64,000 bases of DNA from Hyphomonadaceae bacterium. GTDB lineage: Bacteria; Pseudomonadota; Alphaproteobacteria; Caulobacterales; Hyphomonadaceae. The notes below the pieces were generated by a model that ran no database searches, was not told the DNA's origin, and was given only the letters and a program-made list of their open reading frames with translations. The stretch lies in assembly GCA_024742355.1 (NCBI GenBank), contig JANSYM010000002.1, positions 248,001-312,000 of the forward strand, read 5' to 3'. Position numbers and translations under genes: made by a program. Shown in pieces: positions 1 to 64,000 of the stretch (within the stretch, counting starts at the first letter, position 1; every line of letters starts with the position of its first letter).

Positions 1-25
1 CGGGCATGGTGATATTGATGGCCAT
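1..25 (-). CDS. pdhC: PdhC (dihydrolipoyl acetyltransferase, E2), N-terminal fragment cut by window edge
   Basis: Only eight codons are inside the window. They read Met-Ala-Ile-Asn-Ile-Thr-Met-Pro, the typical opening of an E2 lipoyl domain and very like the first residues of the neighbouring PdhB lipoyl domain. The ATG lies two bases after the pdhB stop, and a GAGGGA ribosome site sits inside the last pdhB codons. This gives the usual alphaproteobacterial order pdhA-pdhB-pdhC. E2 would take the acetyl group from E1 and pass it to CoA. The identification rests on the start motif and position only. Confidence 0.75.
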
Positions 26-27
26 TC

Positions 28-1404
28 TTACATTCCCTCACAGACAGCTTTGGCGGCGGCGACAATGTCGTCCGCATTCGGCAAGCTCATATCTTCCAGA
101 TTGCCAGCATAAGGCAATGGCACATCCTTTTGCGTCACCCGGGCGGGTGGTGCGTCGAGATAATCGAACGCGAGCTCGGTGACACCGGCTGCGATCTCGC
201 CGCCGACGCCCATATGTTTCCAGCCTTCTTCAGCCGTCACAATGCGATTGGTTTTCTTCACGCTCTCGACTATCGTGTCCATGTCGAGTGGGCGGATGGA
301 GCGCAGATCCACGACTTCGGCAGAGATGCCTTCTGCCGCCAGCTTCTCGGCCGCCTCCATGGCAAATCCGGTGCAGCGGGAATAGCCGACCAGGGTGACA
401 TCACTGCCTTCGCGAATGACCGCGGCCTTGCCGATCGGCAACGTATAGTCTTCCAGGTCCGGCACGTCATATTCGATGCCGTAAAGCAATTCATGCTCGA
501 GGAAGACGACCGGGTTCGGGTCGCGGATGGCTGATTTGAGCAGCGCTTTGGCTGAGCCGGCATCCCAGGGCGCAACCACTTTCAGGCCAGGCACATGGCC
601 GTACCAGGCGGCATAGTCCTGAGAGTGCTGCGCGCCGACGCGAGACGCCGCCGCATTCGGGCCGCGAAACACGATTGGACAGCCCATCTGGCCGCCGGAC
701 ATATACAGGGTCTTGGCGGCGGAATTGATGATCTGGTCAATCGCCTGCATGGCGAAGTTGAAGGTCATGAACTCGACAATCGGGCGCAGACCGCCAAACG
801 CGGCGCCAACGCCAAGACCGGCAAAACCATGCTCGGTGATCGGTGTATCGACCACGCGGCGCGGGCCGAATTCCTGCAGCAGCTCGCGAGTGACCTTATA
901 GGCGCCCTGATATTCAGCGACTTCCTCACCCATGATGAACACGGTTTCGTCGCGGCGCATCTCTTCGGCCATGGCATCGCGCAGCGCGTCGCGCAGGACG
1001 GTCTTGGTGTAGGTCGTGCCGTCCGGAATGTCCGGATTGGTCAGGATTTGTGCTTCTGGCGCATCGGCGGCGGCCTGGGCTTCCAGGACTTCCGGTTCAG
1101 CGACCGGGCTGACTTTATCGACCGCGGGGGCCGGTGCCGCAGAAACGCTGCTGGCATCCTCGCCATCTTCCGTCAGGACGGCGATGACGGCGTTCACTTT
1201 CACGCCTTCAGTGCCTTCCGGAATCAGGATCTTGGCGAGCGTGCCTTCGTCAACGGCTTCGACTTCCATCGTCGCCTTGTCGGTTTCGATCTCGGCAATG
1301 ATATCGCCGGCTTCGATCTTGTCGCCTTCGCCTTTCAACCATTTGGCAAGTGTGCCTTCTTCCATGGTCGGGCTCAGCGCGGGCATCAGAATATCTACAG
1401 ACAT
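28..1404 (-). CDS. pdhB: Pyruvate dehydrogenase E1 component, beta subunit with N-terminal lipoyl domain
   Basis: 458 residues. The protein forms the thiamine diphosphate-dependent E1 heterotetramer with PdhA and decarboxylates pyruvate at the entry to the TCA cycle. Residues 1-80 are a biotinyl/lipoyl domain with the attachment lysine at K43 in ETDKATME. A Pro/Ala/Glu-rich linker follows, and the transketolase-type E1-beta body runs from about residue 135 to the end. A lipoyl domain on E1-beta is a known alphaproteobacterial feature. The start at 1404 is chosen over an upstream in-frame codon because GGAGG lies seven bases before it and the lipoyl domain begins there directly. The gap to pdhA is two bases, so the three subunits are almost certainly cotranscribed and translationally coupled. 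Confidence 0.96.
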
Positions 1405-1406
1405 GT

Positions 1407-2417
1407 TTACGCCTCCACCGGAAGAAGAACATCGGTCCACAACTCGGACGGATCAGGTTCAGGACTTTCGAGCGAGAAGTCGGCCGCGTCTTTGACGATC
1501 GCACGGATTTCCTTGTCGATGGCTTTCAGATCGGCTTCGGTCGCGAGGCCCGCTTCGATGATCTGTTCTTTCAGACCATCAATCGGATCGTGATGGCTGC
1601 GCACATCATCAACCTCTTCGCGTTTGCGGTATTTGGCCGGGTCGGACATGGAGTGGCCGCGATAGCGATAGGTCTTCATTTCCAGAATATACGGCCCTTT
1701 GCCGGAGCGGGCGTGCTTCACGGCGCGCTCACCGGCTTTCTTCACCGCATAGACATCCATGCCGTCGACTTCCTCGCCCTTGATCTCGAACGAGATGCCG
1801 CGCTTGTAGAGCTCGGTTTCAGAGGCGTGACGGGCAATCGAGGTGCCCATGGCGTACATGTTATTCTCAATCACATAGACAACTGGCAGGTCCCACAAGG
1901 AGGCCATGTTGAAGGCTTCATAAACCTGGCCCTGATTGGCCGCCCCGTCGCCGAAATAGGCGAGGCAGACATTGTCCTTGCCGAGATACTTGTTCGAGAA
2001 GGCAAGACCGGTTCCGATCGGCACCTGTGCGCCGACAATGCCGTGACCGCCGAAGAAGTTCTTCTCGCGGCTGAACATGTGCATGGAGCCGCCTTTGCCG
2101 CGCGACAGGCCGCCAGCACGGCCAGTCAGTTCCGCCATGACGCCCTTGGGGTCGAGGTCACAGGCGAGCATATGACCATGGTCGCGATAACCGGTAATCA
2201 CCTGGTCCCCGTCCTTGAGACAGGCCTGCATGCCGGTCACCACGGCTTCCTGACCGATATAGAGGTGACAGAATCCGGCAATCTTACCCATGCCGTAGAG
2301 TTGGCCCGCGCGTTCTTCGAACCGGCGAATCAACAACATGTCACGATAGTATTTGAGCGCCTCGTCCTTCTTCAATTTCGGCGAGGACCGGCGCTTCGGG
2401 CTAGCGGCTTTGGCCAT
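1407..2417 (-). CDS. pdhA: Pyruvate dehydrogenase E1 component, alpha subunit
   Basis: 336 residues, normal for the family. It binds thiamine diphosphate through the GDG...NN motif, visible as G156-D-G and N185-N186, and makes the E1 active site with PdhB. The first 18 residues are basic and rich in Ser/Lys, which is common in alphaproteobacterial PdhA. The ATG at 2417 has GGGAG six bases upstream. It is the first gene of the pdhA-pdhB-pdhC cluster. A 66-base gap separates it from ftsB, which precedes it in transcription, and holds a plausible promoter. The family assignment is secure. Confidence 0.97.
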
Positions 2418-2447
2418 GATTGCTCCCTGGCTTATGCATTTTTGCGC

Positions 2448-2477
2448 TTAATACGCAGAGGATTGACGCAACGTCGA
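2448..2477 (-). promoter_or_regulatory. Possible promoter of the pdh operon
   Basis: On the minus strand TCGACG (four of six to the -35 consensus) is followed after 18 bases by TATTAA (five of six to the -10 consensus), about 30 bases before the pdhA start. This is the only reasonable sigma-70-like pair I see in the ftsB-pdhA gap. Read-through from ftsB is also possible. Confidence 0.35.
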
Positions 2478-2483
2478 GTCTTA

Positions 2484-2792
2484 TCACCTATGCGTATCTG
2501 CATCCCTGACAGCGCGGTCAACTAACACGAGTTCACCGGGGTACACAAAACCGAGATCACGGCGTGCGAGGTATTCGACGAGGTCCGGGTCAACCTGCCC
2601 GGGAGTCAGGCGAGCTATGTCTTTTTGCAGCGCAGCATTTTCGGCTTCCAAAGCCTCGAGCACAGCGCGCTTATCCGCCAGCTCGGTCTGCTTGTCTGTC
2701 CATTTGCCGAGCCCCTGCTCCCCCGCAAAAGCGTGGTAGGCAAAATAGGCGATGGTCAGAGACATCGCGCCTGCGGCCCATTTGGAGGTCAT
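2484..2792 (-). CDS. ftsB: FtsB/DivIC-family septum formation initiator
   Basis: 102 residues. A short N-terminal segment leads into one membrane helix (about residues 4-24), then a coiled coil rich in Glu/Leu/Ala (KRAVLEALEAENAALQKD), then a small periplasmic tail containing LARRDLGFVYPGE, the conserved end of the DivIC/FtsB family. These proteins pair with FtsL and FtsQ in the divisome. The gene lies between eno and pdhA, as in many alphaproteobacteria. The upstream in-frame start at 2828 is rejected because it lies inside the eno terminator hairpin. With the start at 2792, the only obvious Shine-Dalgarno sequence is within that hairpin stem, which is unusual (see the terminator entry). Confidence 0.85.
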   Translation of the reverse strand: MTSKWAAGAMSLTIAYFAYHAFAGEQGLGKWTDKQTELADKRAVLEALEAENAALQKDIARLTPGQVDPDLVEYLARRDLGFVYPGELVLVDRAVRDADTHR

Positions 2793-2833
2793 AAAAAAAG
2801 GTGCTCCTACGCTGACGAGTAGGAACACCTTTT
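2793..2833 (-). terminator. Rho-independent terminator of eno, abutting the ftsB start codon
   Basis: Read on the minus strand, GGTGTTCCTAC and GTAGGAGCACC form an 11-bp stem (one G-U pair) around an eight-base loop, followed at once by seven T. It lies 17 bases after the eno stop. The T tract runs directly into the ftsB ATG, and the AGGAG that would serve as the ftsB ribosome site is inside the right arm. The structure may therefore both end eno transcripts and mask ftsB translation in read-through RNA. Confidence 0.85.
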
Positions 2834-2849
2834 GTGGTTAAGATCCGCT

Positions 2850-4226
<1,377 letters not shown>

Positions 4227-4292
4227 TCATCAAGCCGGTCCGGAATTCTCTTGAAATTCATCCAACCCTTTTGACGAGGGCTTCAGACGCAG

Positions 4293-4308
4293 CCGTTAAG
4301 TTTAACGG
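4293..4308. promoter_or_regulatory. Inverted repeat CCGTTAA-GT-TTAACGG upstream of cpaC
   Basis: A perfect 7-bp dyad with a two-base centre lies 35 bases before cpaC, in the 219-base divergent gap between eno and cpaC. A TTGACG hexamer at 4271-4276 lies upstream at roughly -35 spacing, so the dyad would overlap the -10 region. It contains two TTAA half-motifs but with two-base rather than seven-base spacing, so it is not a standard CtrA box. Operator function is inference. Confidence 0.35.
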
Positions 4309-4343
4309 ATAAGCAGAACACCACCCCTGCGAGCTGAGGGCAC

Positions 4344-5714
4344 ATGATGGGACGACACAAATGGGCACACCTGGCAGCGATCGCGCTGCTCTTCATCAGC
4401 TGGACCGGGCTGACCCCTGGTTCACCTGAGGCGCATGCTGACTCGGTCACACACCAGACGATTGTCGTGCGCAAAGGCATGTCTTTGCCGGTTCCGGTGG
4501 TCGAGAGCTTTGATCGCATCGCGGTTTCCGAACCTGAAATCGCTGACGCTGCGCCGGTATCGTCGCGCGAGTATTTTGTCCGCGGTCGCGAGATCGGGTC
4601 GACCAATATTCTCGTCTATAATGAGCGCGGCAATCTCGTGCAGCTGGTCGATGTGCTGGTCATGCCGAACCTGGATGCGGTGCGCAGTGACCTGCTCGCC
4701 CTGTTCCCGGATGAGTCGGTCGAGCTGCGCCCCGTCGCCAACAAGGTCCACATTAGCGGCGATGTCGCTGACGAAGAGACCATGTCGCAAATCATGGCCG
4801 TCGTGGACAGCCACGCGCCGGGCCTCGCCATCAACGCGATGAAAGTTGAGCTGCCCGCGCAAGTGTTGCTGGAAGTCCGTTTCGTTGAAGCCTCGCGCGA
4901 TGATATTCGCGAGATCGGGTTCGGCACCGATATCAGTCGCCCTGGCGATTTCCTGTTCATGACCTCGTCCAGCCTGATCTCCGGTGATCCGGCGCGCGCG
5001 CTCGGCCAGGTATTTGGCGGATCGGGGAATACGAGCCTCGATTTCACGCTGCAAGCGCTTGAAGAACAAGGCGTTATTCGCACGCTGGCCAAACCGAACC
5101 TGGTCTCTCAATCGGGCCAGACGGCATCTTTCCTGGCCGGTGGCGAGTTTCCGGTGCCTGTCGCTGCGGACCAGGACACGATTACGATTGAGTTCAAGAA
5201 ATTCGGCGTCTCGCTCGAATTCACGCCGACCATTGCACGCGAGGATCGCATCGTCCTGCAAGTGGCGCCTGAGGTCAGCAATCTCGATCCGCGCAACTCC
5301 GTGCGTCTCGCCAATGTCGAGATTCCGGCGCTCAGCGTGCGTGAGATCCAGACCCAGGTCGAACTTGGCAATGGCCAGAGCTTCGCCATCGCGGGCCTGA
5401 TCCAGAACGATTACCAGGCGACGGAGCTCGAAACTCCGCTGCTCGGCGACATCCCGATCATTGGCAACCTGTTCCGCTCCAGCCGGTTCAAGAAGAATGA
5501 AACCGAACTGGTCGTCATCATCACGCCGCACCTGGTCCTGCCGCCCGAGTCGAATGATGCCCTGACTGACCCGATCATGTTGTCTGAAGAGCCAACGCAA
5601 GTGGAACGCTACGCGCTGAGCCGCATCGAAGGCGATCCGCAGCCTGCTCTTGGTCAATCGGTAGAAAGCAACATCCAGAGCCAGTCCACTGCGTCTGGCC
5701 AGGGAGGGCGTTGA
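4344..5714 (+). CDS. cpaC: CpaC/RcpA-type secretin of a Tad (Flp) pilus system
   Basis: 456 residues. A signal peptide is clear (hydrophobic 9-22, likely cleavage after AHA near residue 32). A pilus-assembly N-terminal domain follows, then a BON-like region (about 100-165) and a secretin homology domain (about 240-410) with TLAKPNLVSQSGQ and the C-terminal LGDIPIIGNLFRSS...ETELVVIITPHLV signature. It should form the outer-membrane channel for Flp pili. Two ATG codons are adjacent. GAGG sits four bases before the first and seven before the second, so translation may begin at 4347. It is the first gene of the cpaC-cpaE-cpaF-tadB-tadC run. No CpaD gene follows, unlike the Caulobacter cluster. 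Confidence 0.93.
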   Translation: MMGRHKWAHLAAIALLFISWTGLTPGSPEAHADSVTHQTIVVRKGMSLPVPVVESFDRIAVSEPEIADAAPVSSREYFVRGREIGSTNILVYNERGNLVQLVDVLVMPNLDAVRSDLLALFPDESVELRPVANKVHISGDVADEETMSQIMAVVDSHAPGLAINAMKVELPAQVLLEVRFVEASRDDIREIGFGTDISRPGDFLFMTSSSLISGDPARALGQVFGGSGNTSLDFTLQALEEQGVIRTLAKPNLVSQSGQTASFLAGGEFPVPVAADQDTITIEFKKFGVSLEFTPTIAREDRIVLQVAPEVSNLDPRNSVRLANVEIPALSVREIQTQVELGNGQSFAIAGLIQNDYQATELETPLLGDIPIIGNLFRSSRFKKNETELVVIITPHLVLPPESNDALTDPIMLSEEPTQVERYALSRIEGDPQPALGQSVESNIQSQSTASGQGGR

Positions 5715-5716
5715 TC

Positions 5717-6910
5717 ATGTCCTCGGCCCGAACCGTCTTCGCGAACGCGAAACTGCACATTCTCAGCCAGAATTTCCACACCCCCATCGGCCAGGCCTGG
5801 AGCGAAAAAGGCGGTCAGAACACCGTCGTGCATGAATCCTATGCTGGCCTGATGGATGCCCTGAACGAAGATGGCATGCATATCTGCGTGTTTGAGCATG
5901 CGCCCGAGACCGATCTTGCGGAATGCCTGACAGCATTGGCCATGACCGGCCAGAACATCCCGACAATCGTCATTGGCCAGAACCTGCCCGTCAGCGCCCT
6001 GCGCGTGCTGATGGGGTTGCCCTGCTGGGACATCCTGGATGCGCATGTGAGCTTTGACGCAGTCCACAAATCCCTGACCCGCGCGGCTGAGGCACTCGCT
6101 GAAGCTAATGCGGCACCGGTCGCCAATACCAACTCGCAATGCTGGACATTTGTGTCATCCGTCGGCGGTGCTGGCGCGACCCTGCTGGCCTGCGAAACGG
6201 CTTATCAGCTCAGCCAGTTGAAAAACAAACCGCGCGTCGTGCTGTTTGACCTGAATTTCGTCGATGGCAGCTGCGCGACCTATCTCAATTGCGAGTCGAA
6301 CTTCCTGCCGACCATTTTCCAGAAGAACCCGCACAATATCGATGATGTCTTCCTCAAGACGATGACGACGCATCATCCTTTCGGTTTCGACCTTTTGGCC
6401 ATGCCGCGCTGGAGCGAGATGGAGCAACCGCCATCGCGCGATGTCATCCTGCAATGCCTGAACGTGGCTTGCGAGACCTATGATTTCGTCATTGTCGACA
6501 CGCCGCGCTGGCCGACCGAATGGAGCGGCGACATGTTCCTCGGGAGTGACGAGGTCATTCTTGTGACGGAACTGTCGGTGCCGGCATTGAATGCTTCACG
6601 GCAATGGGTCGAACAATTCGCGTCTGACCCTGAATTCCCATCCATCCGACCGGTTCTGAACCGGCGTCAAAAAGGCATGTTCGGCGCCAAGGTGACCGAA
6701 GAGCAGGCTCGCGACGCCCTGGAACGGGATGTGTTCGCGTCGATCCGCTCGGATTGGCCGACCGCGCTCAGCGCCGTCAATCTCGGCCAGCCGGTCAGCG
6801 ACATGAAGCCGGGCTCGCCAATCCCGAAAGATATTGCGGACCTGATCAGCAAGCTGCGGCAAGGCAAGTCCACGGCCGAAGATACTGAAACAATGAGGGC
6901 TGCATCATGA
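5717..6910 (+). CDS. cpaE: CpaE/TadZ-like pilus assembly and localisation ATPase homologue
   Basis: 397 residues. The first 130 or so look like an atypical receiver-type domain. The rest is a ParA/MinD-like domain with VVLFDLN (about 174-180) and DFVIVDTP as the Walker B-type segment. TadZ/CpaE proteins place the pilus machine at the pole. The deviant Walker A region reads SSVGGAGATLL (147-157). Both lysines of the ParA motif KGGVGKT are replaced (by V149 and A154), so ATP hydrolysis is doubtful. Loss of the second lysine is common in TadZ; loss of both is notable. The start is the ATG two bases after the cpaC stop with GGGAGGG before it; a TTG two codons earlier is less likely. Confidence 0.88.
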   Translation: MSSARTVFANAKLHILSQNFHTPIGQAWSEKGGQNTVVHESYAGLMDALNEDGMHICVFEHAPETDLAECLTALAMTGQNIPTIVIGQNLPVSALRVLMGLPCWDILDAHVSFDAVHKSLTRAAEALAEANAAPVANTNSQCWTFVSSVGGAGATLLACETAYQLSQLKNKPRVVLFDLNFVDGSCATYLNCESNFLPTIFQKNPHNIDDVFLKTMTTHHPFGFDLLAMPRWSEMEQPPSRDVILQCLNVACETYDFVIVDTPRWPTEWSGDMFLGSDEVILVTELSVPALNASRQWVEQFASDPEFPSIRPVLNRRQKGMFGAKVTEEQARDALERDVFASIRSDWPTALSAVNLGQPVSDMKPGSPIPKDIADLISKLRQGKSTAEDTETMRAAS

Positions 6911-8352
6911 GTCGCTTCGTCCTGAAACGCCGCCCGGCTGAAGACACGCCCCCCGAAACACCTGTCGACGACGAAGCCGTTGCCGACACGCCGGAACGAG
7001 CGCCCGCGCCTGCGCAGGAGGAGCCCGAGCCCCCTGCCCGCGAGCGTCCGGAAATCGATGGCGACATGCTGGAAGCCAAGCTGCAGATCCACAACAAGCT
7101 GATTGATGAGCTGGACCTGTCCAATCTCGATCAGATGACGCCGGAAGAGTTGCGCACCCAGATCGGTGTGTTCGTCACCAAGGCGATCGCCGATCAGCGC
7201 CTGCCTATGGGCGCGGCTGAGGTGAAGGACTTCACCGATGACATTGTCAACGAAATGGTTGGCCTCGGACCACTCGAGCCGCTGCTGCAGGATGACTCGA
7301 TCGCCGATATTCTGATCAATGGCTACAATCAGGTCTATATTGAGCGGGGCGGTGAGCTGGAGCTCTCCAATGCCCGCTTTCGTGACAATCTCCACCTGCG
7401 CCGGATCATCAACAAGATTGTGTCCGCCGTCGGTCGGCGTGTTGATGAAGGCTCGCCACTGGTCGATGCGCGTCTTGCCGATGGCTCACGGGTCAATGCC
7501 GCGATCGAACCGATTGCGATTGATGGGCCGCTGGTCTCGATTCGGAAATTCTCCAAGAAGCCATTCACGCTGGAAAAGCTGGTTGAGTTTCAGGCCATCC
7601 CCAAGCCGGTCGCTGACTTTCTCTATGGCGCCGTCAAAAGCCGTGTCACCGCGATTATTTCCGGCGGTACCGGTTCAGGGAAAACCACGCTCCTGAACGC
7701 GCTGTCGGCGGCGATCAGCCACAAAGAACGCCTGATCACGATCGAAGACGCCGCTGAATTGCAGCTGCAACAGCCGCACGTGGCACGCATGGAAACCCGT
7801 CCGGCCAATCTCGAGGGCAATGGCGAGATCAAGCAGCGCGAACTGGTGAAGAACGCGCTGCGCATGCGCCCGGACCGGGTCATCCTCGGCGAGGTTCGCT
7901 CTGAAGAAGCGTTCGACATGTTGCAGGCCATGAATACCGGTCACGAAGGATCGATGGCGACCATTCACGCCAACAATCCACGCGAGGCGATTACCCGTCT
8001 GGAGCAGATGGTTGCGATGGGCGGCTTGCGGATTTCACAGGAGGCCGTGCGCGGCCAGATCTCCGCCGCGATCGGCATCATCATCCAGGCCCAGCGCCTG
8101 TCAGACGGCTCTCGCCGCATCACCCATGTCACCGAAGTCACGGGCATGGAGGGCGAGGTTATCCAGATGCAGGACCTGTTCGTGTTCAAGCGCGTGGATA
8201 CCGGTGAAGATGGCACCGTCATCGGCGAGTTTCGTGCCACCGGCCTGCGCCCCAAATGCCTCGACGAAATGACCCGAAAGGGCATTGTGGTTCCGGCCGA
8301 AACTTTTGACCCATCCAAGCCCTTGCTGAGTGTTGGGGGCAAAAATGGATGA
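6907..8352 (+). CDS. cpaF: CpaF/TadA pilus assembly ATPase (type II/IV secretion family)
   Basis: 481 residues. It powers Flp pilus extension, and in some species retraction, as a hexameric cytoplasmic ATPase. The N-terminal 65 residues are an acidic, Pro-rich tail. The conserved N domain contains DDSIADILINGYNQVYIERGG. The Walker A motif SGGTGSGKTT is at about 251-260, the Walker B-type VILGEVR at about 324-330, and the His/Arg region GHEGSMATIHANNPREA follows. The gene overlaps cpaE by ATGA and tadB by eight bases, so the ATPase and its membrane partners are translationally coupled. Confidence 0.96.
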   Translation: MSRFVLKRRPAEDTPPETPVDDEAVADTPERAPAPAQEEPEPPARERPEIDGDMLEAKLQIHNKLIDELDLSNLDQMTPEELRTQIGVFVTKAIADQRLPMGAAEVKDFTDDIVNEMVGLGPLEPLLQDDSIADILINGYNQVYIERGGELELSNARFRDNLHLRRIINKIVSAVGRRVDEGSPLVDARLADGSRVNAAIEPIAIDGPLVSIRKFSKKPFTLEKLVEFQAIPKPVADFLYGAVKSRVTAIISGGTGSGKTTLLNALSAAISHKERLITIEDAAELQLQQPHVARMETRPANLEGNGEIKQRELVKNALRMRPDRVILGEVRSEEAFDMLQAMNTGHEGSMATIHANNPREAITRLEQMVAMGGLRISQEAVRGQISAAIGIIIQAQRLSDGSRRITHVTEVTGMEGEVIQMQDLFVFKRVDTGEDGTVIGEFRATGLRPKCLDEMTRKGIVVPAETFDPSKPLLSVGGKNG

Positions 8353-9295
8353 GCAGGTCATTCTATATGTCCTGGCTTTCTCCTCGGTCTTTCTTGGCGC
8401 CCGGTCGCTGATCGATTTTGGCCAGGACGCGCGCGACAAGTCGCTGGTCAATAAACGCCTGAAAGCCCAGGCCGAAACTGACTCGATTGCGGAAGCCGTG
8501 CTTCAGTTGCGGCGCAAGCGCGGGCTCGATGAAGACGGCAATCGCGTCATCAAGAATGCCTGGCTCGGCCGCCTGGTGGCGCGATCTGGCCTCGATTACA
8601 AACCAGCGAGCTGGCTCGCTATGGCGCTTGTTGCAGGCATCGTCGCCGCAGGCCTCGCTTATTACTTCTCCGGCCTGACCGCAGCGATCGCAGCTTTTCC
8701 GGCAGTCACCATTGGGGGGCCATACCTGACCCTCAGCATGCTTGGCTCGAAGCGCGAACGGGCGCTTGGCGAACAATTGCCGGATGCGCTGGAAATCATC
8801 GTCCGCAGTTTACAGGCCGGTCACCCGGTGCCGACCGCTATCGCGCTAGTCGGCAAGGAAACCCCCGACCCGCTCGGCTCCGAATTTGGCCTCGTCGCCG
8901 ATGAGATATCTTTCGGGTCCAGCCTCGATCAGGCGATTGAGAAAATGGCGGCACGCACCGAGCATCCCGACATCAACCTGTTCAGTGCCATCGTCCGTCT
9001 GCAGACCCGAACCGGTGGTAATCTCGCCGATCTGCTGGCCACCAATTCACGCACCATCCGCCAGCGCCAGAAAATGCGCCTGAAAATCAAGGCCGCCTCA
9101 TCAGAGGGGCGGATGTCAGCCCTGATCCTGACCGCGGCGCCCTTTGTCGTGCTCGCAGCCATGCATTTCCTGACACCGAGCTTCTATGGCGATGTCATTC
9201 ACGTACCGATGATCCAGTACGGCCTGGGCGGCGCCCTGGTCTGGATGGCGATTGGCAACATGGTCATGCGCAAGATGACCAATTTCAGGATCTAG
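8345..9295 (+). CDS. tadB: TadB, type II secretion F-domain inner-membrane protein
   Basis: 316 residues. The order is an N-terminal helix (about 5-22), two more hydrophobic segments near residues 85-125, a cytoplasmic T2SSF domain with LGEQLPDALEIIVRSLQAGHP, and two C-terminal helices. This is the usual TadB plan of an inner-membrane platform protein that couples the CpaF ATPase to pilin movement. The start is the ATG overlapping the cpaF stop, with a GGGGG run before it; a TTG five codons upstream is discounted. TadB and TadC (next gene) are paralogues that act together. Confidence 0.92.
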   Translation: MDEQVILYVLAFSSVFLGARSLIDFGQDARDKSLVNKRLKAQAETDSIAEAVLQLRRKRGLDEDGNRVIKNAWLGRLVARSGLDYKPASWLAMALVAGIVAAGLAYYFSGLTAAIAAFPAVTIGGPYLTLSMLGSKRERALGEQLPDALEIIVRSLQAGHPVPTAIALVGKETPDPLGSEFGLVADEISFGSSLDQAIEKMAARTEHPDINLFSAIVRLQTRTGGNLADLLATNSRTIRQRQKMRLKIKAASSEGRMSALILTAAPFVVLAAMHFLTPSFYGDVIHVPMIQYGLGGALVWMAIGNMVMRKMTNFRI

Positions 9296-9304
9296 GGGGC
9301 GCAT

Positions 9305-10237
9305 ATGCTGGAGACCATTTTCAACAGTCCGAGCCTGATGCTGCTTTCGGCATCCGCGATCAGCCTCGCGCTGTTTCTGCCGGCGACCATCATCGCCTCG
9401 CGCTTCCGCAATCGTATTGCAGGCCGACTGGCCGGCAATTCCGGCTCCACGGCGGTCGTTTCGGACAAGCCCCGCCACGGTTGGCTGGCCCAGCTTGGGC
9501 AGACCGGGGATGGTGCCCCCAGCGATGAGGAAACCCGCCTGCGCAGCATGATGATGCGCGCCGGATATTTCTCCCGCAATGCGCCTTATATCTTTTTCGG
9601 GATCCGCGCGATCAGCCTGATCGCACCGCAATTCCTGCTCTTCATTTCGGCGCCAATGTTGCCGATCAAACTGACCGGCCTGACGCTCCTGGGCGCATCC
9701 ATCTTCGCTGCCGCGATCGGCTACATGTTGCCGTCCATGCTGCTCAACCAGCAGATTGAGAAACGCGAGCAGCAATATCGTGATGGCTTCCCGGACATGA
9801 TGGATTTGCTTGTCGCCTGTGTGGAAGCCGGGCTCAGCCTGGACGGCGCCATTATCCGCATCGCCGAGGAGCTGCAATTTCGCTATCCGGTCCTGTCGCG
9901 CCAGCTCCACCTGATGAGCCTCGAAATGCGCGCGGGCCGGGATCGCAATACAGCCTGGGGCAATTTTGCCGACCGGCTGGGGCTCGAAGAGGCGCGGTCG
10001 CTGGCGACCATGCTGAAACAGTCCGAAGAGCTTGGCACGAGCATCGGTGAGACACTGCGCGTCTATGGCGCCGACATGCGCGAGAAACGCATGCTGCGGG
10101 CCGAGGAGAAAGCCCTCGCCCTGCCCGCCAAACTGGTCTTGCCTCTGATTATGTTCGTGTTCCCGACCTTGCTGGTGGTGCTGATGATGCCCGCTGTCGT
10201 GCGCATGATCTGGGTATTCGGCGACGGGCCGATCTAG
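9305..10237 (+). CDS. tadC: TadC, type II secretion F-domain inner-membrane protein
   Basis: 310 residues, with the same architecture as TadB. Helices lie near residues 10-30 and 92-150, a T2SSF core contains FPDMMDLLVACVEAGLSLDGA, and two C-terminal helices end in FPTLLVVLMMPAVVRM. It is the second membrane platform component of the Tad system. It starts nine bases after tadB behind an AGGGGG ribosome site. It is the last plus-strand gene of the locus. The next gene, cpaB, converges on it from the other strand, so the locus lacks the single-operon form known from Caulobacter and Aggregatibacter. Confidence 0.92.
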   Translation: MLETIFNSPSLMLLSASAISLALFLPATIIASRFRNRIAGRLAGNSGSTAVVSDKPRHGWLAQLGQTGDGAPSDEETRLRSMMMRAGYFSRNAPYIFFGIRAISLIAPQFLLFISAPMLPIKLTGLTLLGASIFAAAIGYMLPSMLLNQQIEKREQQYRDGFPDMMDLLVACVEAGLSLDGAIIRIAEELQFRYPVLSRQLHLMSLEMRAGRDRNTAWGNFADRLGLEEARSLATMLKQSEELGTSIGETLRVYGADMREKRMLRAEEKALALPAKLVLPLIMFVFPTLLVVLMMPAVVRMIWVFGDGPI

Positions 10238-10290
10238 CGCCGCCAGTACGACGAACCGATCTTTGCCGATCTGACGCGCATTTCCTGAAC

Positions 10291-10342
10291 CCCAAACACA
10301 ACAAAGCCCGACACTATAACCTGCTGGAAACTGGTGCCGGGC
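10291..10342 (-). terminator. Probable terminator after cpaB in the tadC/cpaB convergent gap
   Basis: On the minus strand GCCCGGCAC and GTGTCGGGC form a 9-bp stem with one G-U pair and a 19-base loop, followed by TTTGTTGTGTTT. The T tract is interrupted, so efficiency is uncertain. It lies about 70 bases past the cpaB stop. The plus-strand reading lacks a T run, so it would not serve tadC well. Confidence 0.5.
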
Positions 10343-10410
10343 CTCGTCGTACGTCCGCGTTCAATGGAGATGAACCGACCCGATCCCTTCAGGTCTTGCG
10401 AATTTGCCTC

Positions 10411-11313
10411 CTAGGAAGCGGGGATTAACTTGGTGGGCGCCGAAGCTTTCTTCTCAGCGGCGGTCGGAACCTTGACCTCGCTCTCCTCGGTACCGAGCAT
10501 AACCTTGATTTGCTTGTTAGCAGGCTTGCGGGCGACCACGCGGCGGGTCACTCGGCGCGGTGCTGTACGCGCCACCGCAACCTTGGCTGCCGGCGCGCCC
10601 ACTTTCTGCTGATCCGGCTCACGGGCGCCGCGAAGCGCCAGCGACAGATCACCCAGGCCGGACGCCACGGACAATTTCTTCGCGTCCTCAACATTGACGG
10701 CCAGCGTCGCACGGGCAAACAGTTTTGGCTGCTCGCTCAGCGGATCATCATTCGAATCGACGGCGAGGACCTCGACATCCTGAAGCAGCACTTCTGAGAC
10801 CAGGTTCACCTTGCGGGCATTGCGTCCCTTGTCCTGCGTGAACAGGACGTCGACCTTGTCGCCGGGCAGGACAAAGCCTGCAACACCGCGAACATCATCC
10901 ATGCGCACCGTATAAGCGCGATATCCAGGCTCCAGACGGCCGGCCAGCGAGGCGCGGGTCCCAAGCGGCGACAGACGCGAATCGAGAATTGGGTCGCCAG
11001 GCTGGAAACTGGTCAGTGCCAGGCGCTGCGCATACTCGTTCGAGCCGATTTCCAGGCCATGTTCGAAATAGCCGTATGGCGCCTTGCTTTCCGGCCAGCG
11101 CTCAACCGTGACATTATCCAGGGTGACGGCTTCGCCGCGAATGATCTCGGCCGAAGCCACAACGACATTGATTTCGTTTTCGACGGGCAGCGAAATTTCA
11201 GTCACGACCGGATCTGCTTCCGGCTCGGACTTGGTCATTTGCCAGGCGACATAGGTCGCTGCGAGGCCCAGCGCGGCTGACGCGCCGAGGGAGATGGCAG
11301 GGGACATACGCAT
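10411..11313 (-). CDS. cpaB: CpaB/RcpC-type Flp pilus assembly protein (SAF domain)
   Basis: About 300 residues. An N-terminal membrane segment (SLGASAALGLAATYVAWQM) is followed by a SAF domain with VVVASAEIIRGEAVTLDNVTVERWP, then the RcpC/CpaB core with YRAYTVRMDDVRGVAGFVLPGDKVDVLFT. The last 80 residues are basic and Ala/Lys/Arg-rich and probably disordered. CpaB is a periplasmic partner of the CpaC secretin. The start at 11313 is chosen because GGAG sits six bases before it. An ATG at 11325 and another at 11307 are also in frame. It is unusual to find it alone on the opposite strand, convergent with the rest of the pilus genes. Confidence 0.9.
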   Translation of the reverse strand: MRMSPAISLGASAALGLAATYVAWQMTKSEPEADPVVTEISLPVENEINVVVASAEIIRGEAVTLDNVTVERWPESKAPYGYFEHGLEIGSNEYAQRLALTSFQPGDPILDSRLSPLGTRASLAGRLEPGYRAYTVRMDDVRGVAGFVLPGDKVDVLFTQDKGRNARKVNLVSEVLLQDVEVLAVDSNDDPLSEQPKLFARATLAVNVEDAKKLSVASGLGDLSLALRGAREPDQQKVGAPAAKVAVARTAPRRVTRRVVARKPANKQIKVMLGTEESEVKVPTAAEKKASAPTKLIPAS

Positions 11314-11431
11314 GTGAGGCTCCATTCCTATGCCGGCAGTGTACCAGCAGGCGACTAAACGGAGCCCTAGGGCAATCAGGAAAAATGACGGGGCGCATTA
11401 AGCATAACGGGCGCGTCTGCGCCCCTTCCCC

Positions 11432-11465
11432 ACAAAACAAAACCCCTGCCAAACAGGCAGGGGTT
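11432..11465 (-). terminator. Rho-independent terminator of rpmF
   Basis: On the minus strand AACCCCTGCC and GGCAGGGGTT form a perfect 10-bp stem with a five-base loop, followed by TTGTTTTGT. It lies 27 bases after the rpmF stop and 120 bases before the next minus-strand gene, cpaB, so cpaB probably has its own promoter. Confidence 0.9.
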
Positions 11466-11492
11466 AAGTACTCTACAGATTCTACGCGAAGC

Positions 11493-11675
11493 TTAGTCCT
11501 CGGACGGCTCCAGAATCTGACGGCCGCGATACATGCCTGATTTCAGGTCGACATGGTGCGGACGGCGAAGTTCACCAGAATCCTGGTCTTCGATAAACGT
11601 ATTGCCTTTGAGGCGGTCATGCGAACGGCGCATGCCACGGCGTGATTTGGTAATCTTACTCTTAGGGACAGCCAT
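11493..11675 (-). CDS. rpmF: 50S ribosomal protein L32
   Basis: 60 residues, full length for L32. It opens [20 protein letters not shown], the family signature, and ends in the acidic tail LEPSED. It lacks the four-cysteine zinc motif found in some L32 proteins, as is usual in alphaproteobacteria. GGAG lies seven bases before the ATG. The gene stands alone between a good promoter (11729-11757) and a strong terminator, so it is a one-gene transcription unit. It is highly conserved and the call is secure. Confidence 0.97.
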
Positions 11676-11728
11676 TTGCTTGCTCCAAAACGGGGTTCGA
11701 GGGCGCGCCTCGTGAAATTCAAACCGCG

Positions 11729-11757
11729 CCTATACATCCATGGGCCGGGTCCGACAA
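11729..11757 (-). promoter_or_regulatory. Promoter of rpmF
   Basis: On the minus strand TTGTCG (-35) and TATAGG (-10) are separated by exactly 17 bases, with the -10 about 54 bases before the rpmF ATG. It lies in the 100-base gap after the phospholipase-like gene, whose transcription would otherwise enter rpmF. Confidence 0.6.
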
Positions 11758-11775
11758 GTGGTAAGTTGCGGTCAG

Positions 11776-12864
11776 CTATGGAATTGCGCAGGTGCTGTGC
11801 GGGCTTGTACGCAGGGTCTCGCCCCCTGGCAAGGCCGCAGCGTAGTCGCTCCACTCGCGGCGCGGCTTGTAATAATCCGTCGAGATATACTGCGCACCAC
11901 TGGCTAGAGCGGCGTCGAGGCGGGTGCGGTCACCGGTCCGGGCTTCGACCGTGTCGGCATCGGCGCGGGTGCGCACAATGAAACCCTGCGCCACGCGCTC
12001 GGCGATCAACTCACCCTGCTCGATTGGCTCATTCATGGTGAAATAGGCAGCGTCCGCCGCCGCCGGGCCCGAACTGTTGACGAACATGGCGTGGCCTTGC
12101 AACGAGCTGGCGCCGCGCCGGTAGGTTTCAACCACTTCGGGGCGCTCATCCAAAGCGAAGAAAATCTTGCCCCAGCTGTCTTCAAGTGCCGGCCAGCCAT
12201 CAGACAAGACGGCATCCCGGAGGGTTTCCGATTCGCCGCGCACATCATCGGGCGTGAGCACGTGATTCACCGAGAATATGGATCGAATCTCCGCGTCCAG
12301 TGCGTCAAACGCCGCCGCGTCGAAACTGAGCGGGTCGACGGAGCCCGGCAGGTCAATCTTGTCCTGTTTGGCATTTATCAGAATGAGGATGGGCGCGTGG
12401 TCAGGGCGCAGGGTCGACCAGGCCTGGATTTCGGCCAAGCATTGCACGAACAAAATACAAGATGATCGCGCGTCCACGTCCTGGACGTGCATGACTTTGA
12501 ATCCCGGCGCATCGTGGGCGATTGTGCTTACAGCGGCGCCGACCATCCGGGGCAGAAGCGGATCAGTGTAGCGACCGCCCTCGGGGTCATAGTACACATC
12601 CAGTTCAATCTGGCGCATGCCCAGCTCCAACTGCTCGAAAATCGGAATGTGGGCATAGTCGAGCGCGGCGCCCCATTTCGGCGACCGAGCGGCGAGAATC
12701 TCCAACTCGTCAGGTGGAATGGCGAGCTTGTAGGAATTGTGCGAGCCGATGGCCTGAATATCACTCATGCGCGGCGCGCACGTCTCCGGCGCACCCGTCT
12801 CGACGCAAGCGCTCAGCGCCACTAGTGCCGCCAATCCGGCGCCCGACAATATCCGTTTCAACAT
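11776..12864 (-). CDS. Phosphatidylinositol-specific phospholipase C-like lipoprotein
   Basis: 362 residues. A lipoprotein signal is clear: basic start, hydrophobic stretch and lipobox LSAC with the lipidated cysteine at C20. The mature protein resembles the bacterial calcium-dependent PI-PLC-like family: IGSHNSYK with a candidate catalytic H42, then MRQIELDVYYDPEGG with acidic metal-ligand candidates, then VMHVQDVD. By family it would cleave a phosphodiester of a phosphoinositide-like or other lipid at the cell surface; the real substrate is unknown. The start at 12864 is preferred, since GGAGGG lies five bases upstream and the signal peptide begins there. It is flanked by rpmF and pyrG, which gives no functional hint. 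Confidence 0.75.
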   Translation of the reverse strand: MLKRILSGAGLAALVALSACVETGAPETCAPRMSDIQAIGSHNSYKLAIPPDELEILAARSPKWGAALDYAHIPIFEQLELGMRQIELDVYYDPEGGRYTDPLLPRMVGAAVSTIAHDAPGFKVMHVQDVDARSSCILFVQCLAEIQAWSTLRPDHAPILILINAKQDKIDLPGSVDPLSFDAAAFDALDAEIRSIFSVNHVLTPDDVRGESETLRDAVLSDGWPALEDSWGKIFFALDERPEVVETYRRGASSLQGHAMFVNSSGPAAADAAYFTMNEPIEQGELIAERVAQGFIVRTRADADTVEARTGDRTRLDAALASGAQYISTDYYKPRREWSDYAAALPGGETLRTSPHSTCAIP

Positions 12865-12927
12865 CCTGTCCCTCCACAACTCGCCGTATGGCACTGTGGA
12901 GCGTTCAAGTCATATTGCAACCAGCAA

Positions 12928-15086
<2,159 letters not shown>

Positions 15087-15171
15087 GTCAGGTTCCTGAA
15101 TCTCAAGCCGCGGGCCTTACGCTTTTATCACGCCTTCGCCAACCCCCAAGGGTCAGTGAAAATTGATCCGA

Positions 15172-15918
15172 TCAGGCTACCGCAGCTGCGTAAATGGCCA
15201 TGAAGTCGTCGGCCTTCAAGCTCGCGCCGCCAATCAGGCCGCCATTGACGTTGTCGATCGCCAGGATTTCCGCCGCATTGCCGGGCTTCATCGAGCCACC
15301 ATAGAGGATGCGAATGTCGCGCCCGCGATCCTGATAGAGCTCAATCAGCAGCTCACGGATGACGCCGTGCACTTCGGCAATCTCGTCACTGCTCGGAACC
15401 AGGCCTGTCCCAATCGCCCAGAGCGGCTCGTAGGCCACGACGAGGGTTTCACTATCCGTAAGCGTTGGAACCGATTTGCGCAGAATGCGAACGACCGTGT
15501 CCTTGGTTTCGCCGCGCTCGCGCTGTGCGAAACTCTCGCCAACGCAGATGATTGGCGTCACCCCGGCCCGCAGACAGGCATGCGCCTGTTCCTGGACGTA
15601 GGCGCTGCGCTCGCCATGTTCGGAGCGGCGTTCGGAGTGACCAACGATGACGTAGGATGCGCCAGCATCAGCGAGAATCTCTGCTGAAAGGTCGCCTGTG
15701 AACGCACCCGAAGCCTCAGGATGACAACTTTGCGCGCCAACGTGGAGCCGCTCGCTCGCCACCTCTTTCATCGGCACAATCAGCGTCGACGGCGGACAAA
15801 TCAGGCAATCGGCCTTATCCGGGAAGTCATTCAGCATTTGTGTTGTCTTATTTGCCTCTTCGAGGCTTGATTTCAGGCCATTCATTTTCCAGTTGCCTGC
15901 GATCAGAGTACGCACCAT
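15172..15918 (-). CDS. tpiA: Triosephosphate isomerase
   Basis: 248 residues. It interconverts dihydroxyacetone phosphate and glyceraldehyde 3-phosphate. The catalytic residues are visible: K11 in GNWKMNG, H94 in IVGHSERR and E164 in AYEPLWAIGTG, with the phosphate-binding YGGS and GGLIGGASL loops near the C terminus. Two in-frame ATG codons lie upstream (15930, 15960). 15918 is chosen because it gives the normal MxRTLIAGNWKMN start with GGTGA before it. It is divergent from the PpiD-like gene across an 89-base gap that must hold both promoters. Confidence 0.97.
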   Translation of the reverse strand: MVRTLIAGNWKMNGLKSSLEEANKTTQMLNDFPDKADCLICPPSTLIVPMKEVASERLHVGAQSCHPEASGAFTGDLSAEILADAGASYVIVGHSERRSEHGERSAYVQEQAHACLRAGVTPIICVGESFAQRERGETKDTVVRILRKSVPTLTDSETLVVAYEPLWAIGTGLVPSSDEIAEVHGVIRELLIELYQDRGRDIRILYGGSMKPGNAAEILAIDNVNGGLIGGASLKADDFMAIYAAAVA

Positions 15919-16007
15919 ACCAGTCACCATCTTGAACAAGTTTGTGCGCTCGCCTAGCAAGCTGTGCTGAAACCTACAAGCGATGTAGAAGTAAAAGGTC
16001 GAACGTC

Positions 16008-17906
16008 ATGCTGACTCCGTTGCGTAATATGCTCCGCTCTCCTGCGGCCGGCGGAATATTTGTAATCGTCATTATCGCAATGGCAGCATGGGGCGTGACT
16101 GACATTTTCGCGGGCGGCGCCGGCAATAGCCTGGTCAGTTCGGGCGATCGCGCTGTCTCTGACCGCACGTTCGATTCGACGCTTGAGCGCATTCTACGCA
16201 CGCAAACAGACGAACGCGGCCGATCCCTGACCAAGGAAGAGGCCATGGAACGCGGCATCGTCGATCGCCTGTATCAGGACCTCTCCCGCGAAACCCTGCT
16301 CTCCGCCTATGCCGACAAGCAGGGCATCTCCGCCACAACCGGAGCGATCGCCGAACGTATTCGCACCGATCCGCTGTTTCAGGACACGACGGGCGTGTTT
16401 GATCCTTTCAGATACGCGCAATTGCTGGATACAAATGGCTATCGCGAAGCCGATTACGAGGCCGATCTTGAGTCCGAGATGACGCTGACACGCTTGCAGC
16501 GCGTTCCAATTGAAGGCCTGAAAGTGCCCACCGCGCTCGCCCGTCTGCAAGCCGCTTATTCAGGCGAACAGCGAGGCGCCTCGTGGTTCATTCTTGAAGA
16601 TTCCAATTTGCCCGAGATCGGCGAACCAAGCGAGGAAGAGCTTCAGGCCCTGTACGAGTCGCGGAAAAACCTGCTGCGCGAGCCCGAGCGGCGCGGCATC
16701 AGTCTCATCCATCTCACAGCCGATGATTTCATTTCTGAGAGTGAGGTCACTGAGGATGATATCCTTGCTTTCTACGACGCCTACAAAGCAGAGCGGTATA
16801 CGGGCCCGGATACGCGCACATTCACCGAATTCGTCTTTCCAAACGAAAGCGTTGCGCGTGCTGCGCTCGGGCGCATCGCTGGCGGCGCTGCGCCGGAATC
16901 TATCGAAACGGCAACGGCAACGCAGGAGCGGACCGGACGCCGCGAGCTGATCGCCAATGACCGGCTCTCAGAGCAGGTCTTTTCACCCGGTGCCCAGACT
17001 GGTTCGATTCATGGCCCGCAGCCGGTCGCGGACAGCTATGTCGTGATCCGGCTTGAATCGATCACACCTGGCGACGCAACACCGCTTGAAATCGTGCGCG
17101 AAGAGATCGAGACCGAACTTGCACGCGATCTGGCGATCGGGCTGTTCTACGACGCCCTGCCACAATTCGACGATTTGCTCGGCACCGGAGCTGACCTTGA
17201 GACCATCGCCGAAGGCATCGGGACGCCGGTTCTGTCATTCGCCCCGGTAGATACGAATGGCACGACCAAGGATGGCAGCCGTTATCTGCCCCTGGTGACC
17301 GCGCCTGGCTTGCTGCAAATGATCTACTCCCAGGCAGAGGGACAGAAAACCGAACGGTTTGGCGAAGATGAGAGCACCTGGCTGGCCCGGGTCGATACGA
17401 TCGTTCCAGAACGCCTGCCTGCTTTCGAAGACGTTCGCGACACGCTGGTCACGGCCTGGAAACAACAACAGCAGGCCGAGCAATTGCAGTCTGTCGCTGC
17501 CGAGATCGAAGCTGCGATTGCCAGCGGCGAAAGCACGCTCGAGCTCGAAGCTGCAAAATATGACACCGTCGTCGAAAGCCTGCCGCGCCCGATCACACGC
17601 ACCAATATTGATCTGCAAATGCCACAGCCATTGATCAGCGGCATGTTCGCAGCCACAGCCGAAGGCGACACATTCGCCCTCGCGGGCTTGCAGAACCAGA
17701 TGATCATCATGCAGGTGACAAGCATTGATCGGCCAAGCGAAGAGACGCTGGATGTCCTGGCGCAGACCAGCGCGCTGGAGATTCAGAACGGTGTCGCCGA
17801 AGACCTGTTCGCAGCTTATGTGCTCAGCATCGCTGCAGACATCGATCTGAACACCAATGCCGCCGCCTTCGACGCCTATAAAAGAAGCCTCGTGACCGAC
17901 CAATGA
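16008..17906 (+). CDS. ppiD: PpiD-like periplasmic peptidyl-prolyl isomerase/chaperone (SurA N-terminal and parvulin-type)
   Basis: 632 residues. It begins with a single membrane anchor (about 12-32) as in PpiD, followed by a SurA-N-like region (about 35-230). A divergent parvulin-like region and a second helical arm make up the rest. PpiD proteins assist folding of exported proteins at the SecYEG exit. The parvulin core is weak (only fragments such as RGISLIHLTADDF and TGSIHGPQPVADSYVVIRLESI), so isomerase activity is uncertain. The ATG at 16008 has AAAAGG upstream; the longer frame starts before the membrane anchor and is not needed. It overlaps trpE by ATGA, an arrangement I know from other alphaproteobacteria. 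Confidence 0.82.
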   Translation: MLTPLRNMLRSPAAGGIFVIVIIAMAAWGVTDIFAGGAGNSLVSSGDRAVSDRTFDSTLERILRTQTDERGRSLTKEEAMERGIVDRLYQDLSRETLLSAYADKQGISATTGAIAERIRTDPLFQDTTGVFDPFRYAQLLDTNGYREADYEADLESEMTLTRLQRVPIEGLKVPTALARLQAAYSGEQRGASWFILEDSNLPEIGEPSEEELQALYESRKNLLREPERRGISLIHLTADDFISESEVTEDDILAFYDAYKAERYTGPDTRTFTEFVFPNESVARAALGRIAGGAAPESIETATATQERTGRRELIANDRLSEQVFSPGAQTGSIHGPQPVADSYVVIRLESITPGDATPLEIVREEIETELARDLAIGLFYDALPQFDDLLGTGADLETIAEGIGTPVLSFAPVDTNGTTKDGSRYLPLVTAPGLLQMIYSQAEGQKTERFGEDESTWLARVDTIVPERLPAFEDVRDTLVTAWKQQQQAEQLQSVAAEIEAAIASGESTLELEAAKYDTVVESLPRPITRTNIDLQMPQPLISGMFAATAEGDTFALAGLQNQMIIMQVTSIDRPSEETLDVLAQTSALEIQNGVAEDLFAAYVLSIAADIDLNTNAAAFDAYKRSLVTDQ

Positions 17907-19336
17907 CCCGCGATCAGTTATTGGTCCGGCGTCGACCGGGCGACCTGGAAACCCCGGTTTCGGCGATGCTGAAACTCGGGGCCGATGAACCGGGCAGCTT
18001 CCTGTTCGAGTCCATTCATGGCGGCGAGCGACTGGGGCGCTACTCCTTTATCGGATTGCACCCGCAGCGCTGGATGCGCGTGCTGGATGGCGTCGGCGCT
18101 GAAAGCGCTGATCGCGATTTTGCAGATGCGACGCCACTCGACCTCGCGCCTCTGGACGCGCTGCGCGCCTTTGCCGACCAGGCCCGAGCCGACGCAGATG
18201 CGCGCGAAGACCTGCCGCCAATGGCGAGCGGCGCTTTTGGCTATATCGGCTATGATTTCATCCAGCATGTTGAACCGGTTGAGGTCACCAATCCAGATAC
18301 CCTGAACGTCCCGGAAGTCTTGCTGGTCATTCCGGGAGTCGTCCTGATCTTTGATCATCTATACCAGGAGTTGATCCTGGTCGGTCGTCATGCGCCGGGC
18401 GACGAAGCACAGGCGAATGCACTCCTCGACAAGGTGGAAACGGCGCTGGAGAGCCCGCCGCCAATCTCACCACGCGACGGAGAGAGCGAGGAACTGGATT
18501 TCACCTCCAACACAACCAAAGACCAATATTTCGAAATGGTCGAAACGGCCCGCGACTACATCAAGGCCGGCGACATCTTCCAGGTCGTCCCGAGCCAGCG
18601 ATTCAGCGCGCCTTATCGGCGTAAGTCGATCAGCTTCTATCGCGCGCTGCGACGTCTGAACCCGTCTGCCTTCATGTTCCACATGAACCTGGGCGATGTC
18701 CGCCTGGTCGGATCGAGCCCTGAAATCCTGGTCCGCGTGCGCGATGGCCGCGTTGCCATTCGTCCGATTGCCGGCACGCGTCCGCGCTCTGGCGACCCGA
18801 TCGTCGATGCCGAGCGCAAGGCAGACCTGCTCGCTGACAAGAAGGAAATCGCCGAACACCTGATGCTGCTCGACCTGGGCCGCAATGATGTCGGCCGCGT
18901 CGCCGCTTATGGCACGGTCGAAGTGACCGAGCGCTTTATTGTCGAGCGGTACAGCCACGTCATGCACATCGTCTCGCATGTCGAAGGTGATTTGCGCGCC
19001 GGCCTGTCCGCGGTCGACGCCCTGATCGCGGGACTCCCAGCTGGGACTGTGTCCGGCGCACCCAAGATCCGCGCGATGCAGATCATTGACGAGCTCGAAC
19101 AGAACGCGCGTGGGATCTATGGCGGTGCGATTGGCTATTTCGGCTGGAATGGCGACCTCGACACTTGTATCGCCCTGCGCACGGCGGTGCTCAAGGATGG
19201 CGAATTGCACATCCAGGCGGGCGGCGGCGTGGTGCTGGATTCAAATCCGCAATACGAGTTTGAGGAAACCGTCCACAAAGCCAATGCCTTGAAGAAAGCC
19301 GCTGCGCTGGCAGCGCGTTATGAGTTTGACCAATGA
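17903..19336 (+). CDS. trpE: Anthranilate synthase component I
   Basis: 477 residues. It converts chorismate to anthranilate, using ammonia from TrpG, as the first step of tryptophan synthesis. The N-terminal regulatory domain has SFLFESIHGGERLGRYSFIG, similar to the tryptophan-binding ESxxxxxR site. The C-terminal chorismate-binding domain has GSSPEILVRV, RPIAGTRPRSG and LPAGTVSGAPKIRAMQIIDELE. It overlaps ppiD upstream and trpG downstream by ATGA, so three unlike functions share one coupled message. No trp leader peptide or attenuator is possible in front of it, because its start is inside ppiD. Confidence 0.96.
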   Translation: MTRDQLLVRRRPGDLETPVSAMLKLGADEPGSFLFESIHGGERLGRYSFIGLHPQRWMRVLDGVGAESADRDFADATPLDLAPLDALRAFADQARADADAREDLPPMASGAFGYIGYDFIQHVEPVEVTNPDTLNVPEVLLVIPGVVLIFDHLYQELILVGRHAPGDEAQANALLDKVETALESPPPISPRDGESEELDFTSNTTKDQYFEMVETARDYIKAGDIFQVVPSQRFSAPYRRKSISFYRALRRLNPSAFMFHMNLGDVRLVGSSPEILVRVRDGRVAIRPIAGTRPRSGDPIVDAERKADLLADKKEIAEHLMLLDLGRNDVGRVAAYGTVEVTERFIVERYSHVMHIVSHVEGDLRAGLSAVDALIAGLPAGTVSGAPKIRAMQIIDELEQNARGIYGGAIGYFGWNGDLDTCIALRTAVLKDGELHIQAGGGVVLDSNPQYEFEETVHKANALKKAAALAARYEFDQ

Positions 19337-19911
19337 GCGGCGCCAAGAAGATCCTCGTCATCGATAATTATGACAGTTTCACCTGGAATCTCGTCCATTA
19401 TCTGGAAGAGATCGGCGCCCGCACTCAAGTGATCCGAAATGACGAGCTGTCGAGCGCAGAAGCGCTGGCATTGAAACCCGATGGCATCGTTCTGTCGCCG
19501 GGTCCGTGCACGCCGAACGAAGCCGGCATCTGCGTCGATGTCGTCCAGCAGGCACCGGCAGACCTGCCAATCCTGGGGGTCTGTCTCGGCCATCAGAGTA
19601 TTGGGGCCGCAGAGGGCGGTAGTATCATCACCGCGCAAGAGATCCGGCACGGCAAGATCAGCCAGATCCGCCACGAAAACGGGCCGCTCTTCAAAGATCT
19701 GCCGGAGACTTTTGACGTGGTGCGCTATCACTCTCTGTCGATCCAGCCGGATGAATTACCCGACACTCTGATTGCCGACGCCTTCACGGCGGATGGTGAG
19801 ATCATGGCAGTACGCCACAAGACGCGCCCGGTCTTTGGCGTTCAGTTCCATCCGGAGAGCATTCTGACCGAGCATGGCCATGCCTTGCTCAAGAACTGGC
19901 TAGAGCTCTAG
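19333..19911 (+). CDS. trpG: Anthranilate synthase component II (glutamine amidotransferase)
   Basis: 192 residues. It is a class I amidotransferase that supplies ammonia to TrpE. The catalytic triad is visible: C84 in GVCLGHQSIG, and H173 and E175 in FHPES. The oxyanion region SPGPCTPNEAG is intact. It may also serve para-aminobenzoate synthase, as in other bacteria with one such subunit. The start overlaps trpE by ATGA. Its last 12 bases overlap the end of the convergent DHFR-fold gene, which separates it from trpD. Confidence 0.96.
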   Translation: MSGAKKILVIDNYDSFTWNLVHYLEEIGARTQVIRNDELSSAEALALKPDGIVLSPGPCTPNEAGICVDVVQQAPADLPILGVCLGHQSIGAAEGGSIITAQEIRHGKISQIRHENGPLFKDLPETFDVVRYHSLSIQPDELPDTLIADAFTADGEIMAVRHKTRPVFGVQFHPESILTEHGHALLKNWLEL

Positions 19912-20499
19912 TCCGAGTTCCGTTTGCGCCTCATCCGAGGGCCAGCGTCGCCAGGTGCTGATCGAGATCGGCGCCTTCAGGTCAATCAGTTTGCGTTCAG
20001 CGAGGATCCACCCATCTTCCCGGAGCACATCGTCGACCGTGGTCTTGCGATCGCAAGCAGCGAGCAGTTTGAGACCGTCCTGAATGGCGATGCTCTCGGC
20101 CCGGCACACATGCAGCACGTTCAAGCCATTCTCGATGAAATATTCCAGCGTCGTCTGCCCGCCATTGACGGCGACCCGTCCGCCCCCTGACGCCACCATG
20201 CGCAACATATTGTCGAGCGTCATCGTCGCCGGGTTCCAGCGCCAGCCGCCTTCCTGATGCTCCAGCGCGGTGACGCTGCGGGTCAGGATCGAGCGGATGC
20301 GGCCGTGCGGATTCGGCATCGTCTCATGCGCACGCCGCCCCATGATGACAGCCGCGCAGGCATCCAGCTCTTTTCGATATTTCTTGCTTTCCATCGCGTA
20401 TTGCAGCGCCTCGGGCAGCTCGCCCATATTGGTGGCAATACAATCATTTCGGCACGTCATGGCATAGCCATGAAGCTCCCAGGTCGCCGGGACGCTCAT
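19900..20499 (-). CDS. Dihydrofolate reductase-fold (RibD C-terminal-like) protein
   Basis: 199 residues. The pattern ACAAVIMGRRAHETMPNPHGR, then ILTRSV, then GRVAVNGGQTTLEYFIENGL, then HVCRAESI...DGLKLL follows the order of the DHFR/RibD-C fold, in which VxGG binds the NADPH phosphate. The N terminus (WELHGYAMTCRNDCIATNMGEL) replaces the usual strand-1/SLDG segment. It is probably an NAD(P)H-dependent reductase of unknown substrate. I see no evidence that it reduces folate. It lies antisense between trpG and trpD, overlapping the trpG end, and is not part of the conserved trp arrangement. This suggests later insertion. Confidence 0.7.
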   Translation of the reverse strand: MSVPATWELHGYAMTCRNDCIATNMGELPEALQYAMESKKYRKELDACAAVIMGRRAHETMPNPHGRIRSILTRSVTALEHQEGGWRWNPATMTLDNMLRMVASGGGRVAVNGGQTTLEYFIENGLNVLHVCRAESIAIQDGLKLLAACDRKTTVDDVLREDGWILAERKLIDLKAPISISTWRRWPSDEAQTELGLEL

Positions 20500-20586
20500 T
20501 TCTTACTTCCCCTCAATTCAGCCGCGGTCGGAATAACGCTCAATACCCCCTAGGCACAATCAGACACTGCTTTATATCGGCCAATC

Positions 20587-21627
20587 ATGACCACACATTC
20601 AATATCTGCAAGTTTGAAATTGTTAGCGGCTGGTAAGGCCCTGTCTGCGAACGAGCTCGACGAGGCCTTTGGCGCCATACTTTCCGGCGATGTCCCACCC
20701 GAACAAATCGGCGCGTTCCTAATGGGTCTCGCGGTGCGCGGAGAATCAGGGGCCGAGCTACTGGCCGGTGCAAAGACGTTGCGCGCCAACGCCCGCAAAA
20801 TCGCTCTTGATGGCCCGACACTCGACACGTGCGGCACGGGTGGTCTCGGCTGGACCAGTCTCAACACATCGACAGCGAGCGCGATTGTCATCGCTGCCGC
20901 TGGGGGTCGTGTGGCCAAGCATGGCAATCGGTCTGTGCCGCCAAAAACCGGGAGTGCTGACGTGCTTGAAGCGCTCGGCGTCGAACTCGACCTGACCGAG
21001 GCGCGGTTCAGGGATTGTATCGAACAGGCCGGCGTCGGCTTCCTGTTTGCCCGGTCGCATCACAGCGCCATGCGCCATGTCGCACCGGTACGGGCAAGTC
21101 TCGGTATTCGCACGATTTTCAACCTGCTCGGGCCACTCTCGAACCCCGCTTCTGCCACGCATCAGGTGCTGGGTGTGAACGAGGCGCGGTGGCAGAAGCC
21201 GATGGCGGAAGCCTTGCGCGACCTCGGTATCACTCGCGCCTGGGTTGTCCACGGCGTCGATTCTGACGGCGCGGTCATCGACGAATTGTCGATCGCCGGT
21301 GAAACACGCGTCATCGAGGTCAAGGATGGCGCGCTTTCCGAGCTTACAGTCGTTCCTGAAGATGCCGGCCTTGGCCGCAATCGGCTGAGCGCCCTGGCGG
21401 GCGGCCCTCCAGAGGACAATGCCATGGCGATCCGAGACCTGCTCGACGGTCGCCCTGGTCCGTTCCGTGATGCGGTCATCCTGAATGCCGCTGCCGGGCT
21501 GCATGTCCTCGACCGTGCAGCAGATTTGAAAACAGGTGCTGAGCAAGCCGGCGAAGCGATCGATTCCGGCAAAGCAGCCGAGACATTGAAGACGCTCGCC
21601 GCCGCCTCGAAAGGCCTGTCACAATGA
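20587..21627 (+). CDS. trpD: Anthranilate phosphoribosyltransferase
   Basis: 346 residues. It joins anthranilate and PRPP to form phosphoribosylanthranilate. The PRPP loop is GTGGLGWTSLNTSTA (from about residue 80). The KHGNRSVPPKTGSADVLEALG and TIFNLLGPLSNPA motifs are typical. The ATG is not overlapped by an upstream gene. It stands 87 bases from the divergent DHFR-fold gene, so this half of the trp genes must have its own promoter. TATATC at 20573-20578 is a possible -10, but I cannot pair it with a good -35. Confidence 0.96.
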   Translation: MTTHSISASLKLLAAGKALSANELDEAFGAILSGDVPPEQIGAFLMGLAVRGESGAELLAGAKTLRANARKIALDGPTLDTCGTGGLGWTSLNTSTASAIVIAAAGGRVAKHGNRSVPPKTGSADVLEALGVELDLTEARFRDCIEQAGVGFLFARSHHSAMRHVAPVRASLGIRTIFNLLGPLSNPASATHQVLGVNEARWQKPMAEALRDLGITRAWVVHGVDSDGAVIDELSIAGETRVIEVKDGALSELTVVPEDAGLGRNRLSALAGGPPEDNAMAIRDLLDGRPGPFRDAVILNAAAGLHVLDRAADLKTGAEQAGEAIDSGKAAETLKTLAAASKGLSQ

Positions 21628-22418
21628 GCACGGCGCTGGATCGCATCATTGCCTATAAGCGCGACGAGGTCGCGGCGCTAAAACGGACGCGCTCCGAACA
21701 AAGTCTGCTCTCTGACGCTGGTGCCATGCCGGCTCCACGCGGCTTCGGCCGCCGTTTGAGCGAGATTGCCGAAACGGGCGAGAATGCTCTGATCTGCGAA
21801 ATGAAGCGCAAAAGCCCGAGTGCTGGGGAAATCCTGCCTGGCGCTGACCCAAGTGAGATTGCTGCCGAATATGAGCGCGGCGGTGCGGCCTGCCTGTCTG
21901 TCTTGACGGATGGTCCAAGCTTTGGCGGTAACCTCGCCGACTTTGGCGCGATCAGACAGGCTGTCTCGCTGCCGATACTGCGCAAGGACTTCATGGTCGA
22001 CACGATCCAGGTTGCCGAAGCGCGGGCCCACGGCGCCGATGCGGTGCTGGTGATCCTGTCATGCACGGACGACGCCCTCGCCCTCGATCTGACGCAGGCG
22101 GCGCGGGACCTGGGCATGGATGTCCTCATCGAAACCCATGACGCAGACGAGATTGAGCGTGCGCTTGCCCTGCCCTCGCCCCTGATCGGCATCAACAATC
22201 GCGACCTCAAGATCATGACGACCGACCTCGCCACAAGCGAGCGCCTGGCCGATCGCATTCCAAACGATCGCGACTTCGTCTCTGAAAGCGGGATCAGTGA
22301 GCCAGCCGACATTGCCCGGCTGCGCAAAGTCGGGGCCCGTCGTTTCCTGATCGGCGAGAGCCTGATGAAACGCGCAGACCGTGAGCAACACGTACGCGCC
22401 CTGCGCGAAGCGCGATGA
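21624..22418 (+). CDS. trpC: Indole-3-glycerol phosphate synthase
   Basis: 264 residues, monofunctional (no TrpF fusion). It closes the indole ring from the carboxyphenylamino-deoxyribulose intermediate. The TIM-barrel markers are present: ALICEMKRKSPSAG with the catalytic lysine, SVLTDGPSFGG, LRKDFMVD, GINNRDL and FVSESGI. It overlaps trpD by ATGA and the next acetyltransferase gene by ATGA. In relatives the next genes are often moaC and moeA; here they are missing. Confidence 0.96.
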   Translation: MSTALDRIIAYKRDEVAALKRTRSEQSLLSDAGAMPAPRGFGRRLSEIAETGENALICEMKRKSPSAGEILPGADPSEIAAEYERGGAACLSVLTDGPSFGGNLADFGAIRQAVSLPILRKDFMVDTIQVAEARAHGADAVLVILSCTDDALALDLTQAARDLGMDVLIETHDADEIERALALPSPLIGINNRDLKIMTTDLATSERLADRIPNDRDFVSESGISEPADIARLRKVGARRFLIGESLMKRADREQHVRALREAR

Positions 22419-22945
22419 CGCTGGAGCTGCGGAAATTCGACAAACGCGACATCCGCGCCCTGTTTTCCTGGTTTGAAACTGAACGCGAGGCGCTGCAATG
22501 GGCCGGCGCAGCCTTGTCCTGGCCGCTGAAACGATCTGAATTCGTCGACCTGATCAAGCAACACCGCGGGACGGCGCCGCAGCGAGAAGTCTGGGCCGTG
22601 ACTCAAGGCGAGATCATGATCGGGCACTTTCAAATCGGCCTCAACCGCCGTTTGCGAACCGCAGGATTGGGCAGAATTGCAATCGCACCGCACGCAAGAG
22701 GCAAGGGTCTGTCCTCGCCATTGATGGAATTGATCGTTGAACGCGCCTTTTCGCACCTGTGGGTGCACCGCACAGACCTCTTGGTCTACACCCACAACAC
22801 AAGTGCCATACGGGCCTATGAGGCGGCCGGATTCACCCTGGAAGGCACGCGCCGGGAGACCACGCCAATTGGTGACGAAATCTGGGACACGCACATAATG
22901 AGTCTCCTGAGACGCGAATTTGACAAAAGAACAGAACGAGAATAA
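22415..22945 (+). CDS. GNAT-family N-acetyltransferase
   Basis: 176 residues. It has the GNAT acetyl-CoA fold: [30 protein letters not shown], where the R/Q-x-x-G-x-G/A pyrophosphate loop appears as ARGKGLSS, then [22 protein letters not shown] as the C-terminal motif B. The closest general type is a RimJ/RimL-like amino-group acetyltransferase; the substrate is unknown. It overlaps trpC by ATGA, so it is translated with the trp genes, and lies 38 bases before lexA. It occupies the place where moaC-moeA are found in many alphaproteobacteria. Confidence 0.85.
22929..22943 (+). promoter_or_regulatory. Degenerate candidate SOS box before lexA
   Basis: GAAC followed after seven bases by GAAT. 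The alphaproteobacterial LexA site is GAAC-N7-GAAC (GTTC-N7-GTTC on the other strand), so one base differs. It lies about 40 bases before the lexA start and overlaps the end of the acetyltransferase gene. Other GAAC words nearby (22934, 22955) are not correctly spaced. LexA self-control is expected from the family, but this site is weak. Confidence 0.25.
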
Positions 22946-22983
22946 ACATAACAGGAACAGATTCGCATTTCTGGAGGAATTCC

Positions 22984-23661
22984 GTGCTCACAACCAAACA
23001 AAAAGAGCTGCTTCTTTTTATTCACGAACGGATTAAGGCCGACGGCGTTTCTCCCTCTTTTGACGAAATGAAGGAAGCGCTGAACCTGGCCTCCAAATCA
23101 GGGATTCATCGCCTGATCGTGGCTCTGGAAGAGCGCGGCTTCATCCGCCGTCTGGCCAATCGTGCCCGGGCGCTTGAAGTGCTCAAGATGCCGGATTCGG
23201 CCACACCCGCCGCGCCGCCGCGCGGACGCCAGACCTTCCGCCCCAGCGTGGTCGGGTCGAAGACACCTCAAATGGGCGGCAACACCATCCCGGTCCTCGG
23301 TCGGATTGCTGCCGGTGTTCCGATCACCGCCATCCAGAACGAGGTCGACCGGGTTACACCGCCTGAGGAATATGCTGACAGCGATGCGCACTATGCGCTT
23401 GAGGTCAAAGGCGATTCCATGATCGAAGCTGGCATCCTGGACGGCGATATCGTGATCCTGCGCCGCACGGACAGCGCCAATTCAGGCGACATTGTCGTCG
23501 CGCTGATCGATGATGAGGAAGCAACTCTGAAGCGGCTGCGCAAGAAAGGCGACTCGGTTGCTCTGGAAGCCGCCAATCCGGCCTATGAAACCCGTATTTT
23601 CGGCCCCGACCGGGTGCGCGTACAGGGCCAGCTGGTCGCGCTCATTCGCAAATACGAATAG
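22984..23661 (+). CDS. lexA: LexA repressor
   Basis: 225 residues. It represses SOS genes and cleaves itself when RecA is activated. The winged helix-turn-helix fills residues 1-65 ([20 protein letters not shown]). A linker follows, then the S24 peptidase domain. The cleavage bond A110-G111 (RIAAGVP), catalytic S145 (GDSMIEAG) and K183 (ATLKRLRK) are all in place. The start is GTG, with GGAGGA eight bases before it. It is convergent with comEC, which ends 13 bases beyond, and closely follows the trp/GNAT genes as in many alphaproteobacteria. Confidence 0.97.
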
Positions 23662-23674
23662 GCGGCTCACAGGC

Positions 23675-25720
23675 TCAGGGGCCGGGACAACGCCGCCAGG
23701 GGCGGCTGTCGCACGCGGGCTTTGATTTGCGTTGAAACCGTCCATTGCGCTGTTCGAGTGTGATGCCGTTCTCGCGCTGGACATCTGACCACGCAATCGT
23801 GACGGAATGCTCCGTTCGCGGGCAATCAGGATTATCGTCCAAGACAAGCGAAATGTCGGCTGGGTCGAACCTGTCGCACAGCGCCGATCGTGAGTTTGAA
23901 AGCAACACCACCATCGCGCCCGCAAATTGTAACGCACAAGGCTGCGCAGGTGCGCAGGATGTCGACTGTGCGATATCTGCAAAGCGCAAAGGGCCAAGCC
24001 CATCGCCTTCGTGAAAACCGATCCGCTCGACCCCACCAAACGCCGGCTCCAGAAAGACATCGCCTGATGGCGCCCAATGGATCCTGTCACGCGCGCTGGA
24101 GAGCCAGGTGGTCGCTCCGGCCAGGATCAACCCTGCGGCGATCACGGGCCTGAAGCGGCCAGGTTTCAGGAGACAGATGACAATCAGGGCCGCTGAGAAG
24201 AGTGCCAGGCTCATACCCGGCATTTTCGGGAGGCGCACAGCCCCTGTGAGCGCCCATCCGTCGACCATGTGCGCGATCGCCAAGACCCATTCCAGCGAGA
24301 GCCCGAACACGCGCAGCGCGGGCGCGTCGAAGCCAAATGGTGACATCAACAAGGCGCACGCGGCCAGAGGAGCGCTCAACAGGCTGATAATCGGCATGGC
24401 GAGCGTGTTGGCGATGATGCCGAGGCCAGCGACCCGCTCAAAATGATAGAGCGCGAACGGCATGGTCGCGAGACTGGTGACGCTGGACGTCACCAATAGG
24501 GATTTGAACCAGAACGATAGTCCGCGCCGCGGGCTAGAGGCCGCCTGTCGCCGCGCTGTCCAGGCTTCATATGTGGTTATCAAGACCAGAGTGGCCGCAA
24601 AAGACATTTGAAAGCCGGGCGTCAGGACGCTCCACGGCGCGATCACGATGATGATCATCATCGCAATCGCCAGCGATCTCTGGGTCAATGCAGCGCGGTC
24701 GATCAACACGGCGCCAAACAACACGACGGCCATCACGAATGCCCGCTGCGTCGACACGCTCGCGCCCGAGATGACCAAATAGGCCGCGCACACAATCAGC
24801 GCGGCAGCAGCGGCCGGTTTCTTGACCGCCCCGCGCAGCGCCAGCGGCTCGATCAGCGCCAGTCCGCGCCAGACGAGGACAAAGACCAGGCCGCCGACAA
24901 TCCCCACATGCAGTCCCGAAATCGCCAGCAAATGTGCCAGGCCGGCCCCGCGCAACGCCTCCTGGTCGGCCTGTGAGAGGAAGCTCCTGTCGCCAGACGC
25001 AAGCGCTGCCGCAAAACCGCCCGCCCGCTCACCTGCCGCCTGGCGGACATGTTGCGCCAGTCGCCGCCTGGCTTTGCCAACCTCCAGCTCGATCGCTGCC
25101 ATTCGCCCGGTCGGCGCGCCAACCGCTCCACCCTGACAGCGGCCCTGGACATAGCCCACAGCGCCGAGCCCCGCATACCAGGCCTGGCGGTCAAATGCAT
25201 AATCACCCGCAATCACCGGCGCAGGGGGCGGCCGCAGAACCGACCAGCACCGGACGAACCGGCCCGGTTCTGTTTCAAACCGCGCAATATGGGTGAGCCG
25301 CACCTGGCTCGGCGTGGCATCCGCCGGCAATCCGTCAACCGCGTGAACGCGTATGACCACTCTGACGCCGCGTTTGGCGGGCTCTCCGCGGGTCACCCAG
25401 CCCTCGACCAGGACCGGGCCTGTCGGACGCTCAATCTGCACGTGCGAGAGGCGGTGCGTCGCCGCGCTCCCGGCCAGCGCACCAATCGTCGCCGCGATCG
25501 TCATCACCGCCGCAACGAACAGTGTCGTCATCTGTTGAAACCGCGCGGCTAACCAGACGGAGAGACCTGCGATCAAAGCGCAGATGGCGAGGACTTCGAG
25601 CGACGGCTCAAAATCGACAGAAAAATACCAGATCGCGCCGATCAGCATGCCAATGGCGAAGTAGGAAGGGAGCCGCTCCCGCGAGGTGAACTGTAATAAG
25701 GACGACGGAAAACGTCGCAT
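23675..25720 (-). CDS. comEC: ComEC/Rec2-family DNA uptake channel protein
   Basis: 681 residues. An N-terminal membrane pair and DUF4131-like region (about 15-190) lead to the Competence domain with LSQADQEALRGAGLAHLLAISGLHVGI and many helices (about 255-520). ComEC carries single-stranded DNA across the inner membrane in competence. The C-terminal part of about 130 residues is divergent. I find no HxHxDH metallo-beta-lactamase motif, so the nuclease-like domain of Gram-positive ComEC is absent or degenerate, as in many alphaproteobacteria. The start is the ATG at 25720 with GGGAGGA four bases upstream; a GTG four codons earlier overlaps that ribosome site. It lies between lexA and gltX, the conserved order. 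Confidence 0.9.
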   Translation of the reverse strand: MRRFPSSLLQFTSRERLPSYFAIGMLIGAIWYFSVDFEPSLEVLAICALIAGLSVWLAARFQQMTTLFVAAVMTIAATIGALAGSAATHRLSHVQIERPTGPVLVEGWVTRGEPAKRGVRVVIRVHAVDGLPADATPSQVRLTHIARFETEPGRFVRCWSVLRPPPAPVIAGDYAFDRQAWYAGLGAVGYVQGRCQGGAVGAPTGRMAAIELEVGKARRRLAQHVRQAAGERAGGFAAALASGDRSFLSQADQEALRGAGLAHLLAISGLHVGIVGGLVFVLVWRGLALIEPLALRGAVKKPAAAAALIVCAAYLVISGASVSTQRAFVMAVVLFGAVLIDRAALTQRSLAIAMMIIIVIAPWSVLTPGFQMSFAATLVLITTYEAWTARRQAASSPRRGLSFWFKSLLVTSSVTSLATMPFALYHFERVAGLGIIANTLAMPIISLLSAPLAACALLMSPFGFDAPALRVFGLSLEWVLAIAHMVDGWALTGAVRLPKMPGMSLALFSAALIVICLLKPGRFRPVIAAGLILAGATTWLSSARDRIHWAPSGDVFLEPAFGGVERIGFHEGDGLGPLRFADIAQSTSCAPAQPCALQFAGAMVVLLSNSRSALCDRFDPADISLVLDDNPDCPRTEHSVTIAWSDVQRENGITLEQRNGRFQRKSKPACDSRPWRRCPGP

Positions 25721-25787
25721 CTTTCCTCCCACCCCTTGCGAAACTTTAGCAGAGCGTGTTGAAGCGGGGAAGATTCACCTCGTGCCC

Positions 25788-25814
25788 ATGGAAAACTTCG
25801 AAAGTCGTCGATGA
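25788..25814 (+). CDS. Possible eight-codon upstream ORF overlapping the gltX start
   Basis: ATG at 25788 opens the frame Met-Glu-Asn-Phe-Glu-Ser-Arg-Arg and stops at a TGA that overlaps the gltX ATG (ATGA). gltX itself has no clear Shine-Dalgarno sequence, so re-initiation after this short frame could supply ribosomes. I see no strong ribosome site before the short frame either, and chance occurrence is quite possible. Confidence 0.2.
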   Translation: MENFESRR

Positions 25815-27280
25815 AAGTCGTTACCCGTTTTGCCCCCTCTCCGACCGGAATGCTGCATATTGGCGGCGCACGAACGGCTCTCTTCAACTATCTCTTCGCA
25901 AAGCGCCATGGCGGCAGTTTCCTGTTGCGCGTCGAAGATACCGACAAGGCGCGTTCAACCGAGGAAGCCACGCAGGCAATCCTGGATGGCATGGACTGGC
26001 TCGGCCTTCACGCGGATGAAGCCCCTGTATTTCAAAGTAATAATGTCGACCGGCACGTAATGTGTGCGGAGCAGATGATGGCCAATGGAACGGCCTTTAA
26101 ATGCTATGCCACGCCCGAAGAACTGCAAGCCCGCCGGGAAGCCGGCGAAGAGAAGCGCAAAGCGGCCAAATCAGACGACCTGAGCGACGCTGAGAGAGAG
26201 GCGCTCCTCGCCGAGGCGAACGAACTGCTCGCGCCGTACCGCTCGCCCTGGCGCGATGGCGGCGACCCGCCTGCCCCGGACGCGCCATTCACCGTGCGCC
26301 TGCGCGCGCCGGATGATGATGAGATCGCGGTGTCCGATCACGTCCAGGGCGACGTCACGCTGAAAACGCGGGAGATTGACGATCTGATCCTGCTCCGCGC
26401 CGACGGCACGCCGACCTATATGTTGGCGGTCGTGGTTGATGATCATGATATGGGCGTCACCCATGTCATTCGCGGCGATGACCATTTTCGCAATACGTTC
26501 CGCCAGCTCCCCATCTATCGCGCCATGGACTGGGATGTGCCGGAATTCGCGCATGTGCCGATGATTCACGGCTCTGATGGCGCAAAACTGTCGAAGCGGC
26601 ACGGCGCGCTGTCCACCCTCGCCTATCGCGACATGGGCTATTTGCCGGAGGCGATGAATTCCTACCTTGTGCGCCTCGGCTGGAGCCATGGCGACCGGGA
26701 AGTCTTCACCATGGACGAAGCGGCCGCCGTGTTTGACCTCGAAGGCATCAACAAGGCGCCGGGTCGGCTCGACCTGGAGAAACTTGGCGACGTCAACGCC
26801 CATTTCATCCGCGAGGCCGATGAGGATCGCTTGCTGGCCTTGTTGACGCCGGAAATTGAAAAACTTGCAACGCTTGATGCGAAGCTGAGTGAGCGCCTGC
26901 AGCATGCCTTGCCGACACTCAAGGAACGCGGCCAGACCCTGCCGGAACTGGCTGAATCATGCCATTTCCTCTGGGATAGCAATGCCGACAACCTCAACAA
27001 AAAAGCCCGTAAAGCCTTGCGCGAAGACGGGATCAAACGGTTGTCAGAACTCCGTGAGGCACTAGACGGCGCCGATTCTTGGACTATTGAAGCATTGCAG
27101 GGTGTGCTGGATGCGTATTGTGCAGCGCACACACTCTCCATGGGACAGGTAGGACCGCCATTGCGGGCCGCGCTGACCGGAGGTCTGCCAGCGCCAGATC
27201 TCGCGCCCGTCATGTATTGGCTTGGCCGCGATGAAGTCCTGGCACGAATAGAAAAACATGCGCCCGCCACGCGCGGGTGA
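25811..27280 (+). CDS. gltX: Glutamyl-tRNA synthetase
   Basis: 489 residues. It is a class I synthetase that charges tRNA(Glu), and in organisms without GlnRS also tRNA(Gln). The HIGH motif appears as APSPTGMLHIGGART (about 8-22) and the KMSKS motif as KLSKRHGA near residue 259. The C-terminal anticodon-binding helical region is intact. Alphaproteobacteria commonly have two GltX paralogues; whether this is the canonical one cannot be told from the window. It starts at an ATG overlapped by a tiny upstream frame. gltA follows 27 bases downstream. Confidence 0.96.
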   Translation: MKVVTRFAPSPTGMLHIGGARTALFNYLFAKRHGGSFLLRVEDTDKARSTEEATQAILDGMDWLGLHADEAPVFQSNNVDRHVMCAEQMMANGTAFKCYATPEELQARREAGEEKRKAAKSDDLSDAEREALLAEANELLAPYRSPWRDGGDPPAPDAPFTVRLRAPDDDEIAVSDHVQGDVTLKTREIDDLILLRADGTPTYMLAVVVDDHDMGVTHVIRGDDHFRNTFRQLPIYRAMDWDVPEFAHVPMIHGSDGAKLSKRHGALSTLAYRDMGYLPEAMNSYLVRLGWSHGDREVFTMDEAAAVFDLEGINKAPGRLDLEKLGDVNAHFIREADEDRLLALLTPEIEKLATLDAKLSERLQHALPTLKERGQTLPELAESCHFLWDSNADNLNKKARKALREDGIKRLSELREALDGADSWTIEALQGVLDAYCAAHTLSMGQVGPPLRAALTGGLPAPDLAPVMYWLGRDEVLARIEKHAPATRG

Positions 27281-27307
27281 GAGAACGGAAGATGCAAGAG
27301 GGCTGAG

Positions 27308-28609
27308 ATGATCAATAAAACCAAACAAACCGATACCGCCAAGCTCGAGGTCAAGGGCAAGACCCTCGAACTCCCTGTACTGAGCGGCACCCACGGCCCT
27401 GATGTCGTCGATGTGCGCCGTCTGTACGCTGATGGCGGTGTCTTCACCCTCGACCCGGGATTCACCTCAACCGGGTCATGCGAAAGCCAGATTACGTTCA
27501 TCAATGGTGAAGAAGGCATTCTGCTGCACCGCGGGTACCCAATTGATCAACTCGCCGAACAGTCCGGCTTCCTGGAAGTCGCCTACCTGCTGCTCAATGG
27601 CGAACTGCCGACACAGGCGGAGTTCCGCGAGTTCAACGGCCTTGTAACCCAGCATACCCTGCTCCACACGCAGATGGATCGGTTCTTTGATGGCTTCCGC
27701 CGTGACAGCCACCCGATGGCGATGCTGACCGGTACGGTCGGCGCAATGTCAGCGTTCTATCCTGGCGCCATGGACAGCTCCGACCCGGTGGAGCGCAACC
27801 TCGCCTATATTCGCCTGATCGCAAAAATGCCGACGCTCGCCGCCCGGATCTACAAGTACACACAAGGCCAGAAATTCGTCGATCCGGTGAATGAGCTCTC
27901 CTATGGCGAGAATTTCCTGCGCATGTGCTTCTCGGTCCCAGCCGAGAAATACAAGACCAGCGCGACGCTGGCCCGCGCCATGGACAAGATTTTCATCCTC
28001 CATGCTGATCACGAGCAGAACGCATCCACATCAACGGTTCGCCTCGCCGGCTCTTCAGGTGCTCACCCATATGCCGCCATCGCGGCCGGTGTCGCTTCAC
28101 TCTGGGGACCAAGCCATGGCGGCGCGAATGAGGCCTGCCTCAACATGCTGCACGAGATTGGCACGGTTGATCGCATTCCCGAATATATCGAAAAATCAAA
28201 GGACAAGTCCGACAGCTTCCGCCTGATGGGCTTTGGCCACCGCGTCTATAAGAATTATGATCCGCGCGCCACTGTGATGCAGAAAACTGCGCATGATGTG
28301 CTCGACGAGCTTGGCATCGATACGCCCATCCTGCGCGTCGCCAAGGAACTGGAGCGCCTGGCGCTGGAAGACGACTATTTCCGCGAGAAGAAACTCTACC
28401 CGAACGTGGATTTCTATTCCGGTGTCATTCTCGACGCCATGGGCTTCCCGACTGACATGTTCACGGTCCTGTTCGCCCTCGCCCGCACGGTCGGCTGGTG
28501 TTCGCAGCTCAACGAATTCATCGAGGATCCATCGCAGCGCATTGGCCGTCCGCGTCAGATCTATACTGGCGCCGCGAAGCGCGATTTCGTGCCTATTTCG
28601 GACCGCTAA
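27308..28609 (+). CDS. gltA: Citrate synthase
   Basis: 433 residues, the type II hexameric size. It condenses oxaloacetate and acetyl-CoA in the TCA cycle. The active-site histidines are in [11 protein letters not shown] and [14 protein letters not shown], and the catalytic aspartate is in [11 protein letters not shown]. The N-terminal beta-rich extension ([23 protein letters not shown]) is typical of Gram-negative citrate synthases. The start at 27308 follows a GAGGGCTG ribosome site. The last 17 bases overlap the end of the convergent lpxB gene, and the gltA terminator lies inside lpxB. Confidence 0.98.
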
Positions 28610-29756
28610 TCACATCCAGAATCGTTTGCGCCGCAATTGTCGGCGCGGCCTCATCGCGCTCTCCCATTCGGGAGAGCGCTTTGTTTTGGGCGTCTATCTG
28701 GTCCTGCAGCGCGCCAACTTCGGATAAGAGCGCATTGCCACGCTCGGCAAGCGCCGTGGCCCGAAAACGCGTCTGAACATATTCGGGGGCGACTTCGGTA
28801 TCATCAGCGGCAATGTTGAGCAGCGTGATATGATCCGGTTTGTACAGGATATACCGGGCGAGCGCCCAGGTGATCCAGCCGGTCTTGTATCCGACAATGA
28901 AGGGTGTGCCCTGCACAGCAAGCTCACTCGTCACCGTACCGGAACAGGCGAGCGCAAGATCGGCCGCGGCCATGATGTCTGCGGAATTGTCGGCTTCATC
29001 CGTCACGACGGCCCAGTCGCTCAGGTTCGGGTAGTCGGTGAGAAACTGGTCGCGCACCGACGCCGCAGGTGCCGTCACCACGCGCAGATCCGGCCGCTCT
29101 GACTTCATCAACCACGCGGCCTCCATCAGGATCGGGGCGACGCGCTTGATCTCGCTGGCCCGGCTGCCAGGAAGGACGAGTAGCATCTGATCATCAGCAG
29201 ATAATCCAAGCTTCGTTCGATAGGCCTCGCGTGCGCCGCGTTCAGTCCGGCTCAGCGCCGGATTGCCCATCACGGTCACGGGCAGCCCGAACGGCGCGTA
29301 ATAGTCGGTTTCCATCTGATGGATACAGATCAGGTGATCGACGACGCCTGCCAGGGTTTTGGCGCGTCCAGCGCGGGTTGCCCAGACCTGAGGGCCTACC
29401 AGCTTGATCAGCTTGATGTTCGGATCACGCGCACGCACCCGCTGGGCAACACGGAGCATAAAGCCCCAGGAATCGACCAGGATGACCGCATCAGGCTTGA
29501 ATTCGACGATGGCGTCCGCGGCTGCATCCGCCAGTTTGACGACCGTTCCATACGCTTTCAGCCCTTCGAACAGCCCCAGAATAGACAGCGGAGCGATATC
29601 GATAGGCGAGTCGATCCCGACCTTTTTGATCTCGCCGCCGCCAATGCCTGCCAGAACGCAGTCCGGTTGCAGAATCTTGAGCGCTTCAGCGGTTTCGCGG
29701 GCCAACAGATCGCCGGAAGGTTCGGCGGCAACCAGAAAAATGCGCGGGACGGTCAC
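28593..29756 (-). CDS. lpxB: Lipid-A-disaccharide synthase
   Basis: 387 residues. It is a glycosyltransferase (family 19) that joins UDP-2,3-diacylglucosamine and lipid X at the inner membrane. The N-terminal [10 protein letters not shown] motif, the central [15 protein letters not shown] and the C-terminal [13 protein letters not shown]...[13 protein letters not shown] are characteristic. The start is a GTG whose GTGA overlaps the lpxI stop; an in-frame TTG three codons earlier is less likely. Its 3' end overlaps gltA by 17 bases and contains the gltA terminator. It is the last gene of the lipid A/outer-membrane cluster. Confidence 0.95.
28656..28687 (+). terminator. Rho-independent terminator of gltA, nested in the 3' end of lpxB
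   Basis: GCGCTCTCCC and GGGAGAGCGC form a perfect 10-bp stem around a four-base loop (ATTC), followed by TTTGTTTT. It lies 46 bases after the gltA stop on the plus strand, wholly inside the coding sequence of lpxB on the other strand. The lpxB codons here must therefore also satisfy the hairpin. Confidence 0.88.
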
Positions 29757-30595
29757 GTGTCCCAATCCTGCGGAAACCCATACAGGAACAGGCCTAAAGC
29801 CTCGGCGTGGGATTTGACGGTCTCGACATCGACGATCAGGGCGCCGCCCGCTTCATAACCAATCCCCGCCAGGCCCGCGGCCGCAGCGCCGTCCAGCGTC
29901 TTCTTGCCGATGGTCGGCAGGTCGATGCGCCGTTCCTGTTGCGGTTTCGGACGTTTGACGAGCACGCCCAGTCGAGCCGTCTCAGAGCCGCGAATGGTCA
30001 GAGGCAGGTCCGCACAACGCTTCAGCATCTCGTCCGTGCCTTCCTGCGCTTCGACACACAGAACCAGGCCATTGGCGACGATCGCGCCCTGGCCGATGTC
30101 GAGGCGACCAATCTCCAGAGCGACATGTGCGGCTTTCTTCAGGTCCTGGATCTGCTCAGCGGACGGCTCGGGACCGGCCAATACGCCTTCGGGTGCTTCG
30201 AGGTGCCCTGCCGCTTCATTTGCGCCGACAATTTCGAACCCTTCGTCTTCGAATACTTTGATCATGAAGGTCAGCAGCGCATCATCGCCCTTGCGCGCCA
30301 CAGAAATCGCCTTTGGAAGCAGCGACATACCTTTCAGGTCTGGCTTCAGCGCCTTGAAGTCTGGCCGCTTGACAACGCCGGCAAAGCAAATCTGTTCGCA
30401 CCCGGCTTGGCGGAAGGCTTTGAAGGCTTTGCCGATCTCCGCGATCCCGCCAACCTCGCCCGGAAACCGTTCGAGGTCCGGTTCTTCAAACCCTTTCAGA
30501 CGAAGGACATAGACGCCCTGCCCGCGCGCCGTCGCGGCCTCCGCGACCTGGACTGGCAGCGCGCCTAAGCCTGCAATGATGCCGAGTGGTGCCAA
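29753..30595 (-). CDS. lpxI: UDP-2,3-diacylglucosamine pyrophosphatase LpxI
   Basis: 280 residues. LpxI is the alphaproteobacterial alternative to LpxH and hydrolyses UDP-2,3-diacylglucosamine to lipid X. The protein fits the DUF1009/LpxI family: LGIIAGLGALPVQVAEAA at the N terminus, CFAGVVKRPDF, LPKAISVARKGDDALL, and the C-terminal VLVKRPKPQQERRIDLPTIGKKTLDGAAAAGLAGI with its catalytic-region aspartate. The start codon is TTG behind AGGAGG, which sits five bases before it and just inside the lpxA stop region. It lies between lpxA and lpxB, the conserved place. Confidence 0.94.
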   Translation of the reverse strand: MAPLGIIAGLGALPVQVAEAATARGQGVYVLRLKGFEEPDLERFPGEVGGIAEIGKAFKAFRQAGCEQICFAGVVKRPDFKALKPDLKGMSLLPKAISVARKGDDALLTFMIKVFEDEGFEIVGANEAAGHLEAPEGVLAGPEPSAEQIQDLKKAAHVALEIGRLDIGQGAIVANGLVLCVEAQEGTDEMLKRCADLPLTIRGSETARLGVLVKRPKPQQERRIDLPTIGKKTLDGAAAAGLAGIGYEAGGALIVDVETVKSHAEALGLFLYGFPQDWDT

Positions 30596-30604
30596 GCCTG
30601 CCTC

Positions 30605-31396
30605 CTATCGCGGCAAACACAGTGCGCGGTTCTTGGAGCTGCGAATGAAGTCTACGATCTGCATCACTTCGGCCGACTCGGCAAATGTCACTGCCGTATC
30701 TTCGAGGCGCTCTGAGAACGTACCTTCCTTGGCGTAGAGCATGCGATAGGCCGATCTGAGGCTGCGAATAGTCTCTCTGGAGAAGCCGCGGCGCTTCAAT
30801 CCGACAACGTTTAGGCCTGCCAGGTGAGCGTGATTGCCAACCACGGAGCCGAATGGGATGACGTCTGCGACGAGGATCGATCCGCCCCCGACAAAGGCAT
30901 GAGGCCCAATGCGGCACCATTGATGGACCGCCACCGCACCGCCAAACCAGACTTGCTCGCCCACGGTTACGTGCCCGCCAATATGGGTGTTGTTGGCAAC
31001 CACACATTTGTCGCCAAGGACACAGTCATGCGCGGCGTGCGTATGGGCCATGAACAGGCATTCTTCGCCGATCCTGGTCAGGCCGCCATGTTCCGGCGAT
31101 CCGGCGTGCAGGGTTGTGTGTTCGCGCATCACAGTGCGCGCACCAACCTCCAGCCGGGATTCTTCGCTGTCCTGATAGCCGAGCAGTTGCGGAGGACCGC
31201 CCAGGACCGACCCTGGAAAGACTTCGACACTGTCATTGAGCACGGTCCGCCCGATTACGGTCGACTTGGGATGGAGGGTGACATTGTCGTGCAGAACAGC
31301 ATCAGGGCCGACATAGGCCATTGCGCCGATGGTGACATTGGTGCCGAGCTCTGCGCCGCTCTCAACCACGGCTGTGGGGTGGATGGTCGCGCTCAT
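30605..31396 (-). CDS. lpxA: Acyl-ACP:UDP-N-acetylglucosamine O-acyltransferase
   Basis: 263 residues. This is the first step of lipid A synthesis, adding a hydroxyacyl chain to UDP-GlcNAc. A left-handed beta-helix of hexapeptide repeats fills residues 1-190, with the catalytic base H123 in AHDCVLGD. The C-terminal helical cap contains GLNVVGLKRRGFSRETI. It overlaps lpxD by ATGA. In most relatives fabZ lies between lpxD and lpxA; here it is absent and the two lpx genes are fused head to tail. Confidence 0.96.
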   Translation of the reverse strand: MSATIHPTAVVESGAELGTNVTIGAMAYVGPDAVLHDNVTLHPKSTVIGRTVLNDSVEVFPGSVLGGPPQLLGYQDSEESRLEVGARTVMREHTTLHAGSPEHGGLTRIGEECLFMAHTHAAHDCVLGDKCVVANNTHIGGHVTVGEQVWFGGAVAVHQWCRIGPHAFVGGGSILVADVIPFGSVVGNHAHLAGLNVVGLKRRGFSRETIRSLRSAYRMLYAKEGTFSERLEDTAVTFAESAEVMQIVDFIRSSKNRALCLPR

Positions 31397-32397
31397 TTGG
31401 GTTTCTTCTTCGGGGCCACTTGCTTCTGGATCCAGGCGATTTCGCGCAAATATTGGCGCAGCGGTCTCGCTGGACTTCCGCCCCAGGCCTCGCCTGCCGG
31501 AATATCGCGGAAGATGCCGGACGCGGCGGCCAACTGCGCGCCTGCGCCGATGTGGACATGGTCAGCAATGCCGACCCGTCCGCCCATTACCACGCCATCA
31601 TCAATCGTGCTGGTCCCGGATATACCGGTAAAGCTCGCCATCATCACGTTGCGGCCGATGACGACATTATGGGCGATCTGAACCAGATTATCGATCTTGG
31701 TCCGTTCCCCAATGATCGTGTCGTCAAAGGCCCCTCGATCGACACATGTATTGGCGCCGATGGTCACCAGGTCCTGAACAATCACCCGCCCCCATTGCGG
31801 TACGTCTTCGGCACCTGTGGGCCCTGCCGTGACGCCGAAACCCGCTTCGCCAATGCTGACGCCGGCAAGAATGGTCACATCATTGCCGATCAGCGCACAG
31901 CGAATGGCGGCGTTCGGACCGATCTTGGTTCGGGCACCAATCTGCACACCTGGCCCGATCACAGCACCAGGGGCGACCTGAGCGTCTTCGCCGATCGCTG
32001 CACCCGCGCCGATCACAGCGGTCGGGGCAATCCTGGCACTTGGATGGATCGCGGGCTCGTCGCCCGCCTCGCTCCAGGGTTTGAGCTCAAACAGCACCTC
32101 GCCCGCGCGCTTGTGCGCAAAACGGGGATGGGACACGACAACTGGCACAACGCCGTCTGGCAGCGCATCCGCCGCCTGTTCCTGTACGAAGCACGCCGTC
32201 GCCTCAGCGCTGACATTCATACCGCGCTTGGGGTCGCCCTCGAAGAAACAGATATCCCCTGCGCGCGCCTTCGCAGCGGATGCAACGCTGGTAATCTCGG
32301 GATCCGCCTCAACATCGGCATCCAGACCGCAGACAGCCAAAAGGGTCCGCAGCGATTGCGGACCCTTGAATGTGTAGAAGCGTTCGTCGACTGGCAT
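31393..32397 (-). CDS. lpxD: UDP-3-O-(3-hydroxyacyl)glucosamine N-acyltransferase
   Basis: 334 residues. It adds the second hydroxyacyl chain in lipid A synthesis. The N-terminal uridine-binding domain (about 1-100) is followed by hexapeptide repeats (about 110-310) containing NLVQIAHNVVIGRN, with the expected catalytic histidine, and MMASFTGISGTSTI. It starts 18 bases after skp with a G-rich ribosome site. Codons 10-20 form a strong terminator-like hairpin (32341-32367), which is unusual inside a gene. Confidence 0.95.
   Translation of the reverse strand: MPVDERFYTFKGPQSLRTLLAVCGLDADVEADPEITSVASAAKARAGDICFFEGDPKRGMNVSAEATACFVQEQAADALPDGVVPVVVSHPRFAHKRAGEVLFELKPWSEAGDEPAIHPSARIAPTAVIGAGAAIGEDAQVAPGAVIGPGVQIGARTKIGPNAAIRCALIGNDVTILAGVSIGEAGFGVTAGPTGAEDVPQWGRVIVQDLVTIGANTCVDRGAFDDTIIGERTKIDNLVQIAHNVVIGRNVMMASFTGISGTSTIDDGVVMGGRVGIADHVHIGAGAQLAAASGIFRDIPAGEAWGGSPARPLRQYLREIAWIQKQVAPKKKPK
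32341..32367 (-). promoter_or_regulatory. Terminator-like hairpin inside the lpxD coding start
   Basis: AAGGGTCCGCA and TGCGGACCCTT form a perfect 11-bp stem with a five-base loop. On the lpxD (minus) strand it is followed by TTGG, giving only a short T run (TTTT, two of them in the stem). It begins 30 bases into lpxD. It could attenuate transcription or pause ribosomes between skp and lpxD. Function is inference. Confidence 0.45.
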
Positions 32398-32415
32398 CAG
32401 CCCCCCGATACGTGC

Positions 32416-33009
32416 TTATTGTTGCGGCGCTTGGGTCGGAAGCTTCTGACGGGTTACCGCGATCGTTGGCGTCGCTGCATCGAGCTTAGCGATGACTGAG
32501 GCAGTCACATCGGTGGCCTCATCGGTAAAGACCACGCTCGAGCGGTCCAGAATGACGTTCGCGCTGTTTTCAGCCACAACGTCGCGCAGAATTGGCACCA
32601 GCGCATTGTTAAGATCGATGAGCGCCTTGCGTTCGGTCAAAGCCAGTTCCTGGGCTGCGATCTGGCGATTGCGATTGAAGTCATTCGCCTTGCGCGCATA
32701 GTTTTCAACCTCAGTTTTCAAGGCTGCGTCTGCGCGCATTGCTTCCGGCGTCATGTTCGCCGTCTTGGTTTCGATCGCTGTTCCTTCAGTCTGAAGCTGA
32801 ACGGCGGTTGGTTGCAATTCGGCTTGCATCGCCGCCTCGATCCCTTGGATCTTGGTGGCAACGTCCTGGCCGGCCTTGCTTTGGGTGAGGATCTGTGCGC
32901 GATCGATGACGATCACGGTTGTGCCTTGCGCATACGCTGCGGTCGCGAGCGTAAACGGTGCGGATACAGCGATCGCCAGCGCCGCGAAGATGGATTTAAC
33001 GGAAAACAT
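32416..33009 (-). CDS. skp: Skp/OmpH-family periplasmic chaperone
   Basis: 197 residues. The signal peptide (hydrophobic 7-20, cleavage after AAYA) is followed by VIVIDRAQILTQSKAGQDVATKIQ, the start of the OmpH fold, then a long charged helical region that would form the tentacle arms, and a C-terminal strand with ANVILDRSSVVF. Skp holds unfolded outer-membrane proteins for BamA, the gene just upstream. The start at 33009 is chosen because AGGAG precedes it and the signal peptide begins there. The longer open frame overlaps the end of bamA and shows no homology. Confidence 0.9.
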   Translation of the reverse strand: MFSVKSIFAALAIAVSAPFTLATAAYAQGTTVIVIDRAQILTQSKAGQDVATKIQGIEAAMQAELQPTAVQLQTEGTAIETKTANMTPEAMRADAALKTEVENYARKANDFNRNRQIAAQELALTERKALIDLNNALVPILRDVVAENSANVILDRSSVVFTDEATDVTASVIAKLDAATPTIAVTRQKLPTQAPQQ

Positions 33010-33040
33010 GTATCTCTCTCCTGTGAGAACAATGATTAAA

Positions 33041-35617
33041 CTAGAAACGAGTAGACGTACTGAAGCGGAATGTCTCCGTCCGGTCGTACTCCTCCTTGCG
33101 TAGGATTTGTGAAAAGTCGAACTGGATCGGTCCGAACGGTGAGTCCCAGCCCACTGACAGACCTGCAGACGCGCGCAGGCCCAATCCGTCCCTGATTTGC
33201 CGTGAGGCTGGCAGCCCCCCGGGAATATTGTTGAACTGCCCGGCACGGGTCGTGAAGAAAATCTCATCCTCAAGATCCGCATCATCGAGCGTTCCCACCG
33301 AACCGGCCTCGATGAAGAGCTTCGTGCGAATGCCGTATTCTTCAGGCAGATAATTCGGAATCGTCAGTTCCCCGGTGCCTTGGTAGTAGACTTTACCCCC
33401 GAGCGAGTTTTGCGGGATGACTTCGAAGACGTTGCCATCGGCATCCGCGATCACGTCAACCACGCGCGGGCCGAGTCCGGCCACGTCAAACCCGCGGAAA
33501 TTCGATCCACCGCGGAAGAACCGATTGTTGATCCGAATGCTGTCATCATCTCCCAGCGGCTCAATCGCACCACCTGACAGGCGCACGCTTGCCCGCACGC
33601 CTTTGAAAATGCCGCGATAGGTGGCGCCGGTGAGTTCGGTACGAATGTACTGAACATCGCCGCCGACGCCTGCAAGGTCCTGTGAAATCGAGAAGTCGAA
33701 GCCGCCGGTCGGCGCAATCGGATCATTGCGTCGATCCCAGTTGAAGGAATAGCCGATCAGCGACGTAATGTCGGACCGTTCACTGTTACAGATGGTCGAG
33801 CGGAAGGCGAATTGTTCCGAACATTGATCGACAATGATCGTCCCCGCTGGCAGCGGCGTACGGTCAATCGGGATGGGAACCGCCACAGATGTATCATCGC
33901 TTGGATCATCAGGCGTCTGCGGGTTGTTGCGGTCAATCAGAACGTCTTCTGTCGCAAGCGCACCGGTCGATTCGACAATCACCAGCGGCGTGTCCTCGAC
34001 ATTGATCTCGTCGGACTGCAGCCGATAACGCAGTTGCAGGCCGGTATTGTCGGTCACCGGGAATCCGAAATTCACGCCCGCGCCGATCGTCTCAGATTCG
34101 AAGTCTGAAACGTCGAGGAAATCCGAGCGACTGGAGAACAGTTCAACACCGGCGGACAGATTGCGATCCAGGAAACGAGGTTCCTGGAATCGGAAATCGA
34201 CAAATTGCTGACGGTCTGATGCGGACAGGCGGGCGATCAATGATTGCCCCCGGCCGCGCAGGTTGCGCTGCGACACGCTGAGATCGATCAGGAAGGCATC
34301 GACCGATGAAAACCCGGCCGCGAAGGACAGTTCGCCCGTGGCTTGTTCCTTGACCTCGAGATCAACCACGGTTCGGTCTGGCCGCGACCCGGCCCGTTCG
34401 GTAATCTCGACCTCTTCGAAATAACCCAGCGCACGAACGCGATTTCGCGATCTGTCCAGCAGGACCCGGTTAAACGCATCGCCTTCAGCCACACGCAGCT
34501 CGCGACGGATCACGCGATCCAGCGTACTGGTATTACCGACAATATTGATACGCTCGATATAGACCCGCGGGCCTTCATCGATGGCGAAGGTGACATTGAC
34601 CTTGCGCGTTTCCGGGTCGGCCTCAAGACGCGGATTGATGTCGACAAATGCGTAACCTGCAATCCCGGCAGCATAAGTCAGCGTATCGATTGTGTCTTCA
34701 ATCTGGTCGCCGCGGAACAGATCGCCATCCTGGATCGGGATGGCCCGGCGTAGTCCTTCAGAGCTCAGCTTGTCCAGGGCCGTTTCGACCTGCACATCGC
34801 CAAACGTATACTGTTCACCTTCTTCGATCGTGTAGGTGATGTAGAAGTCTTCGCGATCCGGTGTCAGATCAGCAACGGCAGAGATCACGCGGAAATCGTA
34901 ATATCCGCGGTTCTGGTAGAATTGCCGCAACAATTCGCGGTCATATTCCAGGCGGCCCGGATCATAATTGTCGTTCGAGCTGAAGAAACGCCACCAACGT
35001 GACTGCTTGGTCACCACCTCGCTGCGCAGCCGGCGATCGGAAAACTCATCATTGCCGATAAAGTTGATGGCGCGAACGCCGGTCACGGGGCCTTCCGTGA
35101 CCACGAAGACGAGATCGACGCGGTTCTGGTCGAGCGGCTTGTATTGCGGTTCCACAGTAGCCGAGAAACGCCCGGACTGGCGATAGAGTTCCAGGATCCG
35201 TTGAACGTCGGCCTGAACGCGTGCAGCGGTAAAGATCCCGCGCGGCGCGGCTTGTACTTCTTCGCGCAGCTTGTCGTCATCGAGCGCGCGATTGCCCTCG
35301 AACAGGACACGGTTGATGATCGGGTTCTCGACGACCCGCACGACCAGATCCGGCCCGGCTTTCTCGAAGCTCGCATCGGCGAACAAACCCGTCGCAAACA
35401 GCGTTTTCAAAGACAAATCAATGCGCGAAGGATCAAACGTATCACCGGGCGAGACCAGCAGGTACGATTGCACCGTGCGGTCTTCGATCCGCTGATTGCC
35501 CTCAATACGAATCTGGCGAATGGTCTCAGAAGACTGAGCGACGGCTTCCACCACCGGTGTTCCGGTTAGAGCAAGCGCGCTCGTCGCCATAAAGGCTGCA
35601 GCAAGTACTTTACGCAT
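33041..35617 (-). CDS. bamA: BamA outer-membrane protein assembly factor
   Basis: 858 residues. The signal peptide (about 1-28) is followed by five POTRA domains (about 32-430) and an Omp85 beta-barrel. The barrel has the lid-lock loop motif as RGGSNFRGFDVAGLGPR, and the protein ends in an aromatic residue (STRF) as outer-membrane barrels do. The barrel contains an Asp/Pro-rich insertion near QTPDDPSDDTSV, likely an extracellular loop. BamA inserts beta-barrel proteins. It lies between rseP and skp, the conserved order. The start at 35617 fits the signal peptide, and GAGGG is close upstream. Confidence 0.96.
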   Translation of the reverse strand: MRKVLAAAFMATSALALTGTPVVEAVAQSSETIRQIRIEGNQRIEDRTVQSYLLVSPGDTFDPSRIDLSLKTLFATGLFADASFEKAGPDLVVRVVENPIINRVLFEGNRALDDDKLREEVQAAPRGIFTAARVQADVQRILELYRQSGRFSATVEPQYKPLDQNRVDLVFVVTEGPVTGVRAINFIGNDEFSDRRLRSEVVTKQSRWWRFFSSNDNYDPGRLEYDRELLRQFYQNRGYYDFRVISAVADLTPDREDFYITYTIEEGEQYTFGDVQVETALDKLSSEGLRRAIPIQDGDLFRGDQIEDTIDTLTYAAGIAGYAFVDINPRLEADPETRKVNVTFAIDEGPRVYIERINIVGNTSTLDRVIRRELRVAEGDAFNRVLLDRSRNRVRALGYFEEVEITERAGSRPDRTVVDLEVKEQATGELSFAAGFSSVDAFLIDLSVSQRNLRGRGQSLIARLSASDRQQFVDFRFQEPRFLDRNLSAGVELFSSRSDFLDVSDFESETIGAGVNFGFPVTDNTGLQLRYRLQSDEINVEDTPLVIVESTGALATEDVLIDRNNPQTPDDPSDDTSVAVPIPIDRTPLPAGTIIVDQCSEQFAFRSTICNSERSDITSLIGYSFNWDRRNDPIAPTGGFDFSISQDLAGVGGDVQYIRTELTGATYRGIFKGVRASVRLSGGAIEPLGDDDSIRINNRFFRGGSNFRGFDVAGLGPRVVDVIADADGNVFEVIPQNSLGGKVYYQGTGELTIPNYLPEEYGIRTKLFIEAGSVGTLDDADLEDEIFFTTRAGQFNNIPGGLPASRQIRDGLGLRASAGLSVGWDSPFGPIQFDFSQILRKEEYDRTETFRFSTSTRF

Positions 35618-35646
35618 CGATCCCTCGATCCTCCTTGGTAAGCGTC

Positions 35647-36822
35647 CTATTCGCTTGTTGGTCTTTCGAAAAGACCTGTTTCCAGAACATCGCCCCAAGT
35701 GATGAAAACGAACATGGTCAATAGCAGACCGAGCCCAGCCATCAATGCCACCTCCTGCACCTTTGCAGGCATGACCTTTCCGGTCACGAATTCATAGGCG
35801 TTGAACACGAGGTGGCCACCGTCGAGTACCGGCAGTGGTAACAGGTTGAAAAACCCGATCCCGATTGAGATCAGCGCACATAATTGCAAAACCGACCAGC
35901 CGAGCGCGCTCAGCCGTGCGGACATGGGCACGGCTTCTGCCCCCATGGTCTGGTTGACGATTCGGCGCCCGGCATCACCGATCGCAACCGGCCCACTCAT
36001 CAGCGCCAGAGGTTCTTTCCCGGTGACGATGCGGCTCAGCATATAGACGGTGCGTTCGACGGTGCGCTTGGTCTCAAGGGCGCCTTTTCCGATTGCACTG
36101 ATCGGGCCATAGCGGCGATATTCCACGCTTTCCATGACTGGCGCAGGCCGAATCCCGATCGTGCCTTGGGGAACAATCTGGCCGAGCTGGTTTTCGCGAA
36201 CCTGGCGAAGCGGTGTCACCGAGAGGTTTAGCGTCTCGCTGCCCCGCGCAACTTCGACATCCAGCGCGCGTCCGGACGACATGCTGGTAATTACGATCAG
36301 ATCGGAAATCGATTGAATGGGTTCGCCATCAATCGACTGTATCACGTCGCCTTCCTGCATGCCCGCAGCAGCAGCAGGATAATCCTGTTCGACGCTGAAT
36401 GCGTAGACATCATAGGTCTCGACGCCGCGAACCCCGAAGAAGATGGCAAATAGCAGGACGGCCAGCACAAAATTCGCGGCGGGACCTGCGAGGGCGACCA
36501 GCGATCGCGCGCCGACCCCCAATTGCGGATAAGGCTTTCCGATAGGCCCTTCTTCGATCTGGCCGACATCGCTCGGCAGCTGGCTTTCGCCGACAAATTT
36601 CACAAATCCGCCCAGCGGGATCCAGTTCACGCGCCAGCGCGTGCCGTGTTTGTCACGGGTTTCGAAGATCGGCTTTCCGAATCCAACCGAGAAGGATTCA
36701 ACCGCGGCGCCGAAACAACGGCCCATCCAATAATGTCCGAGTTCGTGAATAATCACGACCACGCCCAACAGGAATGCCAGACACACCAGGAAAATCGGTC
36801 CTTGGGACAGAATCTCGGTCAC
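35647..36822 (-). CDS. rseP: RseP-family site-2 intramembrane zinc protease
   Basis: 391 residues. The catalytic HELGH motif is in the first membrane helix (H26, E27, H30), and the third zinc ligand is in LPLPVLDGGHLVF. One PDZ domain is seen (QEGDVIQSIDGEPIQS). A second, if present, is much reduced, which fits the shorter alphaproteobacterial proteins compared with E. coli. It would cleave anti-sigma factors or leftover signal peptides in the membrane. The start is GTG in a GTGA overlap with the dxr stop. Confidence 0.95.
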   Translation of the reverse strand: MTEILSQGPIFLVCLAFLLGVVVIIHELGHYWMGRCFGAAVESFSVGFGKPIFETRDKHGTRWRVNWIPLGGFVKFVGESQLPSDVGQIEEGPIGKPYPQLGVGARSLVALAGPAANFVLAVLLFAIFFGVRGVETYDVYAFSVEQDYPAAAAGMQEGDVIQSIDGEPIQSISDLIVITSMSSGRALDVEVARGSETLNLSVTPLRQVRENQLGQIVPQGTIGIRPAPVMESVEYRRYGPISAIGKGALETKRTVERTVYMLSRIVTGKEPLALMSGPVAIGDAGRRIVNQTMGAEAVPMSARLSALGWSVLQLCALISIGIGFFNLLPLPVLDGGHLVFNAYEFVTGKVMPAKVQEVALMAGLGLLLTMFVFITWGDVLETGLFERPTSE

Positions 36823-38033
36823 GCTGTACGCTCCTGCTTCTGGCTCTTCACTTCATCCAGAAGCGCGCCGGTCAATCTCTCAGCTTCGGCTTGTATTGCT
36901 AGAATCGCTTCCAAATTTTCGCAATCCTCACAAGACATTGGACCGTTCAGAAAACGCTCTAACACCGTTTCTACGATCCAGCTTATGTCGAGGAAACCGC
37001 ATTGGCCCGTGAGAAATGCAGCTACAGCGCCTTCATTAGCGCAATTTAATGCTATCGGCGCGCCTTTTCCGACCCGTATCGCCTGCCGCGACAGGTCGAC
37101 TGCGGGAAATTTCTTTGCGTCGAGGGCTTCAAAATCAAGCTGGCTCAACGCCACCAGATCCAGCCGATCCACAGGCGTCGGTTCGCGCCGGTCCGGCCAT
37201 GTCAGGGCATGCGCAATCGGCGTTCGCATATCGGGCACGCCCATCTGCGCCAGCACGGAGCCATCGCGATAGGCAACGGCAGAATGCAGAATCGATTGCG
37301 GGTGTACCACGACTTCGATCTGATCCTCAGGCAGGTCGAACAGGTAACAGGCTTCGATGAGTTCCAGCCCCTTGTTGAACAGGGTGGCGCTATCGATCGA
37401 GATCTTCTGCCCCATATCCCAGCGCGGATGGGCCAGCGCACGTCGCGGGGTTACCGTTTTCAGCTCTTCCCGGCTGGCCGTTCGAAATGGGCCGCCAGAC
37501 GCTGTGAGAATGATCCGTTCGACGTCCTCGCGGCGCTCCATCACCTGGAACATCGCGTTATGTTCTGAATCGGTGGGCACAATGGCAACTTCGCGATCGG
37601 CCGCTATGCGGTTCAGCAATGGGCCAGCACAGACCATGCTTTCTTTATTCGCAAGCGCAATCGAATTGCCCGCTTCGACCGCCGCCAGGGTCGAAGGCAG
37701 TCCGGAAATACCGACAATCGCCGCCAGCAACCGATCAACCGGGCGCCTGGCGACCTCTTCGATGGCGTCAGTGCCGGCGGACACTTCAATGTTCAGATCT
37801 GAGAGGGCGTCCTGCACTTGTTCGCGCTTGTCCGGGTCAGCGATCACGACGCATTTCGGCTTGAATTGGCGTGCCTGCTTGATCAACAGCTCGGCGTTCT
37901 GACCACCGGTCAAAGTGTCAATCTCGAACACCGTGTCAGGACTTTGCACATTGGCATGCTCGACCACCGACAAAGCCGATGTGCCGATCGATCCGGTGGA
38001 CCCCAGAATTGAGATGGTTCTTACGCCATTCAT
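36819..38033 (-). CDS. dxr: 1-deoxy-D-xylulose 5-phosphate reductoisomerase
   Basis: 404 residues. It is the second step of the MEP isoprenoid pathway, NADPH- and metal-dependent. The dinucleotide loop GSTGSIGTSAL is at residues 9-19, and ALANKESMV, ILTASGGPFR and HPRWDMGQKISIDSAT are the substrate and metal segments. The ATG at 38033 overlaps the cdsA stop (ATGA); a longer frame would run back into cdsA and is rejected. It feeds the same isoprenoid supply used by UppS two genes upstream. Confidence 0.96.
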   Translation of the reverse strand: MNGVRTISILGSTGSIGTSALSVVEHANVQSPDTVFEIDTLTGGQNAELLIKQARQFKPKCVVIADPDKREQVQDALSDLNIEVSAGTDAIEEVARRPVDRLLAAIVGISGLPSTLAAVEAGNSIALANKESMVCAGPLLNRIAADREVAIVPTDSEHNAMFQVMERREDVERIILTASGGPFRTASREELKTVTPRRALAHPRWDMGQKISIDSATLFNKGLELIEACYLFDLPEDQIEVVVHPQSILHSAVAYRDGSVLAQMGVPDMRTPIAHALTWPDRREPTPVDRLDLVALSQLDFEALDAKKFPAVDLSRQAIRVGKGAPIALNCANEGAVAAFLTGQCGFLDISWIVETVLERFLNGPMSCEDCENLEAILAIQAEAERLTGALLDEVKSQKQERTA

Positions 38034-38848
38034 GCGTCTAGCCCTAGTACGCGAACGAAGCCCGGCGCAAACAGAAATGCCAGCGCAGTGACTACGCAAA
38101 CCAGGCCAAGTCCGTCCACCCGGTCGAGCAGCCCGCCATGGCCGGGGACAAATCCGCTTGAATCCTTGATCTCATAGCGCCGTTTTGTCGAACTCTCGAA
38201 CATGTCGCCAATCTGCGCCACGACCGAGATCAAGCCGCCCACGACAACCCAGCTCAGCAGTTCACCGCCAGTAATACGCGCCGCCAGGGCACCACATGCC
38301 GCACTAAACAGAACGGCCCCGATTGCACCGCTCCAGGTCTTGGAGGGCGAATCCGGGTGCAAGAGTGGACCGCCCACCAGGCGGCCGGTGAAATAGGCTG
38401 CCGAATCAGAGCCCCAGACGATGCCCATAAAGATCAGTGCCGTTGCGACGCCGTCCCAGGGGCCTTCGCGCATCAAGAACAAGCCCAGAGGCATCCCCGC
38501 GACATAAAGCAGGCCGAACGCCTCTGCGCCGCGTTTCTCAGACGCTGGATGCGTAAAGCTCGCGACGAGCATCGCCGCCAGCAAAGCCCAGATCGACCAG
38601 AGCAGCGCGCCTGAAGCAGCGGGAATGAATGGAATTATGGCCAGGGTCACGAACGCCTTCATGGACGGCGACCCGGTCATGCGGATCCATTCATACGCCA
38701 TCAGAGCCGCAAACACGCCGCACGCAACCGCGAGCAGCGGTCCGCCGGTCCAGACGACGAACAAACCAAACGGAATGAGCGCAGCGGCGGAGAGAAGCCG
38801 CAGCCCAAGATCGCCCAGCTGGCCGTCATGTTGTTTCTGTCGTGCCAT
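38030..38848 (-). CDS. cdsA: Phosphatidate cytidylyltransferase
   Basis: 272 residues with about seven to eight membrane helices. It makes CDP-diacylglycerol for phospholipid synthesis. The family signature is complete near the C terminus: SSTKRRYEIKDSSGFVPGHGG followed by LLDRVDGL with the metal-binding aspartate. It starts two bases after uppS and overlaps dxr by ATGA, so uppS-cdsA-dxr-rseP are coupled one after another. Confidence 0.95.
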   Translation of the reverse strand: MARQKQHDGQLGDLGLRLLSAAALIPFGLFVVWTGGPLLAVACGVFAALMAYEWIRMTGSPSMKAFVTLAIIPFIPAASGALLWSIWALLAAMLVASFTHPASEKRGAEAFGLLYVAGMPLGLFLMREGPWDGVATALIFMGIVWGSDSAAYFTGRLVGGPLLHPDSPSKTWSGAIGAVLFSAACGALAARITGGELLSWVVVGGLISVVAQIGDMFESSTKRRYEIKDSSGFVPGHGGLLDRVDGLGLVCVVTALAFLFAPGFVRVLGLDA

Positions 38849-38850
38849 GG

Positions 38851-39615
38851 TCAGGCGGCCCCGGAAGCCAGTCCCCCGAATCGACGTTCGCGCTTCTGGA
38901 ACGTCTCGATCGCTTCAACCAGGTGTTCTTTCCCGAAATCGGGCCACAGCACATCCATGAAGACGAGCTCGGCATAGGCCGCTTGCCAGATCAGGAAATT
39001 GCTCAGGCGGTACTCCCCGCTGGTTCGAATGACGATATCAGGATCAGGAACGCCGGACGTATCGAGCAATTGTTCAAACGCGTCTTCGCTGAGCTCTGCC
39101 GGATTTAACCCGCCATCAGCAATCGCCTGGGCGGCATTTTGTACGGCCCGCACAATCTCTTCGCGACCACCATAATTGAACGCGATGCAAAGATTGAACT
39201 CGGAATTTTCAGCCGTGCGCGCTTCGGCGCGGTCGACCAGTTCGAGAATATCATTCGGAAGCCCTTTGCGGGTCCCGAGAATGCGCACCCGTACACCTTC
39301 ACTGGCCAGGCGATCCAGGTCGCGTTTCACATAGGCTTTCAGCAGACCGAACAGCGCATTGACCTCAGATACAGGGCGGCGCCAGTTTTCGGTGGAGAAT
39401 GAGTATACGGTGAGCGTCTTGAGGCCGACCTCCTGGGCCGCTTCAACCGTGCGGCGCAGGGCTTCGACGCCGCGCTCATGTCCGACCGCTCGTGGCAGGT
39501 TTCGCGCCTTCGCCCAGCGACCATTGCCATCCATGATGATGGCAATGTGGTCGGGGAAACTGCCGGCTGGAGGCCCACCCTCCCCGGTCTGGGCAATAGA
39601 TGGCGCGGAGGTCAA
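38851..39615 (-). CDS. uppS: Isoprenyl transferase (undecaprenyl diphosphate synthase family)
   Basis: 254 residues. It extends farnesyl diphosphate with isopentenyl diphosphate to make the C55 carrier lipid for peptidoglycan and O-antigen. Conserved motifs are the catalytic D29 in [13 protein letters not shown], the HERGVEALR segment, [11 protein letters not shown] and the C-terminal [20 protein letters not shown]. The start codon is TTG in a TTGA overlap with the frr stop. The first 18 residues are a short Ser/Gly/Pro tail. Confidence 0.94.
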
Positions 39616-40166
39616 ACCTGCATAATCTCCGCTTCTTTATTCTTCAGGGCGTCGTCCACCTTCGCGACAAAACTGTCGGTCAGTTTCTGAACTTCATCCG
39701 TCAGAGAACGATGTTCGTCTTCACTGATATCGCCGTCTTTTTCCATTTTCTTCAGCGCGTCCATGCCATCACGGCGGACATTGCGAACCGCAACACGGGC
39801 GGATTCGGCATACTTGCCTGCAACCTTGGTCAGGTCGATCCGGCGCTCTTCATTCAGCGGCGGAATTGGAATGCGTAGCGTCTGCCCGTCGACAACCGGG
39901 TTCAGACCGAGGCCAGATTCGCGAATGGCTTTGTCTGCCGCGCCAACCAGGCCCTTGTCCCAGATATTCACGCCGATCATGCGCGCATCCATGACGGAGA
40001 CAGACCCAACCTGGTTCAGCGGCATCATCGAGCCATAGGCGGAGACCTGAACACTATCGAGCAGATTGATCGAGGCCCGGCCGGTTCGCAGGCCCTGCAA
40101 TTCCGTCTGGAGAGAACTAATCGCGCCGTCCATGCGACGCTCGAGATCTTTTTTGTCGTAACTCAT
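39612..40166 (-). CDS. frr: Ribosome recycling factor
   Basis: 184 residues, standard. It splits post-termination ribosomes with EF-G. The three-helix bundle and beta-alpha-beta head are recognisable: [49 protein letters not shown] and the C-terminal [18 protein letters not shown]. It lies 10 bases after pyrH and overlaps uppS by TTGA, in the conserved tsf-pyrH-frr-uppS order. Confidence 0.97.
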
Positions 40167-40176
40167 TTTCTATTCC

Positions 40177-40917
40177 TCACGAACCGGAGATGACTGTGCT
40201 CGGGCCTCGTCCTGTCAGGACATCCTGCAGGGCCCCTTTATGATGCAGCGAGAAAACCACAATCGGTATGTTTGTGTCACGCATAAGGCTCACAGCCGAT
40301 GCGTCCATAACTTTCAGGTTGCGCGCCAGCACATCCTGATAGGTCAGATGATCATAGCGCTCTGCATTCGGGTCGGTTTTAGGATCGGCAGAATAAACCC
40401 CGTCCACCTGCGTGCCCTTCATCATCGCGTCGCAATGCATTTCCGCGGCGCGCAAGGCGGCGCCTGTGTCGGTGGTAAAGTAAGGGTTCCCGGTCCCGGC
40501 CGCAAAAATCACGACGCGGCCCTTTTCCATATGCCGGATGGCCCGGCGACGGATGAAGGGCTCGCAGACCTCGTCCATGCGAATACCGGACTGCACACGG
40601 GTCTGCACGCCGATTGATTCAAGCGCGCTCTGCATGGCGAGCGCATTCATGATCGTCGCCAGCATGCCCATCGAATCCGCTTGAGAGCGCTCCATGCCCT
40701 GGGCAGCGCCTTTCATGCCGCGGAAAATGTTACCGCCGCCAATGACCAGGCAAATCTCGACCCCGAGCTCGCGGGCCGCAGCGATTTCTTCGGCAAAACC
40801 AAGGCAGGTCGGCGTGTGAATGCCATATTCGGTGGGCCCCATCAGAGCCTCGCCGGAAATCTTCAACAAGACGCGTTTATACCGCAGGTCGCTCGAAGGT
40901 TCTGTTTCACCTGACAT
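40177..40917 (-). CDS. pyrH: UMP kinase
   Basis: 246 residues. It phosphorylates UMP to UDP in pyrimidine synthesis, usually regulated by GTP and UTP. The amino acid kinase fold shows [52 protein letters not shown] and [12 protein letters not shown]. The start at 40917 has GGAG eight bases upstream; seven extra codons are possible but unnecessary. It is separated from tsf by a strong terminator, so it probably begins a new transcription unit (pyrH-frr-uppS and onward) or receives partial read-through. Confidence 0.96.
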
Positions 40918-40944
40918 TACGCGTCTCCAATATCCCAAGAGGGC

Positions 40945-40982
40945 ATAAAAGATTCCCGGCCACCTGTCATCGGTGGCCGGGA
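40945..40982 (-). terminator. Rho-independent terminator of rpsB-tsf
   Basis: TCCCGGCCACC and GGTGGCCGGGA form a perfect 11-bp stem with a seven-base loop, followed on the minus strand by ATCTTTTAT. It lies 28 bases after the tsf stop and 28 before the pyrH start. Confidence 0.88.
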
Positions 40983-41009
40983 CCCAAAAGCACTTATTTT
41001 TTTAAGGCC

Positions 41010-41909
41010 TTAAGCCTTGGTCATCGAGGCAACTTCGTCCGCGAAGTTGTCTTCAGCCTTTTCAATCCCGTCGCCGAGCTTGAACATGACAAAACCAGCC
41101 AGTTCCGCGCCGCTATCCGAGAGGAACTGAGCAACGGTCTGATCCGGGTTCATGACGAATTGCTGCTCAACCAGAACCACTTCCTTGTAGTACTTCTTGA
41201 TGCGGCCTTCGATCATCTTCTCGATCACGTTGGCAGGCTTGCCGCTTTGCTCGGCTTGCTCGGTCAGGACCTGTTTCTCACGCGCGACCAGTTCGGCGTC
41301 GAGATCAGCAACCGTTGCAGAGGCTGGCGATGTCGCAGCGACGTGCATCGCAACTTTCTTGCCGGCATCAGCCAGGTCACCAGAGCCGTTCAGGCCGACC
41401 AGAACACCGATCTTGCCCATGCCAGGCGCTTCGGCGCTGTGAATATAAGCAGCGACAGAGTCGGCTTTGATCTGAGCCGCGCGGCGCAGAGTCATGTTCT
41501 CACCGATCGTGCCGACCAGACGCTTGATCATATCGTCGACCGTACCGTCACCGTCTGGTGCCGGCGCAGCGGCGAGCGCTTCGGTCGTGCCTTCCGTGGT
41601 CAGGGCCAGCGAGGCAATGTCGCTCAGCGCCTTCTGGAAGGTCTCGTTACGCGCAACGAAGTCGGTTTCCGCATTCAGCTCAACCACAGATCCGGTTTTG
41701 CCATCGTCAGAAACGACGGCCGATACCAGTCCGTCAGCCGCGGTCCGGCCAGACTTTTTCGCAGCCTTGGACAGGCCTTTCGCGCGCAACCAGTCGATTG
41801 CTTCTTCGACGTTGCCGTCATTCTCGACGAGCGCCTTTTTCGCATCCATCATGCCTGCGCCAGTCTTGTCGCGCAGATCCTTGACGAGGGCAGCAGTGAT
41901 TTGAGCCAT
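41010..41909 (-). CDS. tsf: Translation elongation factor Ts
   Basis: 299 residues. It is the nucleotide exchange factor for EF-Tu. The UBA-like N domain (MAQITAALVKDLRDKTGAGMM, continuing DAKKAL) and the core segment NAETDFVARNE that contacts EF-Tu are intact. A C-terminal dimerisation domain follows. The start at 41909 has AAGGAAG seven bases upstream; seven upstream codons are discarded. It forms an operon with rpsB across a 33-base gap and ends in a strong terminator. Confidence 0.97.
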   Translation of the reverse strand: MAQITAALVKDLRDKTGAGMMDAKKALVENDGNVEEAIDWLRAKGLSKAAKKSGRTAADGLVSAVVSDDGKTGSVVELNAETDFVARNETFQKALSDIASLALTTEGTTEALAAAPAPDGDGTVDDMIKRLVGTIGENMTLRRAAQIKADSVAAYIHSAEAPGMGKIGVLVGLNGSGDLADAGKKVAMHVAATSPASATVADLDAELVAREKQVLTEQAEQSGKPANVIEKMIEGRIKKYYKEVVLVEQQFVMNPDQTVAQFLSDSGAELAGFVMFKLGDGIEKAEDNFADEVASMTKA

Positions 41910-41926
41910 CCTGGTCTTCCTTCTGT

Positions 41927-41942
41927 TCAAATACGTATTTGA
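41927..41942. repeat. 16-bp perfect palindrome between rpsB and tsf
   Basis: TCAAATACGTATTTGA reads the same on both strands. It fills the space directly after the rpsB stop and ends 17 bases before the tsf start. With no loop it is a poor RNA hairpin unless the central bases open, so a protein site or an RNA processing site is equally conceivable. Function unknown. Confidence 0.5.
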
Positions 41943-42803
41943 TTAAGCTTCGGTCTTGTCTTCGCTGGCGTCTTTTGCCGGCTCTTCACTGGCAGCTTCC
42001 GCCGGCGCTTCTTCAGCAGCGATTTCTTCCGCAGCATCCGCCGCAGCAACGTCTGCTTCCGCCAGCGCTTCAATGTCCTCAGACTCACCGAGGTCGATGC
42101 CGAGACCGGCAGAAGATTCGGCGAGGCCGTCGAGGACAGCATCAGCAACCAGGTTGCAGTAGAGCGAGATGGCGCGCGCGGCGTCATCATTGCCCGGGAA
42201 CGGGAAGTCGGCATCGTCCGGGTCGCAATTGGTGTCGACCACGGCAACGACTGGAATGCCCAGCTTGCGCGCTTCCTTGATCGCAATCGCTTCCTTGTTG
42301 GTGTCGATGACGAAGATCAGGTCCGGCAGGCCGCCCATATTGGCGATACCGCCCAGCGCCTTGTCCAGCTTCTCGCGATCGCGCTCGCGGTTCAGCAATT
42401 CTTTCTTGGTCAGACCGGAGGTCTCGCTGTCGCCCAGGGTTTCTTCGAGCTCACGCAAGCGTTTGATCGAGTTGGAAACCGTCGACCAGTTGGTCAGCGT
42501 GCCGCCGAGCCAGCGGTGGTTCATGTAATATTGTGCGCAACGCTGTGCGGCTTCAGCGATCGGCTGTGAGGCCTGGCGCTTGGTGCCAACAAACAGGACG
42601 CGGCCACCTTTGGCGACAGTGTCACGAACCTTGACCAGCGCTTGGTGAAGCAGCGGCACAGTCGTCGACAGGTCCATGATGTGGATACCGGAACGCGCGC
42701 CATAGATGAATTGCTTCATCTTGGGGTTCCAGCGGTGTGTTTGGTGACCAAAGTGAACGCCAGACTCGAGCAGTTCACGCATTGTGAATTCAGGCAATGC
42801 CAT
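41943..42803 (-). CDS. rpsB: 30S ribosomal protein S2 with acidic C-terminal extension
   Basis: 286 residues. The S2 core (1-230) is typical: [66 protein letters not shown] and [14 protein letters not shown]. The last 55 or so residues are an Ala/Glu/Asp-rich tail ([20 protein letters not shown]...). Such extensions occur in alphaproteobacterial S2 proteins. The start at 42803 has AAGGAAA upstream; a 25-codon upstream extension is rejected because the family start is MALPEFTM. It is the first gene of the rpsB-tsf operon. Confidence 0.97.
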
Positions 42804-42900
42804 CTTAATTTTCCTTGTCCGGTTGACCGGCATGATCCCTATCGAGCCTCGCTTGAGGACCGACACCGGAAGGACCACGCATCGGGGGTTATGGCGCGGG

Positions 42901-42928
42901 TCTATACACGATTAGGCGCAACGCGCAA
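42901..42928 (-). promoter_or_regulatory. Possible promoter of rpsB-tsf
   Basis: On the minus strand TTGCGC is followed after 16 bases by TATAGA, about 98 bases before the rpsB ATG, in the 149-base gap after dnaE. The long leader would leave room for S2 autoregulation known from other bacteria, but I do not recognise a specific structure. Confidence 0.45.
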
Positions 42929-42952
42929 CCATACAGTTCAGATTGCAACCAG

Positions 42953-45900
42953 TCAGGCCGCCTCATGGTCGACGCGGGCGACGCCTGGCGCCGTTTTCAA
43001 GGCGCGTAACGCCTCAATTCCGGTTGGGTAGGTGTCGGGCAATCTCAGCGTCACCACGCGGCCATCATCAATCGGCATTCGGACAAAGATTTCGCCGCGA
43101 TCCTGACCAGTAGCGCCTTTCAATCGCGCGGCGATGGCAGCGAGCCCGTTTATGTCCGCGCCCTTCTCCATCTTGACCGAAAGCGCCGGCGCCTTCTTGG
43201 CGATCCGCGCCTGCTCAATCGGCTGCACGCGGCGGGCCGATAGCCGGATTTCATCATCGCGGCGGCGCACTTCGGTGAGGATCACCACGGCGGCACCTGG
43301 CTCCAATTGTTCGCGGACATCAGACAGCAGCTCGGGCATCACCATCAGTTCAACCTCGCCCGTCGGGTCTGACAGCGTCAGGAAGGCGAATTTGCCACCA
43401 TTGCGCGCCGGTTTCTCAACCCGGCGACGAACCACACCGATCAGTTCCATCGGGCGGCCATCGACCGCCGACTCCTCGATATTCATGGCATAGGTGATGC
43501 GGCCATCTTCGAGACTGTCGAGAATATCGTCGAGCGGATGGCCGGAAAAGTAGAAGCCGATCGCGGCGAATTCCTGGTCGAGCTTTTCCTGCATGTTCCA
43601 GGCCGCCGCACGCGGCAGATCGGTTCGCATGGCAGGTTCAGCATCCCCGAACAGCCCGCCCTGCCCACCCGCGCGATCTTCAGCCGAGGCGGCGCAGGCT
43701 GAGGCCAGCATGGGCGCGGATTTCAAGGCGCGCGCCCGGTTCGGTTCGAGCTGATCGAAGGCGCCTGCTTTCGAGAGCTGTTCAAAGCACTTCTTGTTGA
43801 TGTCCTTGGGGTCAACCCGCTCAGCCAGATCGTGCAGGCATTTATACGGCCCATTGCCTTCACGCTCGTGCACCAGATTCTTCATCGCTTCCGGACCAAC
43901 GCCTTTGAGGGCGCCGAGCGCGTAGACGATGGAGCCGTCTCGCACATCGAAATCGGCCGTCGACTCGTTCACATTCGGGGCGACCACCGGGATTTTCAGG
44001 CGCCGGGCCTCCTGGAAGAAGGCGGCCAGCTTGTCTGTATTGTGCAGATCAAGGCTCATCGACGCCGCCAGGAACGCGACCGGGAAATGCCGTTTCAGAT
44101 AGGCCGTGTGATAGCCAATCAGCGCATAGGCCGCCGCGTGCGACTTGTTGAAGCCATAGCCGGCAAACTTCTCCATCGTGTCGAAGATGTCATTGGCGAG
44201 CGGCGCCGGGATGTCTTTCAGCTCGTTCGCCCCTTTCAGGAAGCGTTCGCGCTGGGCGACCATTTCTTCGAGCTTCTTCTTACCCATGGCGCGGCGCAGC
44301 AGGTCAGCTTCGCCGAGCGAGTAGCCGGCAATCTCCTGGGCCATCCGCATCACCTGTTCCTGATAGACTGGCACACCATACGTGGCCTGCAGGATCGGTT
44401 CGAGGTCCGGATGCTGGTACTTGATCGTGTTCGGGTCTTCCTTGCCGGCGACATAGACCGGGATATTGTCCATCGGGCCCGGGCGATACAGCGAGATAAT
44501 TGCGATGACGTCTTCGAGATTTCCGGGGCGGACCTTGCGCAGCGTGTCGCGCATGCCCTGCCCTTCGAGCTGGAACACGCCGAGTGTCTCGCCGGACGCC
44601 ATCAGTTCATAAGTCGCCGGGTCATCGAGGCTATGCCATTCCGGCCCGACATCCTGGCCGTCGCGGCGAATGAATTTCAGCGCGCGGTCAATCACGGTGA
44701 GGGTTTTCAGGCCAAGGAAATCGAACTTCACCAGCCCGGCAGATTCCGCCCATTTCATATTGAACTGGGTCGCCGGCAGGTCAGCGCGCGGATCATTGTA
44801 GAGCGGCACCAGTTCCGTCAGCGGCCGGTCGCCGATGACCACACCGGCCGCGTGGGTCCCCGCGTTCCGGTACATGCCTTCGAGCGAGAGCGCCGTATCG
44901 AGCAGCTCCCCGACCCGCGCGTCGCGGCTGATCTCTTCGTCAAATTTCGGCTCGTCCTCAATCGCTTCGGAGAGCTTTGGCGGCTTGGCCGGATTGAACG
45001 GGATGAGCTTGGCGAGACGGTCGACCTGGCCATAGGGCATCTGCATCACGCGGCCGACATCGCGGACCACAGCCTTGGCCTGGAGTGTGCCGAAGGTGAT
45101 GATCATGGCCACGGATTCCGCGCCATACTTGTCCCGGACATAGCGGATCACTTCGCCGCGGCGTTCCTGGCAGAAATCGATATCGAAGTCTGGCATCGAG
45201 ACACGTTCCGGATTGAGGAAGCGCTCGAAAAGGAGGTCGAAACGGAGCGGGTCGAGATCGGTGATGGTCAGCACCCAGGCGACCAGCGACCCGGCACCAG
45301 ACCCCCGCCCTGGCCCGACCGGAATGTCCTGTTCCTTGGACCATTTGATGAAGTCGGCAACGATCAGGAAGTAGCCCGGAAAGCCCATGCCTTCGATGAT
45401 TCCAAGTTCATAATCGAGCCGTTCGAAATAGGTCTCGCGGCTGGCATACAGTTTCGGAGCGGCCTCGAGGCGCGCTTCGAGACCGGCCTTGGCCTGGAGC
45501 TTGAGCTCATCAATCTCGGAGCGTGATCCGTCGCCGAAATTGGGCAGGATGGGGCTGCGTTTGACCGATCGCACGCCGCACCGCCTTGCAATTTCGGCCG
45601 TCGTATCAATGGCTTCCGGCAGGTCCGCGAACAGCTCGCGCATCTCTGCTTCGGTCTTGAGATATTGCTGGCCCTGAACCTGTGGCCGGTCTTCCTGGCC
45701 GAGATAGGCGCCATTGGCGATACACATCATGGCATCATGCGCGCCGGCATCATCAGCCTTCATGAAGCGCGCATCATGCGTCGCAACGATTGGAAGCTCG
45801 AGCTCATAGGCGAGCGCCAGCAGGCCCGGCTCGGTCTGGACCTCTTCCGGCGACCCGTGGCGGGTTATCTCGACATAACACCGGCCCGGGAACTGCGCCG

Positions 45901-46372
45901 CGAGCGTCTGCAATGTGGTCCGCGCCTCGTCCGTCTTGCCGCGCAGGAGATGGCGCGCGACCTCGCCCTCCGCCCCGCCCGTAAGGACGATCAGGCCGTC
46001 CGTCTTCTCTTCCAGATAGCGTTTGTGGATGCGCGGAACGCCGTCTTCTGCGTCGAGATAGGCGTACGACGACAGCGCCATGAGTCGCTGATAGCCGACC
46101 TCATTCTGGGCGTAGAGCGAGAGCCGTGTAATCGTCTCCTGATGGGCACCATCTGTGACATCGAAACAGATCGCCATGATGGGCTGCACACCGGCGCCGG
46201 CGAGACTCTCGGATAATTCGAGCGCGCCGAACATATTGTTGCGATCGGTAACGGCGACGGCCGGCATGGCCTGCTCGACGCACCAACTGGTCAGGCTTTT
46301 GGTGCCGATCATGCTCTCCAGCAGAGAGAAAGAGGTGCGGACTCCGAGATGAATGAACGGGGATTGACCCAC
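42953..46372 (-). CDS. dnaE: DNA polymerase III alpha subunit
   Basis: 1139 residues, the replicative polymerase. The N-terminal PHP domain begins with FIHLGVRTSFSLLESM. The palm has the catalytic aspartates in PDFDIDFCQERRGEV. Fingers, the beta-binding and helix-hairpin-helix region (FAGYGFNKSHAAAYALI) and a C-terminal OB domain (MELIGVVRRRVEKPARNGGK) follow. The start is a GTG with GAGG eight bases upstream. This is the canonical DnaE1 length rather than the error-prone ImuC/DnaE2 type; ImuA/ImuB genes are not nearby. It stands between lolD and rpsB, both on the same strand. Confidence 0.97.
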   Translation of the reverse strand: MGQSPFIHLGVRTSFSLLESMIGTKSLTSWCVEQAMPAVAVTDRNNMFGALELSESLAGAGVQPIMAICFDVTDGAHQETITRLSLYAQNEVGYQRLMALSSYAYLDAEDGVPRIHKRYLEEKTDGLIVLTGGAEGEVARHLLRGKTDEARTTLQTLAAQFPGRCYVEITRHGSPEEVQTEPGLLALAYELELPIVATHDARFMKADDAGAHDAMMCIANGAYLGQEDRPQVQGQQYLKTEAEMRELFADLPEAIDTTAEIARRCGVRSVKRSPILPNFGDGSRSEIDELKLQAKAGLEARLEAAPKLYASRETYFERLDYELGIIEGMGFPGYFLIVADFIKWSKEQDIPVGPGRGSGAGSLVAWVLTITDLDPLRFDLLFERFLNPERVSMPDFDIDFCQERRGEVIRYVRDKYGAESVAMIITFGTLQAKAVVRDVGRVMQMPYGQVDRLAKLIPFNPAKPPKLSEAIEDEPKFDEEISRDARVGELLDTALSLEGMYRNAGTHAAGVVIGDRPLTELVPLYNDPRADLPATQFNMKWAESAGLVKFDFLGLKTLTVIDRALKFIRRDGQDVGPEWHSLDDPATYELMASGETLGVFQLEGQGMRDTLRKVRPGNLEDVIAIISLYRPGPMDNIPVYVAGKEDPNTIKYQHPDLEPILQATYGVPVYQEQVMRMAQEIAGYSLGEADLLRRAMGKKKLEEMVAQRERFLKGANELKDIPAPLANDIFDTMEKFAGYGFNKSHAAAYALIGYHTAYLKRHFPVAFLAASMSLDLHNTDKLAAFFQEARRLKIPVVAPNVNESTADFDVRDGSIVYALGALKGVGPEAMKNLVHEREGNGPYKCLHDLAERVDPKDINKKCFEQLSKAGAFDQLEPNRARALKSAPMLASACAASAEDRAGGQGGLFGDAEPAMRTDLPRAAAWNMQEKLDQEFAAIGFYFSGHPLDDILDSLEDGRITYAMNIEESAVDGRPMELIGVVRRRVEKPARNGGKFAFLTLSDPTGEVELMVMPELLSDVREQLEPGAAVVILTEVRRRDDEIRLSARRVQPIEQARIAKKAPALSVKMEKGADINGLAAIAARLKGATGQDRGEIFVRMPIDDGRVVTLRLPDTYPTGIEALRALKTAPGVARVDHEAA

Positions 46373-46525
46373 GGCAATGCCTCACTTTTCCCTTGCACAA
46401 GTGCGTCTGAAGCTTGCGCAAACACGGTTCTGACGCGATTCGAGCTGGCGCAGATACGGCGCCCGCACGCCAACTTCCATCACGGCAAATGTGTATCAGT
46501 TTTTAGCCAGGAACAAAAGGCGAAC

Positions 46526-47206
46526 TCAGGTGAAATCTGTGAGTTTCCCGTCACGGAGCGTCAGCACCCGGTCCATGTGTTGCGTCAGCGCCATATTATG
46601 GGTCGCAACCAGCACCGCCGCGCCTTCACTGCGCGCCATCCGGATCAGGCTTTGGAACACCCGTTCTGTTGTCGCCGGATCGAGATTGCCGGTCGGCTCG
46701 TCAGCGATGACCAGGCGCGGATCATTGACCAGCGCGCGGGCAATAGCGACGCGTTGCTGCTCGCCGCCCGACATCTGGCCTGGCTGGTGTTTGGTGCGTT
46801 CCGAGAGACCCATTTCGGCGAGCAGGGCATCGGCTTTTTCGCGCGCTGGCTTGCGTTTCATGCCGCCGACCATCAGTGGCATGGAGACATTGTCGCGGGC
46901 ATTGAACTCGGGCAGCAAATGGTGGAACTGGTAAACGAAGCCGAGCTTTTCACGGCGCAGGCGTGTGCGTCCGGAATCGCGCAGCGCGATACAGTCCTCA
47001 CCCTCAAGAAAGACCTGGCCCCCTTCTGGTTTTTCGAGCAGGCCCGCGGTGTGCAGCAAGGTTGACTTGCCGGAGCCGGACGGCCCGATGAGGCCGACAA
47101 GCTCGCCCGGATTGAGCACCAGATTGGCGCCGTTCAGCACGCGCAGAACGCCGGCCTCAGATTTGTACTGGCGGACAATATCGCGAAGTTCCAGAACAGC
47201 CGTCAT
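46526..47206 (-). CDS. lolD: LolD, ATP-binding subunit of lipoprotein release transporter
   Basis: 226 residues. It drives transfer of lipoproteins from the inner membrane to LolA. Walker A is GPSGSGKST, the Q loop region is [23 protein letters not shown] (a LolD mark), the signature is [15 protein letters not shown] and Walker B is [12 protein letters not shown]. The ATG at 47206 overlaps the lolC stop by one base (TGATG). A 30-codon longer frame lies inside lolC and is rejected. Confidence 0.95.
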
Positions 47207-48477
47207 CACTCGAACCTCAGCGCTTCTACAGGGTCGAGCCGGGCTGCGGCCCAGGCCGGCCAGATCGTCACGAGCATGGACATGCCCATCGCCCACAACG
47301 TCACCAGGCTCACCTCGACCCAGTTCAGAACCGCCGGCAGGCCGTCGAGGCCATAGACGGTCGGTGGGAACAGGTCGCGGCCGAGCAGCGCGCCAATCCC
47401 GTCGATCACGACATTGATATTGATGACCAGGATGACCCCGAGCACGGCGCCAATCAGCGCGCCGGTCAGGCCGAGCAAGGCGCCGATCATCAGGAAGACC
47501 CGCATCACCGACCCGCGCGACGTGCCAACCGTGCGCAGGATGGCGATGTCGCTGGTCTTGTTCTTCACCAGCATGACGACCCCGGTGATGATATTGAGCG
47601 AGGTGATCATGATCAGGATCAGCATGATGATCATCATCATCGAGCGTTCGGTGTTGAGCGCGCTGAAATAGGCTTCGCGCTGGACTTTCCAGCTTTGCGT
47701 CGGGAATTGGTATTCCAGCGCCGACTGAACCGCCGCCTCCGCCTTTTCCGTCACCATCGGATCGGGCAGGCGCAGATCGATCTTGTCATAGACATCCTTG
47801 CGCCCGAAAAAGAGTTGCGCCTGCTCGATCGGCATCAGGATGTAGAGCTGGTCGAGCTCGACACTGCCGGTCTGGAAGAAATTGCCCACCGTATAGGTCT
47901 TGCGCCGCGGCGTGACGCCGAACGGGCCTTTGATACCTTCCGGCGTAATCAGCGTAACCTTGTCGCCAGGATAGAGCCCGAGATCCGCCGCCAGGAAGCG
48001 GCCGACCATGATCACATCGCCGCCATTCTTGCCCTCGCCAAACCCAAAAGCCTGCGCGGCCGCGGCGCCGCCTTCCAGGAAGGGCAGATGATCGAGGTCC
48101 TCTGTCCGCACGCCGCGCACAATCGCGCCGCTTTGGCGGCGGTCGGTTGTCGCCAGAACCTGCTGCTCAACGATCGGCATGGCCTGATCGACTTCCGGCA
48201 ACGCTTCGATTTGCAGGGCGAGATCATCGACGCTGGTCGCTGGCTCGTCCTGGGTAAACACAAAGACGTGGCCCTGCCCGCCCAGCATGGCGTCAAGCAA
48301 TGTCGCCCGGAATCCGCTCATCACCGACATGATGACGATCAACGCCATCACGGCGAGCAGGATGCCAATGAAGGAGACAATCGAAACGACCGACACGCCG
48401 CCATTGGCGCGGGTCGCCCGCAAATACCGCCAGGCCAGTGTGCGTTCGACTTGTCCGAAGGGCGTAGCACGGCTCAT
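47206..48477 (-). CDS. lolC: LolC/LolE-family lipoprotein-releasing permease
   Basis: 423 residues. The MacB/FtsX plan is seen: a first helix near residues 25-50 (VSVVSIVSFIGILLAVMALIVIMSVMSGF), a large periplasmic domain, and three C-terminal helices. The N-terminal segment WRYLRATRANGGVSVVSIVSF is typical of LolC/E. Alphaproteobacteria often have a single permease that acts as a homodimer with LolD; only one is present here. It is coupled to lolD. A large inverted repeat separates it from proS upstream. Confidence 0.93.
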   Translation of the reverse strand: MSRATPFGQVERTLAWRYLRATRANGGVSVVSIVSFIGILLAVMALIVIMSVMSGFRATLLDAMLGGQGHVFVFTQDEPATSVDDLALQIEALPEVDQAMPIVEQQVLATTDRRQSGAIVRGVRTEDLDHLPFLEGGAAAAQAFGFGEGKNGGDVIMVGRFLAADLGLYPGDKVTLITPEGIKGPFGVTPRRKTYTVGNFFQTGSVELDQLYILMPIEQAQLFFGRKDVYDKIDLRLPDPMVTEKAEAAVQSALEYQFPTQSWKVQREAYFSALNTERSMMMIIMLILIMITSLNIITGVVMLVKNKTSDIAILRTVGTSRGSVMRVFLMIGALLGLTGALIGAVLGVILVININVVIDGIGALLGRDLFPPTVYGLDGLPAVLNWVEVSLVTLWAMGMSMLVTIWPAWAAARLDPVEALRFE

Positions 48478-48542
48478 GGAACGACGCCTATTCGGGAATT
48501 ATGGACAAATCGTGATGGTGTCAGACCCTCAACCCGCCAGGT

Positions 48543-48617
48543 CTCATCCTGAGCGAAGTCGAAGGATGGCAGCGACGCGTCGCCCGCCCCTCGTCCTTCG
48601 ACTTCGCTCAGGATGAG
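48543..48617. repeat. Perfect 24-bp inverted repeat (REP-like element) between proS and lolC
   Basis: The left arm (48543-48566) begins CTCATCCTGAGCGAAGTCGA, and the right arm (48594-48617) is its exact complement, with a 27-base GC-rich loop. Words of this kind (CATCCTGAGC...GAAGGA) recur as dispersed palindromes in many alphaproteobacterial genomes, to my knowledge. Here it lies 27 bases after the proS stop, where it could act as a transcription-end or mRNA-stability structure. Only this copy is in the window. Confidence 0.85.
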
Positions 48618-48643
48618 GGGCTGATTTGGGATGTAGACGCCAA

Positions 48644-49969
48644 TCAAGCGCCCATCACCTTGTTGATTGCAGACTCCAGAGACAGGTCTTCTTTCTCGCC
48701 GGTCGCGCGGCGTTTCAGCTCAACCGTGCCGGATTTCACACCGCGCGGACCGACGGTGATCTGCCAGGGCAGCCCGATCAGTTCCATGCGCGCGAATTTC
48801 GGGCCTGCGCGATCAGCCGTTTCGTCATAGAGCGGGTCCTTGCCGGCCTGGACGAGCTTGGCATAGGCCTCGTCGGCGACCGCCGCGACATCGTCAGCGT
48901 CCGGCTTCATGGAAATGATCCCGGCCCCGAATGGCGCCACTTCATCTGGCCAGATAATGCCGTTCTCATCGTGGCTGGCCTCGATGATCGCCCCGACACA
49001 GCGTGACACGCCAACGCCATACGACCCGCCATGAATGGTGACGAGGTCGCCTTCCTTGGTCTGCACATCAGCCTTCATCGGCTCAGAATATTTGGTGCCG
49101 AAATAGAAGATGTGGCCAACTTCGATCCCGCGCGCCTTGACCTGGCGATCGGCCGGGATGGCATTGAAGGCCGCTTCATCATGCTTCTCTTCCGTCGCCG
49201 CATAATATTGCGTGCGCTTGGTCATTTCCGCGTCGAGGGCCTGCAGGTCCTCAAAATCGAAATCTGCGCCCGGAGCCGGAACATCGAGCACGGCCCTGTC
49301 GCAATAAACCTCGCTCTCGCCGCTATCAGCGAGAATCAGGAATTCATGACTCAGGTCGCCGCCGATCGGGCCTGGATCGGCCTGCATCGGAATCGCGGTG
49401 ATGCCCATGCGGTCAAACGTGTTGAGATAGGCTGCGAACATCTTCTGATAAGAGATGCGCGCATCCGCCTCCGACAGATCGAAACTATAGGCATCCTTCA
49501 TGAGGAATTCGCGCCCGCGCATGATCCCGAACCTGGGGCGGATTTCGTCCCGGAATTTCCATTGCTGGTGATAGAGATTGATTGGCAGCTGCTTGTAGCT
49601 TTTCACGAATGACCGGAAGATATCGGTGATCATCTCCTCATTGGTCGGCCCGTAGAGCATGTCGCGATCGTGACGGTCGGTGATGCGCAGCATTTCCTCG
49701 CCATAATCGTCATAGCGACCGGACTCGCGCCACAGGTCCGCCTGTTGCAGGGTCGGCATCAGCATTTCGATAGCGCCGGCGCGATCCATTTCCTCGCGGA
49801 CAATCTGTTCAATCTTCTTCAGCACCCGAAAGCCGAGCGGCAGCCAGGAATAGATTCCCGCGCCATTCTGTCGAACCATTCCGGTTCGCAGCATCAGTTT
49901 GTGGCTGGCAATGGTCGCATCAGCAGGCACGTCTTTCGAGACGGGAATGAAGTATCGGGAGAGGCGCAT
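48644..49969 (-). CDS. proS: Prolyl-tRNA synthetase (short form)
   Basis: 441 residues. This is a class II synthetase. Motif 2 region and the family TNEE segment ([14 protein letters not shown]), [26 protein letters not shown] and the C-terminal anticodon-binding domain are present. It is about 130 residues shorter than the E. coli enzyme because the YbaK-like editing domain is absent, which is usual in alphaproteobacteria and mitochondria. A separate trans-editing protein is therefore expected elsewhere. It is divergent from the AraC-type regulator gene. Confidence 0.96.
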
Positions 49970-50086
49970 CGGCGTATCTTTTTGTTCGGTTTGAAACTTT
50001 TCTTCCTGTTATGCAGAAGTGCTGCGCTTGGCTAGGGGCAAGTGCGGTGCTTGACGCGCGGGCGAATGCAGGCAGGACTAGGGGTG

Positions 50087-51157
50087 ATGCTGTTCCTAGA
50101 CACAATCCTGCGGTTTCCTTCGATCACGCTATTGTTCTTGCTCGCGGGGCTGGCATTTCGCGACGCGCGCCATGTGGTGCAGGGACGGATTGTGGTCGCG
50201 CTCGGCCTGACACTCGGCGCAATGCTGCTGACCACGGCGCCCGAAAGTCTACGCCCACCAAGCCCTTATTTTGAAGCCTTGCGGATATTTGACACGCCGA
50301 ACATCGTCTTCATTTGGTGGTTTGGGCTTTCGCTCTTCGAAGATGATTTCAAATTGCAGCGCATCCATTGGGCTGGGCTCGCCGTCTATTTGATATTCGG
50401 ACTGCCCCTGCGCGCCGAATACCTGGCCGGCGTCTCTGTCGTTCCCTTTGCTGTTGATGTGGCGGGTCGGATCATCTCCATCGCGATGTTGGCGCACCTG
50501 TTCTGGAACACCTTGTCCGGATGGCGCGATGATCTGATCGAAGCCCGTCGCCGAACGCGGCTCTGGTATGTTATCGCCACGGCGATCGCCGCCAGCCTCG
50601 TGCTCGGCACGGAGATCGTCTACACGACCTTCACCGGTGATCGCAGCGATCCGGAATGGTTCTCGACTCTGCGAACAGCAATCATCTTTCCGCCCGTCGC
50701 GTTCGGCGCTTATCTATATGTCCGGTTTCGCAGCGAATTCCTGCTGTTCGATCCGGTGACCAATCTCGCGCCCGCAAAACCCACCATTGATCCGAAAGAC
50801 ACTGCCACCCACGCGCGCCTGGTCGCCGCCATGGAGGAGGCCAAGCTCTATCGCGAACACGGCCTCGGCATTGGTGATCTTGCAGCGAAACTGAATGTCC
50901 CGGAGCACCAGCTGCGCGCCTTGATCAATCAGGGCCTCGGCTTTCGCAACTTTGCGGCCTTCCTGAACCAGTATCGCCTCGCCGAAGCACGGGCGGCGCT
51001 GGGCGACCCCGAACAGGCGCGGACGCCGATCCTGACCATCGCCATGGATGTCGGTTATGCCTCGCTGGCGACCTTCAATCGGGCGTTCAAGTCGGAACAG
51101 GGCACAACCCCCAGCCAGTACCGCACCGACGCACTGGCCAAGGCTGTGCAATCTTAG
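50087..51157 (+). CDS. Membrane-bound AraC-family transcriptional regulator
   Basis: 356 residues. The first 220 or so form about six to seven hydrophobic segments (from SITLLFLLAGLAF to IIFPPVAFGAYLYVRF). The C-terminal 100 are an AraC-type double helix-turn-helix: KLNVPEHQLRALINQGLGFRNFAAFLNQYRL, then ILTIAMDVGYASLATFNRAFKSEQGTTPSQYR. Such proteins sense a membrane or lipid signal and activate nearby genes. The ATG at 50087 is chosen since the membrane domain starts there; in-frame starts at 50042 and 50066 lack good ribosome sites. The same-strand neighbour 105 bases downstream is a sterol desaturase-family gene, its most likely target. Confidence 0.85.
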   Translation: MLFLDTILRFPSITLLFLLAGLAFRDARHVVQGRIVVALGLTLGAMLLTTAPESLRPPSPYFEALRIFDTPNIVFIWWFGLSLFEDDFKLQRIHWAGLAVYLIFGLPLRAEYLAGVSVVPFAVDVAGRIISIAMLAHLFWNTLSGWRDDLIEARRRTRLWYVIATAIAASLVLGTEIVYTTFTGDRSDPEWFSTLRTAIIFPPVAFGAYLYVRFRSEFLLFDPVTNLAPAKPTIDPKDTATHARLVAAMEEAKLYREHGLGIGDLAAKLNVPEHQLRALINQGLGFRNFAAFLNQYRLAEARAALGDPEQARTPILTIAMDVGYASLATFNRAFKSEQGTTPSQYRTDALAKAVQS

Positions 51158-51262
51158 AAAAACGTCCTCAAATTTGAAATTGTGCCGCCATTTTCGCGAA
51201 TGCGGAGAGGGTTTTCCCAGCCTGTGATCCATTGGCCTCATCGACAGACGAGGATAATAAAA

Positions 51263-52102
51263 ATGGAACTCATCCCTTTCTTCACCGACTATCTGGGGCC
51301 GCGCATCCTGGGCGGCATCCAGTTCGAATCGACGCGCTATGCGATGGGCACGCTGGTCACATTCTTCGTGCTCTGGGTGGTCCTGCACCGGTTCATCGAG
51401 ACCCGGAAAATCCGCAAACCCACCCCGCGCAACAAGCAGATCCAGATGGAGTTGAAACACTCTTTCAAGACGGTCTGTGTGTTCGTTGCGATGGATATTT
51501 TCATCTTCGAAGCGGCCGATATTGGCCTGTTCCAGAAATATGATGATTTTGCCGAGCATGGCATGCTCTGGTTCTGGATTTCGATCCCGCTGCTGATCAT
51601 CCTGCACGACACCTATTTCTACTGGACGCACCGGGCCATGCACACGGCGACGCTCTACAAGCGCACCCATATGCAGCACCATCGCTCGCACAATCCGACG
51701 CCGTTCACGGCCTATAATTTTGCCGTGGGTGAAGCGATCATCGAGTACATGTACGTGCCGCTCGCGCTCATGCTGATCCCGACCCACAATCTGGCGCTCT
51801 ACATCGTCCTGTCGATCATGATCTTCAAAAACGCGCTGGCGCATTGCGGCTATGAAGTGTTCCCGCGCAGCTGGGCCCGGATGCCGGTGCTGGGCTGGCT
51901 GACCACAGTCACCCATCACGACATGCATCATGAGCGCGGCACCGGAAATTTCGGCTTCTACTTCACCTGGTGGGACCGCTGGATGGGCACCGAACACCCG
52001 AACTATCTCGAACGTCTGGCGGAGCAGGAAGCCCGGGCACAGGAGATGAAAGCCGCCCGCCGCGCGGCAAAGAAACGGCCTCAGATGGTGCCGGCTGAAT
52101 AA
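51263..52102 (+). CDS. Sterol desaturase/fatty acid hydroxylase superfamily membrane protein
   Basis: 279 residues. It is a di-iron integral membrane oxygenase. The three histidine clusters are complete: HDTYFYWTHRAMH, HMQHHRSHNP and THHDMHHE. About four hydrophobic segments surround them. By family it would hydroxylate or desaturate a lipid (fatty acid, hopanoid or sterol-like); the substrate cannot be read from the sequence. The C-terminal tail is charged (EARAQEMKAARRAAKKR). The start at 51263 has GAGGA nine bases upstream, and the 27-codon upstream extension is discounted. A strong terminator follows, so it is separate from the sulfatase gene. Confidence 0.88.
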   Translation: MELIPFFTDYLGPRILGGIQFESTRYAMGTLVTFFVLWVVLHRFIETRKIRKPTPRNKQIQMELKHSFKTVCVFVAMDIFIFEAADIGLFQKYDDFAEHGMLWFWISIPLLIILHDTYFYWTHRAMHTATLYKRTHMQHHRSHNPTPFTAYNFAVGEAIIEYMYVPLALMLIPTHNLALYIVLSIMIFKNALAHCGYEVFPRSWARMPVLGWLTTVTHHDMHHERGTGNFGFYFTWWDRWMGTEHPNYLERLAEQEARAQEMKAARRAAKKRPQMVPAE

Positions 52103-52131
52103 GCAAAACCGTCTCTTGGTAAACTCTGACC

Positions 52132-52167
52132 GGCCGGAGCATCCCCTTGCTCCGGCCTCTTTTTTTT
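52132..52167 (+). terminator. Rho-independent terminator of the sterol desaturase-family gene
   Basis: GGCCGGAGCA and TGCTCCGGCC form a perfect 10-bp stem with a six-base loop, followed by TCTTTTTTTG. It lies 29 bases after the stop codon. Confidence 0.95.
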
Positions 52168-52218
52168 GTCCTGGAGTCTCAATCTTCGCTTGGTGTCTCA
52201 GCAGACCCGGCGTCATAA

Positions 52219-52256
52219 TTGACATTCAAATTGCCGATTCCTAGGGATTTTGAATG
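52219..52256 (+). promoter_or_regulatory. Candidate promoter/operator at the sulfatase start (possible leaderless transcript)
   Basis: TTGACA (52219-52224) is a perfect -35. Seventeen bases later TAGGGA is a poor -10. The expected start of transcription falls close to the ATG at 52254. In addition CATTCAAA (52223-52230) and TTTGAATG (52249-52256) form an 8-bp inverted repeat that spans the whole interval and includes the start codon. A repressor site or an RNA hairpin covering the start are both possible. Confidence 0.35.
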
Positions 52257-54026
52257 TTTTTACGCTTCCTCGCTTCCGCGTTTCTCGCCCCGTTCACGCT
52301 CGCCACCGTCGCAACAAGTATGGCGCAAGACGCGGACCCGCCAAACGTGGTGCTCATGCTGGTCGATGATGCGGCGCTGATGGATTTCGGCGTCTATGGC
52401 GGCGAAGCGCGCACGCCGAATATCGACATGCTGGCGGCTGAGGGCGCGATGTTCACGCAATACCGCACGTCGCCGCTCTGCTCGCCCTCACGCGCCATGT
52501 TGCTGACTGGCATGGACAATCACCTGACCGGCATTGCGACGATCCCGGAAGTCCTGCCGAAAGAACATGAAGGCCAGCCTGGCTACGCCATGTCGCTCGA
52601 GCCAGGCGTGCTGACGCTCGCGGATCATTTGCGCCCGCAAGGCTACCAGACCTTCATGACCGGTAAGTGGCATATGGGCAGCGGCAAGGGCGACTTGCCA
52701 TCTGACCACGGATTTGATCGTTCCTTCGCCCTCGACGCATCCGGCGCCGACAATTGGGAAGACAAGTCCTACATGCCCTATTACCACGACGCGCCGTGGT
52801 ACGAGGATGGCAAAGCCGCCGCGCTGCCGGACGATTTCTATTCGTCGAAATTCATTGTCGAGAAGATGATTTCCTATCTCGATGATGCCAGCGCTGATGA
52901 GCCCTTCTTTGCGTTTCTCGGATTTCAGGCCATCCATATCCCGGTCCAGGCGCCGCCTGAGTTCACGGCAAATTATGACGGCGTTTATGATCAAGGCTGG
53001 CACGCCCTGCGCGAGGCCCGTCACCAGACCGCCATGACGCTTGGCCTGATCCCGGAAGGCGCGCCGTTGGCGCCGATGCCGGAAGGCTCTCGCAACTGGC
53101 AGGACCTCAGCGATGACGAACGTGCTGTCTACACCGCGCGGATGCAGGTCAATGCTGGCATGCTGGAAGCCATGGACGTGCATATTGGCCGCCTGATCGA
53201 CTACCTCAAACAGGTCGGGGAATATGATGACACGATCTTCATCATCACCTCAGACAATGGCCCGGAACATAATCGCGGCGACGAAGATTCCCGGCTCGCT
53301 TTCTGGATGCGGCTGAATGGCTATCACATCGACCTGGAAGGCGTGGGCGAACGGGGCAGCTGGGGCTTTATCGGGCCGGAATGGGCAAACGCGGCGGCCT
53401 CGCCCGGCGCGCTCTACAAGTTCTACATGGCCGAAGGCGGCATTCGCGCGCCCTTGATCATGTCCGGCCCGGGTATTGCCCCGCAGCGTGTTGATGCCAT
53501 GAGCCTGGTCAGCGATGTCGCCCCGACTGTGCTCGACCTGACCGGCACCGACGAAACCGCAGGCGCAGAACAGGCGATGACGGGCCGTAGCCTTTTGCCG
53601 GTGCTGGCCGGCGCCCAGACGCAGGTCTATGGCGCCGATGACCCCATTGGCATGGAAGTGTCCGGCAACTCCGCGCTGTACAAAGGCGACTACAAGATCA
53701 CCCGCCACATGCCGCCGACGGGCGATGGCATGTGGCGCCTTTATGATATGGCCAACGATCCCGGCGAAACCCGCGACTTGTCCGCGACCTTGCCCGACAA
53801 GAAAGCCGAGCTGCTCGCTGATTACGAAGCCTATGCGGCGCGCGTCGGCGTGCTCGAGATGCCCGATGGGTATGACTCGCTACAGCAGATTGAAGCCAAC
53901 ACACGGGCAAAACTGACCAAACGATATGGCTGGATGGTGATTGTCGCCGGCCTCATTTTCCTCGCCCTGCTCTATGGCCTGTGGCGTGTGATCCGACATT
54001 TCTTCATAAAACCCAGGAGCGCCTGA
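52254..54026 (+). CDS. Membrane-anchored arylsulfatase (type I, formylglycine-dependent)
   Basis: 590 residues. The signal peptide (1-24, cleavage near SMA) is followed by the alkaline phosphatase-like sulfatase domain. Metal-binding DD is in MLVDDAAL (D38-D39). The formylglycine cysteine is C76 in the exact signature CSPSR. GKWHMG and SDNGPE follow in order. It needs a maturase to convert the cysteine; none is in the window. The C terminus has a membrane helix (WMVIVAGLIFLALLYGLW) and a basic end, so the enzyme is likely tethered in the inner membrane and faces the periplasm. The substrate is an unknown sulfate ester. Its TGA overlaps the dehalogenase ATG by one base. Confidence 0.92.
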   Translation: MFLRFLASAFLAPFTLATVATSMAQDADPPNVVLMLVDDAALMDFGVYGGEARTPNIDMLAAEGAMFTQYRTSPLCSPSRAMLLTGMDNHLTGIATIPEVLPKEHEGQPGYAMSLEPGVLTLADHLRPQGYQTFMTGKWHMGSGKGDLPSDHGFDRSFALDASGADNWEDKSYMPYYHDAPWYEDGKAAALPDDFYSSKFIVEKMISYLDDASADEPFFAFLGFQAIHIPVQAPPEFTANYDGVYDQGWHALREARHQTAMTLGLIPEGAPLAPMPEGSRNWQDLSDDERAVYTARMQVNAGMLEAMDVHIGRLIDYLKQVGEYDDTIFIITSDNGPEHNRGDEDSRLAFWMRLNGYHIDLEGVGERGSWGFIGPEWANAAASPGALYKFYMAEGGIRAPLIMSGPGIAPQRVDAMSLVSDVAPTVLDLTGTDETAGAEQAMTGRSLLPVLAGAQTQVYGADDPIGMEVSGNSALYKGDYKITRHMPPTGDGMWRLYDMANDPGETRDLSATLPDKKAELLADYEAYAARVGVLEMPDGYDSLQQIEANTRAKLTKRYGWMVIVAGLIFLALLYGLWRVIRHFFIKPRSA

Positions 54027-55012
54027 TGGACGTATTGCGAACCCCTGATGAGCAGTTTGAAGGCCTTAAAGGCTATGATTTCGAGCCGAACTATCACGAC
54101 ATCACAGCGGCAGACGGCACGCCGTTGCGCATTCATTATCTCGATGAAGGGCCGCGAGATGGCGAACTGATCCTGTGCCTGCACGGACAGCCGAGCTGGA
54201 GTTATCTCTACCGCAAGATGATCCCGCTGCTGACCGACGCCGGATTCCGGGTCATGGCTCCCGACCTGATCGGGTTCGGGCGATCGGACAAACCGGCTTC
54301 CATGGATGATTACGCGTATCAGGCCCATGTCGACTGGATGGCCACCTGGCTGACCGACCTGGATCTGACGGACATTACTCTGATGTGCCAGGACTGGGGC
54401 GGACTGATTGGACTGCGCCTCGCCGGTGAGCACACGCAGCGCTTCAAACGCCTGGTCATCGCCAATACCGGGCTGCCCAGCACGAAAATGATCAGCGATG
54501 ATGTGTCCGAGATGCTTGGACAAATGTACCCGACCCTGCCTGTCCCTGACGCGGCGATGGTGGCTGAGCAATTCTCTGCTGGTGCGCCCGGCGCGTTTCT
54601 GTATTGGGTCAAATATGCGGCCGAGTCACCGAGCTTTTCTGTCCGCGACGTGTTCGGAATGCTGTCTGGTGTCAGCGATCCGGCCATTCTGGACGGGTAC
54701 ACGGCGCCGTTTCCAAACGATGATTACATTGCTGGTGCCCGAAAGTTCCCCTTCCTGGTGCCGATGCGCCCGGAAGGCAAGCCGGACCGGCTCGCGGGCG
54801 ATAAGGCGTGGGCCGCGCTCGAAGCGGCGAAGCTGCCGGTCCTCACCGCATTCAGCGATGGCGACCCCGTCACCAAAGGCGGCGAGAAGGCTTTCATGGC
54901 CCGGTTGGAGAACGTGAAGAATGTCACCATCAAAGGTGGCGGCCATTTTCTTCAGGAAGACACGCCGGAGCCGCTCTCGCGTGAAATCATTTCTTTCATG
55001 CAGACAACATAA
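54026..55012 (+). CDS. Haloalkane dehalogenase (HLD-I, DhlA-like alpha/beta hydrolase)
   Basis: 328 residues. It hydrolyses carbon-halogen bonds to alcohols. HGQPSWSYLYRKM near residue 53 closely follows the DhlA pattern. The nucleophile is D123 in CQDWGG, with halide-binding W124 beside it. The base is H307 in GGGHFLQE, and the acid is D278 or D280 in FSDGDPVT. A cap-domain tryptophan (W194 in FLYWVKY) may be the second halide ligand as in DhlA. HLD-like proteins can also act as epoxide or other hydrolases, so activity is inferred. It is coupled to the sulfatase by TGATG overlap, which suggests joint use. No signal peptide is seen, so it is cytoplasmic. Confidence 0.85.
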   Translation: MDVLRTPDEQFEGLKGYDFEPNYHDITAADGTPLRIHYLDEGPRDGELILCLHGQPSWSYLYRKMIPLLTDAGFRVMAPDLIGFGRSDKPASMDDYAYQAHVDWMATWLTDLDLTDITLMCQDWGGLIGLRLAGEHTQRFKRLVIANTGLPSTKMISDDVSEMLGQMYPTLPVPDAAMVAEQFSAGAPGAFLYWVKYAAESPSFSVRDVFGMLSGVSDPAILDGYTAPFPNDDYIAGARKFPFLVPMRPEGKPDRLAGDKAWAALEAAKLPVLTAFSDGDPVTKGGEKAFMARLENVKNVTIKGGGHFLQEDTPEPLSREIISFMQTT

Positions 55013-55069
55013 GCCGCTGATCGACATTCATGCTGGGGCCAAATCAACTCAAAAAAATAGCAATAAAAC

Positions 55070-55095
55070 TTGGCATTAGGTCCAGTGATTGCCAA
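55070..55095. repeat. Inverted repeat TTGGCA-N14-TGCCAA before the cyclase gene
   Basis: A 6-bp dyad with 14 bases between arms lies in the 114-base AT-rich gap between the dehalogenase and cyclase genes, about 30 bases before the cyclase start. TTGGC/GCCAA half-sites with such spacing are met in bacterial operators, but I cannot assign a regulator, and the arms are short enough to be chance. Confidence 0.25.
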
Positions 55096-55126
55096 AACAG
55101 AAGCCACATAGAGGGTCGAGGTCGGA

Positions 55127-56941
55127 TTGAAGGAAGTGTTTGAACGACGCGCCGTAGCGATTTTGTCGACCGACATGGTTGGCTATAGCCGCATGATGGC
55201 GCTCGATCCGGACGCGACCGTCAGGGCGATTAGGCAATGCGAACGCACCATCCGGCGCAGCGCAGAATCTCACGAAGGCCGCATCTTTTCCCGCGCGGGT
55301 GATGGATTTCTGGTTGAATTTTCGAGCGAAACCCAGGCCGTTTGCTCCAGCCTCGAAATCCAGGCCCAGCTTCGTGCCCATAATTCCGATGCCGGGACGG
55401 ATCAGCAAATCTGGCTACGGGCGGGCATCCACCAGGGAGAAGCGATTGTCGACAATGGCAATCTGCATGGCGATGTCGTCAATATCGCCGTACGGCTGCA
55501 GGAATCCGCGCCCGCCGGTGGCACGCTGATTTCAGACATTGTCAAAGAAGCCCTGCCCGAACGCGACTGCGCGTCCATGGCCAGTATCGGCGTCATGCGG
55601 TTCAAGAACATTCCCCGCCCGATCGAGGCGTTCGAGCTGGAAGTTCCCGGTGCCGATGGTGCGGTTCACATTGACGAACAGTTTGACGTGGATGTCGCCC
55701 AGCCCGTGTCGGGATTCGGCGATCGCTCCGCAATTGCGATTTTTCCCTTGAACAATGCCTCTCACAGCCTCGACCATGACCACATTGCCGAAGGGTTCAG
55801 TGACCGCCTGATCGTTGCGCTGTCTCACATGCGGCAGTTCCCGGTCATCGATCGGAATTCCAGCTTCACGCTTGGCGCCGCCGGCGTCCCACACCCGACC
55901 GCCGCTACACGTCTTGGTGCCCGCTATTTTGTTGCCGGCGAATTTTCCGATCACGGCTCGCAGTTTCGGGTCTCGCTGCGGCTGATGGACGGATCGACCG
56001 GGCATATGTTGTGGTCGGATAGTTACGTCCTGGAAGCCGATGAAGTCATCGCCGCACTTGAAGAGGTCTGCGATGTCGTCGTCGGCACGCTCGAAGGCCA
56101 GCTGGAACAGGCCGAAACCGTCCGGGCACGGGCCAGTCGGCTGAGCCGGACAAATATAACGGACCTGGTCTGGCGCGGGCGCTGGCACCTCAACAAGCTG
56201 ACCCAGAAGGATTCCGAACTGGCGCGCGAAATGCTGGAAGCCGCCGTAGACCAGGCGCCCGAACATTCCGAAGCCCTAATCCAGTTGAGTTTCTGGCATT
56301 GGATCGATTGCTGGACACAGCGCAAGCCGCAACAGAATGTCGAAGAATTTCGTGATCTCGCGACGCGAGCACAAGCCTCAAATCCGCATGATAGCCGCGG
56401 GCATTTCCTGATCGGCGCAGCGGAAATCTTGCGCGGGGAACCGGCCAAGGCGCTGGCGCATTTTGAAGAATCCCTGGTTCTCAATCCCAGCCACGCGCAT
56501 GCCCATTCACAGATCGGCAGTTGCCACATGCTGATGGGCCGCCCGGACCTTGCCATTACAAGCCTGGAATCGGCGCTGCGGCTCAATTCCATGGATTACT
56601 ACCTGTTCGTGACCATTGGCGAACTCGCGTGTTCGCATTGTATGGCCGGCAACTATGACCGCGCCATCGCGCTCGCCCGGCAGTCGCTCGACCTGCGCCA
56701 GTCTTACTGGCACGCACGCATGACCGAGATTACGGCTTTGGTTCAGTCGGGTCAGGATCGACGCGCGGCGCAGGCCATGGATGCGCTCCTCATCCGACGA
56801 CCCGATTTTTTCGAACAACCCTATATCGACTGGCTGCCTTTCGAGGACGAAAAGTGGAACGGGTTTTTCAGGGAGAGCCTGGCGAAGGCACGAAATCTCG
56901 GCGGCGATCGGGACAGATCAGACGGCCTGAGCCCGGCATGA
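55127..56941 (+). CDS. Class III nucleotide cyclase-domain protein with TolB-like and TPR regions
   Basis: 604 residues. A class III cyclase domain (about 7-175) has metal ligands D16 (STDMVGYS) and D59 (AGDGFLVEF) and the transition-state pair N119/R123 (VVNIAVRLQE). Then comes a TolB-N/FlgO-like region (about 200-330: AIAIFPLNN, GFSDRLIVALSHM, ARYFVAGEF) and tetratricopeptide-like helices (about 350-590). This architecture is common in alphaproteobacteria. The position that is lysine in many adenylate cyclases is S55, so ATP specificity, or even activity, is uncertain. No membrane segment is seen. The start is TTG with GAGG five bases upstream; a GTG three codons later is an alternative. 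The P450-DyP fusion gene begins 70 bases beyond its stop. Confidence 0.82.
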   Translation: MKEVFERRAVAILSTDMVGYSRMMALDPDATVRAIRQCERTIRRSAESHEGRIFSRAGDGFLVEFSSETQAVCSSLEIQAQLRAHNSDAGTDQQIWLRAGIHQGEAIVDNGNLHGDVVNIAVRLQESAPAGGTLISDIVKEALPERDCASMASIGVMRFKNIPRPIEAFELEVPGADGAVHIDEQFDVDVAQPVSGFGDRSAIAIFPLNNASHSLDHDHIAEGFSDRLIVALSHMRQFPVIDRNSSFTLGAAGVPHPTAATRLGARYFVAGEFSDHGSQFRVSLRLMDGSTGHMLWSDSYVLEADEVIAALEEVCDVVVGTLEGQLEQAETVRARASRLSRTNITDLVWRGRWHLNKLTQKDSELAREMLEAAVDQAPEHSEALIQLSFWHWIDCWTQRKPQQNVEEFRDLATRAQASNPHDSRGHFLIGAAEILRGEPAKALAHFEESLVLNPSHAHAHSQIGSCHMLMGRPDLAITSLESALRLNSMDYYLFVTIGELACSHCMAGNYDRAIALARQSLDLRQSYWHARMTEITALVQSGQDRRAAQAMDALLIRRPDFFEQPYIDWLPFEDEKWNGFFRESLAKARNLGGDRDRSDGLSPA

Positions 56942-56944
56942 TAC

Positions 56945-56960
56945 TGTGACCTAAGTCACG
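56945..56960. promoter_or_regulatory. CRP-type palindrome TGTGA-N6-TCACG
   Basis: TGTGA, six bases, TCACG: nine of ten consensus positions of the CRP/FNR-superfamily cAMP-receptor site TGTGA-N6-TCACA. It begins four bases after the cyclase stop and ends 51 bases before the P450-DyP start, a normal place for activation or repression of that gene. The combination with a cyclase gene directly upstream is suggestive but not proof. Confidence 0.5.
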
Positions 56961-57011
56961 GTCGGCCCGATATTCCTTCGCTAACCTTTCCCGAGGGGTG
57001 AGGAGGGTCGC

Positions 57012-60000
57012 GTGGCCAAGGCAAAATACTATGACCGCATCAAGGAACTCGAACAGTTAGAGGCCGGTAAGCCCCCGAACAGGCGCGCGATCGACGACAC
57101 AGAATTCGATTTCTCAGTCCTGAAATCAAAATCCTTTTTCGGTCGGTTGATTGCCAGCCTGATGCAGCAGCGCTGGGTCTATGCGCTGCTCAGAATCTGG
57201 TGCCCGGTCATCAAGCTGAATGGCATCCATTTCGTCACACGCTATCAGGATGTCGACTATATCCGCAAAAACGATGCCCGGTTCGAAGCCCCTTATCACC
57301 GAGAGATGGACGTGCTTACCGGCGGCGCCGGGTTTCTGCTCGGCATGGGGCGCGGGCCAGATTATGACCGCCAGTTTCAGTGCATCATGCGCGGCATGGC
57401 CGGACAGCCGCCTGCGTTCCAGCGCGGCGACCTGCAAAAATTCGTCATTCCCAAAGCTGCCGCCACGGCCGACCAGCTGATTTCTGCTGCTGCTGGCGAA
57501 TGCGATGTCATCGAAGATTATCTCAACCGCATCGCGGTCGAGACCTGCTGCCATCACTACGGGCTCGAACCGGAAGACCCGAATGCGTTTGCCCGCTGGT
57601 TGATGTCGCTGAGCGCCCTGCTCTTTGCTGACTATCAGGGTGAAGCCCACATTCGCGACCTCGCCATGGCAGGCGCCAAACGTATACATCCGGTGACCGA
57701 CACGGCCATTGCCCAGGCACGCTATTGCCGGCAATTTCCGGACGAGGCCGCGGTCCGGCATGGCCAGGCTTATTGTGACTGGATATCCGACACGGTGATT
57801 GGTCGCCTCGTCGCGCAGCAGCTCGCGGACCCTGTGAACGGCCCGAGCGATGCAGATATTCGCGGCATGATTATGGGTCTCGCTGTGGGCTTCGTTCCGA
57901 CTGGTGCTGGCGGCGGCGGCGGCATCCTTGAAGTACTGTTGCGCAATCCGGGCGCCATGAAACGCGCAAAAGCCGCAGCGCGGGCGGGCGATGACGATCT
58001 GCTCGAACGCATCCTGCTGGAAGCCATGCGGTTCAAACCGCCCATCCTGCCCGGCCTGCCGCGCTATGTCGTCGGCGATGCGACCCCGGACCATGAGGCG
58101 CCACGCAACAAGCGGGTCGACAAGATCCCAGCCGGCGCCACCATCCTTGCTGCCTCGTTCTCAGCGATGTTTGACGGCCGCAAGTTCGGCCGCAGCATCA
58201 AGCACTTTGATGAACACCGGGAACTGTCCGGCGAAGACCTCTCCTTTGGCGGCCCGGACTTCCTTCATTATTGCTTCGGCGAACAGATCTTCCGGGCGAT
58301 GATCACGCAAGCGTTCAAGCGCCTGCTCACCTGTGACGGGTTGAAACCGGCGCCCGGCAAGGCTGGCAAAATGCAACGCACGGGCCCCTTCCCGGTCCAT
58401 ATGCACATGCAGTTTGCACCGGATGCGGGCCACCGGCACCACTCCATGTTGACGATTTGCCTGCCGCTCGACCGGCCTGATGATGCGGCGCGGATCAATC
58501 GCTGGCTGGACGAGCTCGGCAATCCGGCGGGCACGCAGGCGCGCGACGGCTTGATGGCCGCGCAGAACATCCATTTCACGCACATGACCGCGATTGCCGA
58601 CGAGGCGCGCGATATCCCGGCCAATCTGCTCATCGAGCTGAATGCAGACGGCGATGCAGAAGCGGCAATTGGGGCGTTCGTGGACGGTCTCTGGGACGTC
58701 GATCCATTCCAGAAAATCATGTCCACTGCGCTAGGGTTGAAAAAGGCGACGCCGGACAAAGTCAAATCGAAGCTTCGCAGGCACAATTACGAGCTCAAGA
58801 TCACGCCCTGGCCGGACCCGAAACAGAAGACGATGGGGCTCAACTTTAACGGCCTGCCCGAGCAATCCGTCCCGCAGGTCAGGGAGGAGCGCGCGCTTGC
58901 GCGGGATGCGCGCGGTCATCTCGACACGCTGCTTCAATCCCGCGGTGGCAGCGATCCATCGGCGCGTGAAGCGGTCGAGTATATTCGCCGCCAACTCAAA
59001 CACAGCACGGACAGCAGCGACGCGGCGCGATTGGTGCGACCGGTCCAGAAAGCCCCCTCCGTCTCGCGCCGCCCGACATTGCCACTCGGCGAAACGCTCA
59101 GCCTGTACCTGCAGGATCGCGGATTCCAGGTCACGGTATTGGGCGGCATGGGCCTGTTCTGGCTCGCCTATTTGCTGTTTCTCTATGGCGGCATCCCGAG
59201 CGCGATCAGCTGGCCCTGGATCGGAAAAGCCGCCGTCAATCTCGTCCATATCGGGTTTGCATTTGGGCTGTTCTACATGCTGAACGCCTTGCGCCAGCGC
59301 CTGTTCGGCGGTGGATCAAAAACCGCTCCTGTCGGATGGGCGGTGGCAACGACCCTGCTCTATCTGGTGCTGACGCCGATCGGGATTTGGGGCGCCGGGG
59401 CGCTCGATATCGTCGCTCAGCCAGACTATGTCGCGCGCGTCTTTGCGTTGATAGCGTTTGCCTGGAAACTCGCTTTGTCTGCAATCTTTGGGACGCTCCT
59501 GTGGCTGATTGCTGTTCTCGGATTTGGCTTTCTGTTCCTCCGGCTGCTGAAATCCAGCGAGGACGGCATGCCGCCGGAAGATAGCGACCTCGATCTGGAA
59601 AAGTACCAGGACATCATGCGCCGGGAAAACCAGTCGGATCACGCGCAAAACCACATCGTTTTCGTGACCCCGCTCAAGGACAATCCGCGCTGGTTGCGGC
59701 GGGTGACGATGTTTATCGGCTTCTATTTCATCAAGACCCTGGTCCTGTACCGATTCCGGTTCGGCTTCGTCCTCGATCTCGGGACCATCCACTTTGCCCG
59801 CTGGTTCCTTTTGCCCAAGTCCCACACCATGGTGTTCTACTCGAATTATGATGGCAGCGGGGAATCCTATTTCGAGGATTTCGTCACCAAGGCACGCTGG
59901 GGACAGACCGGTGTCTGGAGCAATGGCAAGGGCTTCCCGGAAACCGAGAACCTGTTGTTCAAGGGCGCCAAGGATGCGACCCGGTTCAAGCGCTGGATCA

Positions 60001-61685
60001 GACACCACCAACAGGTGTCGCGGTTCTGGTTCGCCCGCTTCAAGGACCTGTCGACGCGCGACATTCGGCGCAATGCGATGATCTGCGAAGGCCTGGCAAA
60101 GGCCCGGACCGATAGCGAGTACCGCGCCCTGATCGAGCTGATGAGCACGCGTCCACGCGCCGAGAGCACGCTGGAAACACGTGAGATCCAGAGCCTCATC
60201 CTGCGCGGCATGGGCAATCTGAAGGCGGCGCAGATGATCGCGCTGAACTTCCCGGACACGGGCGCAGATGGCAATGCCGCGCTGGCCAGCTGGCTGGCGG
60301 ACCTGTCCGGCTTGTCGACGACGCCGGTGCATGCCCGCGCAACGTTTGATGCGCGGCTGAACAAGGATGAGACGCACGCCATCAATGTCGCGCTCTCGCC
60401 GGGTGGGTTGCGACGCCTGCGCCTGCAAGAGCTGCATCATGTCCATGAGGGCCTGGAAAGCGACAGTTTCGCCTCCCTGCCCGGCGCGTTTCGAAGCGGG
60501 ATGGTGAGTGATGGCCGACAGCAGATCCTCGGCGACGACAATCACGATGACTGGACCTGGGGCGGCGACGCCGCGCCGGACGCCGTGTTGATGATCTATG
60601 CAAAAGACGCGGGCGCGCTTGAGACACTCGTCTCCGCCGAACGCAATGCGCTGCAGGCCGCGGGCTTCACTGTCGCGAAACAGATTGAGACCCAGACCAT
60701 TGCCGAGAAGCCGATGCGCGAGCCGTTCGGCTTTGTCGACGGCGTGTCGCAGCCAGTGATTCGCGGCGCGCCGGCCAGCCTGGCACCGCATAACCAGATG
60801 CATGTCGTCGAGCCCGGCGAATTCGTGCTCGGCTATCGCGACAATACCGAATACTTCCCGACCTCGCCGATGGTGAACGCCCTGGCGCCTGGCGCGGCCC
60901 ATCTGCCCTCACTGCCCGCCCATGCGCTGGACGATTACCCGGCTTTTGGCAGCGACCCGCAGACGGCGCCAAAAGACCTCGGCAAGAACGGGTCTTTCCT
61001 GGTCATTCGCCAATTGGAACAGGACAAGGCCGGGTTTGCGGCACATCTGAAAACCCAGGCCGACAAAGCGCGCGCCGAGTACGGCCTCAGCTATATTGAT
61101 GAGGACTGGCTCGCCGCGAAAGTCATGGGGCGGTGGAAGAATGGCTCTTCCCTCGTGCGCCATCCCGACAAGGCGGATCGGTCGCCGTCGCCCGAGCTCA
61201 GCGTCGATGATAATTCGTTTCAATTCGGGGCCGAAGACCCGCAAGGCTTGAAATGTCCCTTCGGCGCCCATATCCGCCGCGCCAATCCGCGCGACAGTCA
61301 GGACCCGGCGGCGGCCGAGCGCCAGATCGCCTTGTCCAACCGCCATCGCCTGCTGCGCCGCGGGCGGGCTTATCGCGAGGGGGCGAATGAGAATAAAGGT
61401 CTGCTCTTCATGTGCCTGAACGCCAATCTCGAGCGCCAGTTCGAATTCGTCCAGCAAACCTGGCTCAATAACCCGCGCTTCCACGGCCTGCAGGACGAGT
61501 ATGACTCCATCGCCGGACACGCGTCGGGCGCCGAGAACAGGCTTTCCATTCCAACGGCGGCGGGGCCCATTCAGGTCAAAGGCCTGCAATCCTTCGTGAC
61601 CATGAAAGGCGGCGGCTATTTCTTCATGCCGAGCCGCTCTGCGCTGCGCTTCCTGAGCACCTATGTCGGCGCGCAAGCGACTTAG
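57012..61685 (+). CDS. Cytochrome P450-like / membrane / DyP-type peroxidase fusion protein
   Basis: 1557 residues. Residues about 45-440 look like a cytochrome P450: ExxR as E337-A-M-R340, and a cysteine-ligand region FGGPDFLHYCFG with C421. The I-helix area is a glycine run (TGAGGGGG, about 297-304) instead of the usual AGxxT oxygen-activation motif. Residues about 460-600 and 880-1000 hold two copies of a small domain. Four to five membrane helices lie at about 707-846. Residues about 1100-1550 are a DyP-type peroxidase with G1240-FVDG (GxxDG), proximal heme ligand H1420 in CPFGAHIRRANPRD and RRGRAY (about 1449-1454). Two heme sites are therefore expected. No N-terminal signal peptide is seen. 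The start is GTG with AGGAGGG. The stop overlaps the convergent DUF1622 stop. The domain calls are from motifs; the function as a whole is unknown. Confidence 0.8.
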   Translation: MAKAKYYDRIKELEQLEAGKPPNRRAIDDTEFDFSVLKSKSFFGRLIASLMQQRWVYALLRIWCPVIKLNGIHFVTRYQDVDYIRKNDARFEAPYHREMDVLTGGAGFLLGMGRGPDYDRQFQCIMRGMAGQPPAFQRGDLQKFVIPKAAATADQLISAAAGECDVIEDYLNRIAVETCCHHYGLEPEDPNAFARWLMSLSALLFADYQGEAHIRDLAMAGAKRIHPVTDTAIAQARYCRQFPDEAAVRHGQAYCDWISDTVIGRLVAQQLADPVNGPSDADIRGMIMGLAVGFVPTGAGGGGGILEVLLRNPGAMKRAKAAARAGDDDLLERILLEAMRFKPPILPGLPRYVVGDATPDHEAPRNKRVDKIPAGATILAASFSAMFDGRKFGRSIKHFDEHRELSGEDLSFGGPDFLHYCFGEQIFRAMITQAFKRLLTCDGLKPAPGKAGKMQRTGPFPVHMHMQFAPDAGHRHHSMLTICLPLDRPDDAARINRWLDELGNPAGTQARDGLMAAQNIHFTHMTAIADEARDIPANLLIELNADGDAEAAIGAFVDGLWDVDPFQKIMSTALGLKKATPDKVKSKLRRHNYELKITPWPDPKQKTMGLNFNGLPEQSVPQVREERALARDARGHLDTLLQSRGGSDPSAREAVEYIRRQLKHSTDSSDAARLVRPVQKAPSVSRRPTLPLGETLSLYLQDRGFQVTVLGGMGLFWLAYLLFLYGGIPSAISWPWIGKAAVNLVHIGFAFGLFYMLNALRQRLFGGGSKTAPVGWAVATTLLYLVLTPIGIWGAGALDIVAQPDYVARVFALIAFAWKLALSAIFGTLLWLIAVLGFGFLFLRLLKSSEDGMPPEDSDLDLEKYQDIMRRENQSDHAQNHIVFVTPLKDNPRWLRRVTMFIGFYFIKTLVLYRFRFGFVLDLGTIHFARWFLLPKSHTMVFYSNYDGSGESYFEDFVTKARWGQTGVWSNGKGFPETENLLFKGAKDATRFKRWIRHHQQVSRFWFARFKDLSTRDIRRNAMICEGLAKARTDSEYRALIELMSTRPRAESTLETREIQSLILRGMGNLKAAQMIALNFPDTGADGNAALASWLADLSGLSTTPVHARATFDARLNKDETHAINVALSPGGLRRLRLQELHHVHEGLESDSFASLPGAFRSGMVSDGRQQILGDDNHDDWTWGGDAAPDAVLMIYAKDAGALETLVSAERNALQAAGFTVAKQIETQTIAEKPMREPFGFVDGVSQPVIRGAPASLAPHNQMHVVEPGEFVLGYRDNTEYFPTSPMVNALAPGAAHLPSLPAHALDDYPAFGSDPQTAPKDLGKNGSFLVIRQLEQDKAGFAAHLKTQADKARAEYGLSYIDEDWLAAKVMGRWKNGSSLVRHPDKADRSPSPELSVDDNSFQFGAEDPQGLKCPFGAHIRRANPRDSQDPAAAERQIALSNRHRLLRRGRAYREGANENKGLLFMCLNANLERQFEFVQQTWLNNPRFHGLQDEYDSIAGHASGAENRLSIPTAAGPIQVKGLQSFVTMKGGGYFFMPSRSALRFLSTYVGAQAT

Positions 61686-62116
61686 GTCTTGTTCGCGTGC
61701 GGCGCCTCGATTTCGTGGATTTCCCGGCCCAGGAAGAAGGAAATCGCGGTCCGGATCAGCACCAGAAGGCCGACAAAAATCAGGTCTGTGAGCTCTCGTG
61801 TGATCACCGTGTGGACGATGTCCGACGCGATCATGAATTCGAGACCCGTCAGAATATACGTCCCGAGAATCGTGCGCGCGGCGTTGAGGTTGCCGAGGTT
61901 CTTGGTCAGGCCAACGCCATGTCGCAAGCCAGCCAGGAGGCGAAACAGCGACACGAAGAAGCCGAACAAGATCAGCGCAACGCCGATCAGGTCGATACAG
62001 ATCGCCAGGCCCTCCAGCGCGTGTGCGACAGGCGCATCCAGTCCGAACGGCAAATGCTCAAGTGATGTCCCGCCGGTCATGCCGTCCATGGGATGAGTTG
62101 AATCAGACGTGCTCAT
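61682..62116 (-). CDS. DUF1622 family membrane protein
   Basis: 144 residues. Three to four membrane helices are seen: ALEGLAICIDLIGVALILFGFFVSLF, then ARTILGTYILTGLEFMIASDIVHTVI, then DLIFVGLLVLIRTAISFFLGRE. The phrases LGTYILTGLEFMIASDI and LIRTAISFFLGREI are the DUF1622 hallmark. Function is unknown. The ATG overlaps the stop of the Rieske-TPP gene by one base (TGATG; a GTG one codon earlier would give a GTGA overlap), so the two are translated together. Its TAA and the TAG of the convergent P450-DyP gene share the four bases TTAG, leaving no room for a terminator between them. Confidence 0.85.
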   Translation of the reverse strand: MSTSDSTHPMDGMTGGTSLEHLPFGLDAPVAHALEGLAICIDLIGVALILFGFFVSLFRLLAGLRHGVGLTKNLGNLNAARTILGTYILTGLEFMIASDIVHTVITRELTDLIFVGLLVLIRTAISFFLGREIHEIEAPHANKT

Positions 62117-64000
62117 CACAACAGCTCCGCATCGGTGATGACTTCAATCAAAGACGGGCCATCATGCGCAATCGCCTTGGCGAGCGCCGCGTCGAGCTCC
62201 TCGCGTGTCTTGACCAGTTCGCCCATACCGCCGCAGGAGCGGGCAAAGCCGGCAAAGCTCGGATTGACCAGGCTGGTCTGCCAGACTTCAAACTCGGCGG
62301 CCTTCTGCTCCTTGGAGATTTTGCCCAGTTCGGAATTGTTCATCAGGACATGCGTGATGTTCATGCCGTATTTGACCGCAGTGGTGAATTCCATCGCGTA
62401 CTGCCCGAAGCCGCCATCGCCAGAGACCGAGACAACCTTGCGGCCCTTGTAAGGCCCCTCTTCCTGTGTCGCCGCCCAGGCGCCCATGGCGGCCGGGAAC
62501 GAGAAGCCGATGGAGCCGAGATAGCCTGACATCAGGACGCGCTGCTGGCCCGTCGGTTCAAAATAGCGCCCAAAGGAATAGGTGTTGTTGCCAACATCTA
62601 CGGGCAAGATCGCATCCTCTGGCGCATGCCGTGTCAGCGCTTCGAACAAGGCCGCTGCGGAGACGCCTTTGCCACGGTCTTCACCGACGCGGCTTTCTTT
62701 CTCGGCCCGCCAATGTGTCCAGCGCTCAGCAACTTCGCCGCGCATGTCGGTCGAAGCGGCGCCGCCGCGGGCCATCTCTGCCTTGAGCAGGTCTGCGGTA
62801 ACGGCAACATCGCCCATGACCGGGACCGTCACCGGGTGACGCTTGGCAAGGCGCATCGGGTCAGTATCGACCTGAATGGTCGGGGCGCCTTCATAGATGC
62901 CGGTATGGTCTGAGAAACTCGAGCCGAAGACCAGCAGCAGGTCCGCTTCATTCATGAACCAGCTGGCAATCGGGGTTCCGGACCGGCCCATGACGCCGGC
63001 GGCGAGTGGATGATCGTCGCCAATCTGCCCTTTGGCCTTGAACGTGGTGGCAACCGGCGCACCGAGTTGTTCGGCAAGCGCAATCACGCTCTCCATGCCA
63101 TTGAGCGCGCCATAGCCGACGATGATCATCGGGCGCTTGGCGCCTTTCAGCAGATCGGCCGCCTCTTTCAGCGCTGATGGCGGCGGACCAACGCAGAGAT
63201 TGGCCATTCGGCCCTCGGGCCCATAAGCCTCAGCCCCTTCCGGCGCCGGCTTCGGCTGGACATTGTCCGGGAACACCAGGTGCCCGACGCCGCGTTGCAG
63301 GATCGAGGTTTTGATCGCCTGCGTCATCAGCAGGGCATGATCAGAGGTCAGGTGCACGGTCTCGGAAAACTCGGCGACAGCTTCAAACGCGGCTTCCAGA
63401 TCAATGTCCTGGAAGGCGTGCACGCCGACGACCTGGTCCTGGACCTGGCCCGTCAGAGCCAGTGCCGGGGCACCGTCGACCTTGGCATCCCAGAGCCCGG
63501 TCAGCAGATTGGTCGCGCCTGGGCCAGCAATCGTCAGAGCCGCTGCAGGGTGTCCGGTCAGCTTGCCGTATCCGGAACAGGCGAACGCGGCGGCGCCTTC
63601 ATGGCGAATGCCGTAATAGCGCAGATTGCCTTCGGCTTCCTGCACGCGCAGTGCATCCGCCAGACCAAGATTAGAGTGGCCAACCATACCGAACACGCTG
63701 GTAACGCCCCAATTGGTCATCGTCTCGGCCATCACGTCGGCAATCGTCCGGGCGCGTGGCGGCAATGCCGGAACGCCGACATAGATGCCATCATCACGGA
63801 TATCGACATCGAACATGTCCTGGCCGGTATCTTCGTGCCCGCCAGGCGGCTTGCCGGTCAGCGGGTCAAAGTCCCAGCCATGCCACGGGCAGCGCAACCA
63901 GCACTCATCGTCAACGCCTTTCTCGATCGAGCCTTCACCAAGCGGACCGCCCTGGTGTGGACACTTATTGTCCATCGCCGCGTACTGGCCCTTGTGATGC
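62116..64000 (-). CDS. Rieske [2Fe-2S] domain fused to thiamine diphosphate-dependent enzyme, 5' end beyond window
   Basis: At least 628 codons are in the window. The frame stays open to position 64000, so the ATG at 63975 is internal. The Rieske cluster ligands are complete: CPH in DNKCPHQGG and CPWH in RCPWHGWDF. After a short linker comes a full acetolactate synthase/pyruvate oxidase-like protein: RHEGAAAFACSGYGKLTG with the TPP-activating glutamate, a central domain, and the TPP motif SGDGGFGQYAMEF...MNNSELGK. The reaction is unknown; family members decarboxylate 2-oxo acids. A Rieske cluster on such an enzyme suggests electron removal from the TPP intermediate or redox sensing (inference). 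It is coupled to the DUF1622 gene downstream. Confidence 0.85.
   Translation of the reverse strand, partial: HHKGQYAAMDNKCPHQGGPLGEGSIEKGVDDECWLRCPWHGWDFDPLTGKPPGGHEDTGQDMFDVDIRDDGIYVGVPALPPRARTIADVMAETMTNWGVTSVFGMVGHSNLGLADALRVQEAEGNLRYYGIRHEGAAAFACSGYGKLTGHPAAALTIAGPGATNLLTGLWDAKVDGAPALALTGQVQDQVVGVHAFQDIDLEAAFEAVAEFSETVHLTSDHALLMTQAIKTSILQRGVGHLVFPDNVQPKPAPEGAEAYGPEGRMANLCVGPPPSALKEAADLLKGAKRPMIIVGYGALNGMESVIALAEQLGAPVATTFKAKGQIGDDHPLAAGVMGRSGTPIASWFMNEADLLLVFGSSFSDHTGIYEGAPTIQVDTDPMRLAKRHPVTVPVMGDVAVTADLLKAEMARGGAASTDMRGEVAERWTHWRAEKESRVGEDRGKGVSAAALFEALTRHAPEDAILPVDVGNNTYSFGRYFEPTGQQRVLMSGYLGSIGFSFPAAMGAWAATQEEGPYKGRKVVSVSGDGGFGQYAMEFTTAVKYGMNITHVLMNNSELGKISKEQKAAEFEVWQTSLVNPSFAGFARSCGGMGELVKTREELDAALAKAIAHDGPSLIEVITDAELL

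Follow-up and report, generated by a model that had tools for sequence, protein, structure and literature searches.

Cytochrome P450 and DyP peroxidase in a single bacterial membrane protein: a proposed two-heme enzyme system, probably driven by peroxides

What would a bacterium do with one polypeptide that carries two different heme enzymes? The question is raised by a gene in the window, a 64,000-nucleotide stretch of DNA from a Hyphomonadaceae bacterium, where ORF reading gave a frame of 1557 aa (57012..61685, + strand) that begins with GTG and runs uninterrupted to its terminal stop. An earlier note made from these letters had proposed a P450 and a DyP peroxidase in one membrane-held polypeptide, and the frame together with family profiles bears this out. 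The domain order along the chain is P450, M1, membrane helices, M2, and DyP. The P450 domain spans residues 56–468 (57177..58415; own family profile 3e-139), and the DyP domain spans residues 1120–1548 (60369..61655), as defined by TIGR01413, our own profile, and the best PDB match to this region (8re3, 2.8e-39). Between them lie M1 (residues 479–634; 58446..58913), recognized by its profile and by hhalign to M2, a hydrophobic region that is probably membrane-spanning (residues 707–843; 59130..59540), and M2 (residues 879–1042, IHFARW to SNYDG; 59646..60137), recognized by its profile. Near 707–846 the note had counted four to five helices, but a simple hydropathy scan of the window protein gave three segments (707–725, 774–792, and 825–843); among 25 fused rows including the window, the scan placed two segments between M1 and M2 in 19, three in four, and four in two. 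Judged from its translation, P450 and DyP peroxidase sit together in one bacterial membrane protein.

The earlier note had named a frameshift or an assembly error joining two genes as one finding that would refute its reading. The join is uninterrupted in 5 of 29 genomes of the genus (source genome counted), one of the five being a one-contig assembly, and it is annotated as a single CDS on closed plasmids of relatives; an assembly error or frameshift was therefore rejected. The TGA flagged in the one-contig genus genome is the gene's own end, 8 residues short. In line with the support that the note had asked for, the P450-DyP fusion recurs in other genomes as well as on the closed plasmids. 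One relative of the window gene is SARO_RS19865 of Novosphingobium aromaticivorans DSM 12444, located on pNL2. Compared with three relatives, dN is far below dS in all domains of the protein, with dS near saturation; the P450 domain has dN of 0.13–0.15 versus dS of 1.7–2.1, and M2 has the lowest dN of the whole protein, about 0.02.

Recognition of the P450 depended on the query. The window protein alone matched the PDB P450 5vws at 9.8e-6 over residues 70–439 and did not match Pfam p450 at E 1, for which a split relative scored 4e-16. A profile of 55 relatives matched 707 distinct PDB sequences, the best among the matches listed again being 5vws at 1.2e-49, so that residues 45–440, the stretch on which the note had staked its P450, do hold a significant P450 match. 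Besides this whole-domain match, the protein has the ExxR motif E337-A-M-R340 (58020..58031; translation and alignment) and the predicted heme thiolate ligand Cys421 (58272..58274), both exactly where the note had put them. In alignment A2 (55 sequences), Cys421 and R340 are invariant and E337 is at least 90% conserved; across the 114 non-redundant P450 rows the heme Cys is conserved without exception.

The departure from a standard P450 lies in the I-helix, which aligns as G293-F-V-P296-T297 (57888..57902). The acid–alcohol pair of O2-dependent P450s is replaced by P296-T297, Pro standing in the acid's place and Thr being retained, which argues against a standard monooxygenase site and not against a P450 fold. 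The note had instead described a glycine run in place of AGxxT; that run (298–304) comes after the site, and it is present in the Hyphomonadaceae rows L001–L004 and L080–L083 and partially in L005/L006. The O2-activation acid is missing in all 33 non-redundant fused P450s (32 Pro, 1 Ala), and the I-helix Thr is retained in 33 of 33. Asp or Glu occupies the acid position in 0/33 fused P450s, 0/3 reversed fusions, 16/43 linked separate P450s, and 29/30 control P450s, the controls being best-scoring loci and hence skewed to canonical P450s. Loss of the acid with retention of Thr and the heme Cys fits a peroxide-fed P450, although acid loss does not by itself prove peroxide use. Since the acid is retained in part of the separate linked P450s, the lineage may descend from a P450 that worked as a normal monooxygenase. 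In Novosphingobium rows the I-helix is strongly degenerate.

On the DyP side, the window protein scored 23.8 bits with PF20628 (cut-off 20) and 89.7 bits with TIGR01413 (2.1e-25), the latter below the curated cut-off of 100.5. The DyP alignment located the GxxDG motif (GFVDG, residues 1240–1244; 60729..60743) with distal Asp1243, distal Arg1333 (61008..61010), and the predicted proximal heme ligand His1420 (61269..61271), which lies within CPFGAHIRRANPRD in the translated window gene; GFVDG and H1420 are likewise where the note had read them. Among 84 DyP rows, which contain near-copies (L002–L004 versus L081–L083), position 1243 is Asp in 83 with one gap, and R1333 and H1420 are conserved in all 84.

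The earlier note had missed the duplicated M domain and the split and reversed forms of the system. By hhalign, M1 and M2 are homologous (probability 99.2, E 9.6e-20), two copies of a domain of ~160 aa. M1/M2 profiles found no family in Pfam or the PDB, the weak matches being to CSC1-like ERD4 (3e-4) and, in 3/25 members, to Pectate_lyase22 (0.003); as judged by these profiles, the system would add an unnamed domain family. The ERD4 match was confined to the helical stretch, was gone with an M2-only profile, and was taken as composition. Descent of M from a DyP half was unsupported by hhalign (probability about 1 or less), although M and DyP may share a fold.

Elsewhere, the same parts occur as neighboring genes or as fusions in the opposite order, DyP-P450 (L123, L124, and more weakly L127). 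The L123 protein is matched by both our own P450 profile and an NCBIfam P450, the L124 protein by our own profile (2e-29) and not by the NCBIfam P450, and the L127 match is weak and partial (4e-6). DyP is also fused to a catalase-type protein in L077, L079, and L206. A survey of 398 genomes with the M2 profile matched 28; it excluded the source genome and a second place in G513, and G738 (E 1e-3) was dropped, M being absent from its locus. In the 26 loci read (24 regions minus G738, plus L120, L122, and L126), the distance from M to a DyP gene is at most 1.1 kb in 26/26. The partner of M-DyP in these loci is a P450 only in 15, a catalase-related protein only in seven, both in none, and neither in four (Fisher p 5e-4, kinship among loci uncorrected). 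A first set of 73 loci gave 53, 6, 1, and 13 in the same order; the first relatives collection had 78 loci drawn from the best 80 of 156 relatives, and some tallies omit near-copies (L004, L081–L083) and truncated, stray, or genus rows. Thirteen plasmid regions, our choice among 84 plasmid records with a match, had this P450 in four, a catalase-type gene in five, both in one (L162, with a canonical P450), and neither in three. A further search of 385 genomes matched 23, of which 12 places in 11 genomes, picked for DyP- or M-type matches, were read. The catalase-type genes of L068 and L078 pass the Pfam Catalase cut-off; those of L052, L064, the L077 fusion, L206, and L161 did not match Pfam Catalase, so that beyond L068 and L078 the term catalase-related rests on our own profile and plasmid annotation. 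A PDB search with the L068 gene returned no match. The P450 of L064 had been considered CYP74-like from a motif, which found no support, the best 60 of its 199 PDB matches being other P450s.

The P450/catalase-related exchange had escaped the earlier note, as had the regulators beside these genes. Upstream of the fusion gene, ending 70 nt before it, a gene on the + strand (55127..56941) encodes a class III nucleotidyl cyclase domain (Pfam Guanylate_cyc, 1.1e-6), a middle region, and TPR repeats; the middle region, labeled TolB-like here, found no Pfam match. A TPR regulator lies immediately upstream of 22/25 fused rows (24/25 if two regulators overlapped by over-long start predictions are included) and in 6/6 fused loci of the 398-genome survey, and it often has a cyclase domain. 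Cyclase genes of other build adjoin the modules of L011, nine Novosphingobium loci, L049, L066, L124, and L127, and in the survey those of L211, L213, and L223; among split forms, 49 of 64 rows have no adjoining cyclase. Crp-type genes lie within 200 nt in L005, L011, L016, L018, L021, L028, L032, L061, and L066, in the survey loci L201, L202, L204, and L205, and on a Pararhizobium plasmid; no adjacent Crp gene was found at the window locus. As the note had observed, neither flanking gene of the window fusion is a ferredoxin or reductase. On the opposite strand, 0.4 kb downstream, lies a Rieske-domain fusion. A DUF1622 gene beside the window gene was rejected as a conserved partner, being 4 kb away in two relatives.

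We infer a membrane-anchored two-heme enzyme whose core would be DyP bound to the duplicated scaffold domain M1/M2, joined in the same chain to a P450 that lacks the acid of the O2-activating pair. Such a P450 would bypass the usual NAD(P)H/O2 cycle and would use or rearrange a peroxide, and the DyP beside it would use or remove peroxide, the two sites perhaps cooperating. From the membrane, the enzyme would have access to its likely substrates, fatty acids or their hydroperoxides; the upstream cyclase/TPR protein would probably control how much of it is made or how active it is, possibly through a cyclic nucleotide, and in several relatives by a Crp-type regulator. This two-heme system probably runs on peroxides; that it is a membrane-bound, peroxide-driven oxidase, perhaps acting on fatty-acid hydroperoxides, we put at a probability of about 0.5. 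Counting against it are the loci with neither P450 nor catalase-type partner (13/73, 4/26, and 3/13 plasmid regions) and the L162 plasmid, which holds a catalase-type gene, canonical P450, ferredoxin, and reductase together. The earlier interpretation as a whole is partly supported.

The P450 could instead be an ordinary O2-dependent monooxygenase that draws on diffusible ferredoxin and reductase encoded at other places in the genome, leaving DyP only to scavenge H2O2 from uncoupling. The source genome has eight other places with Pfam p450 matches, in seven frames, so that redox partners probably exist there; the retained Thr297, the acid in some linked separate P450s, and the Methylorubrum plasmid (L162), where ferredoxin, reductase, P450, catalase-type, M, and DyP genes stand together, also favor this explanation. 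However, the acid is gone from every fused row, and the ferredoxin-neighbored P450 on that plasmid is canonical (AGHETT). When ORFs of 80–219 aa in the loci scanned were searched with a simple pattern for short acidic 2Fe-2S ferredoxins, no candidate came up, a range that misses smaller ones such as the 75-aa ORF on the Methylorubrum plasmid. We regard an ordinary monooxygenase as unlikely. Rather doubtful, too, is that the unit is mainly a signaling device whose hemes sense or make an oxidized-lipid or peroxide signal for the cyclase/TPR and Crp-type neighbors: the steady upstream TPR regulator and the cyclase and Crp-type genes at many loci speak for it, but most split rows lack a cyclase alongside, a regulator next door may merely control expression, and the retained DyP catalytic residues fit an enzyme. 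A non-catalytic role for the P450 domain, as a heme or structural partner in the manner of the P450-derived glycosyltransferase activators, to which it has a weak match (TIGR04515, 3.6e-4), is improbable; the Novosphingobium I-helix would suit such a role, but the conserved heme Cys and ExxR residues and the low dN of the domain argue against it.

How does the peroxide-driven two-heme reading compare with what has been described? In fungal dioxygenase-P450 fusions (linoleate diol synthase, Ppo, and AOS) and in oomycete CYP5619, a heme peroxidase-type domain likewise shares one chain with a P450. The P450 of the fungal fusions is not known to need a reductase. It transforms a fatty-acid hydroperoxide, according to the accessible part of PMC13049297. 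The partner, however, is in neither case a DyP but a cyclooxygenase-superfamily peroxidase/dioxygenase (for CYP5619, abstract of PMC5919972), N-terminal to the P450 in fungi (excerpt of PMC4420034), whereas the window P450 has a C-terminal DyP. PF03098, the animal-type haem peroxidase profile that would mark the Ppo/LDS type, did not match the window protein. We know of no CYP152 peroxygenase fused to another heme domain. CYP152 enzymes (P450 BSbeta, SPalpha, and OleT) resemble the window P450 as bacterial P450s missing the acid–alcohol pair (excerpts of PMC5818669 and PMC10988616), but they carry Arg-Pro there (PMC5818669, same excerpt) and the window P450 carries Pro-Thr with no Arg, which sets it apart from CYP152 at this site. 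A cyanobacterial 10S-dioxygenase and a catalase-related hydroperoxide lyase also handle fatty-acid hydroperoxide (Brash 2014, cited in the accessible part of PMC13049297, which mentions no DyP or M partner); similarly, a catalase-type gene is accompanied in some M-DyP loci by an alpha-dioxygenase or animal-type haem peroxidase. DyP-type peroxidases (8re3, Alr1585, and fungal DyP) share the catalytic Asp, Arg, and His and sequence similarity, but the best PDB matches are chains of 442–493 aa with DyP alone, whereas the DyP of the present system is fused to M or encoded next to it, frequently together with a P450 or catalase-type protein. As the note had supposed, no described P450-DyP fusion was found in the titles and abstract starts listed from open-licence PubMed Central, a collection that leaves subscription papers mostly outside.

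What DyP peroxidases do for the cell has long been debated, and a partner that is conserved and repeatedly fused to them offers a direct handle on the matter. This partner is either a catalase-related heme protein or a P450 whose site is of the peroxide type; fatty-acid dioxygenase or oleate hydratase genes adjoin some relatives, and a TPR regulator, often with a cyclase domain, mostly precedes the fused gene. Tentatively, and with rather less confidence than the two-heme oxidase itself, the system may be what bacteria have in place of the fungal dioxygenase-P450 oxylipin synthases: a DyP and M core into which a P450 or catalase-related protein is plugged, often by fusion, and which acts on lipid hydroperoxides at the membrane under cyclase/Crp-type control. 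In that case DyP would not be a lone peroxidase, and its role, biosynthetic or signaling, would depend on its partner. Pro-Thr replacing the acid–alcohol pair would also be a new way in which nature builds a reductase-free P450. The fatty-acid neighbors go with the catalase-type form, not with the fused form: an alpha-dioxygenase in L052 (PDB 4kvj, 2.7e-124) with a close relative in L071, another animal-type haem peroxidase in L064, L077, L079, and L206, and oleate hydratase on three plasmids of similar gene order, which look like one cassette. In the window, a fatty-acid-hydroxylase-family gene lies 5 kb upstream of the fusion gene, but it says little.

The window frame 57012–61685 (+) is stop-free and encodes 1557 residues, in which profile searches placed a P450 domain (residues 56–468), two copies of a ~160-aa domain, M1 (479–634) and M2 (879–1042), and a DyP domain (1120–1548); a hydropathy scan located hydrophobic segments between M1 and M2 (within 707–843). 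Pfam recognized the DyP C-terminal domain only, and NCBIfam returned weak P450 subfamily matches (2.5e-6 and 3.6e-4). The P450 structure 5vws, found by phmmer at 9.8e-6, topped the 707 distinct PDB sequences matched by a P450 profile built from 55 sequences (1.2e-49). Together with the NCBIfam match to TIGR01413 (DyP; 2.1e-25, below its cut-off), this bears out the earlier note's claim that a P450 and a DyP share one polypeptide. The DyP catalytic residues, distal Asp1243, distal Arg1333 and proximal His1420, are all present; across 84 DyP rows, near-copies included, Asp is found in 83 (the remaining row is a gap), Arg in 84 and His in 84. The two M copies are homologous to one another by hhalign (probability 99.2, E 9.6e-20), which detected no relatedness of either to either DyP half; Pfam and PDB searches with them gave nothing of substance. 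M2, with the hallmark sequence TIHFARW ... SNYDGSWESYLEDF, has the lowest dN of the whole fusion protein (~0.02 between genus members).

The closest named relatives of the window are Henriciella and Hyphomonas genomes (77% identity). The full fusion is present in 5 of 29 genus genomes, the window's own counted, one being a one-contig assembly, and is a single annotated CDS on closed plasmids of N. aromaticivorans (pNL2, SARO_RS19865, named after DyP), Sulfitobacter pontiacus (K3755_RS15475) and Pararhizobium (PYR65_RS25005), the latter two named after P450. These occurrences rule out an artefact and agree with the expectation that the fusion is conserved in other genomes. In each domain dN is far under dS, which is close to saturation. 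The fusion is rare nonetheless: a sample of 385 genomes from the class gave matches of any kind in 23, and a full-length one in the window's own genome only.

A species-genome scan yielded 78 loci from the best 80 of 156 relatives (loci in other genomes and plasmids are given L-numbers). Among the 84 DyP rows, 29 are fused to both M and P450, 24 are M-DyP fusions with a P450 in the locus, and nine are standalone DyPs whose locus also holds a P450, of a different type in two of them (L052 and L064); another 7 M-DyP fusions and 15 separate DyPs have no P450 in the locus, some loci being cut by contig ends. The three genes are adjacent in Ktedonobacter, Frankiaceae, Geodermatophilaceae, Acidobacteria and Armatimonadota relatives. 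The P450 was found in 9 of 12 loci from 11 further genomes, picked for DyP/M-type matches among the 23 matching of 385, and three of the 12 (L123, L124 and, by a partial and weak P450 match of 4e-6, L127) have the reversed order, DyP then P450 in one frame. A quick tree of 77 rows gave five changes of fused state, at least two of them forced by well-supported branches. A GST-like domain is fused N-terminally to the split-form P450 at L072:7143-9158 (Pfam-confirmed glutathione S-transferase-like) and, by our own profile, at L019:5899-7992, L020:5338-7302, L025:7113-9095 and L055:5377-7380; glutathione chemistry may be part of the system. Standalone GST-like genes adjoin the module in other loci.

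In a second survey, the M2 profile matched 28 of 398 genomes of the phylum, and 26 loci were read after the window's own genome and one spurious match were dropped. In all 26, the distance between M and DyP is no more than 1.1 kb. A P450 of the same type as the window's occurs in 15 (six fused, two ~1 kb away), a catalase-related gene in seven, both in none and neither in four, one at a contig edge (Fisher p 5e-4 for the exclusion, loci treated as unrelated). The 73 loci of the first set comprise 53 with P450 only, 6 with catalase-related only, 13 with neither and a single locus carrying both (L064, where the P450 is of a different type); 13 plasmid regions of our choosing comprise four with P450, five with catalase-type, three with neither and one with both (L162). 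A catalase-related domain is fused directly to DyP in L077, L079 and L206. From these counts and fusions we read a single slot that can be occupied by a P450 or, alternatively, by a heme protein related to catalase.

Beyond the observed architecture, conservation, linkage and acid loss, we put at about 0.5 the probability that the fusion protein is a peroxide-driven two-heme enzyme: both domains would bind heme, peroxide would drive the P450 chemistry, and the DyP would handle peroxide for, or together with, the P450. Of 33 non-redundant fused P450s, 32 have Pro (P296-T297 in the window protein) and one has Ala where the acid of the acid-alcohol pair would stand; all 33 retain Thr and the heme Cys. 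The acid is missing in all three reversed fusions. D/E occupies this position in 29 of 30 control P450s, which are best-scoring and biased to canonical forms, and in 16 of the 43 separate P450s linked to the module. Such acid-retaining P450s are a main doubt about the peroxide-driven reading. CYP152 peroxygenases likewise lack the pair, but have Arg-Pro instead, according to PMC5818669 and PMC10988616; on that description the site here differs, and we rejected a CYP152 identity. The Methylorubrum populi plasmid operon (L162:240-6213; ferredoxin, FAD oxidoreductase, P450, catalase family, M, DyP), with a canonical P450 (AGHETT), is a version of the module that brings its own redox chain. A nearby reductase here accompanies the acid, whereas the fused form has neither, a correspondence of one case only. 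Among the open-licence papers listed by literature searches, none is on a P450-DyP system. Fungal dioxygenase-P450s, in which a P450 is likewise joined with a heme enzyme that handles peroxide, are a known example of this kind; the partner and scaffold here are different.

Acid and Thr are both lost in most Novosphingobium P450s. The linked P450s of L011 and Novosphingobium L029-L031, L035-L040, L043, L046 and L062 have a degenerate I-helix (e.g., ELTGALVLIVGK) with heme Cys intact, and most stand behind a ~1020-aa protein with a cyclase domain; the one searched with Pfam (L043) gave AAA and weak TPR matches.

The substrate may be a lipid. Two unrelated kinds of protein are known to convert fatty-acid hydroperoxides, P450s and catalase-related proteins, and lipid hydroperoxides are therefore our leading candidate. 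In cyanobacterial L052, an alpha-dioxygenase gene lies 2 kb from M on the opposite strand, with a near full-length match (2.7e-124) to 4kvj, a plant enzyme; L071 has a close relative of this fatty-acid enzyme, and L064, L077, L079 and L206 have a different animal-type haem peroxidase. Three plasmids have genes for oleate hydratase and 3-hydroxyacyl-CoA dehydrogenase next to catalase-M-DyP, and the three may represent a single cassette. Since it is the catalase-type form that shows these neighbourhoods, we infer a lipid substrate for the fused form by extension. Catalase-related transformation of fatty-acid hydroperoxides is cited in PMC13049297. A ~150-aa protein (L052:6770-7207) recurs in L064, L071, L077 and L079; among the loci scanned for it, these are the same five that have animal-type haem peroxidase genes, and the two proteins given to Pfam had no match. 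The window also has, at 51182–52102 (+), a fatty acid hydroxylase/sterol desaturase family gene (2.7e-27), and one occurs close to the fusion in L002-L004 as well.

A gap of 70 nt separates the window fusion from an upstream gene that encodes TPR repeats and a domain of class III cyclase type (1.1e-6); we take its middle part to be TolB-like. This type of gene is immediately upstream in 22 of 25 fused rows; in two more the regulator overlaps an over-long start prediction, and L018 has none. A profile scan of 23 fused rows found the cyclase and TolB-like part in 12, TolB-like only in 7 (some cut by contig ends) and neither in 4; in the survey, all 6 fused loci have such a regulator, 4 with the cyclase domain. 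The pNL2 neighbour of SARO_RS19865 is annotated as a SARP-family regulator. A cyclase gene lies within 600 nt in 15 of 64 split rows, including nine Novosphingobium loci, L011, L049, L066 and the reversed fusions L124 and L127, and beside the module in survey loci L211, L213 and L223. No Crp-type gene adjoins the window fusion; elsewhere, such genes stand no more than 200 nt from nine first-set modules and from those of L201, L202, L204 and L205, at 0.8 kb in L211, and beside the Pararhizobium plasmid fusion. The system may be under cyclic-nucleotide control.

Downstream of the fusion, the reading frame at 62116–63999 (−), whose N-terminal end extends beyond the window, joins a Rieske [2Fe-2S] domain to a thiamine-diphosphate enzyme (Pfam: Rieske 1.3e-8, TPP_enzyme N/M/C); L002 and L003 carry a relative several kb away from their fusions. 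A DUF1622 gene (61688–62119 (−), 7e-18) is convergent with the fusion gene; one lies 4 kb from the fusion in L002/L003 and another near the Rhodococcus M-DyP-catalase cluster L168.
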